Assembly: GCF_030824435.1 (NCBI RefSeq)
Contig: NZ_JAVBXS010000021.1
Span: 1-64,000 of the forward strand
DNA from: Rheinheimera sp.
GTDB taxonomy: Bacteria > Pseudomonadota > Gammaproteobacteria > Enterobacterales > Alteromonadaceae
DNA: 64,000 bases
Direction of reading: 5' to 3'
The notes beneath the pieces are model-generated. The model was not told where the DNA came from. It was given only the letters and a program-made list of their open reading frames with translations, and did not search any database. Each line of letters starts with the position of its first letter. The stretch's first letter is position 1. Positions 1 through 64,000 of this stretch are shown piece by piece. A program made the translations under genes and the position numbers.

Positions 1-1572
1 CATAGCAACAAACACATGGCCCTGTTCCACCAGAGTGCGGAAATGCTGCATAAAAAGTGCACATAACAAAGTGGCGATGTGCAGACCATCAGAGTCGGCG
101 TCGGCCAGAATACAAATTTTGCCATAACGCAGCTGCGACAAATCGGCTGAATTTGGATCCATACCAATTGCCACTGAAATATCATGCACTTCCTGCGACG
201 CCAGAATTTGTTCTGAATCCACTTCCCAGGTATTAAGGATTTTACCGCGCAGCGGCATCACCGCCTGAAACTCACGGTCACGCGCCTGTTTAGCCGAACC
301 ACCTGCTGAGTCACCTTCCACTAAAAACAATTCGGTACGGCTGACGTCCTGCGCGCTACAGTCGGCCAGTTTGCCCGGTAAAGCCGGGCCTGCCGTCACT
401 TTTTTGCGCACAATTTTTTTCGCGGCTTTTAAGCGTTTTTGCGCGTTGTTAATACAAAAATCAGCCAAAGCTTCAGCAATTTCAGTGTGTTCATTTAGCC
501 ATAAACTAAAACTGTCTTTCACAACGCCAGTGACAAAAGAAGCGGCCTGACGGCTGGATAAACGCTCTTTAGTCTGACCGGCAAACTGCGGCTCCTGCAT
601 TTTTAATGACAAAATATAACTACAGCGGTCCCACACATCTTCCGGCGTGAGCTTAATGCCGCGTGGTAATAAATTACGGAACTCACAAAAATCACGTAAA
701 GCTTCCAGCAATCCCTGGCGTAAACCATTGGCATGGGTACCGCCCTGGGCTGTTGGAATCAGGTTGACGTAACTTTCGGTGACCAGCTCGCCGCCTTCCG
801 GTAACCAGAGCACAGCCCATTCCACCGCTTCATGACTGGCGGCAAAAGCGCCGGTAAAAGGGGTTTCCGGTAGCGCTATCATGTCTTTGACAGCATCAAT
901 TAAATAATCACGAATACCGGCGATATAACACCAGCTGTAACTTTGCTCGTTGACTTTATCTTCAAATTTTACGGTCAGGCCCGGGCACAACACAGCTTTG
1001 GCTTTGAGTACATGCAATAAACGGCTGACCGAAAATTTATTGGAATCAAAATATTTAGCATCTGGCCAAAAGCGCACGCGGGTACCGGTATTACGTTTGC
1101 CAACAGTGCCGGTTATCGCCAGTTCAGATACCTTAAAACCGTTTTCAAAAGCCATTTCATAAACATTGCCGTCACGGCGTACTGCCACTTCCACCCGGGT
1201 GGACAAAGCGTTGACCACCGAAATACCCACGCCATGTAAACCACCGGAGAACTGGTAGTTTTTATTGGAAAATTTACCACCGGCATGCAAACGACATAAA
1301 ATCAGCTCTACACCACTAACGCCTTCTTCCGGGTGAATATCCACCGGCATACCCCGGCCATTGTCGATGACTTCCAGCGATTGATCCGGGTGCAAAATCA
1401 CCTGAATTTGATCCGCATGCCCGGCCAAAGCTTCATCCACGCTGTTATCGATGACTTCCTGACCCATATGATTTGGACGTGTGGTGTCGGTATACATCCC
1501 GGGGCGGCGCTGTACAGGTTCAAGACCTGTCAGTACCTCAATCGAATCGGCATTATAAAGTTGTTCAGTCAT
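1..1572 (-). CDS. parE: DNA topoisomerase IV subunit B (ParE), C-terminal part outside window
   Basis: ParE is the ATPase subunit of topoisomerase IV, which unlinks daughter chromosomes together with ParC. The reverse strand is open from an ATG at 1572 to the window edge (524 codons); the rest of the roughly 630-residue protein lies outside. The product begins MTEQLYNADSIEVLTGLEPV and shows the GHKL ATPase motifs: DNSVDEAL near residue 42, DNGRGMPV near 65 and GGLHGVGISVVNALS near 105. The Toprim motif EGDSAGGSAKQ lies near residue 427, and DADSDG replaces the gyrase-type DADVDG, as is typical of ParE. It is the last visible gene of the nudF-yqiB-cpdA-yqiA-parE series, a conserved gammaproteobacterial order. 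GyrB is less likely because the gyrase-specific start and insert are absent. Confidence 0.95.
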   Translation of the reverse strand, partial: MTEQLYNADSIEVLTGLEPVQRRPGMYTDTTRPNHMGQEVIDNSVDEALAGHADQIQVILHPDQSLEVIDNGRGMPVDIHPEEGVSGVELILCRLHAGGKFSNKNYQFSGGLHGVGISVVNALSTRVEVAVRRDGNVYEMAFENGFKVSELAITGTVGKRNTGTRVRFWPDAKYFDSNKFSVSRLLHVLKAKAVLCPGLTVKFEDKVNEQSYSWCYIAGIRDYLIDAVKDMIALPETPFTGAFAASHEAVEWAVLWLPEGGELVTESYVNLIPTAQGGTHANGLRQGLLEALRDFCEFRNLLPRGIKLTPEDVWDRCSYILSLKMQEPQFAGQTKERLSSRQAASFVTGVVKDSFSLWLNEHTEIAEALADFCINNAQKRLKAAKKIVRKKVTAGPALPGKLADCSAQDVSRTELFLVEGDSAGGSAKQARDREFQAVMPLRGKILNTWEVDSEQILASQEVHDISVAIGMDPNSADLSQLRYGKICILADADSDGLHIATLLCALFMQHFRTLVEQGHVFVAM

Positions 1573-1599
1573 GATGCTCTCTGGCTGCTGTGGGCATGC

Positions 1600-1621
1600 C
1601 AGCCGGTTAAAAAACCGGCTG
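1600..1621. terminator. Stem-loop between yqiA and parE
   Basis: Nine-base arms CAGCCGGTT and AACCGGCTG enclose a 4-base loop. It sits downstream of yqiA and upstream of parE on the minus strand. No clear U-tract follows, so it may weaken readthrough or act as an RNA-processing site rather than fully terminate. Confidence 0.45.
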
Positions 1622-1652
1622 GGACAAAGTCACTGTATTGATCACCAGTGTT

Positions 1653-2228
1653 TTACGCTAATTGGCAGAATTTGACAATATCCGGCAGCCTGTTGGCATA
1701 ACCCTGATAGCTGTGATCGCCGCCTTCTTGTACATCTAATTGACAATGTTGATAAAAATCCACCGCATCCAGGTAATTCAGCACTTCGTCACCGGTTTGT
1801 AATAACACCTGATAAAGCGCCGGATTTTTTGGTCTGGCAGGCGCTAACTGCGCCAATAACGGCAGATGATCTTGAGTGACATCGTAATGTTGTTGCCGCA
1901 CCGGGTGGTAATAACGCCCCAGATGCCTGGCGAGTAATAAATGCGGCCGCACTGCCGGGTTAATTAAAGCGGCGGGAATTTGATATTGCTCTGCCAGCAC
2001 TGTTGCCAAAAAACCACCCAAAGAGCTGCCAATCAACGCATCCGGCCGCTGGCCTTGCAGCAACTCCTGCAAACAAGCCATGGCATCGTCGGGCGTATAA
2101 GGCAAGTCCGGCACTAATAACCTGTGCTGCGGCAACTCGCGGGCGAAATAATCAGCGGTAATCAGCGCTTTTTCCGACTGGGATGAACTGGCAAAACCAT
2201 GTAAATAAACTACTAACTTACTGCTCAC
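1653..2228 (-). CDS. yqiA: YqiA-family alpha/beta-hydrolase esterase
   Basis: A small alpha/beta-hydrolase of 191 residues, the usual YqiA length. The oxyanion motif YLHGFASS is near residue 8, the nucleophile elbow GSSLGGFLA near residue 67, and a C-terminal GGDHSYQGY supplies the likely catalytic histidine. E. coli YqiA hydrolyses short-chain acyl esters in the cytoplasm; its physiological substrate is unclear. The start is GTG, and the GTGA overlaps the TGA of cpdA by 4 bases, which implies translational coupling. The position before parE matches the E. coli order. Confidence 0.9.
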   Translation of the reverse strand: MSSKLVVYLHGFASSSQSEKALITADYFARELPQHRLLVPDLPYTPDDAMACLQELLQGQRPDALIGSSLGGFLATVLAEQYQIPAALINPAVRPHLLLARHLGRYYHPVRQQHYDVTQDHLPLLAQLAPARPKNPALYQVLLQTGDEVLNYLDAVDFYQHCQLDVQEGGDHSYQGYANRLPDIVKFCQLA

Positions 2229-3022
2229 AACCCGATAAACTCCCAGGAAACTGCCGGAGTATCACCGGCGGTAAAAGTCCAGACACAAGCTTGTGGCCCC
2301 AAATCTTCGGTTTGCCAGTCTGCTGTTTGTTTAAATTGTACCGAAGTTGCCGGACAACCGACAATCTGTAGCTGCCTGCCCAAAGCACCGGGCAAAGGAA
2401 AGGCCCGCTGATAAGCAAAATGACAATGACCATGCGCCAGCCCTTTGACTTGCGGATATTGCGCCAGCAGCTGCCAGAACAATTCCGGCTGTTGCAGGCC
2501 CAGCGTATCAATAAAACTGCCAATGGGCGCTGGCTGGTGGTGGCAAAACAACCAGACCGGCGTGCTGGCATGCTTCAACTGCAAAGCCAAAGCGTCACGG
2601 CGCGTTAAATCAAATTCACCTGCCGGTGTTGGCCCTTTGCTATTGAGTAACCCCAGCAACCAGCCACTGAGTGACAACCACTGGGCCGCATAAAAAGGTG
2701 TTCTGGCAAAAGCTTCTGCCATCATGGCCGGGCAGTCATGGTTGCCTGGCAGATAAAATACCGGTGTTGGCTGCTGTTGTTGCCAGTTAAAAAGCAAATC
2801 TGCCAACAGCTGATAAGAAGCAAGGCTGTGATCCTGGGTCAGGTCGCCAGTTAAAATCACCGCATCAAAAGCGCTGGCCGGATAAGTCTGTAATAAAGTT
2901 TTTAAATGTTGATAAGGCTGGATCTGTTGATATTCCGCATCAGGCGTTGCCAGCAAGTGACAGTCCGAAAGTTGTAACAAGCGGTAAGCTGTCTGCGGGG
3001 GAAACTGATACAACAATGACAT
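2225..3022 (-). CDS. cpdA: 3',5'-cyclic-AMP phosphodiesterase CpdA
   Basis: A class III cyclic nucleotide phosphodiesterase of 265 residues that hydrolyses cAMP to AMP in the cytoplasm. The metallophosphoesterase metal-binding motifs appear in order: SDCHLL near residue 19, LTGDLTQD near 56, LPGNHD near 92 and GHCHF near 195. I place the start at the ATG at 3022 (MSLLYQFPPQ), which overlaps the TGA of the preceding gene by one base; a start 14 codons further upstream is possible but less likely. The gene lies between yqiB and yqiA as in E. coli, so its expression is probably tied to the nudF operon. Confidence 0.92.
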   Translation of the reverse strand: MSLLYQFPPQTAYRLLQLSDCHLLATPDAEYQQIQPYQHLKTLLQTYPASAFDAVILTGDLTQDHSLASYQLLADLLFNWQQQQPTPVFYLPGNHDCPAMMAEAFARTPFYAAQWLSLSGWLLGLLNSKGPTPAGEFDLTRRDALALQLKHASTPVWLFCHHQPAPIGSFIDTLGLQQPELFWQLLAQYPQVKGLAHGHCHFAYQRAFPLPGALGRQLQIVGCPATSVQFKQTADWQTEDLGPQACVWTFTAGDTPAVSWEFIGL

Positions 3023-3483
3023 CAGCTCAGCGTCTCGGCTTTGTGATAACCCTGGCGCTGGCATAAGGTTAACCAGTCACGCAGCAATAGGTTAATCTGC
3101 AGTTTTTCGTCAGGTAACATCATATCGGTATTGGGGTAATCATAAACTGCTTTAAAACGGCGGATTTGCTGGCAAGCCACAACTTCGGCGAGACGGGCGT
3201 CATGGTATAACCGCACTTCAAACTGCGGTCTTAACCAGCCAAAAACTGTTTGGCTTAAATGTTCAATCCGGATGGTGGTGGTAAATTTACATAGCTCCAG
3301 CAGACGAATGCGGTAACCCTCATGTTCACTGATCTGAATCACCTGAAAGTCACCGATACTCGCTTTGGCTGCGGCATGACCACCTGGTAATAAAAATCGC
3401 AGCTGTGCATAATTCCGCTCACATAAAGTAAGAAAATCAGGAACATAAGGTTTATAAACGGATTTTTTCGCAAGCAACGGCAT
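3022..3483 (-). CDS. yqiB: DUF1249 family protein YqiB
   Basis: A 153-residue cytoplasmic protein of the DUF1249 family with no known biochemical function. The sequence has the family look: an N-terminal KPYVPDFLTLCERNYAQL and a central segment ending VRLYHDARLAEVVACQ. No signal peptide or membrane segment is visible. Nine bases separate it from nudF and one base overlaps cpdA, so it is surely cotranscribed with them. The association with nudF and cpdA is widely conserved in gammaproteobacteria and hints at a nucleotide-metabolism link, but that is only guilt by association. Confidence 0.88.
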   Translation of the reverse strand: MPLLAKKSVYKPYVPDFLTLCERNYAQLRFLLPGGHAAAKASIGDFQVIQISEHEGYRIRLLELCKFTTTIRIEHLSQTVFGWLRPQFEVRLYHDARLAEVVACQQIRRFKAVYDYPNTDMMLPDEKLQINLLLRDWLTLCQRQGYHKAETLS

Positions 3484-3492
3484 CTGCGTAAA

Positions 3493-4125
3493 CTACTCCC
3501 GGGCGGCACTCACTTTCGCGTGATGTAATTCCAACCATTGTAGTGCAATCACAGTGGCGGCATTATCAATTTTTCCACTCTGAAGCAGCCGCATGGCGTC
3601 TTTTCGGCTGAATACATGCACTTTGATATCTTCATGTTCCTCCGGTAAACCAAAAACACCACTTGGTATTTCACCGGTTAACTCGCCGAGGTATAAATGA
3701 ATACGCTCAGTAGTGCCGCCAGGGCTGCTTAAATAACTGAGCATCGGCCATAACAGGCCTAAGGTTAGACCTGCTTCTTCCAAGGCTTCACGGCGCGCCA
3801 CATCTTCATAAGCTTCACCTTCGCCAATCATACCGGCCACAGCTTCCAGCAACCACGGGCTGGTGCTGGTAGCTGCAGCCCCCAGCCGGAACTGCTCTAC
3901 CAACACCACCCTGTCAGTTTTTACACAATAAGGCAGTACCACCACGGCATGACCACGTTCAAACATCTCGCGGCTAAAGGTTTCACTCCAGCCACCGGCA
4001 AAAAGTTTATGTTTGATTTGGTACTTATTAATCCGGAAAAAACCCTGAAAAACCGTGTGCTGGTCGATAATCTGCAAATCATCCTGACCAAATCCGGGAT
4101 AATGGATCTCCTTGATTTCAGACAT
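3493..4125 (-). CDS. nudF: ADP-ribose pyrophosphatase (Nudix hydrolase)
   Basis: A Nudix hydrolase that cleaves ADP-ribose to AMP and ribose 5-phosphate. The Nudix box GX5EX7REXXEEXG is complete, from GMIGEGE through REALEEAGL at about residues 92-114. With the ATG at 4125 (MSEIKEIHYP) the protein has 210 residues, nearly identical to E. coli NudF; a GAGAG ribosome site lies 5 bases upstream. An in-frame GTG at 4137 would add four residues. It is the first gene of the minus-strand operon that runs to parE and is divergent from tolC, with about 115 bases between the two starts that must hold both promoters. Confidence 0.92.
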   Translation of the reverse strand: MSEIKEIHYPGFGQDDLQIIDQHTVFQGFFRINKYQIKHKLFAGGWSETFSREMFERGHAVVVLPYCVKTDRVVLVEQFRLGAAATSTSPWLLEAVAGMIGEGEAYEDVARREALEEAGLTLGLLWPMLSYLSSPGGTTERIHLYLGELTGEIPSGVFGLPEEHEDIKVHVFSRKDAMRLLQSGKIDNAATVIALQWLELHHAKVSAARE

Positions 4126-4240
4126 ATTCGCTCTCACATTCTGTTACATTTAGGCGTATAACTTTTACGCATTAATTGTGACTTAGTGTACGCTAACACG
4201 ATATTATTCGTTCACTTTTAGTTTTCCATAGGATTGGGTT

Positions 4241-5554
4241 ATGAAGAAAACCTTATTAAATTCACTGATTTGTGCCGCAATTGGTCTGCTGAGCCTGCAA
4301 GTCAGCGCTGAAAATCTGCAAAATGTCTATCAACTGGCATTAAAAAAAGACCCTCTGGTATTAAAAACTGCCGCCCAACGTGATGCAGCTGCTGCTGGTA
4401 TAGATGTCAGCAAAGCGCAGTTTTTACCGAACATCAGCCTGGGTGCAGGTGTGACTCGCAGCTCAGGCGAACAAGCCATCAATCAAAATACTGTGGTGCG
4501 CAGCAGCAGCACCAATACGGGGGCAGAACTGACACTGACCCAAAGCATTTTTGACTGGGCAGACTGGGAACGTTTATCCAACTCAGAAAAACAAGCATTG
4601 CAAGGCCAGACTTATTACAACGCTGCTTTGCAAGCGCTGATTGTACGGGTGTCACAAGCTTATTTTAATGTGTTAAGCGCCAACGACGATTTAACTTTTG
4701 TGGTTGCCGAAAAACGTGCAGTTGAACGTCAATTGGAACAAACCAAACAACGTTTTGCCGTAGGTTTAACCGCCATTACCGACGTGCATGAAGCACAAGC
4801 GCAATATGACAGCGTGGTAGCCCGTGAGATTTCTGCCACCAATGCTTTGGAAAACGCCAAAGAAGCGCTGCAGGAAATCACCGGTGAATATCACTCAGAA
4901 TTGTCGCCACTGAACACAGCCGCATTCAAACCAGTAGCACCACAACCGGCCAATGCGGTGGATTGGGTGGCTATTGCTGAAGAAAACAATCTGGATTTAA
5001 AAGCCCGCAAACTGGCGGTTGAAATTGCACAAAACAATATTGATTTAGCCGAAACTGGCCATTACCCAACGGTAGGTCTGACGGCAAAAGCTGGTCTGAG
5101 CGATTCAAACCGCACGCCACAAACCGACAGCAACTCTCTGAGTGTCAATCTGGCAGTGCCGATTTATTCAGGTGGTGCTGTAGTTGCCAATACTGATGTA
5201 CAACGTGCCAACTATGTAGCAACCAGCGAAGATTTAGAACTGGGCCATCGTTCAGTACTGCGCCAAATTCGCGTGAACTACAACAACGTGGGTGCTGCTA
5301 TTGCCGGTATTAAAGCGCTGGAACAAGCTGTGGTTTCTGCTGAAAGTGCGTTAAAAGCCACCGAAGCAGGTTTTGAAGTAGGCACCCGGACTATCGTTGA
5401 CGTGCTGATCAGCACCCGCAACCTGTTTGATGCCCGCCGTAACCTGACCAAAGCCCGTTACGACTATATCCTGGCCGTGTTATCGTTAAAGCAGGCTGCC
5501 GGTACTCTGACCGAAGCGGATTTAGACCTGATCAACAGAGCGCTCAGCGCTTAA
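4241..5554 (+). CDS. tolC: TolC-family outer-membrane channel
   Basis: An outer-membrane efflux protein of 437 residues that acts as the exit duct for tripartite pumps and type I secretion. It has a 23-residue signal peptide ending VSA before ENLQNVYQLA, and two tandem OEP domains with the typical long helical repeats. Conserved family motifs include LTLTQSIFDWADWE near residue 100, AYFNVL, KQRFAVGLTAITDV near 168 and, in the second half, VPIYSGGAVVAN and VGTRTIVDVL. It is shorter than E. coli TolC (493) mainly at the C-terminus. Its position divergent from nudF is the same as E. coli tolC. It may partner the RND pump at 26.8-31 kb, which lacks its own channel. Confidence 0.92.
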   Translation: MKKTLLNSLICAAIGLLSLQVSAENLQNVYQLALKKDPLVLKTAAQRDAAAAGIDVSKAQFLPNISLGAGVTRSSGEQAINQNTVVRSSSTNTGAELTLTQSIFDWADWERLSNSEKQALQGQTYYNAALQALIVRVSQAYFNVLSANDDLTFVVAEKRAVERQLEQTKQRFAVGLTAITDVHEAQAQYDSVVAREISATNALENAKEALQEITGEYHSELSPLNTAAFKPVAPQPANAVDWVAIAEENNLDLKARKLAVEIAQNNIDLAETGHYPTVGLTAKAGLSDSNRTPQTDSNSLSVNLAVPIYSGGAVVANTDVQRANYVATSEDLELGHRSVLRQIRVNYNNVGAAIAGIKALEQAVVSAESALKATEAGFEVGTRTIVDVLISTRNLFDARRNLTKARYDYILAVLSLKQAAGTLTEADLDLINRALSA

Positions 5555-5566
5555 TCTACCCTACTA

Positions 5567-5592
5567 CAGGTCCGGCCAACAGGCTGGACCTG
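5567..5592 (+). terminator. Stem-loop after tolC
   Basis: Arms CAGGTCC and GGACCTG, extended by GCC/GGC, enclose an AACA loop directly after the tolC stop. The following sequence is T-rich but has no clean run. Probably a terminator between tolC and lpxL. Confidence 0.55.
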
Positions 5593-5658
5593 TCTGCCTC
5601 CTGTTTTGTCTGCTGATTTCCGTTACAATGCCCCGGTTTTTTCTGTCGAGGACCTGTT

Positions 5659-6585
5659 GTGATTAAAACTCCACCCTTTCAGTGGTCAATGCTGCATCCA
5701 CGTTTTTGGTTATTGTGGTTTGGTCTGGCTTTAGCTTATGTGCTGAGCTGGTTACCTTATCCTGTATTAATGGTGATGGGCCGTGGTCTGGGCCGGTTGA
5801 TGCTGAAATTGTTAAAATCACGCCGCAAAGTGGCCTTACGTAATCTGGAATTATGTTTCCCGGAAAAAACTGACGCAGAGCACCAACAACTGCTGCTGGC
5901 CAATTTTGAACAAAGTGGCTGCGCTGCCATTGAAACCATGATTGCCTGGTGGTGGCCTGATTGGCGTTATCAAAAGCTGGCGCATTTTAAAGGATATGAA
6001 CATATTCAGGCCGAACTTGCCAAAGGCAAAGGGGTCTTGCTGCTGGCAACTCATATGTTGCATCTGGAAACTGCAGGCCGCACCTTTGGTTTAACCCATC
6101 CCAGTGTTGGTTTTTACCGGCCACACAATAATCCGGTGATGGAATATTTTATGTACCGCGGCCGCAGCCGCAGTAATAAATACATGATTGGCAAAAGAGA
6201 TGTTAAAGGTCTTATTCAGGCCCTGAATGAAGGTGAAGTGTGTTTTTATCTGCCGGATCAGGACTATGGCCCTAACCGCGCTGTGTTTGTGCCCTTTTTT
6301 GCCGTGGCAGAAACCGCCAGCACTACAGGCACTTTGTTATTTGCCAATGCCGCCAATTGTAGTGTGGTGCCTATTTACACCAGCAGCCTGCCCAACTGTG
6401 GTGGTTATCTGGTGGAAGCTTTGCCGGCTTTGGAAAACTTCCCTTCGGGGGATGATGTTGCCGATGTACGCCGGGTGAATCAGTGGGTTGAACAAGCGGT
6501 ATTAAGACATCCGGAACAATATATGTGGTTACACCGGCGTTTTAAAACCAGACCCAACGCCAATGACCCGGGTTTTTACCACTAA
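5659..6585 (+). CDS. lpxL: LpxL-type lipid A lauroyl acyltransferase
   Basis: A late acyltransferase that adds a secondary acyl chain to Kdo2-lipid IVA at the inner-membrane cytoplasmic face. It has 308 residues (E. coli LpxL 306). An N-terminal membrane segment lies at about residues 15-38, followed by KVALRNLELCFPE, the catalytic HX4E motif in THMLHLETAGR near residue 131, and the C-terminal signature PEQYMWLHRRFKTRP. The usual glycines after the HX4E motif are partly replaced (TAGR where E. coli has LGAR). The start is a GTG at 5659. It stands alone between tolC and a TcpQ-like gene. Which acyl chain it transfers (lauroyl or another) cannot be read from the sequence, so the lpxL label is by overall similarity. 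Confidence 0.85.
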   Translation: MIKTPPFQWSMLHPRFWLLWFGLALAYVLSWLPYPVLMVMGRGLGRLMLKLLKSRRKVALRNLELCFPEKTDAEHQQLLLANFEQSGCAAIETMIAWWWPDWRYQKLAHFKGYEHIQAELAKGKGVLLLATHMLHLETAGRTFGLTHPSVGFYRPHNNPVMEYFMYRGRSRSNKYMIGKRDVKGLIQALNEGEVCFYLPDQDYGPNRAVFVPFFAVAETASTTGTLLFANAANCSVVPIYTSSLPNCGGYLVEALPALENFPSGDDVADVRRVNQWVEQAVLRHPEQYMWLHRRFKTRPNANDPGFYH

Positions 6586-6707
6586 GGGCCGTGGCAGCTG
6601 TAGCAAGGTTGAACCCGATGTAGGCTTTGCTGATGCTGAAAATAAGTTGGCAGTACCCATGGCTTTGACTAGTATGACAGCAGCCATCAAAACAGGAGAA
6701 TAGTCTT

Positions 6708-7343
6708 ATGTGGTTTTGGATCAAACACTTATCTGCGGCTATTATCCTGATCGCACTGGCAATTTTCCTGCTGAGCAAACCAGACCTTTTTAAAAATACC
6801 ACCCACAGTACCGAAAATATTAAAGTGGCGGCCGCACAGGAGTTCACCAGCTTTTACGAACAAATCCGTTATTCGCTGGACGCCACCAAAGACTTATCCA
6901 AAGAATTTATCATCAGCCTGACCGACACCAGCGACTCTTTAGATGAAACTCTGGCAGCACGCACCAATACGGTACCACCGCTTGAAGATGGCTGGACCGG
7001 CAAATCGGTGCAACGCCGTTTTAAACCAGGTAATAAAATCCGGGAAGATTTAATGACCTATGCCAGCGCAGAAGAGATTGAACTTATCTGGACCTTGCCA
7101 CGTGATTATGTGGTGAAACAATATTTCCAAAGCGAAGGCAATTATCTGAAAACCCTCCAGGAAATTGCCTCTGCCATAGCGCCGGATTTTGAAAAACCAG
7201 TGTTGCTTTATATGTGTCCAAAAGAGCGCGCAGCAGTGATCACAGACAAAACCAATGACTTTTTACAACAAAACTGCCGTGCGCTGAACGAATCTGCTAT
7301 TCAGCTGCAAACACCTGCTGCCAACTCAACTGTACCAGGCTGA
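6708..7343 (+). CDS. Membrane-anchored protein with TcpQ-like C-terminal domain
   Basis: A 211-residue protein of unknown function. A hydrophobic segment at about residues 7-24 is a signal anchor or uncleaved signal peptide, placing the rest in the periplasm. Residues 100-190 resemble the TcpQ C-terminal domain, a small fold found in type IVb pilus and secretin-accessory proteins: IREDLMTYAS, then LIWTLPRDYVVKQYF, then LLYMCPKERAAVIT. A good AGGAG site precedes the ATG. Its last 47 bases overlap the 3' end of glnE on the other strand. No TCP-type pilus genes lie nearby, so any role as a secretin partner is inference. The domain call is by eye and should be confirmed by a profile search. Confidence 0.7.
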   Translation: MWFWIKHLSAAIILIALAIFLLSKPDLFKNTTHSTENIKVAAAQEFTSFYEQIRYSLDATKDLSKEFIISLTDTSDSLDETLAARTNTVPPLEDGWTGKSVQRRFKPGNKIREDLMTYASAEEIELIWTLPRDYVVKQYFQSEGNYLKTLQEIASAIAPDFEKPVLLYMCPKERAAVITDKTNDFLQQNCRALNESAIQLQTPAANSTVPG

Positions 7344-10125
7344 GTGCCTGGCTGAGATCAGGTAAATCACTGATATCGGCCGGCTCCAGCGTCAACCTGT
7401 GGCTGACCCCTCTTAAATCCTGATAAGCCTGTTGCAGAGCACTGGCATCCGGTAATTTCATAATGCCACAAGCCGCTGCTGCATCCAGAATACGGATATT
7501 GTCACTGTATTGATAAAGCGGCGGAAAGGTTGCCGCATAAGCAAGTACCAGATACTGACTGATAAATTCCAGATCCACCACACCACCTGCAGTGTGTTTT
7601 ACTTCAGTATTGTCCAGTCCATGGTGCTCTCTGAGTTTTTGCCGCATTGAAAGTACGTCGTGTTTTAATTTGGTTAAATCCCGCTTTTTGCTCAGAATTT
7701 CCGCACGAATTTGGGCAAAACGTGCCGAGATAGTGGCATCACCATAAATCAGCCTGGTTCGCACCAGCGCCTGATGTTCCCAGGTCCAGGCGTCCTGCAA
7801 CAAATAATCGCGGTAGGTTTCAATATGCACAGTTAACAAACCGGCATTACCGGAGGGTCGCAGCCTGGTATCGACATCGTACAACACGCCACTGGCGGTG
7901 CGGGTGGTGCACAAATGCAAAATACGTTGCACCAGTTTTAAATAAAACTGCCGCGAATCAATGGCTTTGTCACCTGTAGTTTCGGTATTGGCATCACACT
8001 GATGTAAAAACACCAAATCTAAATCTGAACCATAACCCAGCTCCAGCCCACCCAGTTTGCCATAAGCAATAACGGCAAATTGTTTATCGCTGCCAGCGGC
8101 AAGACCGGCCGGATAACCGTATTTTTCCACCATTTGTTGCCAGGCCAGCTCCACCACTTTGTCCATCACGGCTTCAGCCAGCCAGGTTAAATGGTCGCTG
8201 ACTTTCATCAGCGGCAACATACCGCTGATGTCGGCGGCGGCAATACGCAGTTGTTGCGCCTGTTTATACTGGCGCAACGTTTCCATTAACAGCTCCAGAT
8301 CGTCTTCCGGCACCCGCAGCAGCTGCAAGCGCAGCCGGTCGTGGTAATCTGCCACTGTCGCCACCTGATAGAGCTGCTCAGGGTCGATTAACTCATCGAG
8401 CAACATCGGATAACGCGCCAGATGGGCCGACAACCAGCCACTGCGGGCACACAATTTTACTAACTGTTGTAACGCCGGCGGGTTTTCGTATAACAGTTCC
8501 AGATAAGCGGTGCGGCTGACAATTTGCCGGAACACTGCCAGCACCCGGTTTAACACCGCATTACCGGCTTTTTCCGCCGCCAGACCACTTAATAACATCG
8601 GCATAAGTTTGGCCAGCAAGTCGCGGCCACGTGGCCCAACTTTGCTTTTTTGACAATCAAGCTTAAATTGCTGCAAAGCTTCAATCAGGCTGCTGGCTTC
8701 TGCAACAGGCAGCCAGTCCACTTCGGCGGCCAGCTCAGGGGTGGGCAGTTCACTTTCCCACAACATACGACCGGCCAATAAATCTTCCGGCTCTGCTTTA
8801 TCTTCATGGGCTATGACTAATTTAAACTGCTGATGCACCCGCGCCATAGTAGCGCTGATGCGCGTCTGCAGCGCCTGCCAGTCTTTGTCACCACAAGATA
8901 ATACCAGCCGTTGCTGCGCCACGGCATCCAGCGGTAATGTTTGGGTTTGTTGATCGTCCATGCCCTGCAGCAGCTGCTCCAGCTGGCGCAACTGCAGATA
9001 ATCATCTTTAAGCTGTTGTACCTGTGGCGCAGTTAAAATTTCATTATCGGCCAGCGCCTGCAAAGCGCGGAAAATGGACTGTTGTTGCAACTGCGGAATA
9101 CGACCGCCGCGGATCAGCTGCAAGGTCTGCACTATAAATTCCACTTCACGGATCCCGCCGGCACCAAGCTTAATGTTGTCAGTGCGGTTACGGCGACGGT
9201 TTTCCTGCTCTATCAGCTGTTTCATGCGACGCAAAGATTCAATGGCCGAATAGTCGATATAACGCCGGTAGACAAAGGGTTTGAGCATCGCTTGCAGTTC
9301 GCTGGCATAAGGCTCTACCGGATTTAAAATACGCGCTTTGAGCATGGCGTATCTTTCCCAGTCGCGGCCCTGCGCCTGATAATAATCTTCAAAAGCGGCA
9401 AAACTGAGTACCAAAGGTCCGCTGTCACCAAAAGGCCGCAACCTCATATCAACCCGGTAGACAAAACCGTCCGCCGTCACCTGATGTAACAATGCAATCA
9501 GCTTTTGCCCAACTTTGGTATAAAACTGCGCATGATCACAACTGCGCCGCCCGCCCCTGGTTTCACCATGCTCCGGATACACCAGAATAAGGTCGATGTC
9601 GGAGGAGAAATTCAGCTCGCCGCCTCCCAATTTGCCCATACCTAAAATCAGTAGTGGCATAGGCAGCCCCTTGTCGTCCAGCGGCTGGCCCCATTGGCGC
9701 GCCACTTCGGCATAAGCAAAACGATAAGCAGCATTAATTAAGTTGTCGGCAAGAGTGGACACCCGCTGTAATGACAATTCAACTTTTTGCCGGTGCAGCA
9801 CATCATCGGCCAGAATGCGGCACAATTGTGCATTACGGTAATGGCGCAGCATTGTCATGGCCTGGCTTTCGCTCAGATGCTCGTCCAGTACCAAAGGCGG
9901 CGCCTCTTGCGCCAATAACAAAGCGGGTAACAAATTGGCTTGCTGCAGCAAAACCCGGCCGGCAAAACTGCTGCAACCAAGTAAATGTCGCAACTGCTGC
10001 TGCGCTGTTGCATCAAGTGTCACTGCTGGTGATAGCTGCTGCAGTTGTTGCAAAATGGCCTGGTATTGCAATACAACTTCGTCGTCTAACTTTGCCTGCT
10101 GCTCAGTCACGGCGGCCTCTGTCAT
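7297..10125 (-). CDS. glnE: Bifunctional glutamine synthetase adenylyltransferase/adenylyl-removing enzyme
   Basis: GlnE attaches and removes AMP on glutamine synthetase in response to PII and glutamine, tuning nitrogen assimilation. At 942 residues it matches the family (E. coli 946). Two nucleotidyltransferase domains are clear: the N-terminal adenylyl-removing site with GMGKLGGGELNFSSDIDLI at about residues 162-180, and the C-terminal adenylyl-transferring site with YGKLGGLELGYGSDLDLVFL at about 683-702. The invariant aspartates are present in both. Its ATG overlaps the TGA of ygiF by 4 bases, so the two are coupled; this gene pair is conserved in E. coli. Confidence 0.96.
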   Translation of the reverse strand: MTEAAVTEQQAKLDDEVVLQYQAILQQLQQLSPAVTLDATAQQQLRHLLGCSSFAGRVLLQQANLLPALLLAQEAPPLVLDEHLSESQAMTMLRHYRNAQLCRILADDVLHRQKVELSLQRVSTLADNLINAAYRFAYAEVARQWGQPLDDKGLPMPLLILGMGKLGGGELNFSSDIDLILVYPEHGETRGGRRSCDHAQFYTKVGQKLIALLHQVTADGFVYRVDMRLRPFGDSGPLVLSFAAFEDYYQAQGRDWERYAMLKARILNPVEPYASELQAMLKPFVYRRYIDYSAIESLRRMKQLIEQENRRRNRTDNIKLGAGGIREVEFIVQTLQLIRGGRIPQLQQQSIFRALQALADNEILTAPQVQQLKDDYLQLRQLEQLLQGMDDQQTQTLPLDAVAQQRLVLSCGDKDWQALQTRISATMARVHQQFKLVIAHEDKAEPEDLLAGRMLWESELPTPELAAEVDWLPVAEASSLIEALQQFKLDCQKSKVGPRGRDLLAKLMPMLLSGLAAEKAGNAVLNRVLAVFRQIVSRTAYLELLYENPPALQQLVKLCARSGWLSAHLARYPMLLDELIDPEQLYQVATVADYHDRLRLQLLRVPEDDLELLMETLRQYKQAQQLRIAAADISGMLPLMKVSDHLTWLAEAVMDKVVELAWQQMVEKYGYPAGLAAGSDKQFAVIAYGKLGGLELGYGSDLDLVFLHQCDANTETTGDKAIDSRQFYLKLVQRILHLCTTRTASGVLYDVDTRLRPSGNAGLLTVHIETYRDYLLQDAWTWEHQALVRTRLIYGDATISARFAQIRAEILSKKRDLTKLKHDVLSMRQKLREHHGLDNTEVKHTAGGVVDLEFISQYLVLAYAATFPPLYQYSDNIRILDAAAACGIMKLPDASALQQAYQDLRGVSHRLTLEPADISDLPDLSQALSLVQLSWQQVFAAE

Positions 10126-11078
10126 GCTTCACCTCCGGCAGCATGCTCCAGCGCTGTAACGTCCAGCAGCAGTTCCGACAACGCCAGCAACCACAAAGTC
10201 ATGGCTTGTCCGGGTTCGGCTTTTAAGGTTGCGGCTTGTGCCAGCAAGGGTTGTAATAGCTGTTGTTGTGTTGCCATGTTTTGCAGGCTTTGCTGCAACC
10301 ACAACCATTGTTGTTGTAATTCGGCGGCAAATGATGCGGCAAATTCGCCGGGCATTTGTTGTGCATGTTGTTGTAACCATAAATTCTGTAACAGTGCCCG
10401 CAGTTGTTGTGACAACGACAGCCCCTGTACCGGTGTTTGCCAGCTGAGTGGCTGTTGTTGCACCAAAGCATAACCGCGCTCGGCCTTGGACTGAAAACCC
10501 AGCGCCAAAGGCAACTGCTGACAAAGCGAACGTGCCAGCTGAAACAACAAAGCGGCATCACCGCTGACCAGCTCCAGTTCCAGCTCCAGTATCGGCTGGC
10601 TCTGGCCACCCGCTGTGACTTGCCCCTGATCCAGCACCGCCTCCAGCACAGTACCGTCGGCCAGAGTTAATAACGCACTTTGGCGGATAAAATCGGTGCG
10701 GAACATTTCCTGTAACTGTTGCTGCAGCGCGGCCACGTCAGTGCCTTCAGGCCAGATATGAGCGGGAAAAGCCGAGAGTTTTGGCAACACAGCATCACAA
10801 GGCACATTATATTCAGGCCTGATATGGGCAGCGCCCTGCTGCTGGCCTGCCAGCTTAATGGTTTGTTCAAACCGGCCTTTTTTCAGCCGGCTGCGCAAAC
10901 CGCTGTCATGGCGCCTGAACCACTGATCCGGCGTTTCAAAATATGCATTCAGCAATTGAGTGGGTTCAGCCAGTTCCACTTTAACAGCCAGCTGCTGCCA
11001 ACAACTGTGGATACGGGCCAATAAGGACTCAGACAGGGCTTCGGTCAGCCATAACTTTAATTCCACTTCGATACTCAT
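10122..11078 (-). CDS. ygiF: CYTH-domain inorganic triphosphatase (YgiF-like)
   Basis: A 318-residue CYTH enzyme, expected to hydrolyse inorganic triphosphate with Mg2+. The N-terminal EXEXK signature is present as IEVELKL at residues 3-9, followed by tunnel-lining charged residues (DSGLRSRLKK near 58; LELELELVSG near 168; KAERGYAL near 198). E. coli YgiF has 433 residues with a C-terminal CHAD domain. Here only about 110 residues follow the CYTH part; they are rich in glutamine and leucine and look helical, so CHAD is shortened or replaced. The gene precedes glnE with a 4-base overlap, as in E. coli. Confidence 0.85.
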   Translation of the reverse strand: MSIEVELKLWLTEALSESLLARIHSCWQQLAVKVELAEPTQLLNAYFETPDQWFRRHDSGLRSRLKKGRFEQTIKLAGQQQGAAHIRPEYNVPCDAVLPKLSAFPAHIWPEGTDVAALQQQLQEMFRTDFIRQSALLTLADGTVLEAVLDQGQVTAGGQSQPILELELELVSGDAALLFQLARSLCQQLPLALGFQSKAERGYALVQQQPLSWQTPVQGLSLSQQLRALLQNLWLQQHAQQMPGEFAASFAAELQQQWLWLQQSLQNMATQQQLLQPLLAQAATLKAEPGQAMTLWLLALSELLLDVTALEHAAGGEA

Positions 11079-11226
11079 ACGCTGCTCTTTGTTTTTTCTG
11101 CTGCTGCCAATGTCGGCAACATAGGATATAAGCCCTAAGCCAGCAAGTGTTTTTGCTTGTCAAGCGGTTAACAACTCCCTATGATCCAAGGCATTATTGC
11201 CGCCTCACGCTGGATGTGAAAAATTT

Positions 11227-11922
11227 ATGTCTGAAATGATTCGTTTTATGTTGCTGGGCACAGCCCTGACGTTAAGCCCGTTAAGTCTGGCACAACAAAG
11301 CCCAACCACCACCACTGCCGACCCCGCTGTAACCACCACTGAAGTGAACACCACAGAGCCAACAACAGCACTAACCCAGCCTGAAGCGGCTAAAACCAAT
11401 AACGAAAAACCGGCTTTTATTATCGACACTTTAAGCACGCCGGTACGTTCAGGCCCTGGCAACGAATACCGTACTATTTCTACAGTGCGGGCCGGTGAAA
11501 ATGTTACTTATATCGGCCAGAATCCGGCCAATGGTTTTATTAAGATCCGGGATGATGCCGGCACCGAAGGCTGGCTGAGCGGCGAATATATTACCTACAG
11601 CGCCAGCCCTAAATCTGATCTGGAAAGTTTAAAACAGCAGCTGAGCCAACAGGAAATGATGGTTGCCCAGTTTGAGCAAGAACGCAGCACGATACAAAAT
11701 GCGTTGAGTGCGGCAGAAGCTGCCCGCGATCAGGCGTTAAAAGAAGCTGAGCTGGCCAAACAAACCACAGCAGCTATTACCAAACAACTGGCGGAACAAA
11801 ACCCGCCGCTGGCACAAAATAAAATGGTGATTGGCGGTGGTATTCTGGCGGCGGGTTTATTATTGGGTTTAATTTTACCGGTCTTTATGCCAAACCGCCG
11901 TCGTAAAGACCGCTGGATGTAA
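11227..11922 (+). CDS. ygiM: Periplasmic SH3-domain protein, TIGR04211/YgiM family
   Basis: A 231-residue envelope protein of unknown function. A signal peptide ends near residue 22 (SPLSLAQQ), then a threonine-rich linker of about 40 residues. A bacterial SH3 domain covers about residues 65-125 (STPVRSGPGNEYRTISTVRA and GWLSGEYIT). A coiled-coil stretch follows at about 130-195, a transmembrane segment at about 203-221, and a basic end NRRRKDRWM. This is the exact YgiM layout. I chose the ATG at 11227 because it starts the signal peptide; a TTG 10 codons upstream is less plausible. It is divergent from ygiF-glnE. Confidence 0.88.
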   Translation: MSEMIRFMLLGTALTLSPLSLAQQSPTTTTADPAVTTTEVNTTEPTTALTQPEAAKTNNEKPAFIIDTLSTPVRSGPGNEYRTISTVRAGENVTYIGQNPANGFIKIRDDAGTEGWLSGEYITYSASPKSDLESLKQQLSQQEMMVAQFEQERSTIQNALSAAEAARDQALKEAELAKQTTAAITKQLAEQNPPLAQNKMVIGGGILAAGLLLGLILPVFMPNRRRKDRWM

Positions 11923-11958
11923 CTGCATTTATTGCATAAAGCTGTTTTAACTTATCAC

Positions 11959-11980
11959 AAAGGGAGCTCAGGCTCCCTTT
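11959..11980 (+). terminator. Intrinsic terminator after ygiM
   Basis: Arms AAAGGGAGC and GCTCCCTTT with a 4-base loop, followed by GTTGTT, 37 bases after the ygiM stop. Confidence 0.75.
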
Positions 11981-12028
11981 GTTGTTATGACCATGTTTGT
12001 TGTGATGACCATGTTGAGTTCGATTTAC

Positions 12029-12604
12029 TTAGCCAGCCGCCAGATAAGCGGCTTTTAACCAGCCTAACAGTTCAGCGTCAATTTCAGCAGCAGTGGCTAA
12101 CCGCAGTTTAAAATTACACATTTGGCCTGCCGGCAGTTTTTTTAACCTGGCATTTTCTGGCAACTCTTTAATATTCAGCCCTATTTCCAGCTGAGTGTTA
12201 GTGGCAGGTCCTATCATGGCAAACTGTTTTTTGCGCCGGTAACTGACATAGGTTTTTTTCGGTGCAGCGTCAAAATCACCAAATAATACAAGCTGTTGCA
12301 ACAACAGATCATGCAAAGGCCGCAGCGCTGCTTTAGCGCCTGTATACAGGCCATCCAGCACCTCAACGTCGCTGAGATCTGCCGCTGCTGCTGCCGACTG
12401 ACCATCAGACTGCCGTACGCTATGCACCAGCGTATTGGCGTCGCCGTGGCCCATACCAAGCTGGGTTTTTAGCATTGTCACCAGCTCGCCGTGTTTTTCC
12501 AAACCACTTTGGTTGATCAAAGTGGCCAGCTCAGCCAGGGTTTTACCGGTACGTTTTTCAATATTGGCCAGCTGAGTGGCGACCGCCTGTGATACATCTG
12601 CCAT
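12029..12604 (-). CDS. DUF4287/DUF5655-type protein
   Basis: A 191-residue soluble protein of unknown function. Residues 1-60 look like the DUF4287 domain (NIEKRTGKTLAELATLINQS, then KHGELVTMLKTQLGMGHGDAN). The C-terminal half (about 85-190) looks like DUF5655, with KKTYVSYRRKKQFAMIGPA and LEIGLNIKELP. DUF5655 is thought to be related to predicted nucleic-acid-binding folds, but nothing is proven. No signal peptide or membrane segment. A GGAGA site lies 7 bases before the ATG. It lies 197 bases downstream of the LysR gene on the same strand; that gap shows no clear terminator, so cotranscription is possible. Confidence 0.72.
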   Translation of the reverse strand: MADVSQAVATQLANIEKRTGKTLAELATLINQSGLEKHGELVTMLKTQLGMGHGDANTLVHSVRQSDGQSAAAAADLSDVEVLDGLYTGAKAALRPLHDLLLQQLVLFGDFDAAPKKTYVSYRRKKQFAMIGPATNTQLEIGLNIKELPENARLKKLPAGQMCNFKLRLATAAEIDAELLGWLKAAYLAAG

Positions 12605-12801
12605 CTGTTATCTCCGTGCTGTCACCACCACAACAAGGGTCATCAGCAGATATGCCGGCCTTTTGTGCTGCAGTGTGATAGGTAAAAGGTGTTGATATGC
12701 CCCTTGGGTATAAAACATTCGGCACCAAAGCACAATTTTCACCCCAAAACAGCCTGCATAACAGTGCAAAGTCAGACGCGCTGACGATTGGTTGCAGCAG
12801 C

Positions 12802-13680
12802 TTAAGGCACTAAAAACCGCAGATGACCAATAAAACAACGCGCCACAGGGCCCAGAGTGTCGGCATCATTAAAATTCAGATAAAAGGTGCTGCTGCGGCT
12901 GCTGCCGCGGGGTAACTGCAATGGCAACAAAGAGCCATCATCCAGATAAGGTTGTACCGCAGTGCGCGGCAACCAGGCAAAACCGAGGTTTTTGCGCAGT
13001 AACTCAATGGAAGTGCCAACATGACTGACGGTCCAGCGCTGTTCAGAGCCAAGCCAGCCCACGTCTTTTTTCTGCTCCTGTGCTGAGTCACGCAGCACTA
13101 TTTGCCGGCAGTTTTTTAACTCTTCCAGCGTTAACAAACGCTGAGGTAAGTTGAGCGGATGCGAAGGACTCGCCACTGCAATAAATTCCACCTGGCAAAT
13201 ATCTTCACTTAAGTTATCGGGCAAAGTAAAAGGCGACAAAGCAATTTCAGCTTTGCCCTGACTGAGTAGCTCATTGGCGCCGGTTAAAATGGTTTCCATC
13301 AGCTCAATACGAATCAAGGGGTACTCGCTGGACACTGCCGCCAGCGCCTGATAAAGCACATCTCGTGGAAAAGCTTCATCCACTGCTATATGTAAACTGG
13401 ACTCAACACCACTTTTTAAATTCAGCGCCACGTTTTCCATACGGCCGGCTTCGGCCAGCAAATAATTGACCCGGCGCAGCAGCTGTTCGCCGGCAGCCGT
13501 TAATTGGGTTTTGCGGCCTTCGGTCTGAAATAAGGTGACACCCAACAGCTCTTCCATTTTATGCACTGCATGGTGAATGGTGGATTGGCTTTTATAAATC
13601 ACCTCGGCAGCCTGCTGAAAACCACCCTGCTCGGCCACAGCTTTAAACATACGCCATTGTTCTATCGTGGAACGTGCCAT
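12802..13680 (-). CDS. LysR-family transcriptional regulator
   Basis: A 292-residue LysR regulator. The winged helix-turn-helix occupies residues 1-60 (MFKAVAEQGGFQQAAEVIYK and STIHHAVHKMEELLGVTLF), followed by the linker helix and the two-lobed effector domain from about residue 90. A GGAG ribosome site precedes the ATG at 13680. The target is unknown. Unlike most LysR genes it has no divergent neighbour: the TauE/SafE gene lies upstream on the same strand, so autoregulation with that permease is only a possibility. Confidence 0.9.
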   Translation of the reverse strand: MARSTIEQWRMFKAVAEQGGFQQAAEVIYKSQSTIHHAVHKMEELLGVTLFQTEGRKTQLTAAGEQLLRRVNYLLAEAGRMENVALNLKSGVESSLHIAVDEAFPRDVLYQALAAVSSEYPLIRIELMETILTGANELLSQGKAEIALSPFTLPDNLSEDICQVEFIAVASPSHPLNLPQRLLTLEELKNCRQIVLRDSAQEQKKDVGWLGSEQRWTVSHVGTSIELLRKNLGFAWLPRTAVQPYLDDGSLLPLQLPRGSSRSSTFYLNFNDADTLGPVARCFIGHLRFLVP

Positions 13681-13747
13681 AAAAAGTCTCCTGAAAATTT
13701 AGGCTATTACCACTGCAAGTGCCCAAGCCCGGAGCAACAAAAGCAGC

Positions 13748-14482
13748 TTAGCCGGATGGCCACAATAACTTCAGGCCAGCCAGCAGTAATAACAGATGCA
13801 CCAGCGGCAAAAAATGCCGGTCCTGCAGCCGTTGTTTTAACCAATAGCCCAACTGTACAGCGGCATAACACAAGGGCATAAAAGGCAAAGCCCACCACAA
13901 TAATTCCATTGTCAGCTGTTGTTGCACTATAAAAGCCGGTAGTTTGACCAGATTTAATACGGCAAAAAACAATGCTGAAGTGGCGATATATTCAGTGGCA
14001 GGCAATTTGCGCGCCAGCAAATGAATAGCCAGCGGCGGCCCGCCGGCATGTAATAAGGTAGAACTGACGCCACTGACAAAACCCATCAGCACAGCAACAG
14101 GCCGGCTTGCCAAAATTGCAGCCTGGCCGTGAAAACCACTAAAATACCGCAGCGCAAAAAGCACAGAACCACCGCCTATAACCCATTGCAACTGAGTGGC
14201 TGAAAGCAGCCCCAGCAATAACGCCGACACCAGCACACCCAGCACTGCTGCAGGTAATAATTGCCCTAATACAGCAAGGTTCCAGCATCGCCAGTATTTG
14301 CCCAGAGTAAAGAGATCCAGCCCTATCAATAGTGGCAACATCAACCCAAGGGCGGTGTTGGCATCAAATAGCAACAGCAGCAGTGGCATGGCCAACAAAC
14401 CCAAACCACCGGCAAATGCCGCTTTGGAAATACCAGATAACAACACCACAAAAGCCAGCAGCAAAGCCATTTCCAACGTCAT
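13748..14482 (-). CDS. TauE/SafE (TSUP) family membrane permease
   Basis: A 244-residue inner-membrane protein with about seven to eight predicted helices. The N-terminal repeat LALVVLLSGISKAAFAGGLGLL-like segment (about residues 9-32, given here approximately) and the second-repeat motif GFVSGVSSTLLHAGGPPLAI at about 133-152 are typical of TauE/SafE exporters of sulfonates, sulfite or other organic anions. The substrate cannot be told. AGAGGA precedes the ATG. It lies between a pirin gene upstream and a LysR gene downstream, all on the minus strand, with gaps of 165 and 67 bases. Confidence 0.85.
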   Translation of the reverse strand: MTLEMALLLAFVVLLSGISKAAFAGGLGLLAMPLLLLLFDANTALGLMLPLLIGLDLFTLGKYWRCWNLAVLGQLLPAAVLGVLVSALLLGLLSATQLQWVIGGGSVLFALRYFSGFHGQAAILASRPVAVLMGFVSGVSSTLLHAGGPPLAIHLLARKLPATEYIATSALFFAVLNLVKLPAFIVQQQLTMELLWWALPFMPLCYAAVQLGYWLKQRLQDRHFLPLVHLLLLLAGLKLLWPSG

Positions 14483-14647
14483 CTGCTTTTCCTCTACTGC
14501 TGGTTATATATTTGATTGTATTGCGTTTAATATAAATGCAACAATCTGGATTTTCCCAAGAAGTGCATAAAAACCGCCTTGCTGATAAAAAGTGCTTTTG
14601 CTCTTTCGCCAAAGCGGCCAGACAACACAGTCTGGCAAAGCGCCACA

Positions 14648-15343
14648 TCAGGCCGGCAAATCGAACCACAAAGCCCGCACATGATCAGCCCCTGCTTTGA
14701 CAACAAGTTGGTTTAGTTGCAGCAACTTCATACCATCACCAGGCAACAAAACCTGGTCTGCCAGCTGCAGCTCACCGTCAATCAGATGCAGGTAATAAGC
14801 CCGGCCCGGCACCACAGGCAAACTGAACTGTTGCTGTGGCAATAAAATCAGTTGTGACAGGCTGGCATTTTGTTTCATTTGCAAAGTGCCGTCGCGCCCA
14901 TCCGGTGTGATCACTGTGGTTAAACCCACAGCTTCACCAAAGTCTTTTTGCTGATAACCAGGTTCACCGTCAAGTACATTTGGCTGGATCCAAATCTGCA
15001 AAAACTGCAGTTTATCGCTGTTGCTGGCATTAAATTCACTATGGGAGATACCACGGCCAGCACTCATCAGCTGAAACTCACCGGCCGGCAAGGTTTTTTC
15101 ATTATCCGCCGAGTCTTTGTGCGCTATGGTGCCACTGAGCACATAACTGATAATTTCCATATTTTTATGGCTGTGGGTTTGAAAACCAGCCCCAGGCGCC
15201 ACTTCGTCATCGTTAATCACCCGAAGGGCAGAAAAGCCCATTTGTTGTGGGTTGTAATAATTGCCAAAAGAAAAAGTATGTTTACTCTTTAACCAGCCAA
15301 AATGGGCAGCACCCCGTTCATTGGCACGAATAATTTCAAACAT
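14648..15343 (-). CDS. Pirin family protein (YhhW-like)
   Basis: A bicupin protein of 231 residues, the same length as E. coli YhhW, a quercetin 2,3-dioxygenase. The metal-binding motif is visible as HSHKNMEIISYVL (three-residue spacing HxHxxxE near residues 57-64) with a further histidine in HSEFNAS near 103. The N-terminus FEIIRANERGAAHFGWLKSK is typical. I start at the ATG at 15343, which has GAGGAG 7 bases upstream; upstream in-frame starts have none. The role may be detoxification or redox sensing; the substrate is unknown. DoxX lies upstream on the same strand but a strong stem-loop separates them. Confidence 0.87.
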   Translation of the reverse strand: MFEIIRANERGAAHFGWLKSKHTFSFGNYYNPQQMGFSALRVINDDEVAPGAGFQTHSHKNMEIISYVLSGTIAHKDSADNEKTLPAGEFQLMSAGRGISHSEFNASNSDKLQFLQIWIQPNVLDGEPGYQQKDFGEAVGLTTVITPDGRDGTLQMKQNASLSQLILLPQQQFSLPVVPGRAYYLHLIDGELQLADQVLLPGDGMKLLQLNQLVVKAGADHVRALWFDLPA

Positions 15344-15461
15344 GGTTTTACTCCTCTGCCCGGTCGGGCGAGCTGATAACAGCGACCTCTGCACACCCAG
15401 GGCGCCAACTAACATGTCAATATCAGGCATGGTCACCACAACTGCATCAGCGACCTAAACA

Positions 15462-15483
15462 AACCGGTGCCTCAGCACCGGTT
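15462..15483 (-). terminator. Stem-loop after doxX-type gene
   Basis: Arms AACCGGTGC and GCACCGGTT with a 4-base loop, between the DoxX-type gene and the pirin gene. No strong U-tract follows on the minus strand. Confidence 0.6.
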
Positions 15484-15507
15484 GTCACCACCTTGCAAAC
15501 CGCAGTG

Positions 15508-15954
15508 TTATTTCAGTTTACTGGCCAAAAACTCATCGACAGACGCTTTGCCTGCACCGCTGAACATCAAAGATGCACTGGCTGCCAGCAGCGCCAAACC
15601 AAACTCATAACCGTTGTTGCTCATAAAAAGGCCATTGCTAAAGTGCACACTAAAAATGGCCACCAACATGGCGATACTGAGTGCAAAAGCTGCAGGGCGG
15701 GTGAGCAAACCAAGGATCAATGCCAGACCACCAAAAAATTCAGCAGCACCAGCCAAAAACGCCATCAGTACACCAGGCGCCAGACCAATACTTTCCATCC
15801 AGCCGCCAGTACCTTCCAGGCCATAACCGCCAAACCAGCCAAACAGCTTCTGCGCACCATGGGCGACAAAAATAATGCCCACCGGCACCCGCAACAGTAA
15901 TGCACCATAACCAGCATCAGTTGTTAATAAGTTTTTCAGCATTGAATTGTTCAT
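15508..15954 (-). CDS. DoxX family membrane protein
   Basis: A 148-residue inner-membrane protein with four predicted helices. The first helix carries LRVPVGIIFVAHGAQKLFGW and is followed by the GYGLEGTGGWME loop, both characteristic of DoxX. Members are linked to redox or thiol homeostasis and quinol oxidase subunits, but the role here is unknown. The ATG at 15954 has AAGGTGG about 6 bases upstream; an in-frame GTG three codons earlier overlaps that site and is less likely. The gene faces a long non-coding stretch upstream. Confidence 0.87.
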   Translation of the reverse strand: MNNSMLKNLLTTDAGYGALLLRVPVGIIFVAHGAQKLFGWFGGYGLEGTGGWMESIGLAPGVLMAFLAGAAEFFGGLALILGLLTRPAAFALSIAMLVAIFSVHFSNGLFMSNNGYEFGLALLAASASLMFSGAGKASVDEFLASKLK

Positions 15955-16606
15955 GGGTTCCACCTTATAAAATTCGTTAAAAATGACTGCGTTATTTGGT
16001 TTCGACAGTCATCGTTCTGTCGATGGTGTAACTATAGATGGGTTATTTAATTTAATAAATTGGATTAAATTTGATATTAGGTTCTAAAATTTAGAATTTA
16101 TAGCCAAGTGTTTGCTAAGGTAGCAGCTTCGGTGCGCTGTGGTTGGCGTTATGTCTGGGCTATGGTGCCTAAGCTGGGTTTATTGCTGGCAGATAGTTAA
16201 GCCGGATTTACTGCAGGTTATTGGTTTCATTGATGCTTGCGGCATCAGATAGCACCAGTGGTAAGGCGTTATAAATTCAACCAGATCAACGAAGCTTTAG
16301 CCGGCTAAAAAGTGGTCAGGCCCATGACCATATTGGGCAGGAAGACTGATATTGCTGGTGCTGCGGCCTTTGTGTTAATTGCGCTGCAGCGCTCAGCTCT
16401 TTTTCTTGCTGGCTGCAGCACCGCTGTTTGGTCCAGCCTACGCTGTTGTTGTATCCCCACAAGGCGGCCCCCTTTTGTTATTCAAAACGCGGTGATCTTA
16501 TTGCACCCAAAAACGGCCCAGATGTCTTACCAGTGTTTTTGCCCTGTCCAGTTCCATTTTTAGATACTAAACTGCACTTACCCCCCTAAGCAGAAGGATT
16601 TGCTTT
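15955..16606. other. Long non-coding interval with possible gene relic
   Basis: This 650-base interval separates the DoxX-type gene from a periplasmic binding protein. The first 130 bases are AT-rich and should hold the doxX promoter. The remainder has coding-like base composition but is broken by stops in all frames. One patch at about 16267-16345 translates to RYKFNQINEALAG, stop, KVVRPMTI, reminiscent of the C-terminus of medium-chain zinc dehydrogenases. I regard the interval as possible decayed coding sequence. Confidence 0.4.
16267..16345 (+). pseudogene. Possible relic of a medium-chain dehydrogenase C-terminus
   Basis: The plus strand reads RYKFNQINEALAG, then a TAA at 16306, then KVVRPMTILGRK. 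Many zinc-dependent alcohol dehydrogenases end in a pattern of the form (Y/F)-x-(L/F)-xx-(I/V)-N-x-A-(F/L)-xxxxxGK-V-x-x-P. The match is short and judged by eye. No N-terminal part with the zinc ligands was found nearby. Confidence 0.3.
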
Positions 16607-17425
16607 ATGTGCCACCTTGCCTTGCCGTTATTTTGCAGTGTTGTGCTGTTATTTGTTCAGCTTCCGCACTTTGTACTGGCCGCCGATCTTGCTAAAACCA
16701 CAACAGCACATCAGATCATTACCGTGGTAGAGCCGCCTTCCAGTTATCTGGACAGTCATGGCCGGCTCACGGGTTATGCCACAGATATAGTGCGTGCTTT
16801 ACAAAAAATCAGCGGTGATCGCAGCCATATTCAGCTGATGCCGGAATCCAGAGCGTTATTAACGGCATCCCGCCAGTCCAATGTGTTGTTGTATGGTTTT
16901 TCCCGCACCTTAGAGCGGGAAAATAACTATCACTGGATCATGCCGCTGGCGCGTAAAAAATGGGTGTTGTATATGCGCAGTGATGATCCACAACAACTGC
17001 AACACCTGAATGACGCCAGAGCACTGGAAAGTATTGGTGTGGTGCGTGGTGATGTGCGGGAAGAATGGCTGATGGCGCAGGGTTTTACCAATTTACAAAG
17101 TTCATCCAGCCATGCCCAGAATCTGGCAAGGCTTGGCAGTCGCAGGTTAAATGCCATTGCTTTTGAACCTCAGGGCATGCAATACCTGCTACGCGAAGCC
17201 GGGGTATCACCTGCTGAATACCGTGCAGCGCTGCATTTTTTTGAAACTGAAGTCTGGTTATTAATGTCGCGGCAAAGCCCTGCCAGCGAAGTCGCACGCT
17301 GGCAACAGGCAGCACAGCAGCTACAACAAAGTGGTGAACTGGCCGCCATCAGCAAAAGATGGCAACAAAGATTGGCGCTGGAACAAATTCACAGCAGTAT
17401 TGAAGGGCAATTATTAAGTTTTTAG
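16607..17425 (+). CDS. Periplasmic substrate-binding-type protein (SBP_bac_3-like)
   Basis: A 272-residue secreted protein resembling solute-binding family 3. The signal peptide runs to about residue 25 (LPHFVLA). The mature part begins with the typical HQIITVVEPPSSYLDSHG, LTGYATDIVRALQKISGD pattern, followed by a second lobe from about residue 110 with LESIGVVRGDVREEWLMAQG. AGAAGGA lies 8 bases before the ATG. No ABC permease or ATPase gene and no diguanylate-cyclase domain accompanies it, so it is an orphan binding protein, a type common in Alteromonadales. The ligand, perhaps an amino acid, is unknown. Confidence 0.78.
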   Translation: MCHLALPLFCSVVLLFVQLPHFVLAADLAKTTTAHQIITVVEPPSSYLDSHGRLTGYATDIVRALQKISGDRSHIQLMPESRALLTASRQSNVLLYGFSRTLERENNYHWIMPLARKKWVLYMRSDDPQQLQHLNDARALESIGVVRGDVREEWLMAQGFTNLQSSSSHAQNLARLGSRRLNAIAFEPQGMQYLLREAGVSPAEYRAALHFFETEVWLLMSRQSPASEVARWQQAAQQLQQSGELAAISKRWQQRLALEQIHSSIEGQLLSF

Positions 17426-17455
17426 CCCACTGTTCAAAACTTTAACAGCAAAACG

Positions 17456-17486
17456 CCTGAGGCCGGTATAAGCGCCATGCCTCAGG
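17456..17486. terminator. Stem-loop between the binding-protein gene and lrp
   Basis: Arms CCTGAGGC and GCCTCAGG with a 15-base loop lie between two converging genes (stops at 17425 and 17587). No U-run follows on either side. It is probably a weak shared terminator. Confidence 0.4.
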
Positions 17487-17586
17487 TCCCCAAAACAACC
17501 AAGCTGCTGCAGCTTTGCGCTCACAAGCATCAACACCAGCCAGCACTGCTCGCCAGGCACCCAGCTGCAGTACAAAATTGCAAAAA

Positions 17587-18063
17587 CTACAACGGCAAAC
17601 CCGAGTCCTGTTTTACCTTCTCAATCACCACATAAGTGTGGGTTTGCAACACACCAGGCAAATCGACAATACGGCCAAGCACAGCGCGGTAAGCTTCCAT
17701 GCTGGACAGGCGTAGTTTCAGCAGATAATCAAAACCGCCGGCCACCATATGACATTCGGCCACTTCGGCAATATTTACCACAGCGTCGCGAAACTGATCA
17801 AACACAGCGCCCGTGGTTCTGTCTAAAGTCACCTGAATAAAAGCCGCTGTGCCCATGCCGAGTTTGGATGCTGATAACTTAGCGCCGTAGCCTTCAATAA
17901 AACCTTCTTGTTCCAGCTTGCGCACCCTGTCAATACAAGGGCTTGGGCTTAAATTCACTCTTTTGGCCAGTTCCACGTTGGAAATACGACCGTCTTTTTG
18001 CAGAGTGTCTAAAATTGTGCGGTCTATCCTGTCGAGTGTTCTGGCTTTATCACTTTGGCTCAT
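17587..18063 (-). CDS. lrp: Lrp/AsnC-family regulator, likely controls putA
   Basis: A 158-residue Lrp-type regulator. The helix-turn-helix is at about residues 20-50 (LQKDGRISNVELAKRVNLSP), and the C-terminal RAM ligand-binding domain contains ECHMVAGGFDYLLKLR near 102 and ends with TYVVIEKVKQDS. It is close to E. coli Lrp over its whole length but could be a local paralogue such as a proline-responsive PutR or BkdR type. It is divergent from putA with 132 bases between the starts. Divergent Lrp-type genes commonly activate proline catabolism in bacteria whose PutA lacks a DNA-binding domain, which is the case here. The gene symbol is by similarity only. Confidence 0.85.
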   Translation of the reverse strand: MSQSDKARTLDRIDRTILDTLQKDGRISNVELAKRVNLSPSPCIDRVRKLEQEGFIEGYGAKLSASKLGMGTAAFIQVTLDRTTGAVFDQFRDAVVNIAEVAECHMVAGGFDYLLKLRLSSMEAYRAVLGRIVDLPGVLQTHTYVVIEKVKQDSGLPL

Positions 18064-18195
18064 AACCGTATTTTTTCTGGTTAGTTTATAGTTAAACAGA
18101 ATTATATAGGGTTATAGCTGGAATTAAACCACCAAATACGGCTGTGTTTTCACTAGAATGCAGCATTTATTTTTGTATCAACCGGGATCATTATT

Positions 18196-21100
18196 ATGTT
18201 ATTTAACGGCGATCTGACCGCAACCAACCCGCTGCGTCAAACTCTGCGCAACTTTTACCGCGCTGACGAAGAAAAAGTACTGGATTTATTATTACCGCTG
18301 GCCGATATCGGCGTGCAGGCCCGTTCCCGCGCCTGGGAAAAAGCCCGCCAGCTGGTGGTGAATATCCGTAAAGCGCAGGTCGGTAAAGGTGGCGTGGATG
18401 CGCTGTTAAATGAATTTTCGTTATCAACCGAAGAAGGTCTGGTGCTGATGTGTTTAGCCGAAGCGTTGCTTCGCGTGCCGGACAGCCACACTGCCGATCG
18501 CCTTATTCGTGACAAACTGGCCCAAGGCGACTGGAGCTCACATTTAGGCAACAGCGAGTCGTTGTTTGTCAACGCCTCAGCCTGGGGTTTGTTATTGACC
18601 GGCAAGCTGGTGAATTACAGCGACGACCAGAAAAAAAGCCAGTTTGGTTTACTGAAACGTACCTGTGGCCGCTTAGGCGAGCCTGTTATTCGCCAGGCGG
18701 TGCGTTATGCCATGCAAATTATGGGCACCCAGTTTGTGATGGGCACCACCATCGACAAAGCGGTTGAGCGTGCTGTTGAGCTGGAAAACAAAGGTTTTAC
18801 TTATTCGTACGACATGCTGGGTGAAGGCGCCCGCACTATGGCCGACGCCGAACGTTATTTCCAAAGCTACATGATGGCCATTAACGTGATTGGTAAAGCA
18901 GCACAAAACCGCGGTCCTTTTAAGAGCCCTGGTATTTCAGTAAAACTTTCGGCTATTCACCCTCGTTATGAATTTTCACACCGCGACCGTGTGATGAACG
19001 AACTCGTGCCAAAACTGAAAGAGTTAGCTTTGGCTGCCAAAGGCTACAACATCAGCTTTACTGTCGACGCTGAAGAAGCTGACCGCTTAGATTTATCGAT
19101 GGATATTATTGAAGCCGTGTTCTCAGATCCGGATTTAGCCGGTTGGGAAGGTTTTGGTCTGGCCATTCAGGCATATTCCAAACGTTGTATTCATTTAGTC
19201 GAATGGCTGCGTGAACTGACGGTCAAAGTTGGCCGCAAGCTGATGGTGCGTCTGGTCAAAGGCGCTTATTGGGACACTGAAGTAAAAATCAGCCAGACCG
19301 AAGGCCATGACGACTTCCCGGTATTTAGCCGCAAACCTTCTACCGACGTGTCTTATCAGGCCTGTGCCCGCAAGTTATTGGAATACCGCGACAGCATTTA
19401 CCCAATGTTCGCCACCCACAATGCTTATAGCGTGGCCACCATTTTAGAAATGGCGCCGGACCGCACTGGTTATGAATTCCAGCGTCTGCACGGTATGGGT
19501 GATGCACTGTACGACCAGGTGGTAGCCGATGATAAAGTGCCATGCCGTATTTACGCACCAGTGGGTGAACACTCAGATTTATTGGCTTATTTAGTGCGCC
19601 GCCTGCTGGAAAACGGCGCCAACAGCTCGTTTGTAAACAATATTGTGGATGAAAATATTCCGGTGGAATCTTTACTCAAAGATCCGGTGGAAACAGTCCG
19701 TGGCTGGAAACAAAAACGTAATACCCAAATTCCGTTGTCGATAAACCTGTATGGCTCTGAGCGTAAAAACTCCAAAGGTATTGATTTAACAGAAATTGAT
19801 GCGTTAAACCCACTCAGAACAAACCTGAATAACTGGCTGGCCAAAGCAACAGCGCAACCTGCCATTGAAGGTGCCAAAGCGGTGCGTAACCCGGCCAACC
19901 ATGCCGAAATCATTGGTTACCATCAGCACGCCACACCAGAGCAAATGAAAGCACTGGTGGATAGTGCAGAAGCAGCTTTCCCATCATGGACAGCAACACC
20001 GGTAACAGCACGTGCTGATAGCCTGCGTAAACTGGCTGATGCGCTGGAAGCCAACCGCGACGAGCTGATTGCGATTTGTGTGAAAGAAGCTGGTAAAACC
20101 GTGGGCGACAGCGTAGCCGAAGTGCGTGAAGCTGTTGATTTTTGCCGTTATTACGCCGCCCGTGCTGAAGAAATGTTCGGCGCTTCTCAACAAACAGGGC
20201 CGCAACAAAGCCGTGGTGTAGTGCTTTGTATCAGCCCATGGAACTTCCCACTGGCGATTTTCTTAGGTCAGGTGTCGGCTGCTGTAGTTGCTGGTAACAC
20301 AGTAGTTGCAAAACCTGCTGAACAAACCAGTTTAATTGCAGTGCGTGCTATTGAGCTGTGGCGTGAAGCCGGCCTGCCACAAGGTGTGGTCGAGCTGGTG
20401 ATTGCCCCTGGCCGCGCTGTGGGTGAGCATGTAGTACCGGATTTACGTATTCAGGCAGTGATGTTCACAGGTTCAACCGAAACCGGTAGCTGGATTGCCC
20501 GTAAGCTGGCCGAACGTGGTGGTGAGCCGGTGCCGCTGATTGCCGAAACCGGTGGTCAGAACTGTATGATTGTTGACTCTACCGCCCTGCCGGAACAAGT
20601 GGTGGACGATGTGGTGTCTTCAGGTTTCCAGAGCGCCGGTCAGCGCTGCTCTGCACTTCGGGTGTTGTTCCTGCAAGAAGATGTCGCCGACAAAATTATT
20701 CATATGATTAAAGGTGCGATGCAGGAGCTGCATGTGGGCGACCCGGCGTTTTTAAGCACAGACGTTGGCCCTGTCATTGACCAAAAAGCCTTAACCGGCC
20801 TGAATAACCATGTGCAATACCTGGAAGGCAAAGCAACCTTGCATTACGCCTGCAAAGCACCAACGGGCGAAGGCCACTTTTTCTTTGCTCCCCGTTTGTA
20901 TGAGATCAAAAACTTAAGCTTATTAGAGCGTGAAGTATTTGGTCCTGTGGTGCATATCATCCGCTTTAAAGCCGATGAACTGGATAACGTGATTGCGCAA
21001 ATTAATGCCACAGGTTACGGCCTGACCATGGGTGTCCATAGCCGTATTGCTGAAGTCACAGCTCAGGTCGCGCGTGAAGTGAAAGCCGGTAACATCTACA

Positions 21101-21990
21101 TCAACCGCAATATGATTGGTGCAGTAGTTGGTGTGCAGCCATTTGGTGGTTGTGGTTTGTCAGGCACAGGCCCTAAAGCCGGTGGCCCTTTCTACTTAAC
21201 CCGTCTGGTGAAAGACAACCTGAATGTCACTGAAGCGCCACTGGCCGACAGCAAACGTCAGGCATTATTGGCCGCCAGCAGCAACGACTCCGCGCTTCAC
21301 AGCACACTACAACAAGCGAAAAAAGCACAACCGGCCTGGGCAGCACTGAATATTAATAGCCGCAGCTCGGTGATCCGTCAGTTCCTGGCGCAACTGGCAT
21401 CAAGCTCTGTTGTGGTGAAACAAGAGCAGGATTTAGAACAGGTGATTCAGTCGGCCCGTCATTTACTGAATGACATCGAAAAACAGCTGGCCGCGCCGCT
21501 GACCTTACCTGGCCCTACAGGTGAATCGAACCAATTGTTCCTGGAAGCCCGGGGTGTAGTAGCTGCAGTGCGTGATGAAACAGCATGCTTTAAATACTGG
21601 ATGCTCAGCCTGATGACGGCGCTGGCAACCGGTAACGCTGTGGTGGTAGCTGTTGAAGAGCAGTTTGTTGCTGAAGCCGATGCTTGCCGTAAAGTACTGT
21701 TAAACGCTGGTCTTGCACCAACGCTGTTTAATGTGGTGAAGCTGTCGCAATTAAAGGCGCTTATCAGCAACAACATTATCGCTGCTGCTATTGTGGAAGC
21801 TGGCAGTGCGGTGAAGGCACTGACCGGCGAGCTGATTGCCGCCCGCGACGGTGCTATTTCGCCGCTGATTACCACACCGGCCGACGAGCGTTTAGTGCAC
21901 CGTTTAATCACCGAAAAAACTGTCACTGTAAACACCACGGCAGCAGGCGGTAACGCATCATTAATGACAATGAGCGATAACGCTGGTTAA
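18196..21990 (+). CDS. putA: Bifunctional proline dehydrogenase/P5C dehydrogenase PutA
   Basis: PutA oxidises proline to glutamate in two steps, passing P5C through an internal channel and electrons to quinone through FAD. The protein has 1264 residues. The proline dehydrogenase barrel spans about residues 160-480 (SPGISVKLSAIHPRYE, RLVKGAYWDTE, FATHNAYSV). The P5C dehydrogenase spans about 560-1010, with the Rossmann segment, glutamate in AETGGQN and the catalytic cysteine in SAGQRCSALR. A further 230-residue C-terminal domain resembles a degenerate aldehyde dehydrogenase fold. The N-terminal ribbon-helix-helix domain of E. coli PutA (1320 residues) is missing, so this is a type B PutA that cannot repress itself. 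Confidence 0.95.
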   Translation: MLFNGDLTATNPLRQTLRNFYRADEEKVLDLLLPLADIGVQARSRAWEKARQLVVNIRKAQVGKGGVDALLNEFSLSTEEGLVLMCLAEALLRVPDSHTADRLIRDKLAQGDWSSHLGNSESLFVNASAWGLLLTGKLVNYSDDQKKSQFGLLKRTCGRLGEPVIRQAVRYAMQIMGTQFVMGTTIDKAVERAVELENKGFTYSYDMLGEGARTMADAERYFQSYMMAINVIGKAAQNRGPFKSPGISVKLSAIHPRYEFSHRDRVMNELVPKLKELALAAKGYNISFTVDAEEADRLDLSMDIIEAVFSDPDLAGWEGFGLAIQAYSKRCIHLVEWLRELTVKVGRKLMVRLVKGAYWDTEVKISQTEGHDDFPVFSRKPSTDVSYQACARKLLEYRDSIYPMFATHNAYSVATILEMAPDRTGYEFQRLHGMGDALYDQVVADDKVPCRIYAPVGEHSDLLAYLVRRLLENGANSSFVNNIVDENIPVESLLKDPVETVRGWKQKRNTQIPLSINLYGSERKNSKGIDLTEIDALNPLRTNLNNWLAKATAQPAIEGAKAVRNPANHAEIIGYHQHATPEQMKALVDSAEAAFPSWTATPVTARADSLRKLADALEANRDELIAICVKEAGKTVGDSVAEVREAVDFCRYYAARAEEMFGASQQTGPQQSRGVVLCISPWNFPLAIFLGQVSAAVVAGNTVVAKPAEQTSLIAVRAIELWREAGLPQGVVELVIAPGRAVGEHVVPDLRIQAVMFTGSTETGSWIARKLAERGGEPVPLIAETGGQNCMIVDSTALPEQVVDDVVSSGFQSAGQRCSALRVLFLQEDVADKIIHMIKGAMQELHVGDPAFLSTDVGPVIDQKALTGLNNHVQYLEGKATLHYACKAPTGEGHFFFAPRLYEIKNLSLLEREVFGPVVHIIRFKADELDNVIAQINATGYGLTMGVHSRIAEVTAQVAREVKAGNIYINRNMIGAVVGVQPFGGCGLSGTGPKAGGPFYLTRLVKDNLNVTEAPLADSKRQALLAASSNDSALHSTLQQAKKAQPAWAALNINSRSSVIRQFLAQLASSSVVVKQEQDLEQVIQSARHLLNDIEKQLAAPLTLPGPTGESNQLFLEARGVVAAVRDETACFKYWMLSLMTALATGNAVVVAVEEQFVAEADACRKVLLNAGLAPTLFNVVKLSQLKALISNNIIAAAIVEAGSAVKALTGELIAARDGAISPLITTPADERLVHRLITEKTVTVNTTAAGGNASLMTMSDNAG

Positions 21991-22022
21991 TCAACACTGG
22001 CGATAGCCCGCTTAGCAAGGTC

Positions 22023-22053
22023 AAAAAGCCCGAAGGTGAACTTCGGGCTTTTT
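22023..22053 (+). terminator. Intrinsic terminator after putA
   Basis: Arms AAAAAGCCCGAAG and CTTCGGGCTTTTT with a 5-base loop, 32 bases after the putA stop. It has a U-tract on the plus strand and would also work in reverse. Confidence 0.9.
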
Positions 22054-22075
22054 ATATATACAGGGACCTATGGTA

Positions 22076-22160
22076 CACCGGCAATGCAGGAGCAATTGCC
22101 GGTGATATACAGGTAGCCAGGGTTCAACGGCAATGCAGCAGCAATTGCAGAAGGCAACAG
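22076..22160. repeat. Palindromic unit and degenerate second copy
   Basis: CACCGGCAAT and ATTGCCGGTG form 10-base arms at 22076-22104. A degenerate second copy carrying GGCAATGCAGCAGCAATTGC follows about 50 bases later at about 22132-22151. The repeated core is GGCAATGCAG(G/C)AGCAATTGC. It lies between the putA terminator and the next gene and could be a small interspersed repeat or a regulator-binding site. Confidence 0.5.
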
Positions 22161-22267
22161 CCTGTGTCGGGAATTTTTTCAGCCCGCGCCCTTCGGGCCA
22201 TTGCATTTAACGCTGAAGCAGCCTATGTTCAGCAAAATTCTTCTTTTTATTCAAGGACAGCGGCGTC

Positions 22268-23374
22268 ATGGCATTGCAGCGAGTCGCCATTGATGAACTT
22301 CAGCTTGGCAGTTATGTGGTTGCTGTAACCCGGCAGCGCGGCGACGTTGTGGTCAAAGACGCAGGTTGGGTGCGCACTACTGAAGCTTTGGCTTTGCTGA
22401 AACAAAAAGGTGTACTGGAAGTTGAAATTGACCCGGCCAAACAATTGCCCACCGTTGATACTGCGGTAGAGCCAATAGCAGAGGCCAAAACAGCGGCTCC
22501 CGCCAAAGCCCCGCGCATCAGTTTTGAACAGGAAATCAGCAAAGCCGAACTGGCCTTTGCTGCCAATGCCCAAAGCCTGCAAGCCAATTTTCCGAAACTG
22601 CTAGAGCAAGACGAAGTGGATTTTCACGAATTGTCCAGCGTCAGCAATCGGCTGCTGGAAAGTACCAAACGCAACAGTCAGGCTTTGTTGTTTTTGCAGC
22701 AGGTTAGTGCCCAGAATGATGTGTTATTACAACACAGTTTAAGTTGTGCCTGTTTAATGGCTGCTTTTGCCGCCCGGTTAAAACTTCCGGCAGAACAAGC
22801 CCAAATTTATACCCTGGCTGCGTTATTACACGACACCGGCGCTTTGCACCTGCAACAACTTTATCCAAACCAGCCTTATGTTGACACAGACGCTGCCAGC
22901 TACAGTATTCCGATGTTGCAACAACAACCGGATTGCCCGCCGGAGTTGCTGCAAATGATTGAAGAACATTGTTTGAGTCTGGCGCAACAACAAAGTCTGG
23001 GCGGTAAAATGCTGGCTATTGTGAATAGCTACAGCAAAGTCACTGCTGCAGGTAAAAATTCGTTGCAGGCAGCCGCCAGCCTGAAAAAAGCCGAAGGCAA
23101 AACGTTGGACACTGAACTTTGTGCCGAATTTTTACAATGTGTTGGTTTATACAGTCCTGGCACTGTGGTGCGGCTGAAATCGGGTAAACTCGGTCTGGTA
23201 CTGGAAAATCACAGCCAGTATCAGGATAAACCTAAACTAAAACTGTTTTATCACAGTCTGCACCGCCATCATTTGCCGGCCAAACTGCTGGATTTAAGCA
23301 AACAAAATGAAGAAGTGATTGAAGCTTGTGCTGATTTAAAAAAATACCAGCTGGAGTTGCAACATTATCTCTGA
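22268..23374 (+). CDS. DUF3391/HD-domain protein, probably degenerate HD-GYP
   Basis: A 368-residue cytoplasmic protein. Residues 1-60 match DUF3391 (RVAIDELQLGSYVVAVTR and GVLEVEIDP), the usual N-terminal module of HD-GYP c-di-GMP phosphodiesterases. An HD domain follows at about 140-290, with ALLHDTGALHL at about 195. The conserved HHE and GYP signature of active enzymes is not visible: the corresponding region reads IEEHCLSLAQQQSLGGKMLA. The C-terminal 90 residues read like the usual tail (SPGTVVRLKSGKLGLVLEN). It is therefore probably a sensor or scaffold rather than a fully active phosphodiesterase. It stands alone between putA and gspB, which converges on it. Confidence 0.78.
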   Translation: MALQRVAIDELQLGSYVVAVTRQRGDVVVKDAGWVRTTEALALLKQKGVLEVEIDPAKQLPTVDTAVEPIAEAKTAAPAKAPRISFEQEISKAELAFAANAQSLQANFPKLLEQDEVDFHELSSVSNRLLESTKRNSQALLFLQQVSAQNDVLLQHSLSCACLMAAFAARLKLPAEQAQIYTLAALLHDTGALHLQQLYPNQPYVDTDAASYSIPMLQQQPDCPPELLQMIEEHCLSLAQQQSLGGKMLAIVNSYSKVTAAGKNSLQAAASLKKAEGKTLDTELCAEFLQCVGLYSPGTVVRLKSGKLGLVLENHSQYQDKPKLKLFYHSLHRHHLPAKLLDLSKQNEEVIEACADLKKYQLELQHYL

Positions 23375-23452
23375 CTGTTGCTAAATCAGGCTTGAGGACA
23401 CCAGACTTGATACCCCCATGCCTGCTGACGCACCGGGTTGTGCCAGCCCAAC

Positions 23453-24358
23453 TCAGCGCCCCGGCAAACGATACGACCATTCACTCAGCGCTTCCACACT
23501 AAATAACTGCCGACCCGTTTGCAGCAACACATACTGTGGCGTAATTTCTTTAATCTGAATATCGGCTGTCACCCACTGCCCTTCCTGCAAGTCTTTGCCA
23601 TTCACTTTGACCCAACGTTGTTTAGGTTCGCTGGCATAGACATGGGCTTCAAAACGCAAAGGTGGAATTTGCCGTTTTAGCAATTCATCCAGACTGTTGA
23701 TATCACGTGCCGGCGCAGCGTGGTCTGTCACCGTCTGCCGCCTTGGCGCAGAATCTGTTTCTTCCAGCGCCAGCGCAAATTTGCTTTTTAGCTCATCCGA
23801 CACTTCACTGGCACTGAGTTCCGGCTGCTGAGCTGGTGTTTCAGCCACTATATCATCCGGGTTGGCTTCGGCCATCTGTGGTTGTGCCTGAAATTCGTCT
23901 TCAACCTCAATATCAGCGTTATATTGCGCCGCATCGTTGCGCTCTGCGCCAACCAGAGCAACCTGCTCATCCAGGGTTTGCTGTTGTGCTTTTCGCCCCT
24001 GACGCGGCTCTGCCGACACCAGCAATTGTGGTTCTGTGATGCTGTTATCGTTATTGTGTTGAGGATCTGTAGCCCCGGCCTGCGGCTCAGTTGTGACAGG
24101 CACTGCCAATAAATCAGTCAGAATTTGGCCGGCACTGGCCGGCTGCACCACAGGTGCCACAGCTGCTGTCGGTGGTTTTTGCAGATATTGCGCCAACAGA
24201 AAACCAGCCAGTAAGCCAACCAGCACTAACAACAATAACGCCAGCATTTTCCAGCCCTGTGCATTTTGTGTTGGCTCTGGCTGGGTATAAGCAACAGGCT
24301 GCGCCGGCATGGGCTGCTGACCCTGTTGTTGTTTTAACGCTTCCATCAATAACGACAT
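23453..24358 (-). CDS. gspB: Type II secretion GspB/ExeB-like protein
   Basis: A 301-residue inner-membrane protein. It starts MSLLMEALKQQQGQ, typical of GspB/ExeB/PulB. A transmembrane segment lies at about residues 37-58, then a 170-residue periplasmic linker rich in proline, glutamate and glutamine, and the conserved C-terminal T2SSB domain at about 225-301 (LRFEAHVYASEPKQRWVKVN, ending FSVEALSEWSYRLPGR). In Aeromonas the ExeA-ExeB pair remodels peptidoglycan so that the ExeD secretin can assemble. It begins three bases after the gspA stop, so they form an operon. The main gsp cluster is not in this window. Confidence 0.87.
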   Translation of the reverse strand: MSLLMEALKQQQGQQPMPAQPVAYTQPEPTQNAQGWKMLALLLLVLVGLLAGFLLAQYLQKPPTAAVAPVVQPASAGQILTDLLAVPVTTEPQAGATDPQHNNDNSITEPQLLVSAEPRQGRKAQQQTLDEQVALVGAERNDAAQYNADIEVEDEFQAQPQMAEANPDDIVAETPAQQPELSASEVSDELKSKFALALEETDSAPRRQTVTDHAAPARDINSLDELLKRQIPPLRFEAHVYASEPKQRWVKVNGKDLQEGQWVTADIQIKEITPQYVLLQTGRQLFSVEALSEWSYRLPGR

Positions 24359-24361
24359 AAC

Positions 24362-25318
24362 TTAACTTCCAGATTTATCCGGGCCCGGACTCGGCACAGA
24401 ATTCAGACCAAGATCCAGGCCGATGGCAAGCAAAGCGCCAAGGCCGATACAACCGATAAACAGTAACGCCCACAACCACCAGGGCGTGGTTTTGGCTGGC
24501 TCAGTTTGACGAATGGCCAGAATTTCACCAGCGGCCTGTTGCACCAGCGCCGCGTCAATTAAGGCTTTTTGCTGACTATAACCGCCAAGCAAAGCGCGGT
24601 CACAAATCAGATTGACCAACCGCGGAATACCACCGGATAACATAAACAATTTTTTTAAAGCGCCGTCGGTAAACACCGGTCTGCTACAACCTGCCACCAA
24701 CAATCTATGCTGCACATAATGTTGTACTTCCATTAAAGTCAGCGGCATTAAGTGGTAACGGGCGGTAATACGCTGCGCCAGCTGGCGTAAATCCTGGCGT
24801 TGCAACAACTGCTGTAACTCCGGCTGACCTATTAAAATTACCTGCAACAACTTTTTGGTATTGGTTTCCAGATTGGTTAACAGCCGCAGCTGCTCCAGTA
24901 CCGCTGGTTGTAAATGCTGCGCTTCATCAATAATTAAAATGGTATTGAGCCCGGCCTCGTGGTTTTTTAGCAACTTGGTGGTAATTTTGTCGGTCAGTGT
25001 TTTTAAACTGGCATCGGTTTTTTTATAACGGATTTTTAACTCATCACAAATAGCAGCTAATAATTCCAGCTCTGAAAGTGTTGGGTTCAGAATAAAAGCG
25101 ACCTGGGTTTTGGCCGGTAATTCCGCCATTAAACAACGTGATACTGTGGTTTTACCCGTGCCTACTTCGCCTGTTAACAATACAAAACCACCGGCATCAC
25201 CCAGGCCATAACGCAGATGCGCTAAGGCTTCAGTATGACGGGCACCTAAATACATAAATTCTGGGTTGGGCGCTATCGAAAACGGCTGGCTGTTCAGGCC
25301 AAAAAATCCGGTGTACAT
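24362..25318 (-). CDS. gspA: ExeA/GspA-like AAA ATPase
   Basis: A 318-residue AAA ATPase anchored in the inner membrane. It starts MYTGFFGLNSQPFSIAPNPE, the usual ExeA opening. Walker A GEVGTGKTT is near residue 50, Walker B ILIIDEAQHLQP near 130, and a transmembrane helix lies at about 280-302. Aeromonas ExeA is about 550 residues with a periplasmic peptidoglycan-binding domain after the helix. Here only 15 residues follow, so that domain is absent and peptidoglycan contact, if any, must come from GspB. It is divergent from cca with about 78 bases between starts. MshM-type proteins of the MSHA pilus are similar, so that identity remains an alternative. Confidence 0.82.
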   Translation of the reverse strand: MYTGFFGLNSQPFSIAPNPEFMYLGARHTEALAHLRYGLGDAGGFVLLTGEVGTGKTTVSRCLMAELPAKTQVAFILNPTLSELELLAAICDELKIRYKKTDASLKTLTDKITTKLLKNHEAGLNTILIIDEAQHLQPAVLEQLRLLTNLETNTKKLLQVILIGQPELQQLLQRQDLRQLAQRITARYHLMPLTLMEVQHYVQHRLLVAGCSRPVFTDGALKKLFMLSGGIPRLVNLICDRALLGGYSQQKALIDAALVQQAAGEILAIRQTEPAKTTPWWLWALLFIGCIGLGALLAIGLDLGLNSVPSPGPDKSGS

Positions 25319-25396
25319 AACATCCTGACTATGAAGTGACGCGACATTTGTTGCTGGCTGGTTATAATGGCAAAAATACCGCAGTCAGGAAAGCAT

Positions 25397-26659
25397 GTGA
25401 AGATATATCTTGTGGGTGGCGCTGTGCGCGACCAGTTATTGGGCCTGAGCGTCAAAGACAATGACTATCTGGTGGTAGGTGCCACCCCTGATGAACTTCT
25501 GTCGCAAGGATACCAGAGTGTAGGCAAAGACTTTCCGGTATTTTTGCACCCCAAAACCAAACAAGAATATGCACTGGCGCGCACTGAACGCAAACAAGGT
25601 CAGGGTTACACCGGTTTTGCCTGTTATTTTGCGCCCGATGTGACGCTGCAGCAGGATTTACAACGCCGTGATTTAACCATTAACGCCATGGCGCGTGACG
25701 AAAAAACCGGCGAGTTATTTGACCCTTATGGCGGCCAGACCGACCTTCAGGCCAAAATACTACGTCATGTCTCCCCGGCTTTTGTTGAAGATCCACTGCG
25801 GGTGCTCAGAGTCGCACGTTTTTATGCCCGTTTTTATCCGCTTGGTTTTACTGTGGCTGACGACACTAAACAGCTGATGCGTAAATTGGTTCAGCAGGGT
25901 GAAATGCAACATTTGACCGCTGAGCGGGTCTGGCAGGAAAGCTCCAGAGCTTTGCTTGAGCAAACACCAGCCGCTTATTTTGAGCTGCTGCATGAAGTGG
26001 GTGCTCTTGCCGTGCTGATGCCGGAGCTGGATAAACTCTGGGGTATTCCCAATCCGCCTAAATGGCATCCGGAAGTAGACACTGGTATTCACAGCATGTT
26101 GGTGCTGCAGCAGGCCGCGGTTTTATCAGAGCGGCTGGATGTACGTTTTGCCGCGCTTTGCCATGATTTTGGCAAAGGGGCGACTCCAGCTGAACACTGG
26201 CCGTCGCATCATGGCCATGAAACGCTGGGCTTGCCGCTAATCACAGCTTTATGTCAGCGGCTACGGGTTCCAAACGACTGTAAAGAGCTGGCGCTGCTTG
26301 CCAGCGAATATCATCAGCTTGTTCACAAGGTGCTGGAGCTTCGCCCTGTCACTGTGCAAAAGTTATTTGATGCTATTGATTTATGGCGCAAACCTGAGCG
26401 GCTGGAGCTATTGCTGTTGTGTTGTATTGCCGATTTACGTGGTCGCACCGGTTTTGAAGAAGCAATGTACCCTCAGGCGGATTATTTACGCGCCCTGGCA
26501 GCAGCAGCCAAAACAGTGGATATCAAAGCGCTGGTGGCGGCCGGTTTTCAGGGCGAAGCCATGCGCAACGCAGTCGCAAAGGCCAGGCTGGATGCCATCA
26601 GCCACAGTATGCAGACGCTGAAAGCTGCGGGCGACCATTCACTACCTGAAGCGCAATAA
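25397..26659 (+). CDS. cca: CCA-adding tRNA nucleotidyltransferase
   Basis: This enzyme builds and repairs the 3' CCA end of tRNAs; the full-length form also has phosphohydrolase activity. It is a class II nucleotidyltransferase with [10 protein letters not shown] at the N-terminus, then DNDYLVVG, then [13 protein letters not shown] and [18 protein letters not shown]-terminal HD domain contains ALCHDFGKG near residue 255. I place the start at the GTG at 25397 because an AGGA lies 6 bases upstream and the family begins at this point, giving 420 residues (E. coli 412). An ATG 10 codons upstream overlaps a TATAAT sequence that may be the promoter -10 box. Confidence 0.94.
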
Positions 26660-26699
26660 AATTACATTTAAAAACGGTGTACGGGAAAAAAAGCCCAAT

Positions 26700-26729
26700 A
26701 AAAAACGGAGCCTGATGGCTCCGTTTTTA
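26700..26729. terminator. Bidirectional terminator between cca and the RND operon
   Basis: Arms AAAAACGGAGCC and GGCTCCGTTTTT with a TGAT loop. It has A- and U-runs on both sides, so it can serve both converging operons. Confidence 0.92.
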
Positions 26730-26755
26730 TTAGGATTGCAACTTAAGTGCTGTTG

Positions 26756-29700
26756 TTACACCGCATCCGCCTGCAGCTTTTCATCTTTAACATGGTCGGC
26801 CTGATGATCTTTGGCCAGCAACACATAAATAGATGGCAATACAAACAGCGTAAAGATAGTACCTATGGTCATGCCCAACACCAACACTATACCAATAGAG
26901 TTACGGGCTTCGGCACCTGCACCTTCAGCAAAAATCAGTGGAGTATGGCCGGCTACAGTGGCAATACTGGTCATCAGTACAGGACGTAAGCGCAACACCG
27001 AAGCCTGACGCACAGCTTCAATTTTGCTCAGGCCCTCTTCCTGCAGTTTATTGGCAAATTCCACCACCAGAATACCGTTACGGGCAATCAGGCCCACCAA
27101 AGTCACTAAACCCACCTGCGAATAGATATTCAGCGTGCTGGTAAAAGCGTCGGTAAAGTGTGGAATAGGCGCCGGGATTTTCAGGAAGGTAAAGACCAGA
27201 GCACCAAACATCGCCAGCGGTACTGAACCTGCCAGAATCACCACCGGGTCGCGGAAGCTGTTGTACTGCGCCGCCAATACCAGGAAAATCATCATCAGCG
27301 CCGTTAAAAAGGCCGGCAGGAAAGTGTTACCTTCACGTTTTAACTGTCTGGACTCACCGGTGTAATCCACTGTGTAGCTGGAAGGCAGAATTTTGGCTGC
27401 TTCGGCTTCAAGGAACTTCAGCGTTTCATCCAGCGGTTTTAACGTAACACCACTGATTTTTACTGCGTTTAGCTGCTGCATACGGTTGATGCTGCGCGGC
27501 ACTGTGCTGTGCGTCATAGTGGCAATTTGATCAAGCCGGATCATGCTGTTATCCGGACCTGTAATATAAAGTTTGCTCAAGTCGTCCGGAGTTAACCGGC
27601 CTGTTCTTTTCACTTGTGGTATTACTTTGTAACTCAGGCCAGCCATATTAAAACGGTTAACATAACCACCGCCCAATAAGGTGCCAAGATCCTGAGTCAC
27701 AGTGCGCATATCCAAACCTAAGTCGGCCACTTTTTCGCGGTCGATATTCAGTTGATATTCCGGCTGGTCTACTTTCATGTCCAGCATAGGCGGGAAGGCA
27801 AACATGCCGCTATTGGTCATCAGCTCCTGCATTTTTAACGCATAATCGTAAATTTCCCGCGAATCTGCCGTCGACGCAATCACAAACTCCACCGGGAACT
27901 GGCCGCCGCCAGGCAAGGCTGGTGGGGTGATTGGCATAATACGCACACCGGCAATATTACTGAGTTCCTGCTGTATCGAAGGTAAAATTTCCGCTGTGGT
28001 GCGTTCACGCTCACCCCAGGGTTTGACGACCATGCCGCTAAAACCACCGGTTGGGAAAGTGATCTGGAAGGTAAAGTCGGTTTCAGGCACATTCATAAAC
28101 ACCTGATTCACCTGTTTACCATAAAAAGCCGATTGATCTATGGTGGCATTGGCCGATGAATCGACAATACCAAAAATAACGCCCTGATCTTCGGTTGGCG
28201 CAAGCTCTTTGGCAGACATGCTGTACAGCGGAATTGTCATGGCGGTAATACCCAGCCAGAACAAATAAACCCCCAAGCGGTTTTGCAACGTCTGGTTTAA
28301 TTTTCGGCTGTAAAACACACTAAAGCGGTCAAAAGCTTTAGACAAAGGTGCTTTCAGTTCCTTATGAGGTTTTAACATTCTGGACGCCATCATTGGCGAC
28401 AGCGTAATGGCCACTACAGCGGAAATAGCCACAGCACCCGCCAGGGTAATGGCAAATTCACGGAACAAAGTGCCGGTTAAACCACCTTGTAAACCTATAG
28501 GCACGTACACCGACATTAAAGTCACTGTCATCGCAATCACAGGGCCTGCCAGCTCACGGGCTGCCACTATCGCTGCTTTAAAAGGTTTTAAACCTTGCTG
28601 AATATGGCGTTCGATGTTTTCCACCATCACTATGGCGTCGTCCACCACCAGACCAACTGACAATACAATTGACAGTAAAGTCAGCAGGTTTAATGAAAAT
28701 CCGCAGATTTTCATAATAAATAATGCGCCTATTAACGACAGCGGTATCGCAATCACCGGAATCAGCACAGAGCGGCTAAAACCCAAAAACAGGAAAATAA
28801 CCACAATAATAATGAGCAAGGTTTCGGCCAGGGTTTTAATCACATCATCAATAGCGGCCTGGATATATTTAGTGGCGTCATAAGACACTTCACCACTTAA
28901 GCCAGCTGGCAATTCCGCTTTAATGGCTTCCATCTCTGCTGTGACTTTTTTAATCACTTCCAGACTGTTGGCATTAGGTGCAACAAAAACCCCCATAAAC
29001 ACAGCGGTTTGGCCTGAATAGTTCACTTCGACGCTGTAATCGTCAGCACCCAGTACCACGTCGGCAATATCCTGCAGCCGTACTACACCTTCGCTATTCT
29101 GACGCACCACCAACTGCCGGAAATCTTCCACATTATTCATGTCGGCATTGGCACTTAAATTCACCTGAGTGTAAGAGCCACGGGTGGTACCTATGGCTGC
29201 CTGCACGTTGTTATTGGCTAAGGCAGTACGGACATCAGAAGGTGTAATGTTAAAAGCCGCCATTTTTTCCGGTTTTAACCAGATGCGCATGGCAAAAGTA
29301 CGGCCACCAAGAATTTCGGCTTTTTGCACCCCAGACACTGCAATTAAACGCGGTTGTACTGAACGGGTTAAAAATTCGGTGATCTGGTTTTGTTCCAGAA
29401 TGTCCGAGCTGAAACTTAAATAAGCCGACGCAAACTGGCTGTCAGCCGCTTCGATGGCAATAGAAGGTACTTCGGCCTCCGGCGGTAACTCACCACGCAC
29501 CTGATTCACCTTAGCGGTAATTTCGGTCATGGCTTTAAGCGGGTCGTAGTTTAAATGCAGATGGGCACTGATGGTCGACACACCCATACTGCTTTGTGAT
29601 TCGACATAATCAATACCACCGGCAGAGGCGATGGCACGCTCTATCGGCGTGGTAATAAAACCGCGCACCAGTTCAGCATTAGCACCCACATACACAGTGG

Positions 29701-29842
29701 TAATTTTGATCACAGCGATGTCGCTACGCGGATACTGGCGCACCGACAGATTGCTTAACGACTGAAAACCGGCCAATAAGATCAGCAGGCTGACTACTAT
29801 GGCCAGCACCGGTTTTTTAATAAAAATATCGGTAATATTCAT
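26756..29842 (-). CDS. RND multidrug efflux permease (HAE1 family)
   Basis: An inner-membrane proton-drug antiporter of 1028 residues with the two-repeat, twelve-helix RND layout. It starts MNITDIFIKKPVLAIVV. The large periplasmic loops lie at about residues 35-335 and 545-870, and helix 4 contains GLVVDDAIVMVENIERH at about 397-413, with the paired aspartates of proton relay. The C-terminal repeat includes GLIARNGILVVEFANKLQEEG. It resembles the MexW/VmeI-like branch more than AcrB, but the substrate range cannot be told. Its start lies 42 bases after the adaptor stop. No outer-membrane channel gene is attached, so TolC at 4.2 kb is a candidate partner. Confidence 0.92.
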   Translation of the reverse strand: MNITDIFIKKPVLAIVVSLLILLAGFQSLSNLSVRQYPRSDIAVIKITTVYVGANAELVRGFITTPIERAIASAGGIDYVESQSSMGVSTISAHLHLNYDPLKAMTEITAKVNQVRGELPPEAEVPSIAIEAADSQFASAYLSFSSDILEQNQITEFLTRSVQPRLIAVSGVQKAEILGGRTFAMRIWLKPEKMAAFNITPSDVRTALANNNVQAAIGTTRGSYTQVNLSANADMNNVEDFRQLVVRQNSEGVVRLQDIADVVLGADDYSVEVNYSGQTAVFMGVFVAPNANSLEVIKKVTAEMEAIKAELPAGLSGEVSYDATKYIQAAIDDVIKTLAETLLIIIVVIFLFLGFSRSVLIPVIAIPLSLIGALFIMKICGFSLNLLTLLSIVLSVGLVVDDAIVMVENIERHIQQGLKPFKAAIVAARELAGPVIAMTVTLMSVYVPIGLQGGLTGTLFREFAITLAGAVAISAVVAITLSPMMASRMLKPHKELKAPLSKAFDRFSVFYSRKLNQTLQNRLGVYLFWLGITAMTIPLYSMSAKELAPTEDQGVIFGIVDSSANATIDQSAFYGKQVNQVFMNVPETDFTFQITFPTGGFSGMVVKPWGERERTTAEILPSIQQELSNIAGVRIMPITPPALPGGGQFPVEFVIASTADSREIYDYALKMQELMTNSGMFAFPPMLDMKVDQPEYQLNIDREKVADLGLDMRTVTQDLGTLLGGGYVNRFNMAGLSYKVIPQVKRTGRLTPDDLSKLYITGPDNSMIRLDQIATMTHSTVPRSINRMQQLNAVKISGVTLKPLDETLKFLEAEAAKILPSSYTVDYTGESRQLKREGNTFLPAFLTALMMIFLVLAAQYNSFRDPVVILAGSVPLAMFGALVFTFLKIPAPIPHFTDAFTSTLNIYSQVGLVTLVGLIARNGILVVEFANKLQEEGLSKIEAVRQASVLRLRPVLMTSIATVAGHTPLIFAEGAGAEARNSIGIVLVLGMTIGTIFTLFVLPSIYVLLAKDHQADHVKDEKLQADAV

Positions 29843-29884
29843 TATTCACCTGAAAAAGTGGCAGAACCCTGGGCAAACGGCGGC

Positions 29885-31009
29885 TTAACTGTCCGCTGGT
29901 GTTGGATCTGTTTTAAATTCCGGGGTTGGCTTGTCGGTAATGACCAGCGCCTGATTATTGAAGAGTTTAAAAGCTCCGGCACTGACCACACTTTCACCTG
30001 CTTTAATGCCGTCCAGCACTTCAACAAAATCACCTCTGGACTGACCCAGCCGCACAAACTGTTGTCTGGCTTTCAGGGCTCCGGTTTTTTCATCTTTATC
30101 TGCCACAAAAACAGTGTCACCAAAAGGGGCATAAATAACCGCAGTTGAAGGCACAGCCAGTACCTGTAATGGTTCGCTTAAAGTGACAGTGGTAGAAACA
30201 GCCATACCAGGCATCAGTTTATTGTCGGCATTATCCAAAGATGACTGCACCATGGCGTTGCGGGTCGTTGGGTTAATTTCGGTGCCAATAGCGGTAATTT
30301 TGCCGGCGACCGTAGAACCTTCAGCGTCACCGACGGCAACACTTACATCTAAACCGCGGCTGATTTGTGACAACCAGCCTTGTGGGATTGGAAAATTCAC
30401 CCGCACTCTGTTGGTGGCCTGCAATGAAACTATGGCAGTACCCACTTGTAAATCTGTGCCCAGGTCGACCTGACGAATCCCCACCCGGCCATCAAAGGGC
30501 GCGCGGATTTGTTTTTTCTCCAGGGTGGCGCGTAAGTCGTCTACATCCCCTTTGGCAGACTCCACTTGTTGTACTGCAGTGTCGAGTTCGCTCTGACTGG
30601 CAATATTCCGTTTACGCAGTTCGACCAAACGCTGATAACTGGCCTGCGCCAGTTTTAATCTGGCCTGAGCGGCGTCGAGCTGGGCTTTTTCATTGACAGC
30701 TTCCTGCTCAACCAGCACTTCGCCTGCCTGCACATAAGCACCACTCTGGAAGGCAATACGCTTAACCTTGCCTGGTACCTGAGCTGAAATAGTAATACCT
30801 TCGTCTGCTTCAACAGTGCCTATAGCAGTATAGGTTTGAGGCCAGCTCTGCAACTTTGCCTGATACACACTGACAGACTCCGGTGGAGGTACAAAAGATT
30901 CACCACTTTTGATCATGGTAAAAATCTGCTCAGCTTTAATACCGGCAACAATTGCCAATACCAACAGCAGCAGGCCAAACGCAATCAGAATAGATTTAAG
31001 TGCTTTCAT
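29885..31009 (-). CDS. RND efflux periplasmic adaptor (membrane fusion protein)
   Basis: A 374-residue adaptor linking the permease to an outer-membrane channel. An N-terminal hydrophobic segment at about residues 7-24 is a signal anchor. The first lipoyl half-motif TISAQVPGKVKRIAFQSG is at about 70-87, followed by an alpha-hairpin (QLDAAQARLKLAQASYQRLV) and the second half-motif RAPFDGRVGIRQVDLG near 167. A beta-barrel and membrane-proximal domain follow. It is transcribed first, followed by the permease. No TetR-type or other regulator is adjacent; the 217-base region upstream runs to folK and shows no evident operator. Confidence 0.9.
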   Translation of the reverse strand: MKALKSILIAFGLLLLVLAIVAGIKAEQIFTMIKSGESFVPPPESVSVYQAKLQSWPQTYTAIGTVEADEGITISAQVPGKVKRIAFQSGAYVQAGEVLVEQEAVNEKAQLDAAQARLKLAQASYQRLVELRKRNIASQSELDTAVQQVESAKGDVDDLRATLEKKQIRAPFDGRVGIRQVDLGTDLQVGTAIVSLQATNRVRVNFPIPQGWLSQISRGLDVSVAVGDAEGSTVAGKITAIGTEINPTTRNAMVQSSLDNADNKLMPGMAVSTTVTLSEPLQVLAVPSTAVIYAPFGDTVFVADKDEKTGALKARQQFVRLGQSRGDFVEVLDGIKAGESVVSAGAFKLFNNQALVITDKPTPEFKTDPTPADS

Positions 31010-31226
31010 TGGGGTCGCCAGTTTGCTTATGTCGAAAATTAATTAAATTCAGACAGAGAAATAACAATGATTCTCTTTATACTGCTGTATAAAATACCAT
31101 GCTTTGCTGGCAAACTCGAGACGAGGCTTTGCCCAATTTCAATGCATATTTGTAACTATTTGTGAGACACCTTAACATCGAAACCTCCTGTTTACGTTGT
31201 AGTTGTCCTTTGAATGAACTGCAGGA

Positions 31227-31709
31227 CTAAAATTGAAAGGCGATAGGCCAGATTTTCTGGGCTTTTTGGTACTGCTGCCAAAGCTGTTGATAACTCAGGC
31301 AAAGCACCGGGTGAAAAACTGTGGGTGCTATCTCAGCCAGAGGCCAGAGTACAAAGGCGTTTTCGGTAATTTCGCCTCTGGGTAACTCAACCGGCTGCTG
31401 GCACACCACAGTGTCGTAGGTTAACAAATCCAAATCCAGGGTGCGACCACAAAATTTTTCACCACCGCGTACCCGGCCATGCCGATCTTCAATGGCTTTA
31501 AATACAGCCACACACTCAGCAACGCTGAGTGTGGTGGTCGCGCCAATCACCATATTGTAAAAAGCATCACCTTTAAAACCAACGGCGTCACTTTCATAAA
31601 CAGACGAAAGCGTAAGTTCACCAAACTGTTGTGTCAGTTCCTGCACAGCCATACGAATATGATGTTCGCGGTTGTGATTAGTGCCAACACTGATATAAAT
31701 CTGCGCCAT
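31227..31709 (-). CDS. folK: 6-hydroxymethyl-dihydropterin pyrophosphokinase
   Basis: FolK transfers pyrophosphate from ATP to 6-hydroxymethyl-7,8-dihydropterin in folate synthesis. At 160 residues it matches the family (E. coli 159). The N-terminus IYISVGTNHNREHHI and the metal-binding signature GRTLDLDLLTYD near residue 90 are clear. Its ATG overlaps the TAA of folB by one base, so the two are coupled. It catalyses the step after FolB. Confidence 0.92.
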   Translation of the reverse strand: MAQIYISVGTNHNREHHIRMAVQELTQQFGELTLSSVYESDAVGFKGDAFYNMVIGATTTLSVAECVAVFKAIEDRHGRVRGGEKFCGRTLDLDLLTYDTVVCQQPVELPRGEITENAFVLWPLAEIAPTVFHPVLCLSYQQLWQQYQKAQKIWPIAFQF

Positions 31710-32062
31710 TACCAGGCGCCCCTGCTAATCAACACACCAACATTGGCGGCGGAAGGCACAGCACCAGGTTTACAGACCCGCACCCGCACCGCCGGCGTGG
31801 CAAAGTCTGACAGTAACATTTGCGCAACTTTTTCAGCAACAGTTTCTATTAGTTCAATAGGTTCAGCACAGACCAAAGCTGTCACTTTTTCACTGATCAG
31901 GGCGTAGTCCAGTGTCAGGCGAATATCATCACTGGCGGCTGCCTGGCGGATATCGGTCGCCAGTTCTAAATCCAGTTCCAGTCGTTGAGTGATGGTTTTT
32001 TCCCACTCATAGACCCCTATCACTGTGTCGATTTGTAACTGTTTGATAAAAACCATATCCAT
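31709..32062 (-). CDS. folB: Dihydroneopterin aldolase
   Basis: FolB converts 7,8-dihydroneopterin to 6-hydroxymethyl-dihydropterin and glycolaldehyde; it is also an epimerase in many bacteria. The protein has 117 residues, the normal length. The start VFIKQLQIDTVIGVYEWEK with the active-site glutamate, and LTLDYALISEKVTALV, are characteristic. The ATG at 32062 has no strong ribosome site; an ATG two codons later is possible. It heads the folB-folK pair and is divergent from plsY, the standard arrangement next to tsaD in many gammaproteobacteria. Confidence 0.92.
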   Translation of the reverse strand: MDMVFIKQLQIDTVIGVYEWEKTITQRLELDLELATDIRQAAASDDIRLTLDYALISEKVTALVCAEPIELIETVAEKVAQMLLSDFATPAVRVRVCKPGAVPSAANVGVLISRGAW

Positions 32063-32203
32063 TATATTGGGTTCCGCATTGCGTTATCTTAGGGTTCAGG
32101 TAGGCTGGTCGGATAGGCAAAGCGCAAAAAAGCCGATAATCTGACCGCTTTCGTAAATCCGACGCGATCTTAACGCAAAACCTGGTGTTGAGGAAATCCA
32201 TTG

Positions 32204-32809
32204 ATGACTTCCGGCATCGGCCTGATGATGATAGCCGCTTATCTGTGTGGCTCAGTTTCATCAGCCGTCATTGTCAGCAAACTATTCAGACTGCCTGATC
32301 CACGCCGTCATGGCTCCGGGAATCCGGGTGCCACTAACGTGCTTCGCCTTGGTGGCACTTTACCTGCTGTGCTGGTTTTGGTGTTTGATGTACTCAAAGG
32401 CACAATTCCGGTCTGGGGTTCTTATTTTCTTGGTATCGAAGCCTTTTACCTGGGCATGATTGCCATTTGTGCTTGCCTTGGCCATATCTACCCGGTGTTT
32501 TTTGGTTTTCAGGGTGGTAAAGCGGTTGCAACAGCTTTTGGCACTATGATGCCAATAGGGCTGGATTTAGCAGGTTTATTGGTTGCCACCTGGATGATTT
32601 TGGTTGGTGCTACCGGTTATTCGTCTTTCGCCGCTGTGGTGACTGTTAGTCTGGCCCCCATTTTCACCTGGTTTATCAAACCTTTATATACCATTCCTGT
32701 CTTGATGTTGAGCATTCTGATAATCTTCCGTCACCGGCAAAATATAGTGCGGTTGTGGCAAGGCAATGAAGCAAAAGTCTGGGATAAAACCAAAAGGCCC
32801 AAAGAATAA
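32204..32809 (+). CDS. plsY: Glycerol-3-phosphate acyltransferase PlsY
   Basis: PlsY acylates glycerol 3-phosphate from acyl-phosphate at the inner membrane, the first step of phospholipid synthesis. The 201-residue protein has five predicted helices and the three conserved loops: [13 protein letters not shown], then [16 protein letters not shown] near residue 37, and [19 protein letters not shown] near residue 95. The ATG at 32204 has GAGGAA 8 bases upstream; the TTG just before it is not needed. It is divergent from folB. Confidence 0.93.
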
Positions 32810-32890
32810 CGGGTTCTTTTGGTGTTCAGTGATGCGGCATTACTGCAACAAAAATTGGATAAGATAAAACAGCAGTGACTGAACCAATAG

Positions 32891-32915
32891 AAAAGGAGGC
32901 CTAAGCCTCCTTTTT
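32891..32915. terminator. Bidirectional terminator between plsY and trpS
   Basis: Arms AAAAGGAGGC and GCCTCCTTTTT around CTAA, placed between the converging plsY and trpS genes, with U-rich tails in both directions. Confidence 0.9.
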
Positions 32916-32932
32916 CCTTTTATATCAAAATC

Positions 32933-33940
32933 TTAAGGTAAAACAAAACCTACAGCTTCATTCACTTTTGCTAAAGTGGCTGCAGCACGCTGACGGGCAT
33001 TGGCAGCACCTGCACGCATCACCTGATTTAACGTTGTCTGATCTTGTCTGAGTTCAGCAAAACGTTGTTGTACCGGCTCCAGCAGCGCAATAACTGCATC
33101 AGCCACGTCGGTTTTTAAATGGCCATACATTTTGCCTTCGTATTCGTTCACCAGGGCCTCAACAGATTTGTTGGTCACACCGGATAAAATACTCAGCAGG
33201 TTAGCAACACCAGGTTTGTTGTCGATATCAAAATACACCCGTGGTGGATCTTCAGAATCCGTCATGGCCTTTTTGAATTTTTTGCTGATCATTTTTGGAT
33301 CTTCCAGCAAACCAACAAAGTTCCACGGATTTTCATCGGACTTTGACATCTTTTTGGTTGGTTCCTGCAGGCTCATTACCCGTGCCGCCACCGGCGGAAT
33401 ATAAGGTTCAGGCACAGTAAACACATCACCATGCAACGCATTAAAACGCATGGCGACATCACGGGCTAATTCCAGATGTTGTTTTTGGTCATGACCAACA
33501 GGCACCTGATTGGCCTGATACAACAGAATGTCAGCGGCCATCAGTACCGGATAAGTAAATAAACCTGCGTTAACATTGTTGTTATGACGTTCAGATTTAT
33601 CTTTAAACTGTGTCATACGGCTGAGTTCACCAAACTGGGTGTAGCAGTTCAGTACCCAGGCCAGTTGGCTGTGCTCAGGCACATGTGATTGCATAAACAC
33701 AGCAGAACGTGCCGGATCTATGCCACAAGCCAGATAGAGCGCCAGCGAATCCAGTGACGCACTGCGCAGTGCAGCTGGTTCCTGACGCACGGTAATGGCA
33801 TGTAAATCAACAATACAATACAGGCAGTCATAATCGTCCTGCATTCTGTCCCATTGGCGCAAAGCACCAAGATAGTTGCCAATAGTGAGCTGACCCGAAG
33901 GCTGAGCACCGCTTAATACAATAGGCTTGCTTGTTGTCAT
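32933..33940 (-). CDS. trpS: Tryptophanyl-tRNA synthetase
   Basis: A class I aminoacyl-tRNA synthetase of 335 residues (E. coli 334). The HIGH-like motif reads [11 protein letters not shown] near residue 18, and the KMSKS loop is exact in [11 protein letters not shown] near residue 194. The Rossmann-fold DLHAIT is near 46. It lies 89 bases downstream of rpe on the same strand. In E. coli the order is dam-rpe-gph-trpS; gph is absent between them here. Confidence 0.96.
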
Positions 33941-34029
33941 GAAAAATTCCGTTATTGACGACCCTAATAGCGGATCAGACTAAAAAATTGCCCCGATTAT
34001 ACCTTGACCAGTATGAAATGACAGTCAGC

Positions 34030-34704
34030 TTAAGCCACGACTTTGGCCAGTTCAGCGCGCATTTGGCCAATCACAGCGGCATAATCCGGCTGACCAAAAA
34101 TGGCTGAGCCAGCCACAAACATATCAGCGCCTGCCGCCGCAATTTCGGCGATATTGTCGACTTTGACACCACCATCCACTTCAAGCCGGATAGGCAAACC
34201 ACTTTGATCAATCAATTGCCGTGTTTTACGCAGTTTATCCAGAGTGGCCGGAATAAAACTCTGACCGCCAAAACCAGGGTTCACCGACATCAATAAAATC
34301 ACATCAACTTTATCCATCACATGTTCCAGATAAGTTAAAGGTGTTGCCGGGTTAAAGACTAAACCAGCCTGACAACCATGCTCACGGATAAGCTGCAGAC
34401 TGCGATCGATATGTTTTGACGCTTCAGGATGAAAAGTAATAATACTGGCGCCGGCTTTAGCAAACTGCGGAATAATCGCATCCACAGGTTCAACCATTAA
34501 ATGCACATCAATAGGCGCAGTGATACCGTAACTACGTAAAGCGCTGCACAACATAGGGCCAAATGTCAGATTGGGCACATAATGATTGTCCATCACATCA
34601 AAATGCACTACGTCTGCACCGGCACTCAGCACCCGCTCCACATCATCACCCAGCCTGGCCAAGTCAGCCGATAAAATGGAAGGCGCCAGCCAAAAAGGTT
34701 GCAT
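34030..34704 (-). CDS. rpe: Ribulose-phosphate 3-epimerase
   Basis: Rpe interconverts ribulose 5-phosphate and xylulose 5-phosphate in the pentose phosphate pathway. It is a 224-residue TIM barrel with the standard motifs: [14 protein letters not shown] near residue 7, [18 protein letters not shown] near 33 with the metal-binding histidine and aspartate, [13 protein letters not shown] near 140, and VDGGVK near 177. The start is separated from a divergent porin gene by about 240 bases. It belongs to the dam cluster in other gammaproteobacteria. Confidence 0.96.
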
Positions 34705-34944
34705 CAGACCCGTCTCCGCTCAAAGCAAATAAAATTGGCGCTTAATGTAACCGATTTGTGTTGATAACGCAGCCGCTGACTGCCGATAAAACGCCCAGAA
34801 AACAGGCAATTACGCACCAAATCAGCGCAGTCACTGCAATTAAAAAATTAGCAGCTAGACTAGATCATTGAATCGTATAATTATTTTCCTCTGGCATAAA
34901 AATGGAATAGTCAGTAGTGATACTTTCAGACAAGGGCAAATAAC

Positions 34945-35694
34945 ATGAAAAAAACCGCAGCACCTGTAAAAAACAACATTGCAATTTCACTGATGTCAGC
35001 TTTGACGATATTGGCGTTGTCCAGTTTCAGCAGTCATGCTGAACCCACACTCAGCGGCAACTTCAGCCTGACCTCTGACTATTTATTCCGTGGTATCTCG
35101 CAAACCAATGAAGGCATGGCGTTACAAGGTGGCCTGACCTTAACCGGTGAGTCCGGATTTTATGTTTCAACCTGGGGCTCAAATATCAGTTTTGGTCAGG
35201 GCTCGATGGAACTCGATTTATTAGCCGGCTGGACCGGCAAGTTATCAGAAGACTGGAGTACGGACCTTGGTGTGATGCAATATCGCTACCCCAATGGTGA
35301 CAACGACACCGACCAATTTAACTTTTATGAAGCTTACGGCAAATTTATTTATAAAGACTTAACTTTAGGTCTGGCCTATTCCAACGACTATTTTGGCACT
35401 GACGTCGATACTTATTATTATTATTCAGCAGACTACAACTACAGCTTTATTGATAACCTGACCTTCCAGTTGCATGCCTCATACAACCAGTTTGAAGATA
35501 ATCAACAATACAGCACCTTTTTAGCAGCCGGCCCTGTTACTGGGGATGGTTATCTGGACTGGAGCATTGGCGCCACCACAACGCTGCTCGGCACCTCTTT
35601 GTCGCTAAAATATGCCGACACTGATATCGACAGTTCAGCAGAATGTAATTTATGTGATGGCCGTGTTGTGGCCACCCTGACAAAAACCTTTTAA
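34945..35694 (+). CDS. TorF-type putative outer-membrane porin
   Basis: A 249-residue outer-membrane beta-barrel of the TorF/Gcw_chp family. The signal peptide ends near residue 32 (FSSHA), and the mature protein begins LSGNFSLTSDYLFRGISQTN, the hallmark of the family. Alternating aromatic strands follow and it ends in phenylalanine, as outer-membrane barrels do. The transported substrate is unknown; members are often induced by nutrient or redox changes. It is transcribed opposite to rpe and followed by a 10-base stem-loop. Confidence 0.82.
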   Translation: MKKTAAPVKNNIAISLMSALTILALSSFSSHAEPTLSGNFSLTSDYLFRGISQTNEGMALQGGLTLTGESGFYVSTWGSNISFGQGSMELDLLAGWTGKLSEDWSTDLGVMQYRYPNGDNDTDQFNFYEAYGKFIYKDLTLGLAYSNDYFGTDVDTYYYYSADYNYSFIDNLTFQLHASYNQFEDNQQYSTFLAAGPVTGDGYLDWSIGATTTLLGTSLSLKYADTDIDSSAECNLCDGRVVATLTKTF

Positions 35695-35705
35695 TTATCA
35701 CGCGT

Positions 35706-35735
35706 AGCGACCAGCATCCACAAAAGCTGGTCGCT
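35706..35735 (+). terminator. Stem-loop after the TorF-type porin gene
   Basis: Arms AGCGACCAGC and GCTGGTCGCT with a 10-base loop, 11 bases after the porin stop. No long U-run follows. Confidence 0.6.
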
Positions 35736-35832
35736 GCAAAGGAACACTGAAGTCTGGCAAAACAAGACTACAGCTTGTTCAATGGCTATTACTGCTGTAT
35801 TATTCGCCAGTCAACTGATGGATCTGAGACTG

Positions 35833-36108
35833 ATGAAAACACCAAACCTGATTAAAATCACCGGCCTGTTGCTTGGATTGAGCACAGTGGTGTTGTTATT
35901 ACCCGCACAAAGTGAACAACAAATTGCTTCCTGCAGTAAAACAATATTGTTATCTGAACAAGGCATTGAGCAGGTTCAAATTCAATGTAACCAGACACCA
36001 CAACCAAGCTGGTCATCCTGGTTTAGCGGTCATAGCCGTTCGACACAATTCCACTTTATTGATTTGCTGGAATTATTAAGCCGCTTCCACCATAAATCAG
36101 CACCATGA
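35833..36108 (+). CDS. Small secreted protein of unknown function
   Basis: I do not recognise this 91-residue protein. A hydrophobic stretch at about residues 7-23 (LIKITGLLLGLSTVVLLLPA) looks like a signal peptide, and two cysteines flank the following segment (ASCSKTI and IQCNQTP), so a periplasmic disulfide is possible. I prefer the ATG at 35833; an ATG at 35818 and one at 35782 are also in frame, all with weak ribosome sites. Its TGA overlaps the start of the next gene by 4 bases, which argues that it is real and coupled to the DUF2970 gene. Confidence 0.55.
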   Translation: MKTPNLIKITGLLLGLSTVVLLLPAQSEQQIASCSKTILLSEQGIEQVQIQCNQTPQPSWSSWFSGHSRSTQFHFIDLLELLSRFHHKSAP

Positions 36109-36296
36109 AACAGCAGCCCGGCCTGAAACAAGTGTTTAAGGCGGTCGCAGGGGCTTTGATTGGGGTTCAATCTGAACAACAACGTCAGCAAGACTTTAAC
36201 AGTAACAGTCCAATGCCTTATATTCTGGTGGGTATTATTGTCACAGTGCTATTTGTGGTGACTTTGTTGTTGATTGTCAGGGCTGTGTTACCCTGA
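36105..36296 (+). CDS. DUF2970 family small membrane protein
   Basis: A 63-residue protein with the family pattern: KQVFKAVAGALIGVQSEQQRQQDF at the N-terminus (given approximately), then a single transmembrane helix at about residues 38-60 and a short C-terminus. DUF2970 proteins are small inner-membrane proteins of unknown role in proteobacteria. The ATG lies inside the stop region of the preceding gene. It converges with dam, whose stop is 35 bases away. Confidence 0.75.
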   Translation: MKQQPGLKQVFKAVAGALIGVQSEQQRQQDFNSNSPMPYILVGIIVTVLFVVTLLLIVRAVLP

Positions 36297-36330
36297 TCTT
36301 CGGCTGGTGCTGTTGTGCCGATACCCTTAA

Positions 36331-37176
36331 TCAGCTTTTACCTTTGTTGAACGCCTGATACAAAGCAAAAAGTTCAGCCACCTTGCCTCTGGTACTACCC
36401 TTCTGACTGATCGAACGCCCAACCTGAATCGAATGAAGCTCTGCGCCCTGATAAATTTTCCGTGTCCAGCTGGTGTCATGGTTGCTTATCAGCACTGAAT
36501 GACCCCGTTGTTGTGCCTGCTCAGACAAATTAGCTAAATCTGCCTGATCATCCAGATTAAAACTGTTTTTGGCATAAGAGGTAAAACTGGCAGTTTTGGA
36601 CAAGGGCACATAAGGCGGGTCGCAATACACCACAGCTTTGGCAGGCAACTGCGCAAACAATTGTTGATAGTCCATACAAACAAAAGTGGCACGTTTTGCT
36701 TTTTCAGCAAAAGCTTCCAATTCAGCTTCGGGGAAATATGGTTTTTTGTATTTGCCAAAAGGCACATTAAAAAATCCGGATTGGTTGTACCGGCATAAAC
36801 CGTTATAACAATGCCGGTTTAAAAACAGAAATAACAAAGAACGCTGATAGGGATCCGCTGTTTGGTTAAACAGTTGCCGCATGGCAAGGAAAACCGATTT
36901 TTCATTGTTGCTGTCAGCAAACAACACTTTAGCATCCGTGATCAGCTGCTGTGGTTTCTGCTGCAAAAACTGATACAGATGAATGAGATCGGCATTAATG
37001 TCATTCAGCAAATAACGTGAATAATTGGTATTTAAAAATACCGAACCAGCACCAACAAAAGGCTCTACCAGCACATCTGCATCGGGCAAATGGCCAACAA
37101 TAGCTTCCATCAGATTATATTTGCCGCCCGCCCACTTTAAAAAAGCGCGCTGCTTTTTCACCGGATTTTTATTCAA
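36331..37176 (-). CDS. dam: DNA adenine methyltransferase Dam
   Basis: Dam methylates adenine in GATC, guiding mismatch repair and replication control. The 281-residue protein (E. coli 278) carries the AdoMet motif EPFVGAGSVF near residue 38 and the catalytic DPPY in YCDPPYVPLS near residue 180. It lies 15 bases after damX and belongs to the aroK-aroB-damX-dam order known from E. coli. A solitary restriction-system methylase is much less likely given this context. Confidence 0.95.
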   Translation of the reverse strand: MNKNPVKKQRAFLKWAGGKYNLMEAIVGHLPDADVLVEPFVGAGSVFLNTNYSRYLLNDINADLIHLYQFLQQKPQQLITDAKVLFADSNNEKSVFLAMRQLFNQTADPYQRSLLFLFLNRHCYNGLCRYNQSGFFNVPFGKYKKPYFPEAELEAFAEKAKRATFVCMDYQQLFAQLPAKAVVYCDPPYVPLSKTASFTSYAKNSFNLDDQADLANLSEQAQQRGHSVLISNHDTSWTRKIYQGAELHSIQVGRSISQKGSTRGKVAELFALYQAFNKGKS

Positions 37177-37191
37177 AGTGAACCTGCCTGC

Positions 37192-38775
37192 TTATTGAAC
37201 ACTGATTTCACTGTGAATATCGGCCAGAGGTTTTACAAAAGCCTGTTGCAGCGCCTTGGGTAAAGCGGAAATTTGCGCTTTGGCTTCTACCGCGTCGGCA
37301 AAAGGTGCCATCACCACAACCAACTGGCGCTGACCATTTTTAATCCGTTGATAGGTATAAGTTTGCAAGCCAGGTTCAGAGGCTAAAAATGACTTTAATG
37401 CTGTTTCATTAGAAAACACCACCAGTTGCAATGCCATGCCTGACATCGACAATAACTCCGACTCCTGGAAAGCATAACCACCAGCGCTTGGCTGAGCCGT
37501 TGTTTCTGGCTGGGGTTTAAGCTCGGCTTGTGCTTCGGAGGCTAAATCTTCCAAAGGCTCAGTTTCGGCCGCACTGCTGGCTGTATTATTTTGTTGTGTC
37601 ACTTCGGCAGCCATTTCATCAGCAACGGATAACTCAGCTTCAGCAGCCAGTTGTTGTGGTTGCTCTGCAACAGCATTGCCCTGAGTTAAATCCGGTACTT
37701 TGGTGCTTACCTCTTCAGAAGCTGGCTGTGACGCCACAACAGGTTCAGTAACAGTTGCAATCGCGTTGTCCTGAGTCTCAATAACCTTATCTGCACCCTG
37801 AGTGCTGTTTGCCGAAGCTGGCTCTGTCTCAACTGCCGGTTCATTATCAACCACAGCGGTTTGACCTTGTTCAGCTGAAGCAAAGTCCACAGGTTTGGCC
37901 ATACCTTCAGCACTGGACGAAGCAGTTTTACTGCCCACCTGTTCCAGCTCACCCACCAGTTTCTCAACCACAGCTTGATTAGCGCCAGGTACTGCTGCAG
38001 GTGTTGTTACGGTCGCAACTTCTTGTTCTTCAGGTAAATAAGTTAATTCACCCAATCCAGCCGGACGGGTTTGTTGTTCGGTCCAGAACCAGAAAAATAC
38101 CACAGCAGCAATCAGCGCCATGCCCAGAGTAAAGACCAGCAAAGGTTTGGCAAGAGAAGCGGTTTTAATTTCAGTTTTGGGTTGTTGCCGGCGAGCCAGC
38201 GAAGGATCCAGCAGAATATGAATATTGCCCGAAGCAGTGTCCATCCGGTCTGCCACTGTCAGGGTATTTAAACCACTGCCTTCCAGCAAAATCTGTGCGT
38301 CTTCCAGTCCCAACGCCGGTAACGGCAGATTCAGTTCTGCTCCATCAGCAGCTTGTTCAGTAGCCGCAATGACCAGACAAGGCAAATCAGCCAGTTCAGC
38401 CCAAAGTTCTTGTGGTAAATGTTCAGCCTGATCAATCACCAACGCCAACGGCTCGGTCAGCTCTCTGTCACCAACCAGCTGAATCATCGGTTTACCGGCA
38501 TCTTTACAAACACCAAACCAATGCTCCAGCACGTGCTGGCGCACTCTGGTTGCAGTCAGTTCAGGTTCGGCTTTAATCAAAGCCAGATTAAACTGGCTGG
38601 ACAACAGATCGGCAATCGCCAGCGTTAATGTGGTTTTGCCAGTACCTGGCCCACCCACCATATGGATAAGCTGATAAGGGTTAAACTCCAGCTGGAATAC
38701 TAACCGTTCCAGCCATTGCCGCTGTGAAGGCAACAAGCCTTTCATTTGAGTTAACTTTTGCTGTAATTCAGACAT
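37192..38775 (-). CDS. damX: DamX-like AAA and SPOR domain division protein
   Basis: A 527-residue inner-membrane protein. The cytoplasmic N-terminus is an AAA ATPase domain with Walker A GGPGTGKTTL near residue 40 and Walker-B-like ALVIDQAEHL near 110. A transmembrane helix lies at about 212-232, then a 200-residue periplasmic linker rich in alanine, glutamate, threonine and valine, and a C-terminal SPOR domain at about 445-527 that should bind denuded septal peptidoglycan. E. coli DamX (428) has the same order with a shorter linker. It starts directly after the aroB stop (TAAATG), so translation is coupled. Confidence 0.9.
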   Translation of the reverse strand: MSELQQKLTQMKGLLPSQRQWLERLVFQLEFNPYQLIHMVGGPGTGKTTLTLAIADLLSSQFNLALIKAEPELTATRVRQHVLEHWFGVCKDAGKPMIQLVGDRELTEPLALVIDQAEHLPQELWAELADLPCLVIAATEQAADGAELNLPLPALGLEDAQILLEGSGLNTLTVADRMDTASGNIHILLDPSLARRQQPKTEIKTASLAKPLLVFTLGMALIAAVVFFWFWTEQQTRPAGLGELTYLPEEQEVATVTTPAAVPGANQAVVEKLVGELEQVGSKTASSSAEGMAKPVDFASAEQGQTAVVDNEPAVETEPASANSTQGADKVIETQDNAIATVTEPVVASQPASEEVSTKVPDLTQGNAVAEQPQQLAAEAELSVADEMAAEVTQQNNTASSAAETEPLEDLASEAQAELKPQPETTAQPSAGGYAFQESELLSMSGMALQLVVFSNETALKSFLASEPGLQTYTYQRIKNGQRQLVVVMAPFADAVEAKAQISALPKALQQAFVKPLADIHSEISVQ

Positions 38776-39855
38776 TTATCCGGCAAAAACCTGCTGTAAT
38801 TCTGTTTCTGTGACATCGTCGACGATGATGGCGAGTCCAAGCGTTTTTGGCAAGATAAAGCGCATGCGGCCGTCTTTTACTTTTTTGTCAGTTTTCATAT
38901 AAGGCATAAAATCAGCGATTTGCATGCCCTTCGGCGGAGCAACCGGTAATGCAAAAGCCTGCAATAAAGCACGAACCCGGATGACGTCATTAGCATGAAC
39001 CCAGCCGCGTGATGCAGCCAGTTCAAACGCCATCATCATACCCACAGCAACAGCTTCACCATGTAACCATTCACCATAACCTAACCAGGCTTCAATGGCG
39101 TGACCAAAGGTATGACCCAGATTTAACAAAGCGCGTTCACCCTGCTCAGTTTCATCACGGCTGACAATATCGGCTTTCATCTGGCAACAATGACTGATCA
39201 TCTGACTCAGTTGTGGTTCCTGCAGCTCAGCAATGGCAAGCTGATGTTGCTCCAGCCAGACAAAAAACTCTGCATCCCCCAGCAGGCCATATTTAATAAC
39301 TTCGGCCATACCTGCGGCAAACTCACGCTTTGGCAATGAACTTAATACCTGAGTATCAATTAACACGGCTTGTGGCTGGTTAAAAGCACCAATCATATTT
39401 TTGCCAAGTGGATGATTCACGGCGGTTTTTCCACCGACAGAGGAATCGACCTGCGACAATAAAGTGGTTGGAATTTGTAAAAATGCAGTGCCGCGCTGAT
39501 AACAGGCGGCCACAAAACCTGTTAAATCGCCAATAACACCACCACCCAATGCAACTAACAAGGCATCACGCGGCATGCCGTTTTCCAGCAAAAAGGAGTT
39601 TACTTGCTCAAAAGACTGCAGATTTTTATAAGCTTCGCCATCGGGCAATAAAAACTCGATGACTTGCTGCTGGGCAAATAACTGGCGTATGTTCGGAAGA
39701 TATAAGGCCGCAACAGTTGGATTAGAGATAATCGCGACTTTTTTATAGCGCCAGAGCATAGAAAGCTCCGGCACCGCAAGCGCACTGCTTAACAGCTCAG
39801 GCGCAATAACAATCGGGTAACTGCGCTGGCCAAGTTGAACGGCAACTTTTTCCAT
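38776..39855 (-). CDS. aroB: 3-dehydroquinate synthase
   Basis: AroB converts DAHP to 3-dehydroquinate, the second shikimate step, using NAD+ and a divalent metal. It has 359 residues (E. coli 362). Visible are the nucleotide-binding LVALGGGVIGDLTGFVAA near residue 98, the QIPTTLLSQVDSSVGGKTAV segment near 126, and the metal ligands in GHTFGHAIE near 248 and WLHGEAVAVG near 264. It follows aroK by 24 bases in the conserved aroK-aroB-damX operon. Confidence 0.96.
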   Translation of the reverse strand: MEKVAVQLGQRSYPIVIAPELLSSALAVPELSMLWRYKKVAIISNPTVAALYLPNIRQLFAQQQVIEFLLPDGEAYKNLQSFEQVNSFLLENGMPRDALLVALGGGVIGDLTGFVAACYQRGTAFLQIPTTLLSQVDSSVGGKTAVNHPLGKNMIGAFNQPQAVLIDTQVLSSLPKREFAAGMAEVIKYGLLGDAEFFVWLEQHQLAIAELQEPQLSQMISHCCQMKADIVSRDETEQGERALLNLGHTFGHAIEAWLGYGEWLHGEAVAVGMMMAFELAASRGWVHANDVIRVRALLQAFALPVAPPKGMQIADFMPYMKTDKKVKDGRMRFILPKTLGLAIIVDDVTETELQQVFAG

Positions 39856-39879
39856 CGACAGTCCCCTTAGCTGGAAAAA

Positions 39880-40398
39880 TTAAAAACCCAGTTGTTCAAC
39901 AATCTGATTGGCAACAGAACGGGCGCTTTGTTCGTCAGTCCGGATGGTGAAATCTGCGATTTCTTCATATAACGGATTGCGTTCAGCGGCCAGACGTTCC
40001 AGCACATGTTGTGGCGCTTCTTCAGTTTGTAATAACGGGCGGCGTTTATCACGTTGGGTTCTGGCAACCTGTTTCTCAATAGGTGTTTCCAGATAAACCA
40101 CAATGCCACGTGCCGACAAGCGGTTACGCGTTTCTTTACTCAATACTGAACCACCACCAGTGGCCAGTACTATGCCCTGCAGTTCGGTCAGATCTTCAAT
40201 GACGTTTTCTTCACGGACCCGGAAGCCTTCTTCGCCTTCCAAATCAAAAACCCAGGCAATGTCAGCACCGGTACGGCGCTCAATTTCCTGATCTGAATCG
40301 TAGAAGTCGAGATGCAGCATTTCTGCTAAATGACGGCCAATGGTACTTTTTCCTGCGCCCATAGGGCCAACAAGGAAGATATTGCGTTTCTCTGCCAT
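39880..40398 (-). CDS. aroK: Shikimate kinase I
   Basis: AroK phosphorylates shikimate with ATP. At 172 residues (E. coli 173) it shows the Walker [12 protein letters not shown] near residue 11, the shikimate-binding [14 protein letters not shown] near 33, and ATGGGSVL near 78. The sequence is close to E. coli AroK rather than AroL. It follows pilQ after a 159-base gap containing a stem-loop, and precedes aroB. Confidence 0.96.
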
Positions 40399-40516
40399 AT
40401 GTCGTAATGCTAATCAGCTAACTAAATGAGGGTTGATGTCAGGACCTAAAAGCTCCCACGAAAATTTGAAGCGCTGAATTATGTCAGTTTTGCCGACAGC
40501 TTAGCAAGCTAAATTT

Positions 40517-40540
40517 CACAGGACCCAAGCGGGTCCTGTG
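40517..40540 (-). terminator. Stem-loop between pilQ and aroK
   Basis: Ten-base arms CACAGGACCC and GGGTCCTGTG enclose a 4-base loop, 18 bases after the pilQ stop. Only TGAAATTT follows on the minus strand, so termination may be partial, letting some transcripts continue to aroK. Confidence 0.6.
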
Positions 40541-40557
40541 AACTTTGCACTGAAATG

Positions 40558-42618
40558 TTATTTGTTTTCAGTCAGAATTTTTGGCGTGACGAAAATCAGG
40601 AGTTCTTTCTTCTCGGTTTTATCCAGTGAACGACGGAACATAGCGCCAACGTATGGAATATCACCAAAGAAAGGTACTTTTTGTACTGTGTTGATGGTTT
40701 GTTGCTGGTAGATACCACCCAGCACTATGGTTTCACCATTATCCACCAGCACCTGGGTCTGGATACGCTGGGTATCGATAGCAACAGCGTTACCAGTGGC
40801 TGTTGGTACTACTTTACCTTCGGTATCCTGAGTCACCACCAGATCCAGAATAATTTTATTATCCGGGGTTACCTGAGGTGTCACTTCCAGACTTAATACG
40901 GCCTTTTTAAATTCAACTGTGGTAGCGCCACTTGAAGCTGACTGTACATAAGGAATTTCCACACCCTGTTCAATGCGGGCTTTTTTCTGGTTTGCCGTCG
41001 AAATACGTGGTGAAGCCACTATTTCTGCTTTGTTTTCTTCTTCCAGCGCTGACAGTTCTAAATCAATCAGGGTGCCATCGCCCAACTTGGCAATATGGAA
41101 ACCAATACGGCCAGCAGTTGTAGTGCCCGTCGTTGGCAGGTTCACGTTGTATCTGTTATCCAGCGAAGGAATGACACCGTTCGCCAGCTGGTTTGCAGCT
41201 ATGGCACTACCACCTACACCTTTGGTCAGCTGCTGGTCGTTAAAACCCCAGCGAATACCAAGCTCATCGGCCACACTGTCTTTTACCGTCACCATGCGGG
41301 ATTCAATCAGTACTTGTTTCACCGGCACATCTAAACGCTCAACTAAACGGCGTACGTTTTCAATGGCTTTGGCTGTATCTTTTAGCAGGATAGTATTGGT
41401 TCTGTCGTCCACCGACACCACACCACGGGCTGTTAATAAAGAAGCGTCTTTGTTGCTCAGCAGGTTGGCTAAGTCAGCAGCCTTGGCGTAGTTCACTGCA
41501 ATAAATTCTGAGTATAAAGCTTCCAGCTCTTCAACTTTATTACGGGCCTGTAACTCTTTGGCTTCACGTTCTGCCAGCTCGTCAGTTGGCGCCACCATCA
41601 GGATATTGCCGTCCATACGTTTATCAAGACCACGCACTTTTAATACGATGTCCAGCGCCTGATCCCAAGGGGTACCGTCCAGACGTAAGGTGATATTGCC
41701 ATTGACAGAGTCGCTGGTGACAAGGTTAAAACCGTTATAGTCCGCGATAATCTGCAGCACAGTACGAACCGGAATATCCTGGAAGTTCAAAGAAATAGCA
41801 CGACCTTTATATTCTTTCCCGCCAGCCATAAAACCAACGGCAGATTCGTCTTTCTCCACACTTAAGCTGAAAATGTTATCTACTTGCTGGTAGTTAAATT
41901 TAAAAGCTTCGGTCGGTTCAATCACAAGACGGGTTAAAGCACCTTCTTTAAAGGTTTCAATGCCTTTAACCACAGTACCAAAGTCCATTACATCCAGCTG
42001 ATACAGCAACTCTTCCAGAATATCGGTATTGTGGAATTCAACCACAATTTTGCCGAGCTTTTCAGAAACGTCGACCGCAGCAGTGTTCTCTTTTAAGAAC
42101 ACCAGCACCCGGGCTTCGCCTTTTTCACCACGACGGAAGTCTATGGCGTTCACTTTGTTGATATAAGTTGGCAATACGTCAGCACTTTGACCAGGACCTG
42201 CTTCGGTCGGGTTGTCAGAAATCTGCAGATAAAACACATTGCCTTTAACGCGGGTGCGGTACAGCTTCAGATAATCCAGATAAATCGACGTTTTAAAACC
42301 TTCGTTAAAAAACTCAGATTTTGCTTTTTGTACACCGGCTTTATCAATGACCACTTCTGCCAGTTTTTCTTCGTAATCGGCTTCTTCAAAGGTCAGTTCA
42401 ATACGCGATGGATCATTGAGTACCTGAACTGAAGGTTCAGCCTGCAATTCTTCATCGAACACAAATTCGATTTCAGTTTCACCTGTGCTTAACGGGTTAT
42501 AGCGAACATCGTACAGCAGCGGGACCGCCATCGCCGGACTGGCAGACAGCAACAGCAAACCCAGTAACCAACGACGGCAGACCGGTACTTTTTTGATTGT
42601 TTTAGTTGTATTTTCCAT
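40558..42618 (-). CDS. pilQ: Type IV pilus secretin PilQ
   Basis: PilQ is the outer-membrane pore through which the type IV pilus passes. The 686-residue protein has a signal peptide ending near residue 31 (SPAMA). Two AMIN domains at about 40-235 bind peptidoglycan, an STN/N0 domain at about 270-330 contains LNFQDIPVRTVLQIIADY, an N1 domain follows, and the secretin barrel at about 430-680 carries VASPRISTANQKKARIEQG and ends VPFFGDIPYVGAMFRR. It is the last gene of pilMNOPQ, 16 bases after pilP. Confidence 0.96.
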   Translation of the reverse strand: MENTTKTIKKVPVCRRWLLGLLLLSASPAMAVPLLYDVRYNPLSTGETEIEFVFDEELQAEPSVQVLNDPSRIELTFEEADYEEKLAEVVIDKAGVQKAKSEFFNEGFKTSIYLDYLKLYRTRVKGNVFYLQISDNPTEAGPGQSADVLPTYINKVNAIDFRRGEKGEARVLVFLKENTAAVDVSEKLGKIVVEFHNTDILEELLYQLDVMDFGTVVKGIETFKEGALTRLVIEPTEAFKFNYQQVDNIFSLSVEKDESAVGFMAGGKEYKGRAISLNFQDIPVRTVLQIIADYNGFNLVTSDSVNGNITLRLDGTPWDQALDIVLKVRGLDKRMDGNILMVAPTDELAEREAKELQARNKVEELEALYSEFIAVNYAKAADLANLLSNKDASLLTARGVVSVDDRTNTILLKDTAKAIENVRRLVERLDVPVKQVLIESRMVTVKDSVADELGIRWGFNDQQLTKGVGGSAIAANQLANGVIPSLDNRYNVNLPTTGTTTAGRIGFHIAKLGDGTLIDLELSALEEENKAEIVASPRISTANQKKARIEQGVEIPYVQSASSGATTVEFKKAVLSLEVTPQVTPDNKIILDLVVTQDTEGKVVPTATGNAVAIDTQRIQTQVLVDNGETIVLGGIYQQQTINTVQKVPFFGDIPYVGAMFRRSLDKTEKKELLIFVTPKILTENK

Positions 42619-42634
42619 GCTTCTCTCGCATACC

Positions 42635-43171
42635 TTATTTGCTGGCTACAGCTGCTGGTTCGGCCATCTGCAGTACTGTGGTTCGTTCTTTCCAACAACC
42701 TGCACCATCAGGAATGAGTTCCAGTAATTCCACTTGCGCCGGATCTACATTAATGACACGACCATGGAATAAACCAAGGTAGTTGTTTTTACTGATCCGG
42801 TGTAACGTTTTGTCAGAGGCTTCAATTAGCGCCCAGATATCGTCCTGATCACCCAAAGTGCCACGCATTTTCAGGTTATCCAGAGCATACTTCTCCAGTG
42901 GCTCTTTCCGCCTTGAAGGATCCGGACTCAAACAGTCCTGAATTTGCGCATACTTTTCCTGTACAGCCTCAGGTCGCGGCGCACTAAAAGGGCTGCGGCT
43001 TTCTGCTGATTTGTAACTGATATGCACAAATTGCTTCACTTCAGGCAACGGCGGTATTTTCGCCGGCGTGCTGGCTTTAACTGAATTCATAAATTGCTGA
43101 ATATCAGTTAAATCATCATAACAGCCTTGCAACAAGAACAAACTGATTAAAACCGGTAAGGAACGGCGCAT
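42635..43171 (-). CDS. pilP: Type IV pilus lipoprotein PilP
   Basis: PilP is an inner-membrane lipoprotein linking PilN-PilO to the secretin. The 178-residue protein has a lipobox (SLFLLQGC, lipidated cysteine at residue 17), an extended linker, and the C-terminal beta-sandwich with YALDNLKMRGTLG near residue 95 and GRVINVDPAQVELLELIPDG near 140. Its ATG overlaps the TAA of pilO by one base. Confidence 0.93.
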   Translation of the reverse strand: MRRSLPVLISLFLLQGCYDDLTDIQQFMNSVKASTPAKIPPLPEVKQFVHISYKSAESRSPFSAPRPEAVQEKYAQIQDCLSPDPSRRKEPLEKYALDNLKMRGTLGDQDDIWALIEASDKTLHRISKNNYLGLFHGRVINVDPAQVELLELIPDGAGCWKERTTVLQMAEPAAVASK

Positions 43172-43761
43172 TATTTAGCCTCCTTATACCGATAAGTTTT
43201 TGCAATCACGTTAAAAACCAGGCGTTCTTCTTTGTCTGTACTGACCGAAAAGTCATGCAAAGACACAATACGCGGCAGCTTGGCGACTTCACTAACAAAA
43301 TTACCAAACTGGTGGTAATCCCCCACCACGTCAATTTTGATCGGAAGTTCGGTGTAGAAGTCTTTTTCAATTTCAGGTAACCAATTGATTTTCACAAAGG
43401 TTAAACCTGTTGAAGTGCCTGCATAAGTAATGTCATCCAGCAAACCCGGTGTTTCATGAGTGGCAGGTAACTGTTTTAACAGGTAAGAAAAGGTTTGCTC
43501 CATTTCAACCATTTGTTTTTTATAAAGTTCCAGATTTACAGCTGAAGCATATTTCACTCTGTATACCTGGCGCAGCTCCTGCTCTTTGGCCTCAGAAACG
43601 CCCAGTTGGGTGATTTTGTCATCAACCAGCAAGAAAAAACTTAAAGTTGCAATCAGAATAGCCAACACAGCTATTACTATGACTTTACCGGCTAAAGGCC
43701 AGGAGCCCATATCCGACATATCAAGATTGTTCAGTTCATCCAGATTAAAATTCATGCTCAT
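43171..43761 (-). CDS. pilO: Type IV pilus inner-membrane protein PilO
   Basis: PilO forms the periplasmic alignment subcomplex with PilN and PilP. The 196-residue protein has an N-terminal helix at about residues 25-47, a coiled coil, and a ferredoxin-like core with LLKQLPATHETPGLLDDITY near 93 and GDYHQFGNFVSEVAKLPRIV near 146. Its start overlaps the pilN stop by 4 bases, and an ATG two codons in is an alternative. Confidence 0.93.
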   Translation of the reverse strand: MSMNFNLDELNNLDMSDMGSWPLAGKVIVIAVLAILIATLSFFLLVDDKITQLGVSEAKEQELRQVYRVKYASAVNLELYKKQMVEMEQTFSYLLKQLPATHETPGLLDDITYAGTSTGLTFVKINWLPEIEKDFYTELPIKIDVVGDYHQFGNFVSEVAKLPRIVSLHDFSVSTDKEERLVFNVIAKTYRYKEAK

Positions 43762-44369
43762 TTTGCCGTCCCCTGCGCTGGTGTGCCTGGTTTTGCAGTT
43801 GCCGGTTTGGCTTCACCCTGCACCGCTTCAAAACCTTTGACTGTCAGGTGGATTTTAAAATCACTGAGGATCTGACTCTGGTCTTTACCTGCTTCGATAA
43901 ACTCCAGCAATGGATCTTTTAACAGCTCAGAACTTTCAACAGAACGAATCATGTTCGACAAACGGTTATTTGATTCACTTTTGCCAACCAACAACAAAGA
44001 GGGGCCTTGCTTTTGCAGATTGGATAAATAAACACCGGCTGGAACCACTGCGGCAATTTCGTCCATGATCTGGGTACCCAGGTTCCGGCTGCTTTGTAGC
44101 TGACTGATCAGTTCAATCCGTTTTTGCAGGTTTTTCTTTTTCTCGTCCAGTTCACGGATCTCAACAATACGTTGTTCCAGTACGGTAATTTCGCCCTGCA
44201 AATACGCATTGCGACTATTTTGACCTTCAATCTTGGCGCTATACACTGCACTTAACCCAAACACAGCAGCAAAACTTAAAATGCCCGCCATGCTGAGCAT
44301 CGTCATAAACTGTGTTTGTTGTTGTTTCCGCTGCGCTTCACGCCACGGCAATAAGTTTATATATGCCAT
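43758..44369 (-). CDS. pilN: Type IV pilus inner-membrane protein PilN
   Basis: PilN begins with the conserved cytoplasmic motif MAYINLLPWREAQRKQQQ that binds PilM, then a transmembrane helix at about residues 25-45 and a coiled coil, then a periplasmic fold like PilO. The 203-residue length includes an alanine- and proline-rich C-terminal tail (AKPATAKPGTPAQGTAK) beyond the usual end. It overlaps the pilM 3' end by 13 bases, giving coupled translation. Confidence 0.93.
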   Translation of the reverse strand: MAYINLLPWREAQRKQQQTQFMTMLSMAGILSFAAVFGLSAVYSAKIEGQNSRNAYLQGEITVLEQRIVEIRELDEKKKNLQKRIELISQLQSSRNLGTQIMDEIAAVVPAGVYLSNLQKQGPSLLLVGKSESNNRLSNMIRSVESSELLKDPLLEFIEAGKDQSQILSDFKIHLTVKGFEAVQGEAKPATAKPGTPAQGTAK

Positions 44370-45436
44370 GTCGAAAAACTCCGTAACGCCAGACCACTGG
44401 CAACCATCAATTGAGGTGCGACCTGATTAAGCAACTCCCGGTCAATTGAAGCGGCACTGTCCATATTTAAAAATGGATTGGCCACAACAGTGTGAATACC
44501 CAGTTCGTCAGTCAATAATTTATCCACACCTTCAATCAGACTGGTACCACCAGAAATCAGCAGGTAATCGATATTGTCACGGCCTGAAGTGGTCAGATAC
44601 ATCTGAATACCACGGCGAACTTGTTGCAATAACATGGTCTGGAAAGGGGCAAGTACTTCAAAAGTGTAGTTCGGCGGTAAGTCGTTGTTGACCTTTGCCT
44701 GTTCCGCTTCTTCGTATGTTTTGCCGTAATAAGAAACTATGCTGCGGGTATATTGTTCACCACCAAACACCTGATCTCTGGTGTAAAGGGTTTTGCCGCC
44801 TTCCATGATACTGAGTAAGGTCATAGTGGCGCCGATATCTACCACGGCAACCAACTTAGATTTCGCATCGCTCGGTAACTGTTTATAACAAAGTTCGGCG
44901 GCGCGGCTTAATGCATAACTTTCAACATCGATAACTTTTGCGGTAAATCCACCCTGATCCAATGCGCTGACACGGGTCTGCACACTTTCGGTACGGGCTG
45001 CGCTGAGCAGCACATTTACCTTGGACGGGTCGTTTGGATTTAAATCCTGTTTTTCGAAATCCATACTCACTTCACTAAGCGGGTATGGAATTAAACTGTC
45101 TGCTTCAACTTCAATCTGACTGGCAAGTTCGTTGTCAGATAAATTCGCGTCCATAAAAATGACTTTGCTGATCACTGTTGAACCTGACACTGCAGCAGCA
45201 GCAAACTTCACTGATTTAGGGATTTTTTTGCGGATTTTGCTGATGACATTGCCGACGGCTTCGATGTCCTGGATTTCGCGCTCATTCATCGATCCTTTAA
45301 TCATAGGTTCAATTGCAAAGGCTTCTACTTTATAATGCGCACCATGCTGACTGAGTAATACAGCCTTCACGGTGTGGGCACCAATGTCTACCCCCAGGAT
45401 TAAAGGGTTTTTTGTATGAAACAGGCGATTTATCAT
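44357..45436 (-). CDS. pilM: Type IV pilus assembly ATPase-like protein PilM
   Basis: PilM is an actin-like cytoplasmic protein that binds ATP and the PilN N-terminus. The 359-residue protein shows the actin-fold phosphate loops GVDIGAHTVKAVLL near residue 12 and VVDIGATMTLLSIMEG near 195, plus LLISGGTSLIEGVDKLL near 300. The ATG at 45436 has AGGA upstream; a TTG seven codons earlier lacks one. It is the first gene of pilMNOPQ and lies opposite mrcA, the universal gammaproteobacterial arrangement. Confidence 0.95.
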   Translation of the reverse strand: MINRLFHTKNPLILGVDIGAHTVKAVLLSQHGAHYKVEAFAIEPMIKGSMNEREIQDIEAVGNVISKIRKKIPKSVKFAAAAVSGSTVISKVIFMDANLSDNELASQIEVEADSLIPYPLSEVSMDFEKQDLNPNDPSKVNVLLSAARTESVQTRVSALDQGGFTAKVIDVESYALSRAAELCYKQLPSDAKSKLVAVVDIGATMTLLSIMEGGKTLYTRDQVFGGEQYTRSIVSYYGKTYEEAEQAKVNNDLPPNYTFEVLAPFQTMLLQQVRRGIQMYLTTSGRDNIDYLLISGGTSLIEGVDKLLTDELGIHTVVANPFLNMDSAASIDRELLNQVAPQLMVASGLALRSFSTWHI

Positions 45437-45589
45437 AGCTTCCTGCGGCCGTATCAAATTTATGATTATTATGGTTTTGATTTCTAGCTTAGTCGTTTTT
45501 AAAACGGATCTAAAGCGCTTTAACGACTGCTAATAAATTTATACTAGCAGCCTATTTTGGTAAATGGGAGTAAAAATTGGGGCTATTCA

Positions 45590-48145
45590 GTGTCTTGGCT
45601 TAAAAAACTGGTAATAATTACCCTCAGCGGCGCGATCCTGGGCGTAACTTTGATATTTGGCAGCTACATCTATTTAAAAGATGATCTGCCAAGTGTTGAA
45701 ACCCTCAAGGATGTCAGGCTGCAAACGCCTATGCGCGTATTCAGTCAGGATGGTGAGCTGATCTCACAATTTGGTGAGAAGCGCAGGATCCCTCTGAAGA
45801 TCAACGAAATACCACCTTTATTGATCCAGGCGGTACTTGCGACCGAAGATGCGCGTTTTTATGAACATCCGGGCATTGATGTCATTGGTGTATTCCGCGC
45901 TGCCACAGTGGTTGCCACAACAGGCGATTATAGTCAGGGTGCCAGCACTATTACCCAACAGTTAGCCAGATTGTTTTTCCTCAGTCGGGAAAAGAAAATA
46001 ATCCGCAAAATAAAAGAAATCTTTTTAGCATTTCATATTGAAGAGCTGCTGACAAAAGATGAAATACTGGAGTTGTACCTGAATCGGATTGAATTGGGAC
46101 AACGTGCTTTTGGGGTTGGCGCTGCAGCTCAGGTTTATTTTGGTAAAAATATTCAGGATCTGACTTTATCTGAAATTGCCATTATTGCCGGTTTGCCGCA
46201 AGCCCCTTCAGTATTAAATCCGGTGCGCTCACCAAGCCGGGCCAGAGCCCGCCGTAATATAGTGCTTGGTCGTATGCTTACTGTGGGATATATCACGCAA
46301 CAGCAACATGACGAAGCAGTGCAGGCGCCTATTGTCTCTAAATTACATGGCGCCCAAATTACTGCGTCAGCACCCTATTTAGCCGAGATGGTGCGGCAGG
46401 AAGTGGTTGATACTTATGGCGAAGACGAAGCCTATTCCAAAGGTTTTCAGGTATTTACTACTGTAAATTCTGCTCAGCAGGCGCGCGCCGTTGCTGCATT
46501 ACAACAAAATTTGCATAACTACGATGAACGCCATGGCTTCCGTGGCCCTGTTGCTGTGGTCTGGCCTGCAGTCAAACAGGAAAACGCTGACGGCAGTTTT
46601 AGTTTTACTGAAGATAAACGCTTGTCCGATGAGGCCATTTTGGCTTATCTGGATGAGCAGGATTCTATTGAAAAACTGCAGCCAGCAGTGGTGACACAGG
46701 TTAAGCAACAGTCTGCAGAACTGATGCTGTCCGGTGGCCGCAAAATTGAGCTGGACTGGGATGGTATGAAATGGGCGCGGGCTTATATCAGTAATGAACG
46801 CCAGGCCAATCCGCCGAAAAATGCCGGCCAGATCCTTGCCCCTGGCATGTTGGTGTATCTGCGTGAACAACAGGGTAACTGGCGTTTAAGCCAGCTGCCA
46901 CAAGCCAGTAGTGCATTGGTGGCACTGGATCCACAAGATGGTGCTGTGCGTGCTTTAGTCGGCGGTTATAGTTTTGGTTTGACCCAGTTTAACCGGGTGA
47001 CCCAGGCCAACCGTCAGGTTGGTTCCAATATAAAACCTTTTATTTATTCAGCAGCACTGGAACATGGTTATACCCTGGCTTCTATTGTGAACGATGCGCC
47101 TATTCATGAATGGGATGCTGGCTCAGGCACCGCCTGGCGACCAAAAAACTCACCTGATGTTTATGACGGCCCTATCCGTTTACGTGAAGCCTTGGCAAAA
47201 TCAAAAAACGTGGTGTCGGTGCGGCTGATCAGTGGTGTTGGTATTGATCACACCATCAATCACTTAGCTAAGTTTGGTTTTCATAAATCAGATTTACCCC
47301 GCAACCAGACTTTGGCTTTAGGCTCTGCTTCATTAACACCGCTGGAACTGGCCACTGGTTATGCCGTTTTTGCCAATGGCGGCCATTTGGTGAAACCTTA
47401 TGTGATTACCAAGATTCTGGACGATCAGAACAATCTGATTTACGAACATAAAGCAGTGCAGGTATGTGACAACTGTGCCGAAGTTGCCGCTGCCGAAGCC
47501 ACTTTGCAAGCGGCTGAAAATGCACAAGCCGCAACTGAGCCAGCACAAGACGAGACTGCAGCTGACATCAAAGCAACAGCTGAATTTGCGCCCAGAGTGA
47601 TTTCTGCCCAAAACGCATTTTTAATTTCCGAAGCAATGAAAAGCGCCATTTGGGGCGGTGACGGCTGGGACGGCACAGCCAAAAACCTGAAGGCGCTGAA
47701 ACGTCGTGATTTATCCGGTAAAACAGGCACCACCAACGATGTGAAAGACACCTGGTTTTCCGGTTTTACGCCGGATCTGGTGATCACCAGCTGGGTTGGT
47801 TTTGATGACGCTGAAAGTGTACTGGGTAAAACGGCATGGAACAGCAATCTGGGTGTGGATCAGGTGGCTGGGGGTGAATCGGGCGCCCGCACTGCGCTGC
47901 CGCCGTGGCAACATTTTGCGGAAGTTGCGCTCAAAGATCTGCCGGAAAAATTCCCGCCAACCCCGGTTGGTATAGTGTCGGTGCGGATTGACCATAAAAC
48001 CGGTTTATTAAGTCAGGCAACGGATAACAGCAGCAGTTTTGAGTTCTTCCAGCAAGGCACAGAACCAACACAATATGCCAATCCAACAAATCCTGATTTG
48101 CCTCAGGATCAGCAAAAACCGGCGGAAATTGATATTTTCCGTTAA
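45590..48145 (+). CDS. mrcA: Penicillin-binding protein 1A (class A transglycosylase/transpeptidase)
   Basis: PBP1A polymerises and crosslinks peptidoglycan. With the GTG at 45590 (VSWLKKLVII) it has 851 residues (E. coli 850); a TTG at 45557 would add 11. An N-terminal membrane helix is at about residues 6-27. The GT51 domain has ATEDARFYEHPG near 85 and STITQQLARLFFL near 124. An OB-like insert follows, then the transpeptidase with the active-site serine in GSNIKPFIYSA near 475, the SKN motif in LAKSKNVVS near 535, and KTGT in SGKTGTTND near 710. Confidence 0.95.
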   Translation: MSWLKKLVIITLSGAILGVTLIFGSYIYLKDDLPSVETLKDVRLQTPMRVFSQDGELISQFGEKRRIPLKINEIPPLLIQAVLATEDARFYEHPGIDVIGVFRAATVVATTGDYSQGASTITQQLARLFFLSREKKIIRKIKEIFLAFHIEELLTKDEILELYLNRIELGQRAFGVGAAAQVYFGKNIQDLTLSEIAIIAGLPQAPSVLNPVRSPSRARARRNIVLGRMLTVGYITQQQHDEAVQAPIVSKLHGAQITASAPYLAEMVRQEVVDTYGEDEAYSKGFQVFTTVNSAQQARAVAALQQNLHNYDERHGFRGPVAVVWPAVKQENADGSFSFTEDKRLSDEAILAYLDEQDSIEKLQPAVVTQVKQQSAELMLSGGRKIELDWDGMKWARAYISNERQANPPKNAGQILAPGMLVYLREQQGNWRLSQLPQASSALVALDPQDGAVRALVGGYSFGLTQFNRVTQANRQVGSNIKPFIYSAALEHGYTLASIVNDAPIHEWDAGSGTAWRPKNSPDVYDGPIRLREALAKSKNVVSVRLISGVGIDHTINHLAKFGFHKSDLPRNQTLALGSASLTPLELATGYAVFANGGHLVKPYVITKILDDQNNLIYEHKAVQVCDNCAEVAAAEATLQAAENAQAATEPAQDETAADIKATAEFAPRVISAQNAFLISEAMKSAIWGGDGWDGTAKNLKALKRRDLSGKTGTTNDVKDTWFSGFTPDLVITSWVGFDDAESVLGKTAWNSNLGVDQVAGGESGARTALPPWQHFAEVALKDLPEKFPPTPVGIVSVRIDHKTGLLSQATDNSSSFEFFQQGTEPTQYANPTNPDLPQDQQKPAEIDIFR

Positions 48146-48180
48146 GGTTTGGCTGCTTCGCTGAGCTTATCAGCGGATAA

Positions 48181-48216
48181 AAATAGAAAAACCGGCCATG
48201 GCCGGTTTTTCTATTT
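48181..48216. terminator. Perfect 36-base palindromic bidirectional terminator
   Basis: An 18-base arm starting AAATAGAAAAACCGG is followed directly by its exact reverse complement, with no mismatches. It lies between the converging mrcA and argH genes, with A/U runs on both sides of the GC core CCGGCCATGGCCGG, and so should terminate both. Confidence 0.93.
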
Positions 48217-48260
48217 AGGATGATAAAGCCTGTTGCACTGCGACAAAGCCAGGCAAAGCC

Positions 48261-49640
48261 CTACAAAGTGGCAAACCAGCTTTCTGTGGCAGCAAGTGCT
48301 GCCCCAACCTGCTCTGGTGAAGTGCCACCCAAAGCCGCTCTTTTGGCAAGACCCGCTTCGATGGTTAAAGCGGCATACACGTCGTCGCTAATCAGCGGCG
48401 AAACTGCTTTAAGCTCACTGAGTGTTAAAGCTTCCAGCGGTTTTTGCTGCGCTGAGGCTTTCAGCACCAACTCACCGGACAGTTCATGCGCATCCCGGAA
48501 AGCGACACCTTTACTCACCAGATAATCAGCTAAATCAGTGGCATTGCTGTAGCCAAGCTCGGCGGCTCGACGGCATTGGCCGGCATTGACTGACAAATGT
48601 GGCAGCACAGTTGCAAGCACCAGCAAACACTGTTGCCAGGTGGCCATTAAATCAAAAAAGCCTTCTTTGTCTTCCTGCATATCTTTGTTGTAGGCCAGCG
48701 GCAGACCTTTGAGCACATGCAAAATACCGACTAAATGCCCAAGCACCCGACCGGTTTTACCGCGTAGCAGCTCAAATACATCGGGGTTTTTCTTTTGTGG
48801 CATCAAGGATGAACCTGAAGAAATGGCATCGCCCAGTTTAAAAAAGCCCGCTTCGCCGGAGCAGAAAAAAATCACATCTTCTGATAAGCGCGATAAATGG
48901 GTTAAACACAAACTGGCAGCGGAGGAAAGCTCCACTACATAATCGCGGTCCGACACTGCATCCAGGCTATTGCGCGCAGCTTCTGCAAAACCTAAACGTT
49001 CGGCAACTGCAACTCTGTCCAGCAACACACCGGTGCCTGCTAAAGCACCACAACCCAAAGGGCAAACATCCATGCGTTTTAACGCGTCATCAATGCGGCT
49101 TAAATCACGGCGGAACATTTCAACATAAGCCAAAGCCCAGTGACTGACCAACACCGGCTGTGCCCGCTGTAAATGGGTAAAACCCGGCATCACTAAACCA
49201 TAATGGCTACGGGCAAAAGTGAGCAATGCACCAATGGCAGATTGCAAAGCATCACGCACTAAACCGGCGTTCAGTTTGCTCCAGAGCCGTAAATCTGTTG
49301 CCACCAAATCATTACGCGAACGGCCGGTATGCAGCTTTTTAGCGGCATGACCAATTTTTTCACCAAGTTTGGCTTCAACCCAACTATGAATATCTTCTTC
49401 TTTGCTTTGCAGCGGTAACTCTGGGTTGGCTTCGACTTCCAGCGCAAGTTCTGCTAAAGCGCCATCTAACAATGCTGCTTCTTCTGCCGTGATAATACCG
49501 GCTTCGGCCAAACCGACAGCCCAGCTGCGTGATGCGGCAATATCTTGCTGCGCCAGTAAATAATCAAATCTTAATGAGTCATTAAAAGCCCGGAATTCAT
49601 CCAGACTGGCTTCCTGAAAACGTCCGCCCCACATGGCCAT
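48261..49640 (-). CDS. argH: Argininosuccinate lyase
   Basis: ArgH splits argininosuccinate into arginine and fumarate, the last arginine step. It has 459 residues (E. coli 457). It starts MAMWGGRFQEASLDEF and contains HTGRSRNDLVATDLRLW near 103, TVLLD/HLQRAQPV-type active-site residues (MPGFTHLQRAQPV near 152), and the signature GSSLMPQKKNPDVFEL near 278. There is no C-terminal ArgA fusion, unlike some marine Alteromonadales. It is the last arg gene, but an intrinsic terminator and a possible repeat separate it from argG. Confidence 0.96.
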   Translation of the reverse strand: MAMWGGRFQEASLDEFRAFNDSLRFDYLLAQQDIAASRSWAVGLAEAGIITAEEAALLDGALAELALEVEANPELPLQSKEEDIHSWVEAKLGEKIGHAAKKLHTGRSRNDLVATDLRLWSKLNAGLVRDALQSAIGALLTFARSHYGLVMPGFTHLQRAQPVLVSHWALAYVEMFRRDLSRIDDALKRMDVCPLGCGALAGTGVLLDRVAVAERLGFAEAARNSLDAVSDRDYVVELSSAASLCLTHLSRLSEDVIFFCSGEAGFFKLGDAISSGSSLMPQKKNPDVFELLRGKTGRVLGHLVGILHVLKGLPLAYNKDMQEDKEGFFDLMATWQQCLLVLATVLPHLSVNAGQCRRAAELGYSNATDLADYLVSKGVAFRDAHELSGELVLKASAQQKPLEALTLSELKAVSPLISDDVYAALTIEAGLAKRAALGGTSPEQVGAALAATESWFATL

Positions 49641-49659
49641 GATTGTGCCCTCTCTTTAC

Positions 49660-49790
49660 CCTTCATCCTTGAAACTACAGCTTTGTTACCTTCGCTCTCT
49701 CGCCCCAGTCACATAGCTCACTATGCTCCGGGTCGGACTGGCACTCCAGCCTCGTTCGCTTTTCGCCGCGCTGTAACATCAATGATTTTG
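49660..49790. repeat. Probable interspersed repeat between argG and argH
   Basis: The outer ends carry related inverted sequences: TTGAAACTACAGC near 49669 and GCTGTAACATCAATGATTTT near 49771. The interior is GC-rich and contains no credible gene. The closing phrase, GCTGTAACATCAATGATTTTGG, reminds me of short repeats common in this bacterial group; copy number was not tested. Confidence 0.45.
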
Positions 49791-49798
49791 GGTAGATT

Positions 49799-49822
49799 AA
49801 AAAACAGCGGTCGAAACCGCTG
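49799..49822 (-). terminator. Intrinsic terminator between argG and argH
   Basis: On the minus strand CAGCGGT, a TTCG tetraloop and ACCGCTG are followed by six T. It is 44 bases after the argG stop. The UUCG loop and U-tract make it a strong terminator inside the arg gene series. Confidence 0.8.
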
Positions 49823-49865
49823 CTTAACTGATTATTGCCGGCCAAAACCGGCGTACAAGATCTGG

Positions 49866-51080
49866 TTATTTAGTATGCAACGCCCGGATACGGCTGGCTA
49901 AAGAATACAAACGGATAAAACCGGCGGCATCTTTCTGGTTATATACTTCATCACCGTCAAAAGTGGCAAAAGCTTCTGAATACAGGCTGTTGGGTGAACG
50001 GCGTTTGGCAACTGTCACCTGGCCTTTATAGAGTTTCACCACAATATCACCGGTCAGTTGTTCGGCCAGTGAGTTGGAAGCGGCAAATAACGCATCTTTT
50101 AACGGCGTAAACCAACGGCCGTCATACACCAATTGTGCCACTTCTAAACCCACTTCTTCACGGTACTTCAGCGAAGTGCGGTCATAAACCAGGGACTCCA
50201 GTGCACGCAGTGCAGCCACGATAATAGTGCCGCCAGGTGTTTCATAACAACCACGCGATTTCATGCCGACAAGGCGGTTTTCAACGATATCAATACGGCC
50301 CACACCATGCTCAGAGCCAATGGCGTTCAGCTGTTCAATAGCTTCGATTGCGCCAACCGCATTGCCGTTAATAGCGGTTAATTCGCCTTTTTCGAAACTC
50401 AGCTGTAAATATTCAGCTTTATCGGGTGCTTGCTCTGGTGACTTGGTCCACATCCAGACTTGATCCGATGGCTCGTTCCACGGATTTTCCAGCTCGCCAC
50501 CTTCGTGCGAAATATGGAATAAGTTGGCGTCACGGCTGTAAATTTTGGTGGCTGTAGCTGTAGTCGGTACGTTTTTTTCGGCCAGGTAATTGAGAAGTGA
50601 CTGGCGGGAATTAAATTCCCACTCACGCCATGGCGCTATCACCTTCAGCTGTGGTGCTAAAGCAGCAAAAGCACCTTCAAAACGCACCTGGTCATTACCT
50701 TTGCCAGTGCAACCATGGCATAAAGCATCAGCACCTAACTTTAATGCCAGCTCAACCTGAGCACGGGCAATAATAGGCCGCGCCATCGAAGTGCCGAGCA
50801 AATATTGGCCTTCGTAGACAGCACCGGCTTTGAGCGTTGGGTAAATCACTTCTTTGACAAACTGTTCGCGTAAATCCACCACATAACAGCTGCTGGCACC
50901 GGATTTAATGGCTTTTTCTTCCACACCGGCTAAATCTTCGGCGCCCTGGCCAACATCAGCCACAAAAGCAATGACTTCGCAGTCGTAGTTGTCTTTCAGC
51001 CAAGGCACAATGGCTGAAGTATCTAAACCACCGGAATACGCCAGTACCACTTTTTTCACGTTTTGTTTTGCATCACTCAT
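49866..51080 (-). CDS. argG: Argininosuccinate synthase
   Basis: ArgG joins citrulline and aspartate with ATP. The 404-residue protein carries the PP-loop motif [13 protein letters not shown] near residue 12, then [14 protein letters not shown] near 118, and [14 protein letters not shown] near 190 with the EGGELE acidic patch. It belongs to the shorter (type I, about 400-residue) class rather than the 447-residue E. coli class. It begins 8 bases after the argF stop. Confidence 0.96.
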
Positions 51081-51088
51081 GTTCGGCC

Positions 51089-52003
51089 TCAGGCAAATAA
51101 ACTTACTAAAACAGCATTTTGTGCATGCATACGGTTTTCCGCTTGCTGCAACACCAAAGAATAGTCACTGTCCAGCACTTCGCTGGTCACTTCATGGCCA
51201 CGATGCGCCGGCAGGCAGTGCATAAAGTTTTTCACTGCCAGCCGCTGCATCACAGCGGTATTAATTTGATAAGGGGCAAAAGTTTTTTCAACATCAGCAG
51301 GATCAGCTTTATTGCCCATCGACATCCAGGTGTCGGTATACAAAGCATCAGCACCAGCGGCAGACGACACATGCTGACTCAGCGTCAGTTTAGCGCCACT
51401 TTCCTGTGCTAAAGCCTGAGCTCTGAGCAGCACGTGAGCGTCAGGGCCAAAACCTGGTGGTGTCACTACTGTTAAAGTCATACCCATAATGGCAGCGCCT
51501 AACATCAGAGAATGACAGACATTATTGCCATCACCAACAAAAGCCAGATGCACTTTGGATAAATCGCCAAATTGCTCTTTCAGTGTCAGTAAATCCGCCA
51601 GCGCCTGACATGGATGGTACAAGTCGCTCAGTGCATTAATCACCGGCTTTTTGCTGCTTTGTGCCAGTTTAATCAGGCTTTGTTGTGAATACACCCGCGC
51701 CACTATAGCGTCAGTCCAGCAGGCTAAATTGCTGCCGAAATCTTCCACCGACTCGCGCACGCCCATAGCGCCATTTTGTTGATCCAGATAGACACTGTGA
51801 CCACCAAGTTTGTTGATACCTACGTCAAAACTGACGCGGGTACGCAACGAAGGTTTTTCAAACAACAAGGCAATACTTTTGCCTTTGAGGGCGTTGCTGT
51901 AGTTGTTTGGGTGTTGTTTAATCTCGAGGGCTAAATCCAGCAAGCCCGCCAATTGTTGTTGATCCAGTTCAGCTAAACATAACAGCTGTTTTAATTGACT
52001 CAT
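51089..52003 (-). CDS. argF: Ornithine carbamoyltransferase
   Basis: This enzyme makes citrulline from ornithine and carbamoyl phosphate. The 304-residue protein has the carbamoyl-phosphate motif [13 protein letters not shown] near residue 50, [15 protein letters not shown] near 131, SMGNKADP near 230 in the ornithine-binding region, and the catalytic [11 protein letters not shown] near 263. At 304 residues it is shorter than E. coli ArgF/ArgI (334) and similar to the compact class. It follows argB after an unusually long 130-base spacer. Confidence 0.96.
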
Positions 52004-52133
52004 AACTCACACTGCTTGACCGCGCTGCGGCTTCCTTATTGGGGAAATCGGCCCGACGGTCTAACAGCGTCAGACCTTCGTAATAGCGGATTTCAGTGGG
52101 GTTGAGGGTTTCCCGATGATTCGAAACGCCCCC

Positions 52134-52928
52134 TTATTCACTGATGCAGGTTCCTACTGCTTGATGTTGCATCAGTTTTAACAAATCATTGGGTTGCTGC
52201 CAGCCGGCAACAACGATGGATCGTCGAAGGGCTGCCGCAGTTTCCAAAGCGGCATCTAACTTCACTTTCATGCCGCCTTTAATCACACCACTATCAACCA
52301 GCGCCTGCGCGCCTTTGCCATCCAGTGTGCTGATGAGTTTGCCATCAGCGTCCAGAATGCCAGGCACGTCGGTTAATAACACCAACTGTCCTTGCACCAA
52401 CTGGCAAATAGCGGCGGCTGCTAAGTCGGCGTTGACGTTCAGTAAATCGCCGTTGTCACTTTGGCCAATAGAGCTAAATACCGGCACAAAACCACTTCGT
52501 AATAAGGTGTTGACTAAAGTGCCGTCATTGGCTTTGGCAATGCCTACGGCACCCAGTTTTTCATTGATATCAAACTTCAGGCTTTGACCGGCAGCTAAGG
52601 TTAAACCTACCGCTTTTAAACCTTGCAGCTGCGCCCGTGACACCATCAGGCTATTCACCGCACCAGCGAGTGCCCCTGTAATTACCGGCATTTGTTCTTT
52701 TGGTGACACCCGCTGACCATCAATCTTCTGGGTGCTAAAACCAAAAGTAGCCAGCCAGCTGTCGACTTGATCACCACCGCCATGCACCAGCACTATCGGG
52801 TATTGGCTAGAAAGTTGTGCCACTACTTTTAATAACGCATCTAAAGCATTGTTGTCCTGTAACAGCCGGCCGCCCATTTTTAAGACTAAGGGTGTTTTAG
52901 CGTTGTTTTGTGTTTGCTCACTCATCAC
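52134..52928 (-). CDS. argB: Acetylglutamate kinase
   Basis: ArgB phosphorylates N-acetylglutamate. The 264-residue protein (E. coli 258) has the amino-acid kinase N-terminus LVLKMGGRLLQDNN, then VLVHGGGDQVDSWL near residue 48, FVPVFSSIGQ near 151 and VLLTDVPGILDADGK near 182 and the C-terminal GGMKVKLDAALETA near 218. The normally conserved lysine of VVKIGG is present as KMGG. It overlaps argC by 4 bases. The compact length suggests the arginine-insensitive type, but this is inference. Confidence 0.94.
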   Translation of the reverse strand: MMSEQTQNNAKTPLVLKMGGRLLQDNNALDALLKVVAQLSSQYPIVLVHGGGDQVDSWLATFGFSTQKIDGQRVSPKEQMPVITGALAGAVNSLMVSRAQLQGLKAVGLTLAAGQSLKFDINEKLGAVGIAKANDGTLVNTLLRSGFVPVFSSIGQSDNGDLLNVNADLAAAAICQLVQGQLVLLTDVPGILDADGKLISTLDGKGAQALVDSGVIKGGMKVKLDAALETAAALRRSIVVAGWQQPNDLLKLMQHQAVGTCISE

Positions 52929-53971
52929 AGCACTCCTGCTTTTTCAAAAGCAAACAAACCTGCGGTTTCAGCTTTACCAAACTTCACGTTTGCTGCCTGC
53001 ATGGCCTGAGCTGCTGCGCCTTTGAGTAAATTATCAATGGCAGAAACCACCACTAACTGCTCGCCGTCCTGTTGCCAGAAAATATCGCAAAATGGCGAAC
53101 CTTCTACATCGGCCACATTGGGTGAGGTTGCTGTTAACCGCACCAGCGGTTTATTGGCATAAGCATCCACAAAAGCGGCTTTCACCTGTTCGGCAGTTAC
53201 ACCGGCTTTGAGTGTGACCACGCTGGTGGCCAGAATACCGCGTTTAAAGTTACCTAAATGTGGCGTGAACACCACTTTACGCCCTAAATTTTGTTCAATT
53301 TCTGGTCTGTGTCTGTGTTTAAAAAAGCCATAAGCATTGAGGCCCACTTCACAAAATGAAGTGTTGAGCGCCGCTTTGCGGCCAGCACCTGACACGCCGC
53401 TGGTGGCGTTGATGACCGGAATACAACCATCCGCCACTAAACCGGCTTTTAACAAAGGTAATAACGCCAGGGTACAGGCTGTAGGGTAACAACCAGGCAC
53501 AGAAATCAGCTGGGGTAACGGCTTGTCCAACCATTCCATTAATGAATACACAGCTTCATCTAAAAGCGCCGGATGCTGATGCTCATAGCCATAAAATTTT
53601 GGATAAAGGTCGGCCTGTTTTAACCGGAAAGCACCCGACAAATCGACAACGACAATACCTGCAGCCATTAATTTTGGCGCTACTTCTTCACTGGCTTCGT
53701 GTGGCAGGGCTAAAAAGGCCACATCTACCAATCCAGTGATGCGGGCAATTTCGTCGTCAGTCCAGGGCTCAACCAACACATTCACTTGTTGCTGGAAACG
53801 TGGATAGAGCGAAGAAAAAGGCTCTGCTTTGCGGCCGGCAGAGGCATAAGCAAAGCAGAGCTCAAAGTAAGGGTTTCTGGTTAATAAAGCGCAAAGTTCA
53901 GCGCCGCTATAACCGGCAGCGCCAAGTACGGCACTACGAATAAGAGTTTTGTCAGACACTACAGACGGCAT
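52925..53971 (-). CDS. argC: N-acetyl-gamma-glutamyl-phosphate reductase
   Basis: ArgC reduces N-acetylglutamyl phosphate with NADPH. With the ATG at 53971 (MPSVVSDKTL) it has 348 residues. The Rossmann motif AVLGAAGYSGAELCALLTRN is near residue 12 and the catalytic cysteine in SVPGCYPTACTLAL near 165. The gene opens the argCBFGH series. An in-frame ATG at 54049 would add 26 residues, but those do not resemble the family. A GGAG lies 11 bases before the chosen start. Confidence 0.95.
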   Translation of the reverse strand: MPSVVSDKTLIRSAVLGAAGYSGAELCALLTRNPYFELCFAYASAGRKAEPFSSLYPRFQQQVNVLVEPWTDDEIARITGLVDVAFLALPHEASEEVAPKLMAAGIVVVDLSGAFRLKQADLYPKFYGYEHQHPALLDEAVYSLMEWLDKPLPQLISVPGCYPTACTLALLPLLKAGLVADGCIPVINATSGVSGAGRKAALNTSFCEVGLNAYGFFKHRHRPEIEQNLGRKVVFTPHLGNFKRGILATSVVTLKAGVTAEQVKAAFVDAYANKPLVRLTATSPNVADVEGSPFCDIFWQQDGEQLVVVSAIDNLLKGAAAQAMQAANVKFGKAETAGLFAFEKAGVL

Positions 53972-54366
53972 CAGCTGTCGATCTCCAAAAATAAGCGAAT
54001 ACAACACGGGCTTCGCAACAAACTGCGGCCAGTGTACTGAGTCAATCATGCACTTTCAAGAATTATTATGCTGTTTTTGTGAATTTATATTAATTAATTC
54101 CAAATACAACAACTGACAGGCATAGATCTTTTATCTGCGGCTAAGGCTAGCTGAAATTTTTTAATTTTTCGATGACAACAACCAGGGTATAAACCAGCGC
54201 AGGAGCAGAAGGCGTTTTGTTATTGTGTGTGGTTAAGGGGTAAAAACAGCGTACCACCAGCTGCATCAGCCTCCCCGGCGGTACAGCTTGTTGCGGCTAG
54301 CCACTGCTTGGCCAAAAGTAGCAGTGGCCTATTCAGCTGACAGTGATTTTGTTATGCAAACCACAG
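53972..54366. other. Intergenic region upstream of argC
   Basis: This 395-base region separates the SulP gene from argC. The part near argC is AT-rich and holds a candidate ARG box. The part next to the SulP stop has no clear terminator or gene. Confidence 0.6.
54080..54093. promoter_or_regulatory. Candidate ArgR box upstream of argC
   Basis: TGAATTTATATTAA matches the half-site pattern TGAAT-N4-ATTCA of the ARG box at 9 of 10 conserved positions. It is about 109 bases upstream of the chosen argC start within AT-rich sequence. A single box only; a tandem neighbour is not clear. Confidence 0.5.
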
Positions 54367-56139
54367 TTAAAGCCCTGAATCTGTTAAGGTGTTGTGCTCT
54401 TCATCCTGGGAGTGGAGTTGTTTTTTTGGTAATAACCTTAAAGCCTCAGGCAAGGTTGCATAAAACGACAATAATCCGTCTACCGGCCGGATCCGTGCTT
54501 TAGCCAGCGTTTTCAGCGGTTGAAACTGCAGATCTACCAGCAGAATATGACAATTTATTTTATCGCAGGCGCTGATGTATTTGTCCAAAGCCACCAAACC
54601 CCCAGAGTCTAATAACGATACCCCGTCCATCAGCAGCACCACACTTTGTTGATTTTTACTGAGCTGCGACAACTCACCAAAAACCCTGTCTGCTGCGGCA
54701 AAAAACAAAGGTCCGCTAATACGAAATACCTTGTGACCTTCCGCCAGTTTTTCCGGCACCAGTTTTGGGCTTTCAGTCACGTCTGTGACCTTGGTCATCT
54801 CTGCCACTTCTTTTACAAAGAGCAGCGCCGCAATAATGATGCCGCTGGTAATGGCTATCACCATGTCGAACAACACGGTAAAAGAAAAACAAACGGTAAA
54901 AACCCAGATGTCACTGCGTGGTGCTGTATTAATCAGATGCAGCGCTTTACCGGCTTCACTCATATTCCAGGCCACTACCAGCAATAAAGCCGCCATAGCC
55001 GCCATCGGCAAATAAGCCAGCCATTTAGACAATAACAACAGCGCCAACAATACCACCAGCGCATGCACCATAGCAGCAACGGGCGACTGTGCCCCGGCCC
55101 GCACATTTGCGGCAGAACGCGCCAAAGCTGCAGTTGCGGTAATACCACCAAAAAACGGCGCTATCAGATTGCCAATGCCCTGCCCCAACAACTCACTGTT
55201 GGCGCTGTGGCGCCGCCCTGTCATACCATCGAGCACCACAGCACATAACAAAGATTCAATTGCCCCCAACATGGCCATGGCAAAAGCAGCTGCCAGCAAA
55301 TCTTTCACCATCTGCGAGCTCCAGACGAGCAGTTGGCCATCGGCGCCCGGTTGTTGCCAGGGCCAGCTAAAACTTGGCAACATATCCGGAATGCCCATGG
55401 CAGTACCGCCATCCAGCGTGTGGTATTGAAATCTGCTGCCAATAGTTTCAACCGGCAACGAAAACCAGTTCAGCACTAGAGCGGTAATAGTACCGGCCAG
55501 TACTGCCGGCAAATGGGCCGGAATAGGCAGCTTTAATGCGGGCCATTTAAACATCACCAACAAAGTGACGCCGGCAACCAGCATGCTGGGCCAATGGGCG
55601 CTGTCGGCCGCTAACATCAGGGCATGTAATTTTTCGATGTAATGTTCGGGCATGGCGGCCAGCTGCAAGCCAAATAAGTCTTTGATTTGCAGAGTTGCAA
55701 TAACAACAGCAATACCAGCGGTAAAACCCAGGGTTACAGCTTCCGGAATATACTGAATAAAACGGCCAAGCCTGAGCATCGCCATCATCACCAGCAGGCC
55801 GCCGGACAAGGTTGTGGCTATCAATAAACCAGCCAAACCATATTTTTGCGCGACCGGATACAAAATAACGACAAAAGCAGCAGTAGGCCCGGACACACTA
55901 AAACGCGAGCCACCACAAAGCGGAATAATAAAACCGGCAATAATAGCGGTGTAAAGACCATATTGAGGCGGCACACCACTGGCAATGGCGAGTGCCATGG
56001 CCAAAGGAATAGCAATAATACCAACAGTAACACCTGCCAGCAGATCTTTGCCCAGTTGCTGCCGGCCATAACCTTCCGCCGCCGCATCCCTTAAAGCATG
56101 ACCCATTCGTAAAGAAAACAGATAAGCGCGATGAGACAT
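54367..56139 (-). CDS. dauA: SulP-family anion transporter, DauA-like
   Basis: A 590-residue inner-membrane transporter with a C-terminal STAS domain. The N-terminal part is close to E. coli DauA (YchM), a C4-dicarboxylate transporter for aerobic succinate uptake: DLLAGVTVGIIAIPLAMALA, then GGSRFSVSGPTAAFVVILYP near 75 and FFGGITATAALARSAANVRA near 328. Helices run to about residue 445. The STAS domain at about 455-565 includes LLMDGVSLLDSGGLVALD. It is longer than E. coli DauA (559), mostly at the C-terminus. Substrate assignment is by similarity. AGGGGCGG precedes the ATG. Confidence 0.88.
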   Translation of the reverse strand: MSHRAYLFSLRMGHALRDAAAEGYGRQQLGKDLLAGVTVGIIAIPLAMALAIASGVPPQYGLYTAIIAGFIIPLCGGSRFSVSGPTAAFVVILYPVAQKYGLAGLLIATTLSGGLLVMMAMLRLGRFIQYIPEAVTLGFTAGIAVVIATLQIKDLFGLQLAAMPEHYIEKLHALMLAADSAHWPSMLVAGVTLLVMFKWPALKLPIPAHLPAVLAGTITALVLNWFSLPVETIGSRFQYHTLDGGTAMGIPDMLPSFSWPWQQPGADGQLLVWSSQMVKDLLAAAFAMAMLGAIESLLCAVVLDGMTGRRHSANSELLGQGIGNLIAPFFGGITATAALARSAANVRAGAQSPVAAMVHALVVLLALLLLSKWLAYLPMAAMAALLLVVAWNMSEAGKALHLINTAPRSDIWVFTVCFSFTVLFDMVIAITSGIIIAALLFVKEVAEMTKVTDVTESPKLVPEKLAEGHKVFRISGPLFFAAADRVFGELSQLSKNQQSVVLLMDGVSLLDSGGLVALDKYISACDKINCHILLVDLQFQPLKTLAKARIRPVDGLLSFYATLPEALRLLPKKQLHSQDEEHNTLTDSGL

Positions 56140-56250
56140 AAGCCGCCCCTGAAAAAAACATGGTCAGAAGCTGCAAGCATAACCGAAAATCTTGCGGAAA
56201 TTTTTGATTTACAAGGATACTTTAGTCGCAGAGACTAAAAAAACAGCGAC

Positions 56251-56862
56251 TTAAGGGTTGAGCCAGCGTTGCACCCTGGCCGGCAAACGAATACGACCCG
56301 GTGCCAACAACAAACTCCAGACAGTTAAATCAACCAGCAGCCGGATGCCTATAGCAACAATAGGGCCGGTGCTAAAGAAAAATGGTATGTTTTCACCAAA
56401 AACGGTTTTATCCATCAGATGGATCATCAGTTCGGCTGAGCCAAGTACATGATACAAAGAAGAAAATGCCAGTAAAAAAGCAATCAGATACACCTGAGGA
56501 TAATGGCCACGCTGCGGCTGCGATTTAAACAATTTATGCAGCGCCGGATCCATATGGTAATGCACCAGCAAAAACGCAAACAGCAGATCGACCAGGCCGG
56601 TCACAAGTAAATAAGTGAGAGGCAACGAATCCATCAGTAAAAAACCCAGCAGGAACTCAGCAAAGCGGATAAAAAGCACTATGGCGAGGGTTGGGTAGAT
56701 TGCATTTTTATTTCTGCCTAAAAATGCAATCAGCAATACGGATAAAACTGTAACACCAGCAACCTGAAGTTGATCGTCACGCAAGATAAAAGTGGCTGCC
56801 AAAAAAAATGCGCAAAGCAATACAACACTGATATTGGCAACCAATCCTTTTATCTCATGCAC
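56251..56862 (-). CDS. Unknown multi-spanning membrane protein
   Basis: I do not recognise a family in this 203-residue protein. It is strongly hydrophobic, with about five or six predicted helices (near residues 8-27, 31-49, 54-75, 81-102, 120-142 and 160-190). A basic segment FKSQPQRGHYPQ sits in a cytoplasmic-type loop, and it ends RIRLPARVQRWLNP. A GAGG lies 9 bases before the ATG. It starts 15 bases after a 67-residue protein on the same strand, and both lie upstream of the SulP gene; the gap to that gene is 111 bases. No function can be offered. Confidence 0.7.
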   Translation of the reverse strand: MHEIKGLVANISVVLLCAFFLAATFILRDDQLQVAGVTVLSVLLIAFLGRNKNAIYPTLAIVLFIRFAEFLLGFLLMDSLPLTYLLVTGLVDLLFAFLLVHYHMDPALHKLFKSQPQRGHYPQVYLIAFLLAFSSLYHVLGSAELMIHLMDKTVFGENIPFFFSTGPIVAIGIRLLVDLTVWSLLLAPGRIRLPARVQRWLNP

Positions 56863-56877
56863 GTAAACCTCAACTTA

Positions 56878-57081
56878 TTAGGCAGGAATAGTTGGCCATT
56901 TTGGCCAGCTAGTGCCCAAAGTCTGTACCTGACCACCACCACTTGCCAGCGCTAAAGCTTCAGCAGACAAAGTGACTTTGTCCTGAGCTGCCGGTAATGG
57001 CTGTTTTTCTAACGCCGTATTTTTTTTCGTTTGAACGTCGAATAATGGCGAGTTGACGCCTGATTGTGCATTGATTTGCAT
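56878..57081 (-). CDS. Small protein of unknown function
   Basis: A 67-residue protein, MQINAQSGVNSPLFDVQTKK at the start and DKVTLSAEALALASGGG in the middle, with no signal peptide or helix. The KVTLSAEA phrase also occurs near the N-termini of anti-sigma factor FlgM and other flagellar-linked small proteins, but too little is present to infer a relation. The close spacing to the next membrane-protein gene suggests an operon. The predicted AGGG site is 12 bases from the ATG. Confidence 0.5.
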   Translation of the reverse strand: MQINAQSGVNSPLFDVQTKKNTALEKQPLPAAQDKVTLSAEALALASGGGQVQTLGTSWPKWPTIPA

Positions 57082-57417
57082 GATGAGTAAATCCCTAATT
57101 TGTAAGTTTATTTGTTAGACTTCTCGAAAAATTTGTGCCCATTTCCGAGTCTTCTTAAGCGAGTCGGTAACAACGGCAAATACTATTTAGCAACAACTGC
57201 GCCATGATCTGCTGACAAAAATTTGGCGTTGGTAAAAACAGCAATAAAAAACCAGTAAGTAAATGAATTAAAATGGTTTATTTAGCTTAAAAAAACCTCT
57301 AACCTCACTGATCCGGCCGGATCATTCCAGATCGGTGCACAAAAAAATAACGGCAAATATTTGCCGTTATCGGGAACAAATGTCGGCCAAAAGCGGCAAC
57401 AGTTGTATGCCTGGCGC
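57082..57417. other. Interval between metL and the small unknown gene
   Basis: This 336-base interval holds the metL terminator near its right end and AT-rich sequence (about 57100-57300) that should contain the promoter of the small gene. No other gene is evident. Confidence 0.6.
57341..57370 (-). terminator. Intrinsic terminator after metL
   Basis: A perfect 24-base palindrome, ATAACGGCAAAT followed by ATTTGCCGTTAT, is followed on the minus strand by seven T. It lies 48 bases after the metL stop. Confidence 0.93.
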
Positions 57418-59844
57418 TCAGGCTCTTTCATTGGCCCAGGCAGCTGCTTGCGCCTGACTATGTCGTGCCGCTTTTGCCGCAGCCATTTGCTGGCGTGCCA
57501 AAATGGCCAAATCAGCGTGAATACCACCTGCTGTCACCAAGCGGCCGGCGCCAGGGCCTTTGAGCACCAGCGGATTGGCCTGATACCAGTCGGATTCAAT
57601 GACAAATACATTGTCACACGCCTGAATGGCAGCCAGCGGATGTTCAGGCGCAACTTCCAGTAACTGCACATTGGCTTTAGGACCTTGGGCTGTCACTGTT
57701 AAAGTAGCGACATAACGTAATTTATTGCCGGCCGCTTCAGCTTTGGCAAAAGTAGCAGCCATAACATTGTTGAGGGTGTCGCGCTCCAGCCAGAAATCAT
57801 CCCAGCTACCCTGCTCCAAACCCTGAGGTAATAAAGGCGTCAGTTCTATATCATTGATATCCAGTGTTAAACCCAGCTCACGCGCCAGTACCAGCAATTT
57901 ACGTTGTACATCTTTGCCGGATAAATCGTCACGTGGATCCGGCTCTGTTAAACCTTCGGCCTGCGCCTGTAACACAAAGTCAGAAAAAGGCGCACTACCG
58001 TCGTATTTACACAACAACCAGGACAAAGTACCGGAAAAAATGCCGCTGATTTGCTGAATATGATCACCGGAACTTTGCAGCTCCTGCAAAATACGTTGCA
58101 CCGGTAAACCAGCGCCAACAGTGGTATTGGCCAACCAGCTGACCTGCTGCTCGGCAACAGTAGCGGCGATATGCTGATATTGCGCCAGCGGTAAGGTTAC
58201 CCCTTGTTTATTGGCGCTGATTAAGTGACAACCTGTTTGCACAAAGTCGGCATAAGCTTCAGCAAAAGTTTTACTTGGTGTGATGTCCACCAACACTTTT
58301 GGGCTTGGCAAGGCTGTTAAATAATCGAGTAAATCCTGTTTTTGATACAAAGGCGCCGCCGCTAACTGCGGCTGCCAGTTGTGCACATTCAGCTCGTCAC
58401 TAAAACAGGCCTGGCGCGAATTCAGCACACCCGCCAGTTTTAATTCAATTTGCCCGGCAAAAGCCTGTTGTTGTTTGGCCAATAACGCCAAAAATTCAGC
58501 ACCAACATTACCAGTGCCGGCGACGACCACATTCAGCCGCACCTGTGTTGGCAACAGCAGCTGATGAAATTCGGTGAGTTCTCTTGCTGTTAAAGCGGGT
58601 GCAAATAACCAAAGCGCTAATTCGTGGTTGGCAAAACTAAAAGCCGGTTGTTGCCGCTCCAGCCAATGCGCGGCCTGCAACGACAACTGTTTTTGTTGTT
58701 TAGCAGCTGGCTTTACCCAGGCAACAGCCTGATATTGTTCACTGCTGACTCTGGGGTAAATCTGTTGCTGACCCAGATAACTTAATAAAATATCTAGATT
58801 TTTTTGCGCAACGACCCAGGAGTTGTTATCGCCAGGCACTGCAAACACTGTCAGCTGCAAGCTGGCCGCAACAACTTCGGCCTTTAGCACCACGCCTTTT
58901 GGCAAAGTGACCAGCACCACATCGTTTAAATCAGTGACAAACTGCACTTCTATCGCGGCCTGGCGGCTGACTTTACAACCAGGCTGCTCCGGCTCGTAAC
59001 TGCTGCGTACCACCAATTCTGCGGCATAATCATGCAACGGGCTTAACGTTTTGGCATGCAACACAGGGTTACCCAATTGCGCCAATAGCGTGGCCTGAGC
59101 AAAAGGCACCTGACGGTAAGCCCGGGCTGAAGGCACTTTACGTGGATCTGCACTATAAATGGCATCCACATCTGTCCAGATATTAATACTTTGCGCCTGC
59201 ACCAACCGACCCAAAATAGTGGCGGAATAATCACTGCCATTACGGCCAAGGGTAATGCTGTCGCCTGCTTCATTGCGGGCAATAAAACCAGTCACCACAT
59301 TAAAACCGTTTATACACAGCGGTTTTAACAAAGCTTGTGATTCTTGCCATAACACCTGCTGGCCAGACAGTTTTAAAAAGTCGCGTGCATCTATCGCTTT
59401 GGCGGCAACACCACGTTCCTGCAATAAAAAGCTCAGCAACAAGGCCGACAGTTTTTCGCCTGTTGCCAGCACATCGTTGTGTTGACCTGCCAACACCAAA
59501 GCCGGAATAGCCGCCAGCCAATGGTTCAGCTCATTTAACACTAAAGGTGCAGTAGCAGCAGTTAAAGTGCGGCTAACCAGCAAACGTAATTGTTGTGCCA
59601 ACTGCTGGTACTGAAGTTCAAACGCTGAGGTGTCAGTAGCGCAGTCGAGCAGCGCCAGCAAATGGTCTGTGGTATCACCCGGCGCCGAAACCACCACAAA
59701 AGCTGAAGCCTGAGCTTGCGGCAGCAAAATGTCGGCCACCGCATGAAACCGCTCGCTTGAGGCTAAACTGCTGCCACCAAATTTATGCACCACCAGCACA
59801 GAGGCTGCTGAATTCGTTGAAGAAACTGACGATAAGACGGTCAT
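57418..59844 (-). CDS. metL: Bifunctional aspartokinase II/homoserine dehydrogenase II
   Basis: MetL catalyses the first and third steps from aspartate to homoserine for methionine synthesis. The product has 808 residues (E. coli 810). The kinase domain starts VVHKFGGSSLASSERF and contains RNGSDYSATILGRL near 205 and ADPRKVPSA. A degenerate ACT region follows at about 300-420. The dehydrogenase domain has GTGNVGAEFL near 444, SANKQGVTLPL near 543, and GLTEPDPRDDLSGKDVQRKL near 633. The ATG at 59844 has GGTGAG upstream; a GTG at 59853 that overlaps the metB stop is possible. It follows metB, as in E. coli. Confidence 0.95.
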   Translation of the reverse strand: MTVLSSVSSTNSAASVLVVHKFGGSSLASSERFHAVADILLPQAQASAFVVVSAPGDTTDHLLALLDCATDTSAFELQYQQLAQQLRLLVSRTLTAATAPLVLNELNHWLAAIPALVLAGQHNDVLATGEKLSALLLSFLLQERGVAAKAIDARDFLKLSGQQVLWQESQALLKPLCINGFNVVTGFIARNEAGDSITLGRNGSDYSATILGRLVQAQSINIWTDVDAIYSADPRKVPSARAYRQVPFAQATLLAQLGNPVLHAKTLSPLHDYAAELVVRSSYEPEQPGCKVSRQAAIEVQFVTDLNDVVLVTLPKGVVLKAEVVAASLQLTVFAVPGDNNSWVVAQKNLDILLSYLGQQQIYPRVSSEQYQAVAWVKPAAKQQKQLSLQAAHWLERQQPAFSFANHELALWLFAPALTARELTEFHQLLLPTQVRLNVVVAGTGNVGAEFLALLAKQQQAFAGQIELKLAGVLNSRQACFSDELNVHNWQPQLAAAPLYQKQDLLDYLTALPSPKVLVDITPSKTFAEAYADFVQTGCHLISANKQGVTLPLAQYQHIAATVAEQQVSWLANTTVGAGLPVQRILQELQSSGDHIQQISGIFSGTLSWLLCKYDGSAPFSDFVLQAQAEGLTEPDPRDDLSGKDVQRKLLVLARELGLTLDINDIELTPLLPQGLEQGSWDDFWLERDTLNNVMAATFAKAEAAGNKLRYVATLTVTAQGPKANVQLLEVAPEHPLAAIQACDNVFVIESDWYQANPLVLKGPGAGRLVTAGGIHADLAILARQQMAAAKAARHSQAQAAAWANERA

Positions 59845-59849
59845 AAAAC

Positions 59850-61187
59850 TCACCAGAAAGCGGCCAGCGCCGGATTTAAACGAAAAGACTGTTCAGCTTC
59901 TGCCGCATTTTGGCGTCCGGCATCATGGTGTTTTGCCGCTGCAGTTGTCGCAACAACCTGAGTGCCGGCGTCGGCAGTGGTGCTGCCAGCAGTGTTGCCA
60001 GAATGCGGTTTGCCGTCGGCCTCAATAGCCAAAGCCACAGCCGCAAAAGCCTGAGCTAAGTCGGCCAATAAATCTCTTGGGTCTTCAATGCCCACAGATA
60101 AACGAATTAAGGTTGGGCCAATACCGGCCGTTTTTTGCGCGGCGGCATCCATAGAAGCGTGGGTCATGGAGCCTGGGTGGCAAATTAAACTTTCAATGCC
60201 CCCTAAAGACTGTGCCAGCGTAAAACAACGTAAAGCGCTGAAAAACACCGGTAAATAAGCTTCATCAGCCGCTAAATCAAAGCTGACCATGGCACCAAAA
60301 CCGTTTTGTTGGGCTTTGGCAATGGCATGACCCGGATGGTCTTTCAGGCCGGGATAATAAGTTTTGGCCACCAGTGTTTGCTGCTGCAGAAATTCCACCA
60401 CCAGCGCAGCGTTTTCCTGATGGGCTTTCATTCTTGGCAATAAAGTACGAATGCCCCGCAAGGTTAAGTGAGCGTCAAAAGCGCCGCCTGTAACCCCTAA
60501 ACAATTGGCCCACCATTTCAATTCATCACCAATGGCCTGATCTTTGGCAATCAGCGCACCACCAACAATATCGCTGTGGCCGTTTAAATATTTAGTGGTG
60601 GAATGCACCACAATGTCAGCGCCCAGTTGCAGCGGTTGTTGTAACACCGGCGATAAAAAAGTGTTGTCCACCACCACCAACGCATTGAGGTTTTTTGCAA
60701 AATCACAGACCGCTTTGACATCAGTGATTTGTAGCAATGGATTGCTCGGTGTTTCCAGCCAAATCATTTTTGGTTTGGCGTTTTGCACCAGTGCTTTCCA
60801 GTCGTTTTGCTGAAAATTAACAATCACTACTTTAAAAGCTTGTTTACGGTTAGCCAGATTGACAAACAAACGGTAACTACCACCGTAACAATCATGTGGG
60901 ATCACCAGCGTGTCCTGGGGTGTTAGCAGCTGCAGTGCCAATAAACAGGCTGACATGCCGGTGCTGGTCACTAAACCTTTGGCGCCGCCTTCTAATTCAG
61001 CTAAAGCATCACCCAATAAGTCGCGGCTTGGGTTATTGGAGCGCGAATAATCGTATTTGCCCGGCTGTTTAAAAGCTTTTAATTCGTAAGTTGAAGTTAA
61101 GTATAAAGGTGGAGTAACAGAGCCATAAGCCGGATCCTGCGCTATGCCAGCGCGGGCGGTAATAGTGGCGGAGTGGCGGTTCGACAT
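59850..61187 (-). CDS. metB: Cystathionine gamma-synthase, with extended C-terminus
   Basis: MetB condenses an activated homoserine with cysteine. It is a PLP enzyme of 445 residues, about 60 longer than E. coli MetB (386). The PLP lysine is in VHSTTKYLNGHSD near residue 192. Family motifs YDYSRSNNPSRDLLG, VVDNTFLSPVLQQPLQLGAD and SLGGIESLICHPGSMTHAS are present. After ALAIEADGK near 390 comes a tail rich in alanine, threonine and glycine (SGNTAGSTTADAGTQVVATT) ending NPALAAFW. The start at 61187 has GAGG upstream. It is the first gene of metBL, under MetJ control. Confidence 0.92.
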   Translation of the reverse strand: MSNRHSATITARAGIAQDPAYGSVTPPLYLTSTYELKAFKQPGKYDYSRSNNPSRDLLGDALAELEGGAKGLVTSTGMSACLLALQLLTPQDTLVIPHDCYGGSYRLFVNLANRKQAFKVVIVNFQQNDWKALVQNAKPKMIWLETPSNPLLQITDVKAVCDFAKNLNALVVVDNTFLSPVLQQPLQLGADIVVHSTTKYLNGHSDIVGGALIAKDQAIGDELKWWANCLGVTGGAFDAHLTLRGIRTLLPRMKAHQENAALVVEFLQQQTLVAKTYYPGLKDHPGHAIAKAQQNGFGAMVSFDLAADEAYLPVFFSALRCFTLAQSLGGIESLICHPGSMTHASMDAAAQKTAGIGPTLIRLSVGIEDPRDLLADLAQAFAAVALAIEADGKPHSGNTAGSTTADAGTQVVATTAAAKHHDAGRQNAAEAEQSFRLNPALAAFW

Positions 61188-61207
61188 AGTTAACCTCAAA
61201 CTTATAT

Positions 61208-61231
61208 AGGCGTTTAGACGTCTAAAAGTAT
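61208..61231. promoter_or_regulatory. MetJ operator array proximal to metB
   Basis: Three contiguous 8-base met boxes: AGGCGTTT, AGACGTCT and AAAAGTAT. They match consensus AGACGTCT at 6, 8 and 5 positions. The array begins 21 bases upstream of the metB start, a position suited to repressing its promoter. Confidence 0.85.
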
Positions 61232-61245
61232 ACTTGCCAAAAATG

Positions 61246-61269
61246 AGAAGTCAAAACATTTAGACGTCT
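61246..61269. promoter_or_regulatory. MetJ operator array, second set
   Basis: Three contiguous met boxes AGAAGTCA, AAACATTT and AGACGTCT match consensus at 6, 5 and 8 positions. The array lies 14 bases beyond the first and out of 8-base register with it. It is 104 bases upstream of metJ, so it may serve both metB and metJ. Confidence 0.82.
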
Positions 61270-61373
61270 ACAATGATTATTTCTTGCGCATTGTTTGTGT
61301 CCCGTCGTATAAAGAAGTAAAATTCCGGCCCAAAATGCGCTACGCAACTTAAAAAAACAATCAAGGTACAACT

Positions 61374-61709
61374 ATGGCTAAGTGGAATGGTGAATACGTT
61401 CACCCGTATGCCGAACACGGCAAAAAATCTGAGCAGGTGAAAAAAATCACCGTTTCTATCCCGCTGAATGTATTAAAAGTGCTGACTGATGAAAGAACCC
61501 GCCGTCAGGTCAATAACTTACGTCATGCCACCAACAGCGAATTATTATGTGAAGCTTTTTTGCATGCCTTTACCGGTCAGCCACTGCCAGCCGATGAAGA
61601 CTTACGCAAAGACAACCCACATCAGATTCCGGTGGAAGTGCGTAACATTCTGACCAGCATGGGCAAACCAATTCCGGTTATTCAGGAAGCTGAATCTGAC
61701 GAAGAATAA
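61374..61709 (+). CDS. metJ: Methionine repressor MetJ
   Basis: MetJ is a ribbon-helix-helix repressor that uses S-adenosylmethionine as corepressor. The 111-residue product is nearly identical to E. coli MetJ over the first 80 residues: [19 protein letters not shown] is the DNA-binding beta-strand and helix, followed by [20 protein letters not shown]. The C-terminus differs and carries an acidic end (QEAESDEE). It is divergent from metBL across 186 bases that hold two met-box arrays, so it probably represses itself and metBL. Confidence 0.97.
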
Positions 61710-61773
61710 TCTGACTCACCACTAAAAATTCCAAGAGTCAGAAAATACAATAAACACAAATCAACAGAATGCA

Positions 61774-61803
61774 GAAACCCGCCAATTGGCGGGTTTCTTT
61801 TTT
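61774..61803. terminator. Terminator between metJ and the malic enzyme gene
   Basis: Arms GAAACCCGCC and GGCGGGTTTC around AATT, followed by TTTTTT on the plus strand. It sits between two converging genes and mainly serves metJ. Confidence 0.9.
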
Positions 61804-61823
61804 GCGTTTTTAACTACAGCGGT

Positions 61824-63068
61824 TTATTGCTGCATATAACCATCTGGCATGGCTATACGGGCAACGCCTGAAGCAACAGCTGCGTCAGCCACAGCTTTGG
61901 CCACTCTTGGCAACAAGCGTGGGTCCATAGGTTTTGGAATAATATACTCTTTGCCAAACTCCAGGCTTTTCACCTGGGACGCCACCAACACGGCTTCCGG
62001 CACCGGCTCTTTGGCAATTTTGCGGATGGCTTCTACCGCCGCCACTTTCATTTCGTCGTTGATCACACTGGCACGCACGTCCAGCGCACCACGGAAAATA
62101 AAAGGGAAACACAACACGTTGTTTACCTGATTTGGATAATCCGAACGGCCTGTAGCCATAATTAAATCTGAACGCACGGCATGCGCCAGCTCAGGTTTAA
62201 TTTCCGGATCCGGGTTAGAGCAGGCAAAAATTACCGGTTTATCCGCCATTAACTTCAGCGCTTGTGGCGGCAATACGTCCGGGCCCGACACACCCACAAA
62301 TACATCAGCGCCGTCCAGTGCATCTTCCAGCGTGCGTTTGTCGGTGTTATTGGCAAATAAGGTTTTGTATTTGTTTAAATCTTCACGGCGGGTGTGAATT
62401 ACACCTTTAGTGTCGAGCATATAAATGTATTCACGTTTGGCGCCACATTTAATCAGCAATTCCATACAGGCAATAGCGGCAGCACCGGCGCCCATACAAA
62501 CGATAGTGACTTTACGGATATCTTTGCCCTGAATTTCCAAAGCGTTTAACAGGCCAGCTGCTGTGACAATAGCGGTGCCGTGCTGGTCGTCGTGAAACAC
62601 CGGAATATTGCAGCGTTTAATCAGCTCTTTTTCAATTTCAAAACATTCAGGCGATTTAATATCTTCAAGGTTAATACCACCAAAGGTGTCGGCAATATTG
62701 GCAACAGTATTAATAAATTCTTCAGTAGTGCGGTGCGTCACTTCAATATCAATCGAATCAAGGTTCGCAAAACGTTTAAATAACAACGCTTTACCTTCCA
62801 TCACCGGTTTTGAAGCCATAGGGCCTAAATTGCCTAAACCTAAAATAGCGGTACCGTTGGTGATCACAGCCACCAGATTGCCTTTGGCGGTGTATTTGTA
62901 AACGTCGTCCGGATTGGCGGCAATTTCCCGCACCGGCTCAGCCACACCCGGGCTATACGCCAGCGCCAAATCTTTCACCGTTTCGGCCGGTTTACTAATC
63001 TCAATACTGATTTTGCCTGGCTTAGGTTCGGCATGATACCGCAGTGCTTGTTCTCTGAAATCTGACAT
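61824..63068 (-). CDS. Malic enzyme, short MaeB-like form
   Basis: This enzyme decarboxylates malate to pyruvate, yielding NADPH or NADH. With the ATG at 63068 (MSDFREQALRYH) it has 414 residues; another ATG at 63131 would add 21. Family motifs are LAYSPGVAEPVREIA near residue 37, GTAILGLGNLGPMASKPVME near 72, HDDQHGTAIVTAAG near 160, GAGAAAIACMELL near 192 for the cofactor, and ACSNPDPEIKPELA near 283. The C-terminal phosphotransacetylase-like domain of E. coli MaeB (759 residues) is missing. Cofactor preference cannot be fixed by eye. It may link glycolysis and gluconeogenesis. Confidence 0.9.
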   Translation of the reverse strand: MSDFREQALRYHAEPKPGKISIEISKPAETVKDLALAYSPGVAEPVREIAANPDDVYKYTAKGNLVAVITNGTAILGLGNLGPMASKPVMEGKALLFKRFANLDSIDIEVTHRTTEEFINTVANIADTFGGINLEDIKSPECFEIEKELIKRCNIPVFHDDQHGTAIVTAAGLLNALEIQGKDIRKVTIVCMGAGAAAIACMELLIKCGAKREYIYMLDTKGVIHTRREDLNKYKTLFANNTDKRTLEDALDGADVFVGVSGPDVLPPQALKLMADKPVIFACSNPDPEIKPELAHAVRSDLIMATGRSDYPNQVNNVLCFPFIFRGALDVRASVINDEMKVAAVEAIRKIAKEPVPEAVLVASQVKSLEFGKEYIIPKPMDPRLLPRVAKAVADAAVASGVARIAMPDGYMQQ

Positions 63069-63777
63069 GGTAAGAGTGTCCTGACGCTTAGCCCTTTGGG
63101 CATTTAGTTGTATTTGCCAATCTTTTGCCATTTTTTTGCGAAGGTGCTGCGCAAAAGGCCGCTCATTCTAATAAGCAGACCCGCTGAATCAAATCATTAA
63201 CTTTCTGATCGTACCACTGGTGTAGGAACAGCTGCACTTTCAGACAATTTGCACACCAGCTACCGGCCAAAAACCATGCACCGATACCCGCCCTTTGTGC
63301 TGCACATAATTTGTGCAAATTTCAGCGTCTTAGGGTTTATAACAAGTTTTTCTGACGAAACCAAGCAGTATTTCAGAGGGAGGTATGACCAGTGATGGTG
63401 CTTATTATTAACCATGCAATATAGATGCATAAACGGCCAGATGGATAATGAAAGGTTGTTGATATTTATGCAGTACACTGCAAAACAGACAGGTAAAACT
63501 TGTTTAAAATCAAAAATATAAAGCAATAGCGAATAGAAAAAAATTTGCATAATTTTCTTTTTCTTATGCAGAGGAATTTTTTTGCACAAGTGCAGTGTTA
63601 GCAGGAAGCTGTTATAGCGAATGAAAGAAAACAGTACTCAAAACAAAAAGATGAAGTTGTAGACCTGCGAGCAACAACAGGCTGTAGCCAGGCGGCTTGA
63701 TTCAGTAAATTGCCAAATTGCAACCAACAAAAAAGGCACCGGAGTGCCTTTTTGCTGTTTTACAACGGGAAGCCGGA
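63069..63777. other. Long AT-rich interval between malic enzyme and rpmE
   Basis: This 709-base interval carries the malic enzyme promoter at its left end and the rpmE terminator at its right end. The middle (about 63300-63650) is very AT-rich. A 109-codon open frame on the minus strand there has a low-complexity, lysine-rich and hydrophobic N-terminus and no good ribosome site, so I do not call it a gene. No RNA gene was recognised. Confidence 0.55.
63730..63754. terminator. Intrinsic terminator after rpmE
   Basis: Arms AAAAAGGCAC and GTGCCTTTTT around CGGA (centred near 63742), 24 bases after the rpmE stop; U-runs occur on both strands. Confidence 0.92.
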
Positions 63778-63990
63778 TTATTTGGCACCCAGTACCGCAA
63801 AACGTTTTTTGAAGCGGTCAACACGACCACCTACGTCCAGAACTTTTTGCTTACCAGTGTAGAACGGGTGGCAAGCTGAGCAAACGTCCAAGTGGATGTC
63901 TTTGCACAGAGCTGAACTTGTTTTGAATGCATTACCGCAAGTACAGGTTGCAGTGATTTCTTTGTATTCCGGGTGGATACCTGGTTTCAT
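63778..63990 (-). CDS. rpmE: 50S ribosomal protein L31 (zinc-binding form)
   Basis: Protein L31 of the large ribosomal subunit; 70 residues, like E. coli RpmE. It carries the zinc-ribbon cysteines (TCTCGN near residue 16 and [14 protein letters not shown] near 37), identifying the zinc-containing type rather than the zinc-free paralogue RpmE2. GAGGTAAGCC just before the ATG gives a good ribosome site at the window edge. In many gammaproteobacteria priA lies opposite this gene, but that region is outside the window. Confidence 0.97.
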
Positions 63991-64000
63991 GGCTTACCTC

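Follow-up and report, generated by a model that had tools for sequence, protein, structure and literature searches.

An ERIC element between argG and argH of a Rheinheimera-like bacterium, placed behind an older hairpin

ERIC elements (also IRU or RU-1) are multi-copy miniature transposons (MITEs), the well-kept copies of which form long imperfect palindromes with a TATACCC start and a GGGTATA end, sequences that we take to be the marks of ERIC. Promoters are found in some bacterial MITEs. In E. coli, the RU-1/ERIC element has a published length of 127 nt (PMC2759123, Table 1a). In Yersinia, ERIC is reported to reduce transcripts that lie upstream of it through exposure of a site for RNase E, in a manner that depends on orientation (PMC2229807, PMC10969869), and PMC2229807 also describes ERIC mobility by transposases as lacking experimental support. 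The 2024 MITE review, in the passages drawn on here, names the Enterobacteriaceae and Vibrionaceae for ERIC (PMC10969869), and in the literature searched here no paper turned up that links ERIC or MITE with Rheinheimera; ERIC has probably been little described in the Rheinheimera-like group.

Here, we analyzed a 64,000-nt stretch of DNA (hereafter, the window) from a bacterium that we take, from its nearest genus-named relative (below), to be of this group, in which argG (argininosuccinate synthase, 404 aa, 49866-51080, minus strand, NF001770) and argH (argininosuccinate lyase, intact, 459 aa, 48261-49640, minus strand, TIGR00838) are separated by a gap of 225 bases. Both names and the distance had been given in an earlier note on this DNA, with which profile matches and coordinates agree. 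The same note had called the operon compact elsewhere, which is true of argF-argG (8 bases) and argC-argB (genes overlapping by 4 bases) but not of argB-argF, where a gap of 130 bases (52004-52133), in which a covariance model of the repeat (R1, see below) found no ERIC, means that the operon is not compact everywhere outside argG-argH. We consider it very probable that an older hairpin-bearing spacer received an ERIC insertion and that argH is still reached by read-through within an argCBFGH operon. What is new is the locus; its occupant is a mobile repeat of a recognized kind and not a new system.

An ERIC element in the argG-argH gap

The element, TACCC...GGGTA, occupies 49657-49794 (138 nt, minus strand) and was recognized from blastn copies, the covariance model, and the published E. 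coli element. With its outer ends it spans 49655-49796 (142 nt), these ends reading TCTA and TAAA instead of TATA, the flanking pairs being TC and AA where TA would be expected on both sides. Its left terminal inverted repeat lies at 49770-49794 and its right one at 49657-49681 (each 25 nt, minus strand, the right 72% complementary to the left), and alignments place 15 extra nucleotides, GGAGTGCCAGTCCGA, in the left arm at 49733-49747 (minus strand), which mark an extended subtype and account for the 142 nt with outer ends. Between the element and the argH ATG lies host sequence, an argH leader with a Shine-Dalgarno-like GAGAGGG (49641-49656, minus strand), and relatives have purine-rich argH leaders at the equivalent place, as judged by eye. 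The earlier note had described a 130-base GC-rich block with inverted ends; the inverted ends were borne out, but the extent is 138 nt and the block is not clearly GC-rich (0.53-0.54 in the two 140-base windows that lie largely within it, and 0.44-0.55 in neighboring ones).

Its 15 extra bases aside, the window copy can be aligned along its entire length with the 127-nt E. coli element from the literature, and equals it at 92/127 aligned positions, compared to 95/127 for L008, a canonical copy elsewhere in the same genome, and 100/127 for L002 (element as in PMC2759123, Table 1a), with all three alignment scores far above those of 200 shuffles each. Searched against E. coli, L008 was covered at 127/127 positions with up to 77% identity and matched in 4,830 of 5,426 genomes. 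R1, which was trained on eight own-genome and genus copies and none from E. coli, matched two E. coli copies retrieved with L008, in both cases from end to end of the model (E 2.3e-27 and 8.1e-27), and scored the window copy, itself in the training set, at 108.7 bits over model positions 1-128. Together, the end-to-end alignment, the E. coli matches, and the finding of E. coli copies by R1 identify the block as an ERIC element. The best-kept own-genome copies (L002, L005, and L008) start with TATACCC and end with GGGTATA; among the nine own-genome copies measured, four have lengths of 126-128 nt and five, the window copy among them, of 141-166 nt. A consensus of eight canonical-length copies (two from E. 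coli) has 42 pairs, 17 of them with two-sided change. The window copy departs from described ERICs in its length of 142 nt, with 15 extra nucleotides in one arm, and in its host, which is Rheinheimera-like and not an enterobacterium or Vibrio. REP/BIME, CIR, RUP, and Correia-like sequences are also small bacterial genome repeats, and the block might have been one of them, an assignment against which the RU-1 alignment and the 127/127 coverage of the sister copy L008 in E. coli speak so directly that we give it almost no probability.

Further copies were found throughout the genome. A blastn search with the gap returned eight further places (E 1.8e-15 to 3.6e-5), and R1 returned 18 rows at E <= 0.01, which represent 17 distinct places since one row is the reverse strand of another; beside the window copy, there are thus 16 further places in the whole genome, of which the one in C41 is short and weak. 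Within the 64-kb window, R1 found no second ERIC. These copies, and the lack of the block at the corresponding place in the four nearest relatives (below), identify it as a mobile interspersed repeat, as the earlier note had proposed.

The block also folds far better as RNA than its shuffles do (z -5.0, 0/200), and this strong fold, along with a low-scoring match over the full length of Rfam RF02818 (V_AS5, Vibrio RNA AS5; 22.5 bits, E 0.014), could be taken to indicate an argH leader or small RNA that is conserved by vertical inheritance. RF02818 is filed as an antisense RNA gene and not as a mobile repeat. Across all positions of its model (1-129), there are matches to two E. coli ERICs and three genus copies, with a best score of 95.3 bits and no match reaching the gathering score of 96. 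The ERICs so matched are L032:300-424, L002:1451-1575, L008:1503-1626, L033:300-424, and L025:2911-3035. Because ERICs are matched over the full length of the V_AS5 model, RF02818 was probably built on a Vibrio ERIC copy and not on a dedicated RNA gene, and with the block absent from the four nearest relatives and copied elsewhere in the genome, the leader or small-RNA reading is scarcely credible.

The argG hairpin and the gaps of relatives

Between argG and the ERIC lies an intrinsic-terminator-like hairpin (49799-49825, minus strand), assessed by stem scan, folding, and comparison of relatives. It reads AAGCAGCGGU-UUCG-ACCGCUGUUU at 49802-49825 (minus strand) with six U at 49799-49804, so that the UUCG hairpin with six U in the argG direction noticed earlier is indeed present. 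A 41-nt stretch containing it folds at -14.1 kcal/mol (z -3.8; 1/200 shuffles equally good), and its stem is the longest among eight terminator-like sites in 6.5 kb, a count that is not above chance (mean 9.1, sd 3.1). Stem, UUCG loop, and U run liken it to an intrinsic (rho-independent) terminator; it differs from one in lying inside an operon, with argH close behind in relatives, which makes the predicted termination probably partial.

Of 22 genus genomes in which the gap was compared, 21 had both genes on the locus. ERIC-free spacers were found in 15/21 (66-136 nt) and ERIC-holding spacers in 6/21 (192-225 nt). The four nearest relatives (L011-L014, ArgH 93-96% identical) have shorter spacers than the window, as the comparison of spacing proposed earlier revealed: they measure 75-107 nt, are ERIC-free according to R1, and keep the hairpin, CAGCGGTTTCG[A/G]CCGCTG, with its U run. 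Because the spacers of these relatives have diverged, the empty site was recognized from their length and layout and not from a base-by-base alignment. From stem end to argH start there are 26-30 nt in these four and 25 nt in the window with the ERIC removed. The same hairpin in four nearest relatives without the repeat makes it older than, and separate from, the ERIC: it predates the insertion, and neither arrived with the repeat nor is special to the window genome.

With ERICs cut out, 20 of the 21 genus spacers have a perfect-stem hairpin (in L025 only a weak, different stem), with argH starting 25-45 nt beyond the stem end; L027 has no hairpin by the strict perfect-stem rule. In eight spacers (L020, L022-L024, L026, and L028-L030) ATTCTA follows the stem in place of the U run, so that termination should be weak there. 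Outside the genus, as seen by eye, some relatives have almost no gap, for example 5 nt in Rheinheimera lutimaris (L078), the nearest genus-named relative in the wider genome-contig scan with an ArgH 79% identical to that of the window, and other relatives have a hairpin there.

On a tree of argG and argH, the window falls in a clade with the ERIC-free L011-L014 (support 100/99) and, within it, beside L013/L014 (83/76); given this position, its ERIC was most simply gained on its own branch. By parsimony, the presence of ERIC requires four changes, two of them forced by well-supported branches, with most forks in the sister group open. Within that sister group, L020, L024, L026, and L029 share an ERIC behind the hairpin in the orientation opposite to the window's. 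L025 (genome G002) carries a reversed ERIC at L025:2912-3039, where it separates the arms of the hairpin that belongs to its spacer type; being at a different place and of different sequence, it is probably a separate insertion event. Removal of this ERIC with one TA kept leaves exactly 66 nt, which is the spacer length of L019 and L021 and what insertion at a TA would predict for this one site. The gene tree pairs L024 with L025, whose spacers nevertheless differ in type, and spacers may therefore have been exchanged.

Beyond the genus, 15 of 18 loci in the wider genome-contig set had argG and argH in order, and one of these 15, from Serratia quinivorans (L087:1363-1489), has an ERIC in the gap, in the window's orientation and with its end adjoining the argH leader. 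The entries of ERIC into the gap in the sister group and in Serratia are probably independent of that in the window lineage. Among 27 ERIC-bearing genomes of the order sampled outside the genus, 26 had an argH match (all but G226), and all 26 loci were examined: 22 have argG next to argH, and L184, L204, L208, and L215 have none within the fetched flank. No ERIC was found in the argG-argH gap of these 22 other ERIC-bearing genomes, three of which (L212, L216, and L219) have a 2-nt junction only. We considered the gap as an ERIC hot spot and rejected it on this count; repeated insertion is real, with no general preference shown. The 156-nt spacer of L224 (genome G267) holds another palindromic repeat-like block, not matched by R1.

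These comparisons suggest the following history. The ancestral spacer would have consisted of the argG 3' hairpin, with argH within about 25-30 nt, and in the window lineage an ERIC would have landed downstream of the hairpin but ahead of the ribosome-binding site of argH, with a TA as the target that we infer for this copy. A transposase acting in trans probably moved it, the mechanism suggested for MITEs of bacteria. The outer ends, once TATA, have since changed in this copy, which belongs to the extended subtype with 15 extra nucleotides in one arm.

Probable read-through to argH past the hairpin and the repeat

The earlier note had suggested that a terminator and the repeat break argG from argH, and that argH may be expressed from a new promoter or by partial read-through. 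The proposed break is at odds with the same hairpin standing 26-30 nt before argH in four ERIC-free relatives, and a promoter brought by the repeat found no counterpart in our searches, which detected no sigma-70-like site on the argH strand within the argG-argH gap. With argH 26-30 nt behind the hairpin in the four nearest relatives, and 25 nt in the window once the ERIC is cut out, there is little room for a promoter between them, and read-through, the alternative that the note had also offered, is most likely the way in which argH is reached. It could still be argued, from the good U run of the hairpin and from the promoters carried by some MITEs, that transcription of argG ends almost entirely at the hairpin and that an ERIC-borne promoter drives argH; we find this very improbable, both because the gap lacks a sigma-70-like match on the strand of argH and because L011-L014 have the hairpin without the ERIC and presumably express argH without such a promoter.

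Upstream of both hairpin and ERIC, two promoter-like sites lie inside argG on the argH strand (50250-50221 and 50797-50770, 9/12 matches), and an argH promoter there would mean that neither structure matters much for argH. The region has six such sites where 6.5 are expected, so that the two may be chance matches, and a transcript starting at either would still meet the hairpin, which leaves an internal promoter quite improbable. As to operon control, a search with the ArgR box consensus placed the best match in the window upstream of argC (54078-54095, one mismatch), a probable operon control site; at up to three mismatches the window has 17 ArgR-box-like matches compared to 10.2 expected (2/100 shuffles reach 17), and none lies in the argG-argH gap. 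A second, ArgR-controlled argH promoter was also considered and rejected, with no ArgR-box-like site at <=2 mismatches in the spacers of at least 18 nt among 21 genus, 15 wider genome-contig, and 44 order spacers. On the favored reading, argCBFGH most likely remains a single ArgR-controlled transcript with argH at its end, the hairpin being imperfect and leaky enough to be read through.

That transcript would now carry a stem-loop of ~138 nt whose end lies 16 nt short of the argH ATG, and by which either the translation of argH or the stability of the mRNA could be altered. A stronger claim is that the ERIC RNA is a selected regulatory stem-loop that alters mRNA stability such that argH and argG levels diverge, for which one may cite the effects on upstream transcripts described for Yersinia in parts of PMC2229807 and PMC10969869 and the presence of an ERIC in this gap in 6/21 genus genomes and Serratia quinivorans. 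The Yersinia effect is orientation-dependent, however, according to the parts of PMC2229807 used here, and the other five genus copies are opposite to that of the window; moreover, 0/22 other ERIC-bearing genomes have an ERIC in the gap, and the ends of the window copy are changed, so that we judge such selection unlikely. A strict role is further disfavored by the hairpin that separates argG from the ERIC and by the differing orientations of the element among relatives. A broader version would have ERICs recruited repeatedly and independently at argG-argH to set the argH:argG ratio through the mRNA, in a genus whose copy number is in the enterobacterial range, the events being those of the window lineage, the oppositely oriented sister-group insertion, L025 within its hairpin, and Serratia; this we consider distinctly unlikely.

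ERIC carriage in the genus and significance of the locus

ERIC was found in every genus genome, with R1 matches at E <= 0.001 in 22/22 and a best E per genome of 8.6e-27 or lower. Match rows ranged from 3 (G021) to 147 (G015) per genome among the 150 first-look candidates scored in each, rough counts given this limit and since palindromic places may count on both strands. High-copy genomes (G004 with 117 rows and G007 with 135) stand beside low-copy ones (G008 with 6 and G016 with 8). In the own genome, head-to-tail ERIC arrays of three units (C1:23510-23912) and four units (C100:21186-21679) were observed (loci L064, L066, L068-L071, and L075). Matches at E <= 1e-6 were found in 21/118 family genomes (13/52 genera) and 29/148 order genomes (15/65 genera), scans that had stricter filters and fewer candidates scored than that of the genus.

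The signature of the extra stretch was found at 19 places in three of the 22 genus genomes (own, G004, and G007). Among ten extra-stretch copies aligned, 7/10 also have a right-arm stretch, which is missing in the window copy, L159 (G007), and L158 (G004); an extra stretch in one arm only, as in these three, suggests a mosaic or one-sided loss, going by the alignment.

Together, these results explain an odd operon gap by a recognized miniature transposon rather than by a new regulator, and tell an old hairpin apart from a younger insertion. Dense carriage of ERIC in a Rheinheimera-like genus lies beyond the Enterobacteriaceae and Vibrionaceae named in the passages of the 2024 review drawn on here (PMC10969869). 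The filled and empty versions of one gap offer a natural test set for the effect of ERIC on mRNA and for its mobilizer.
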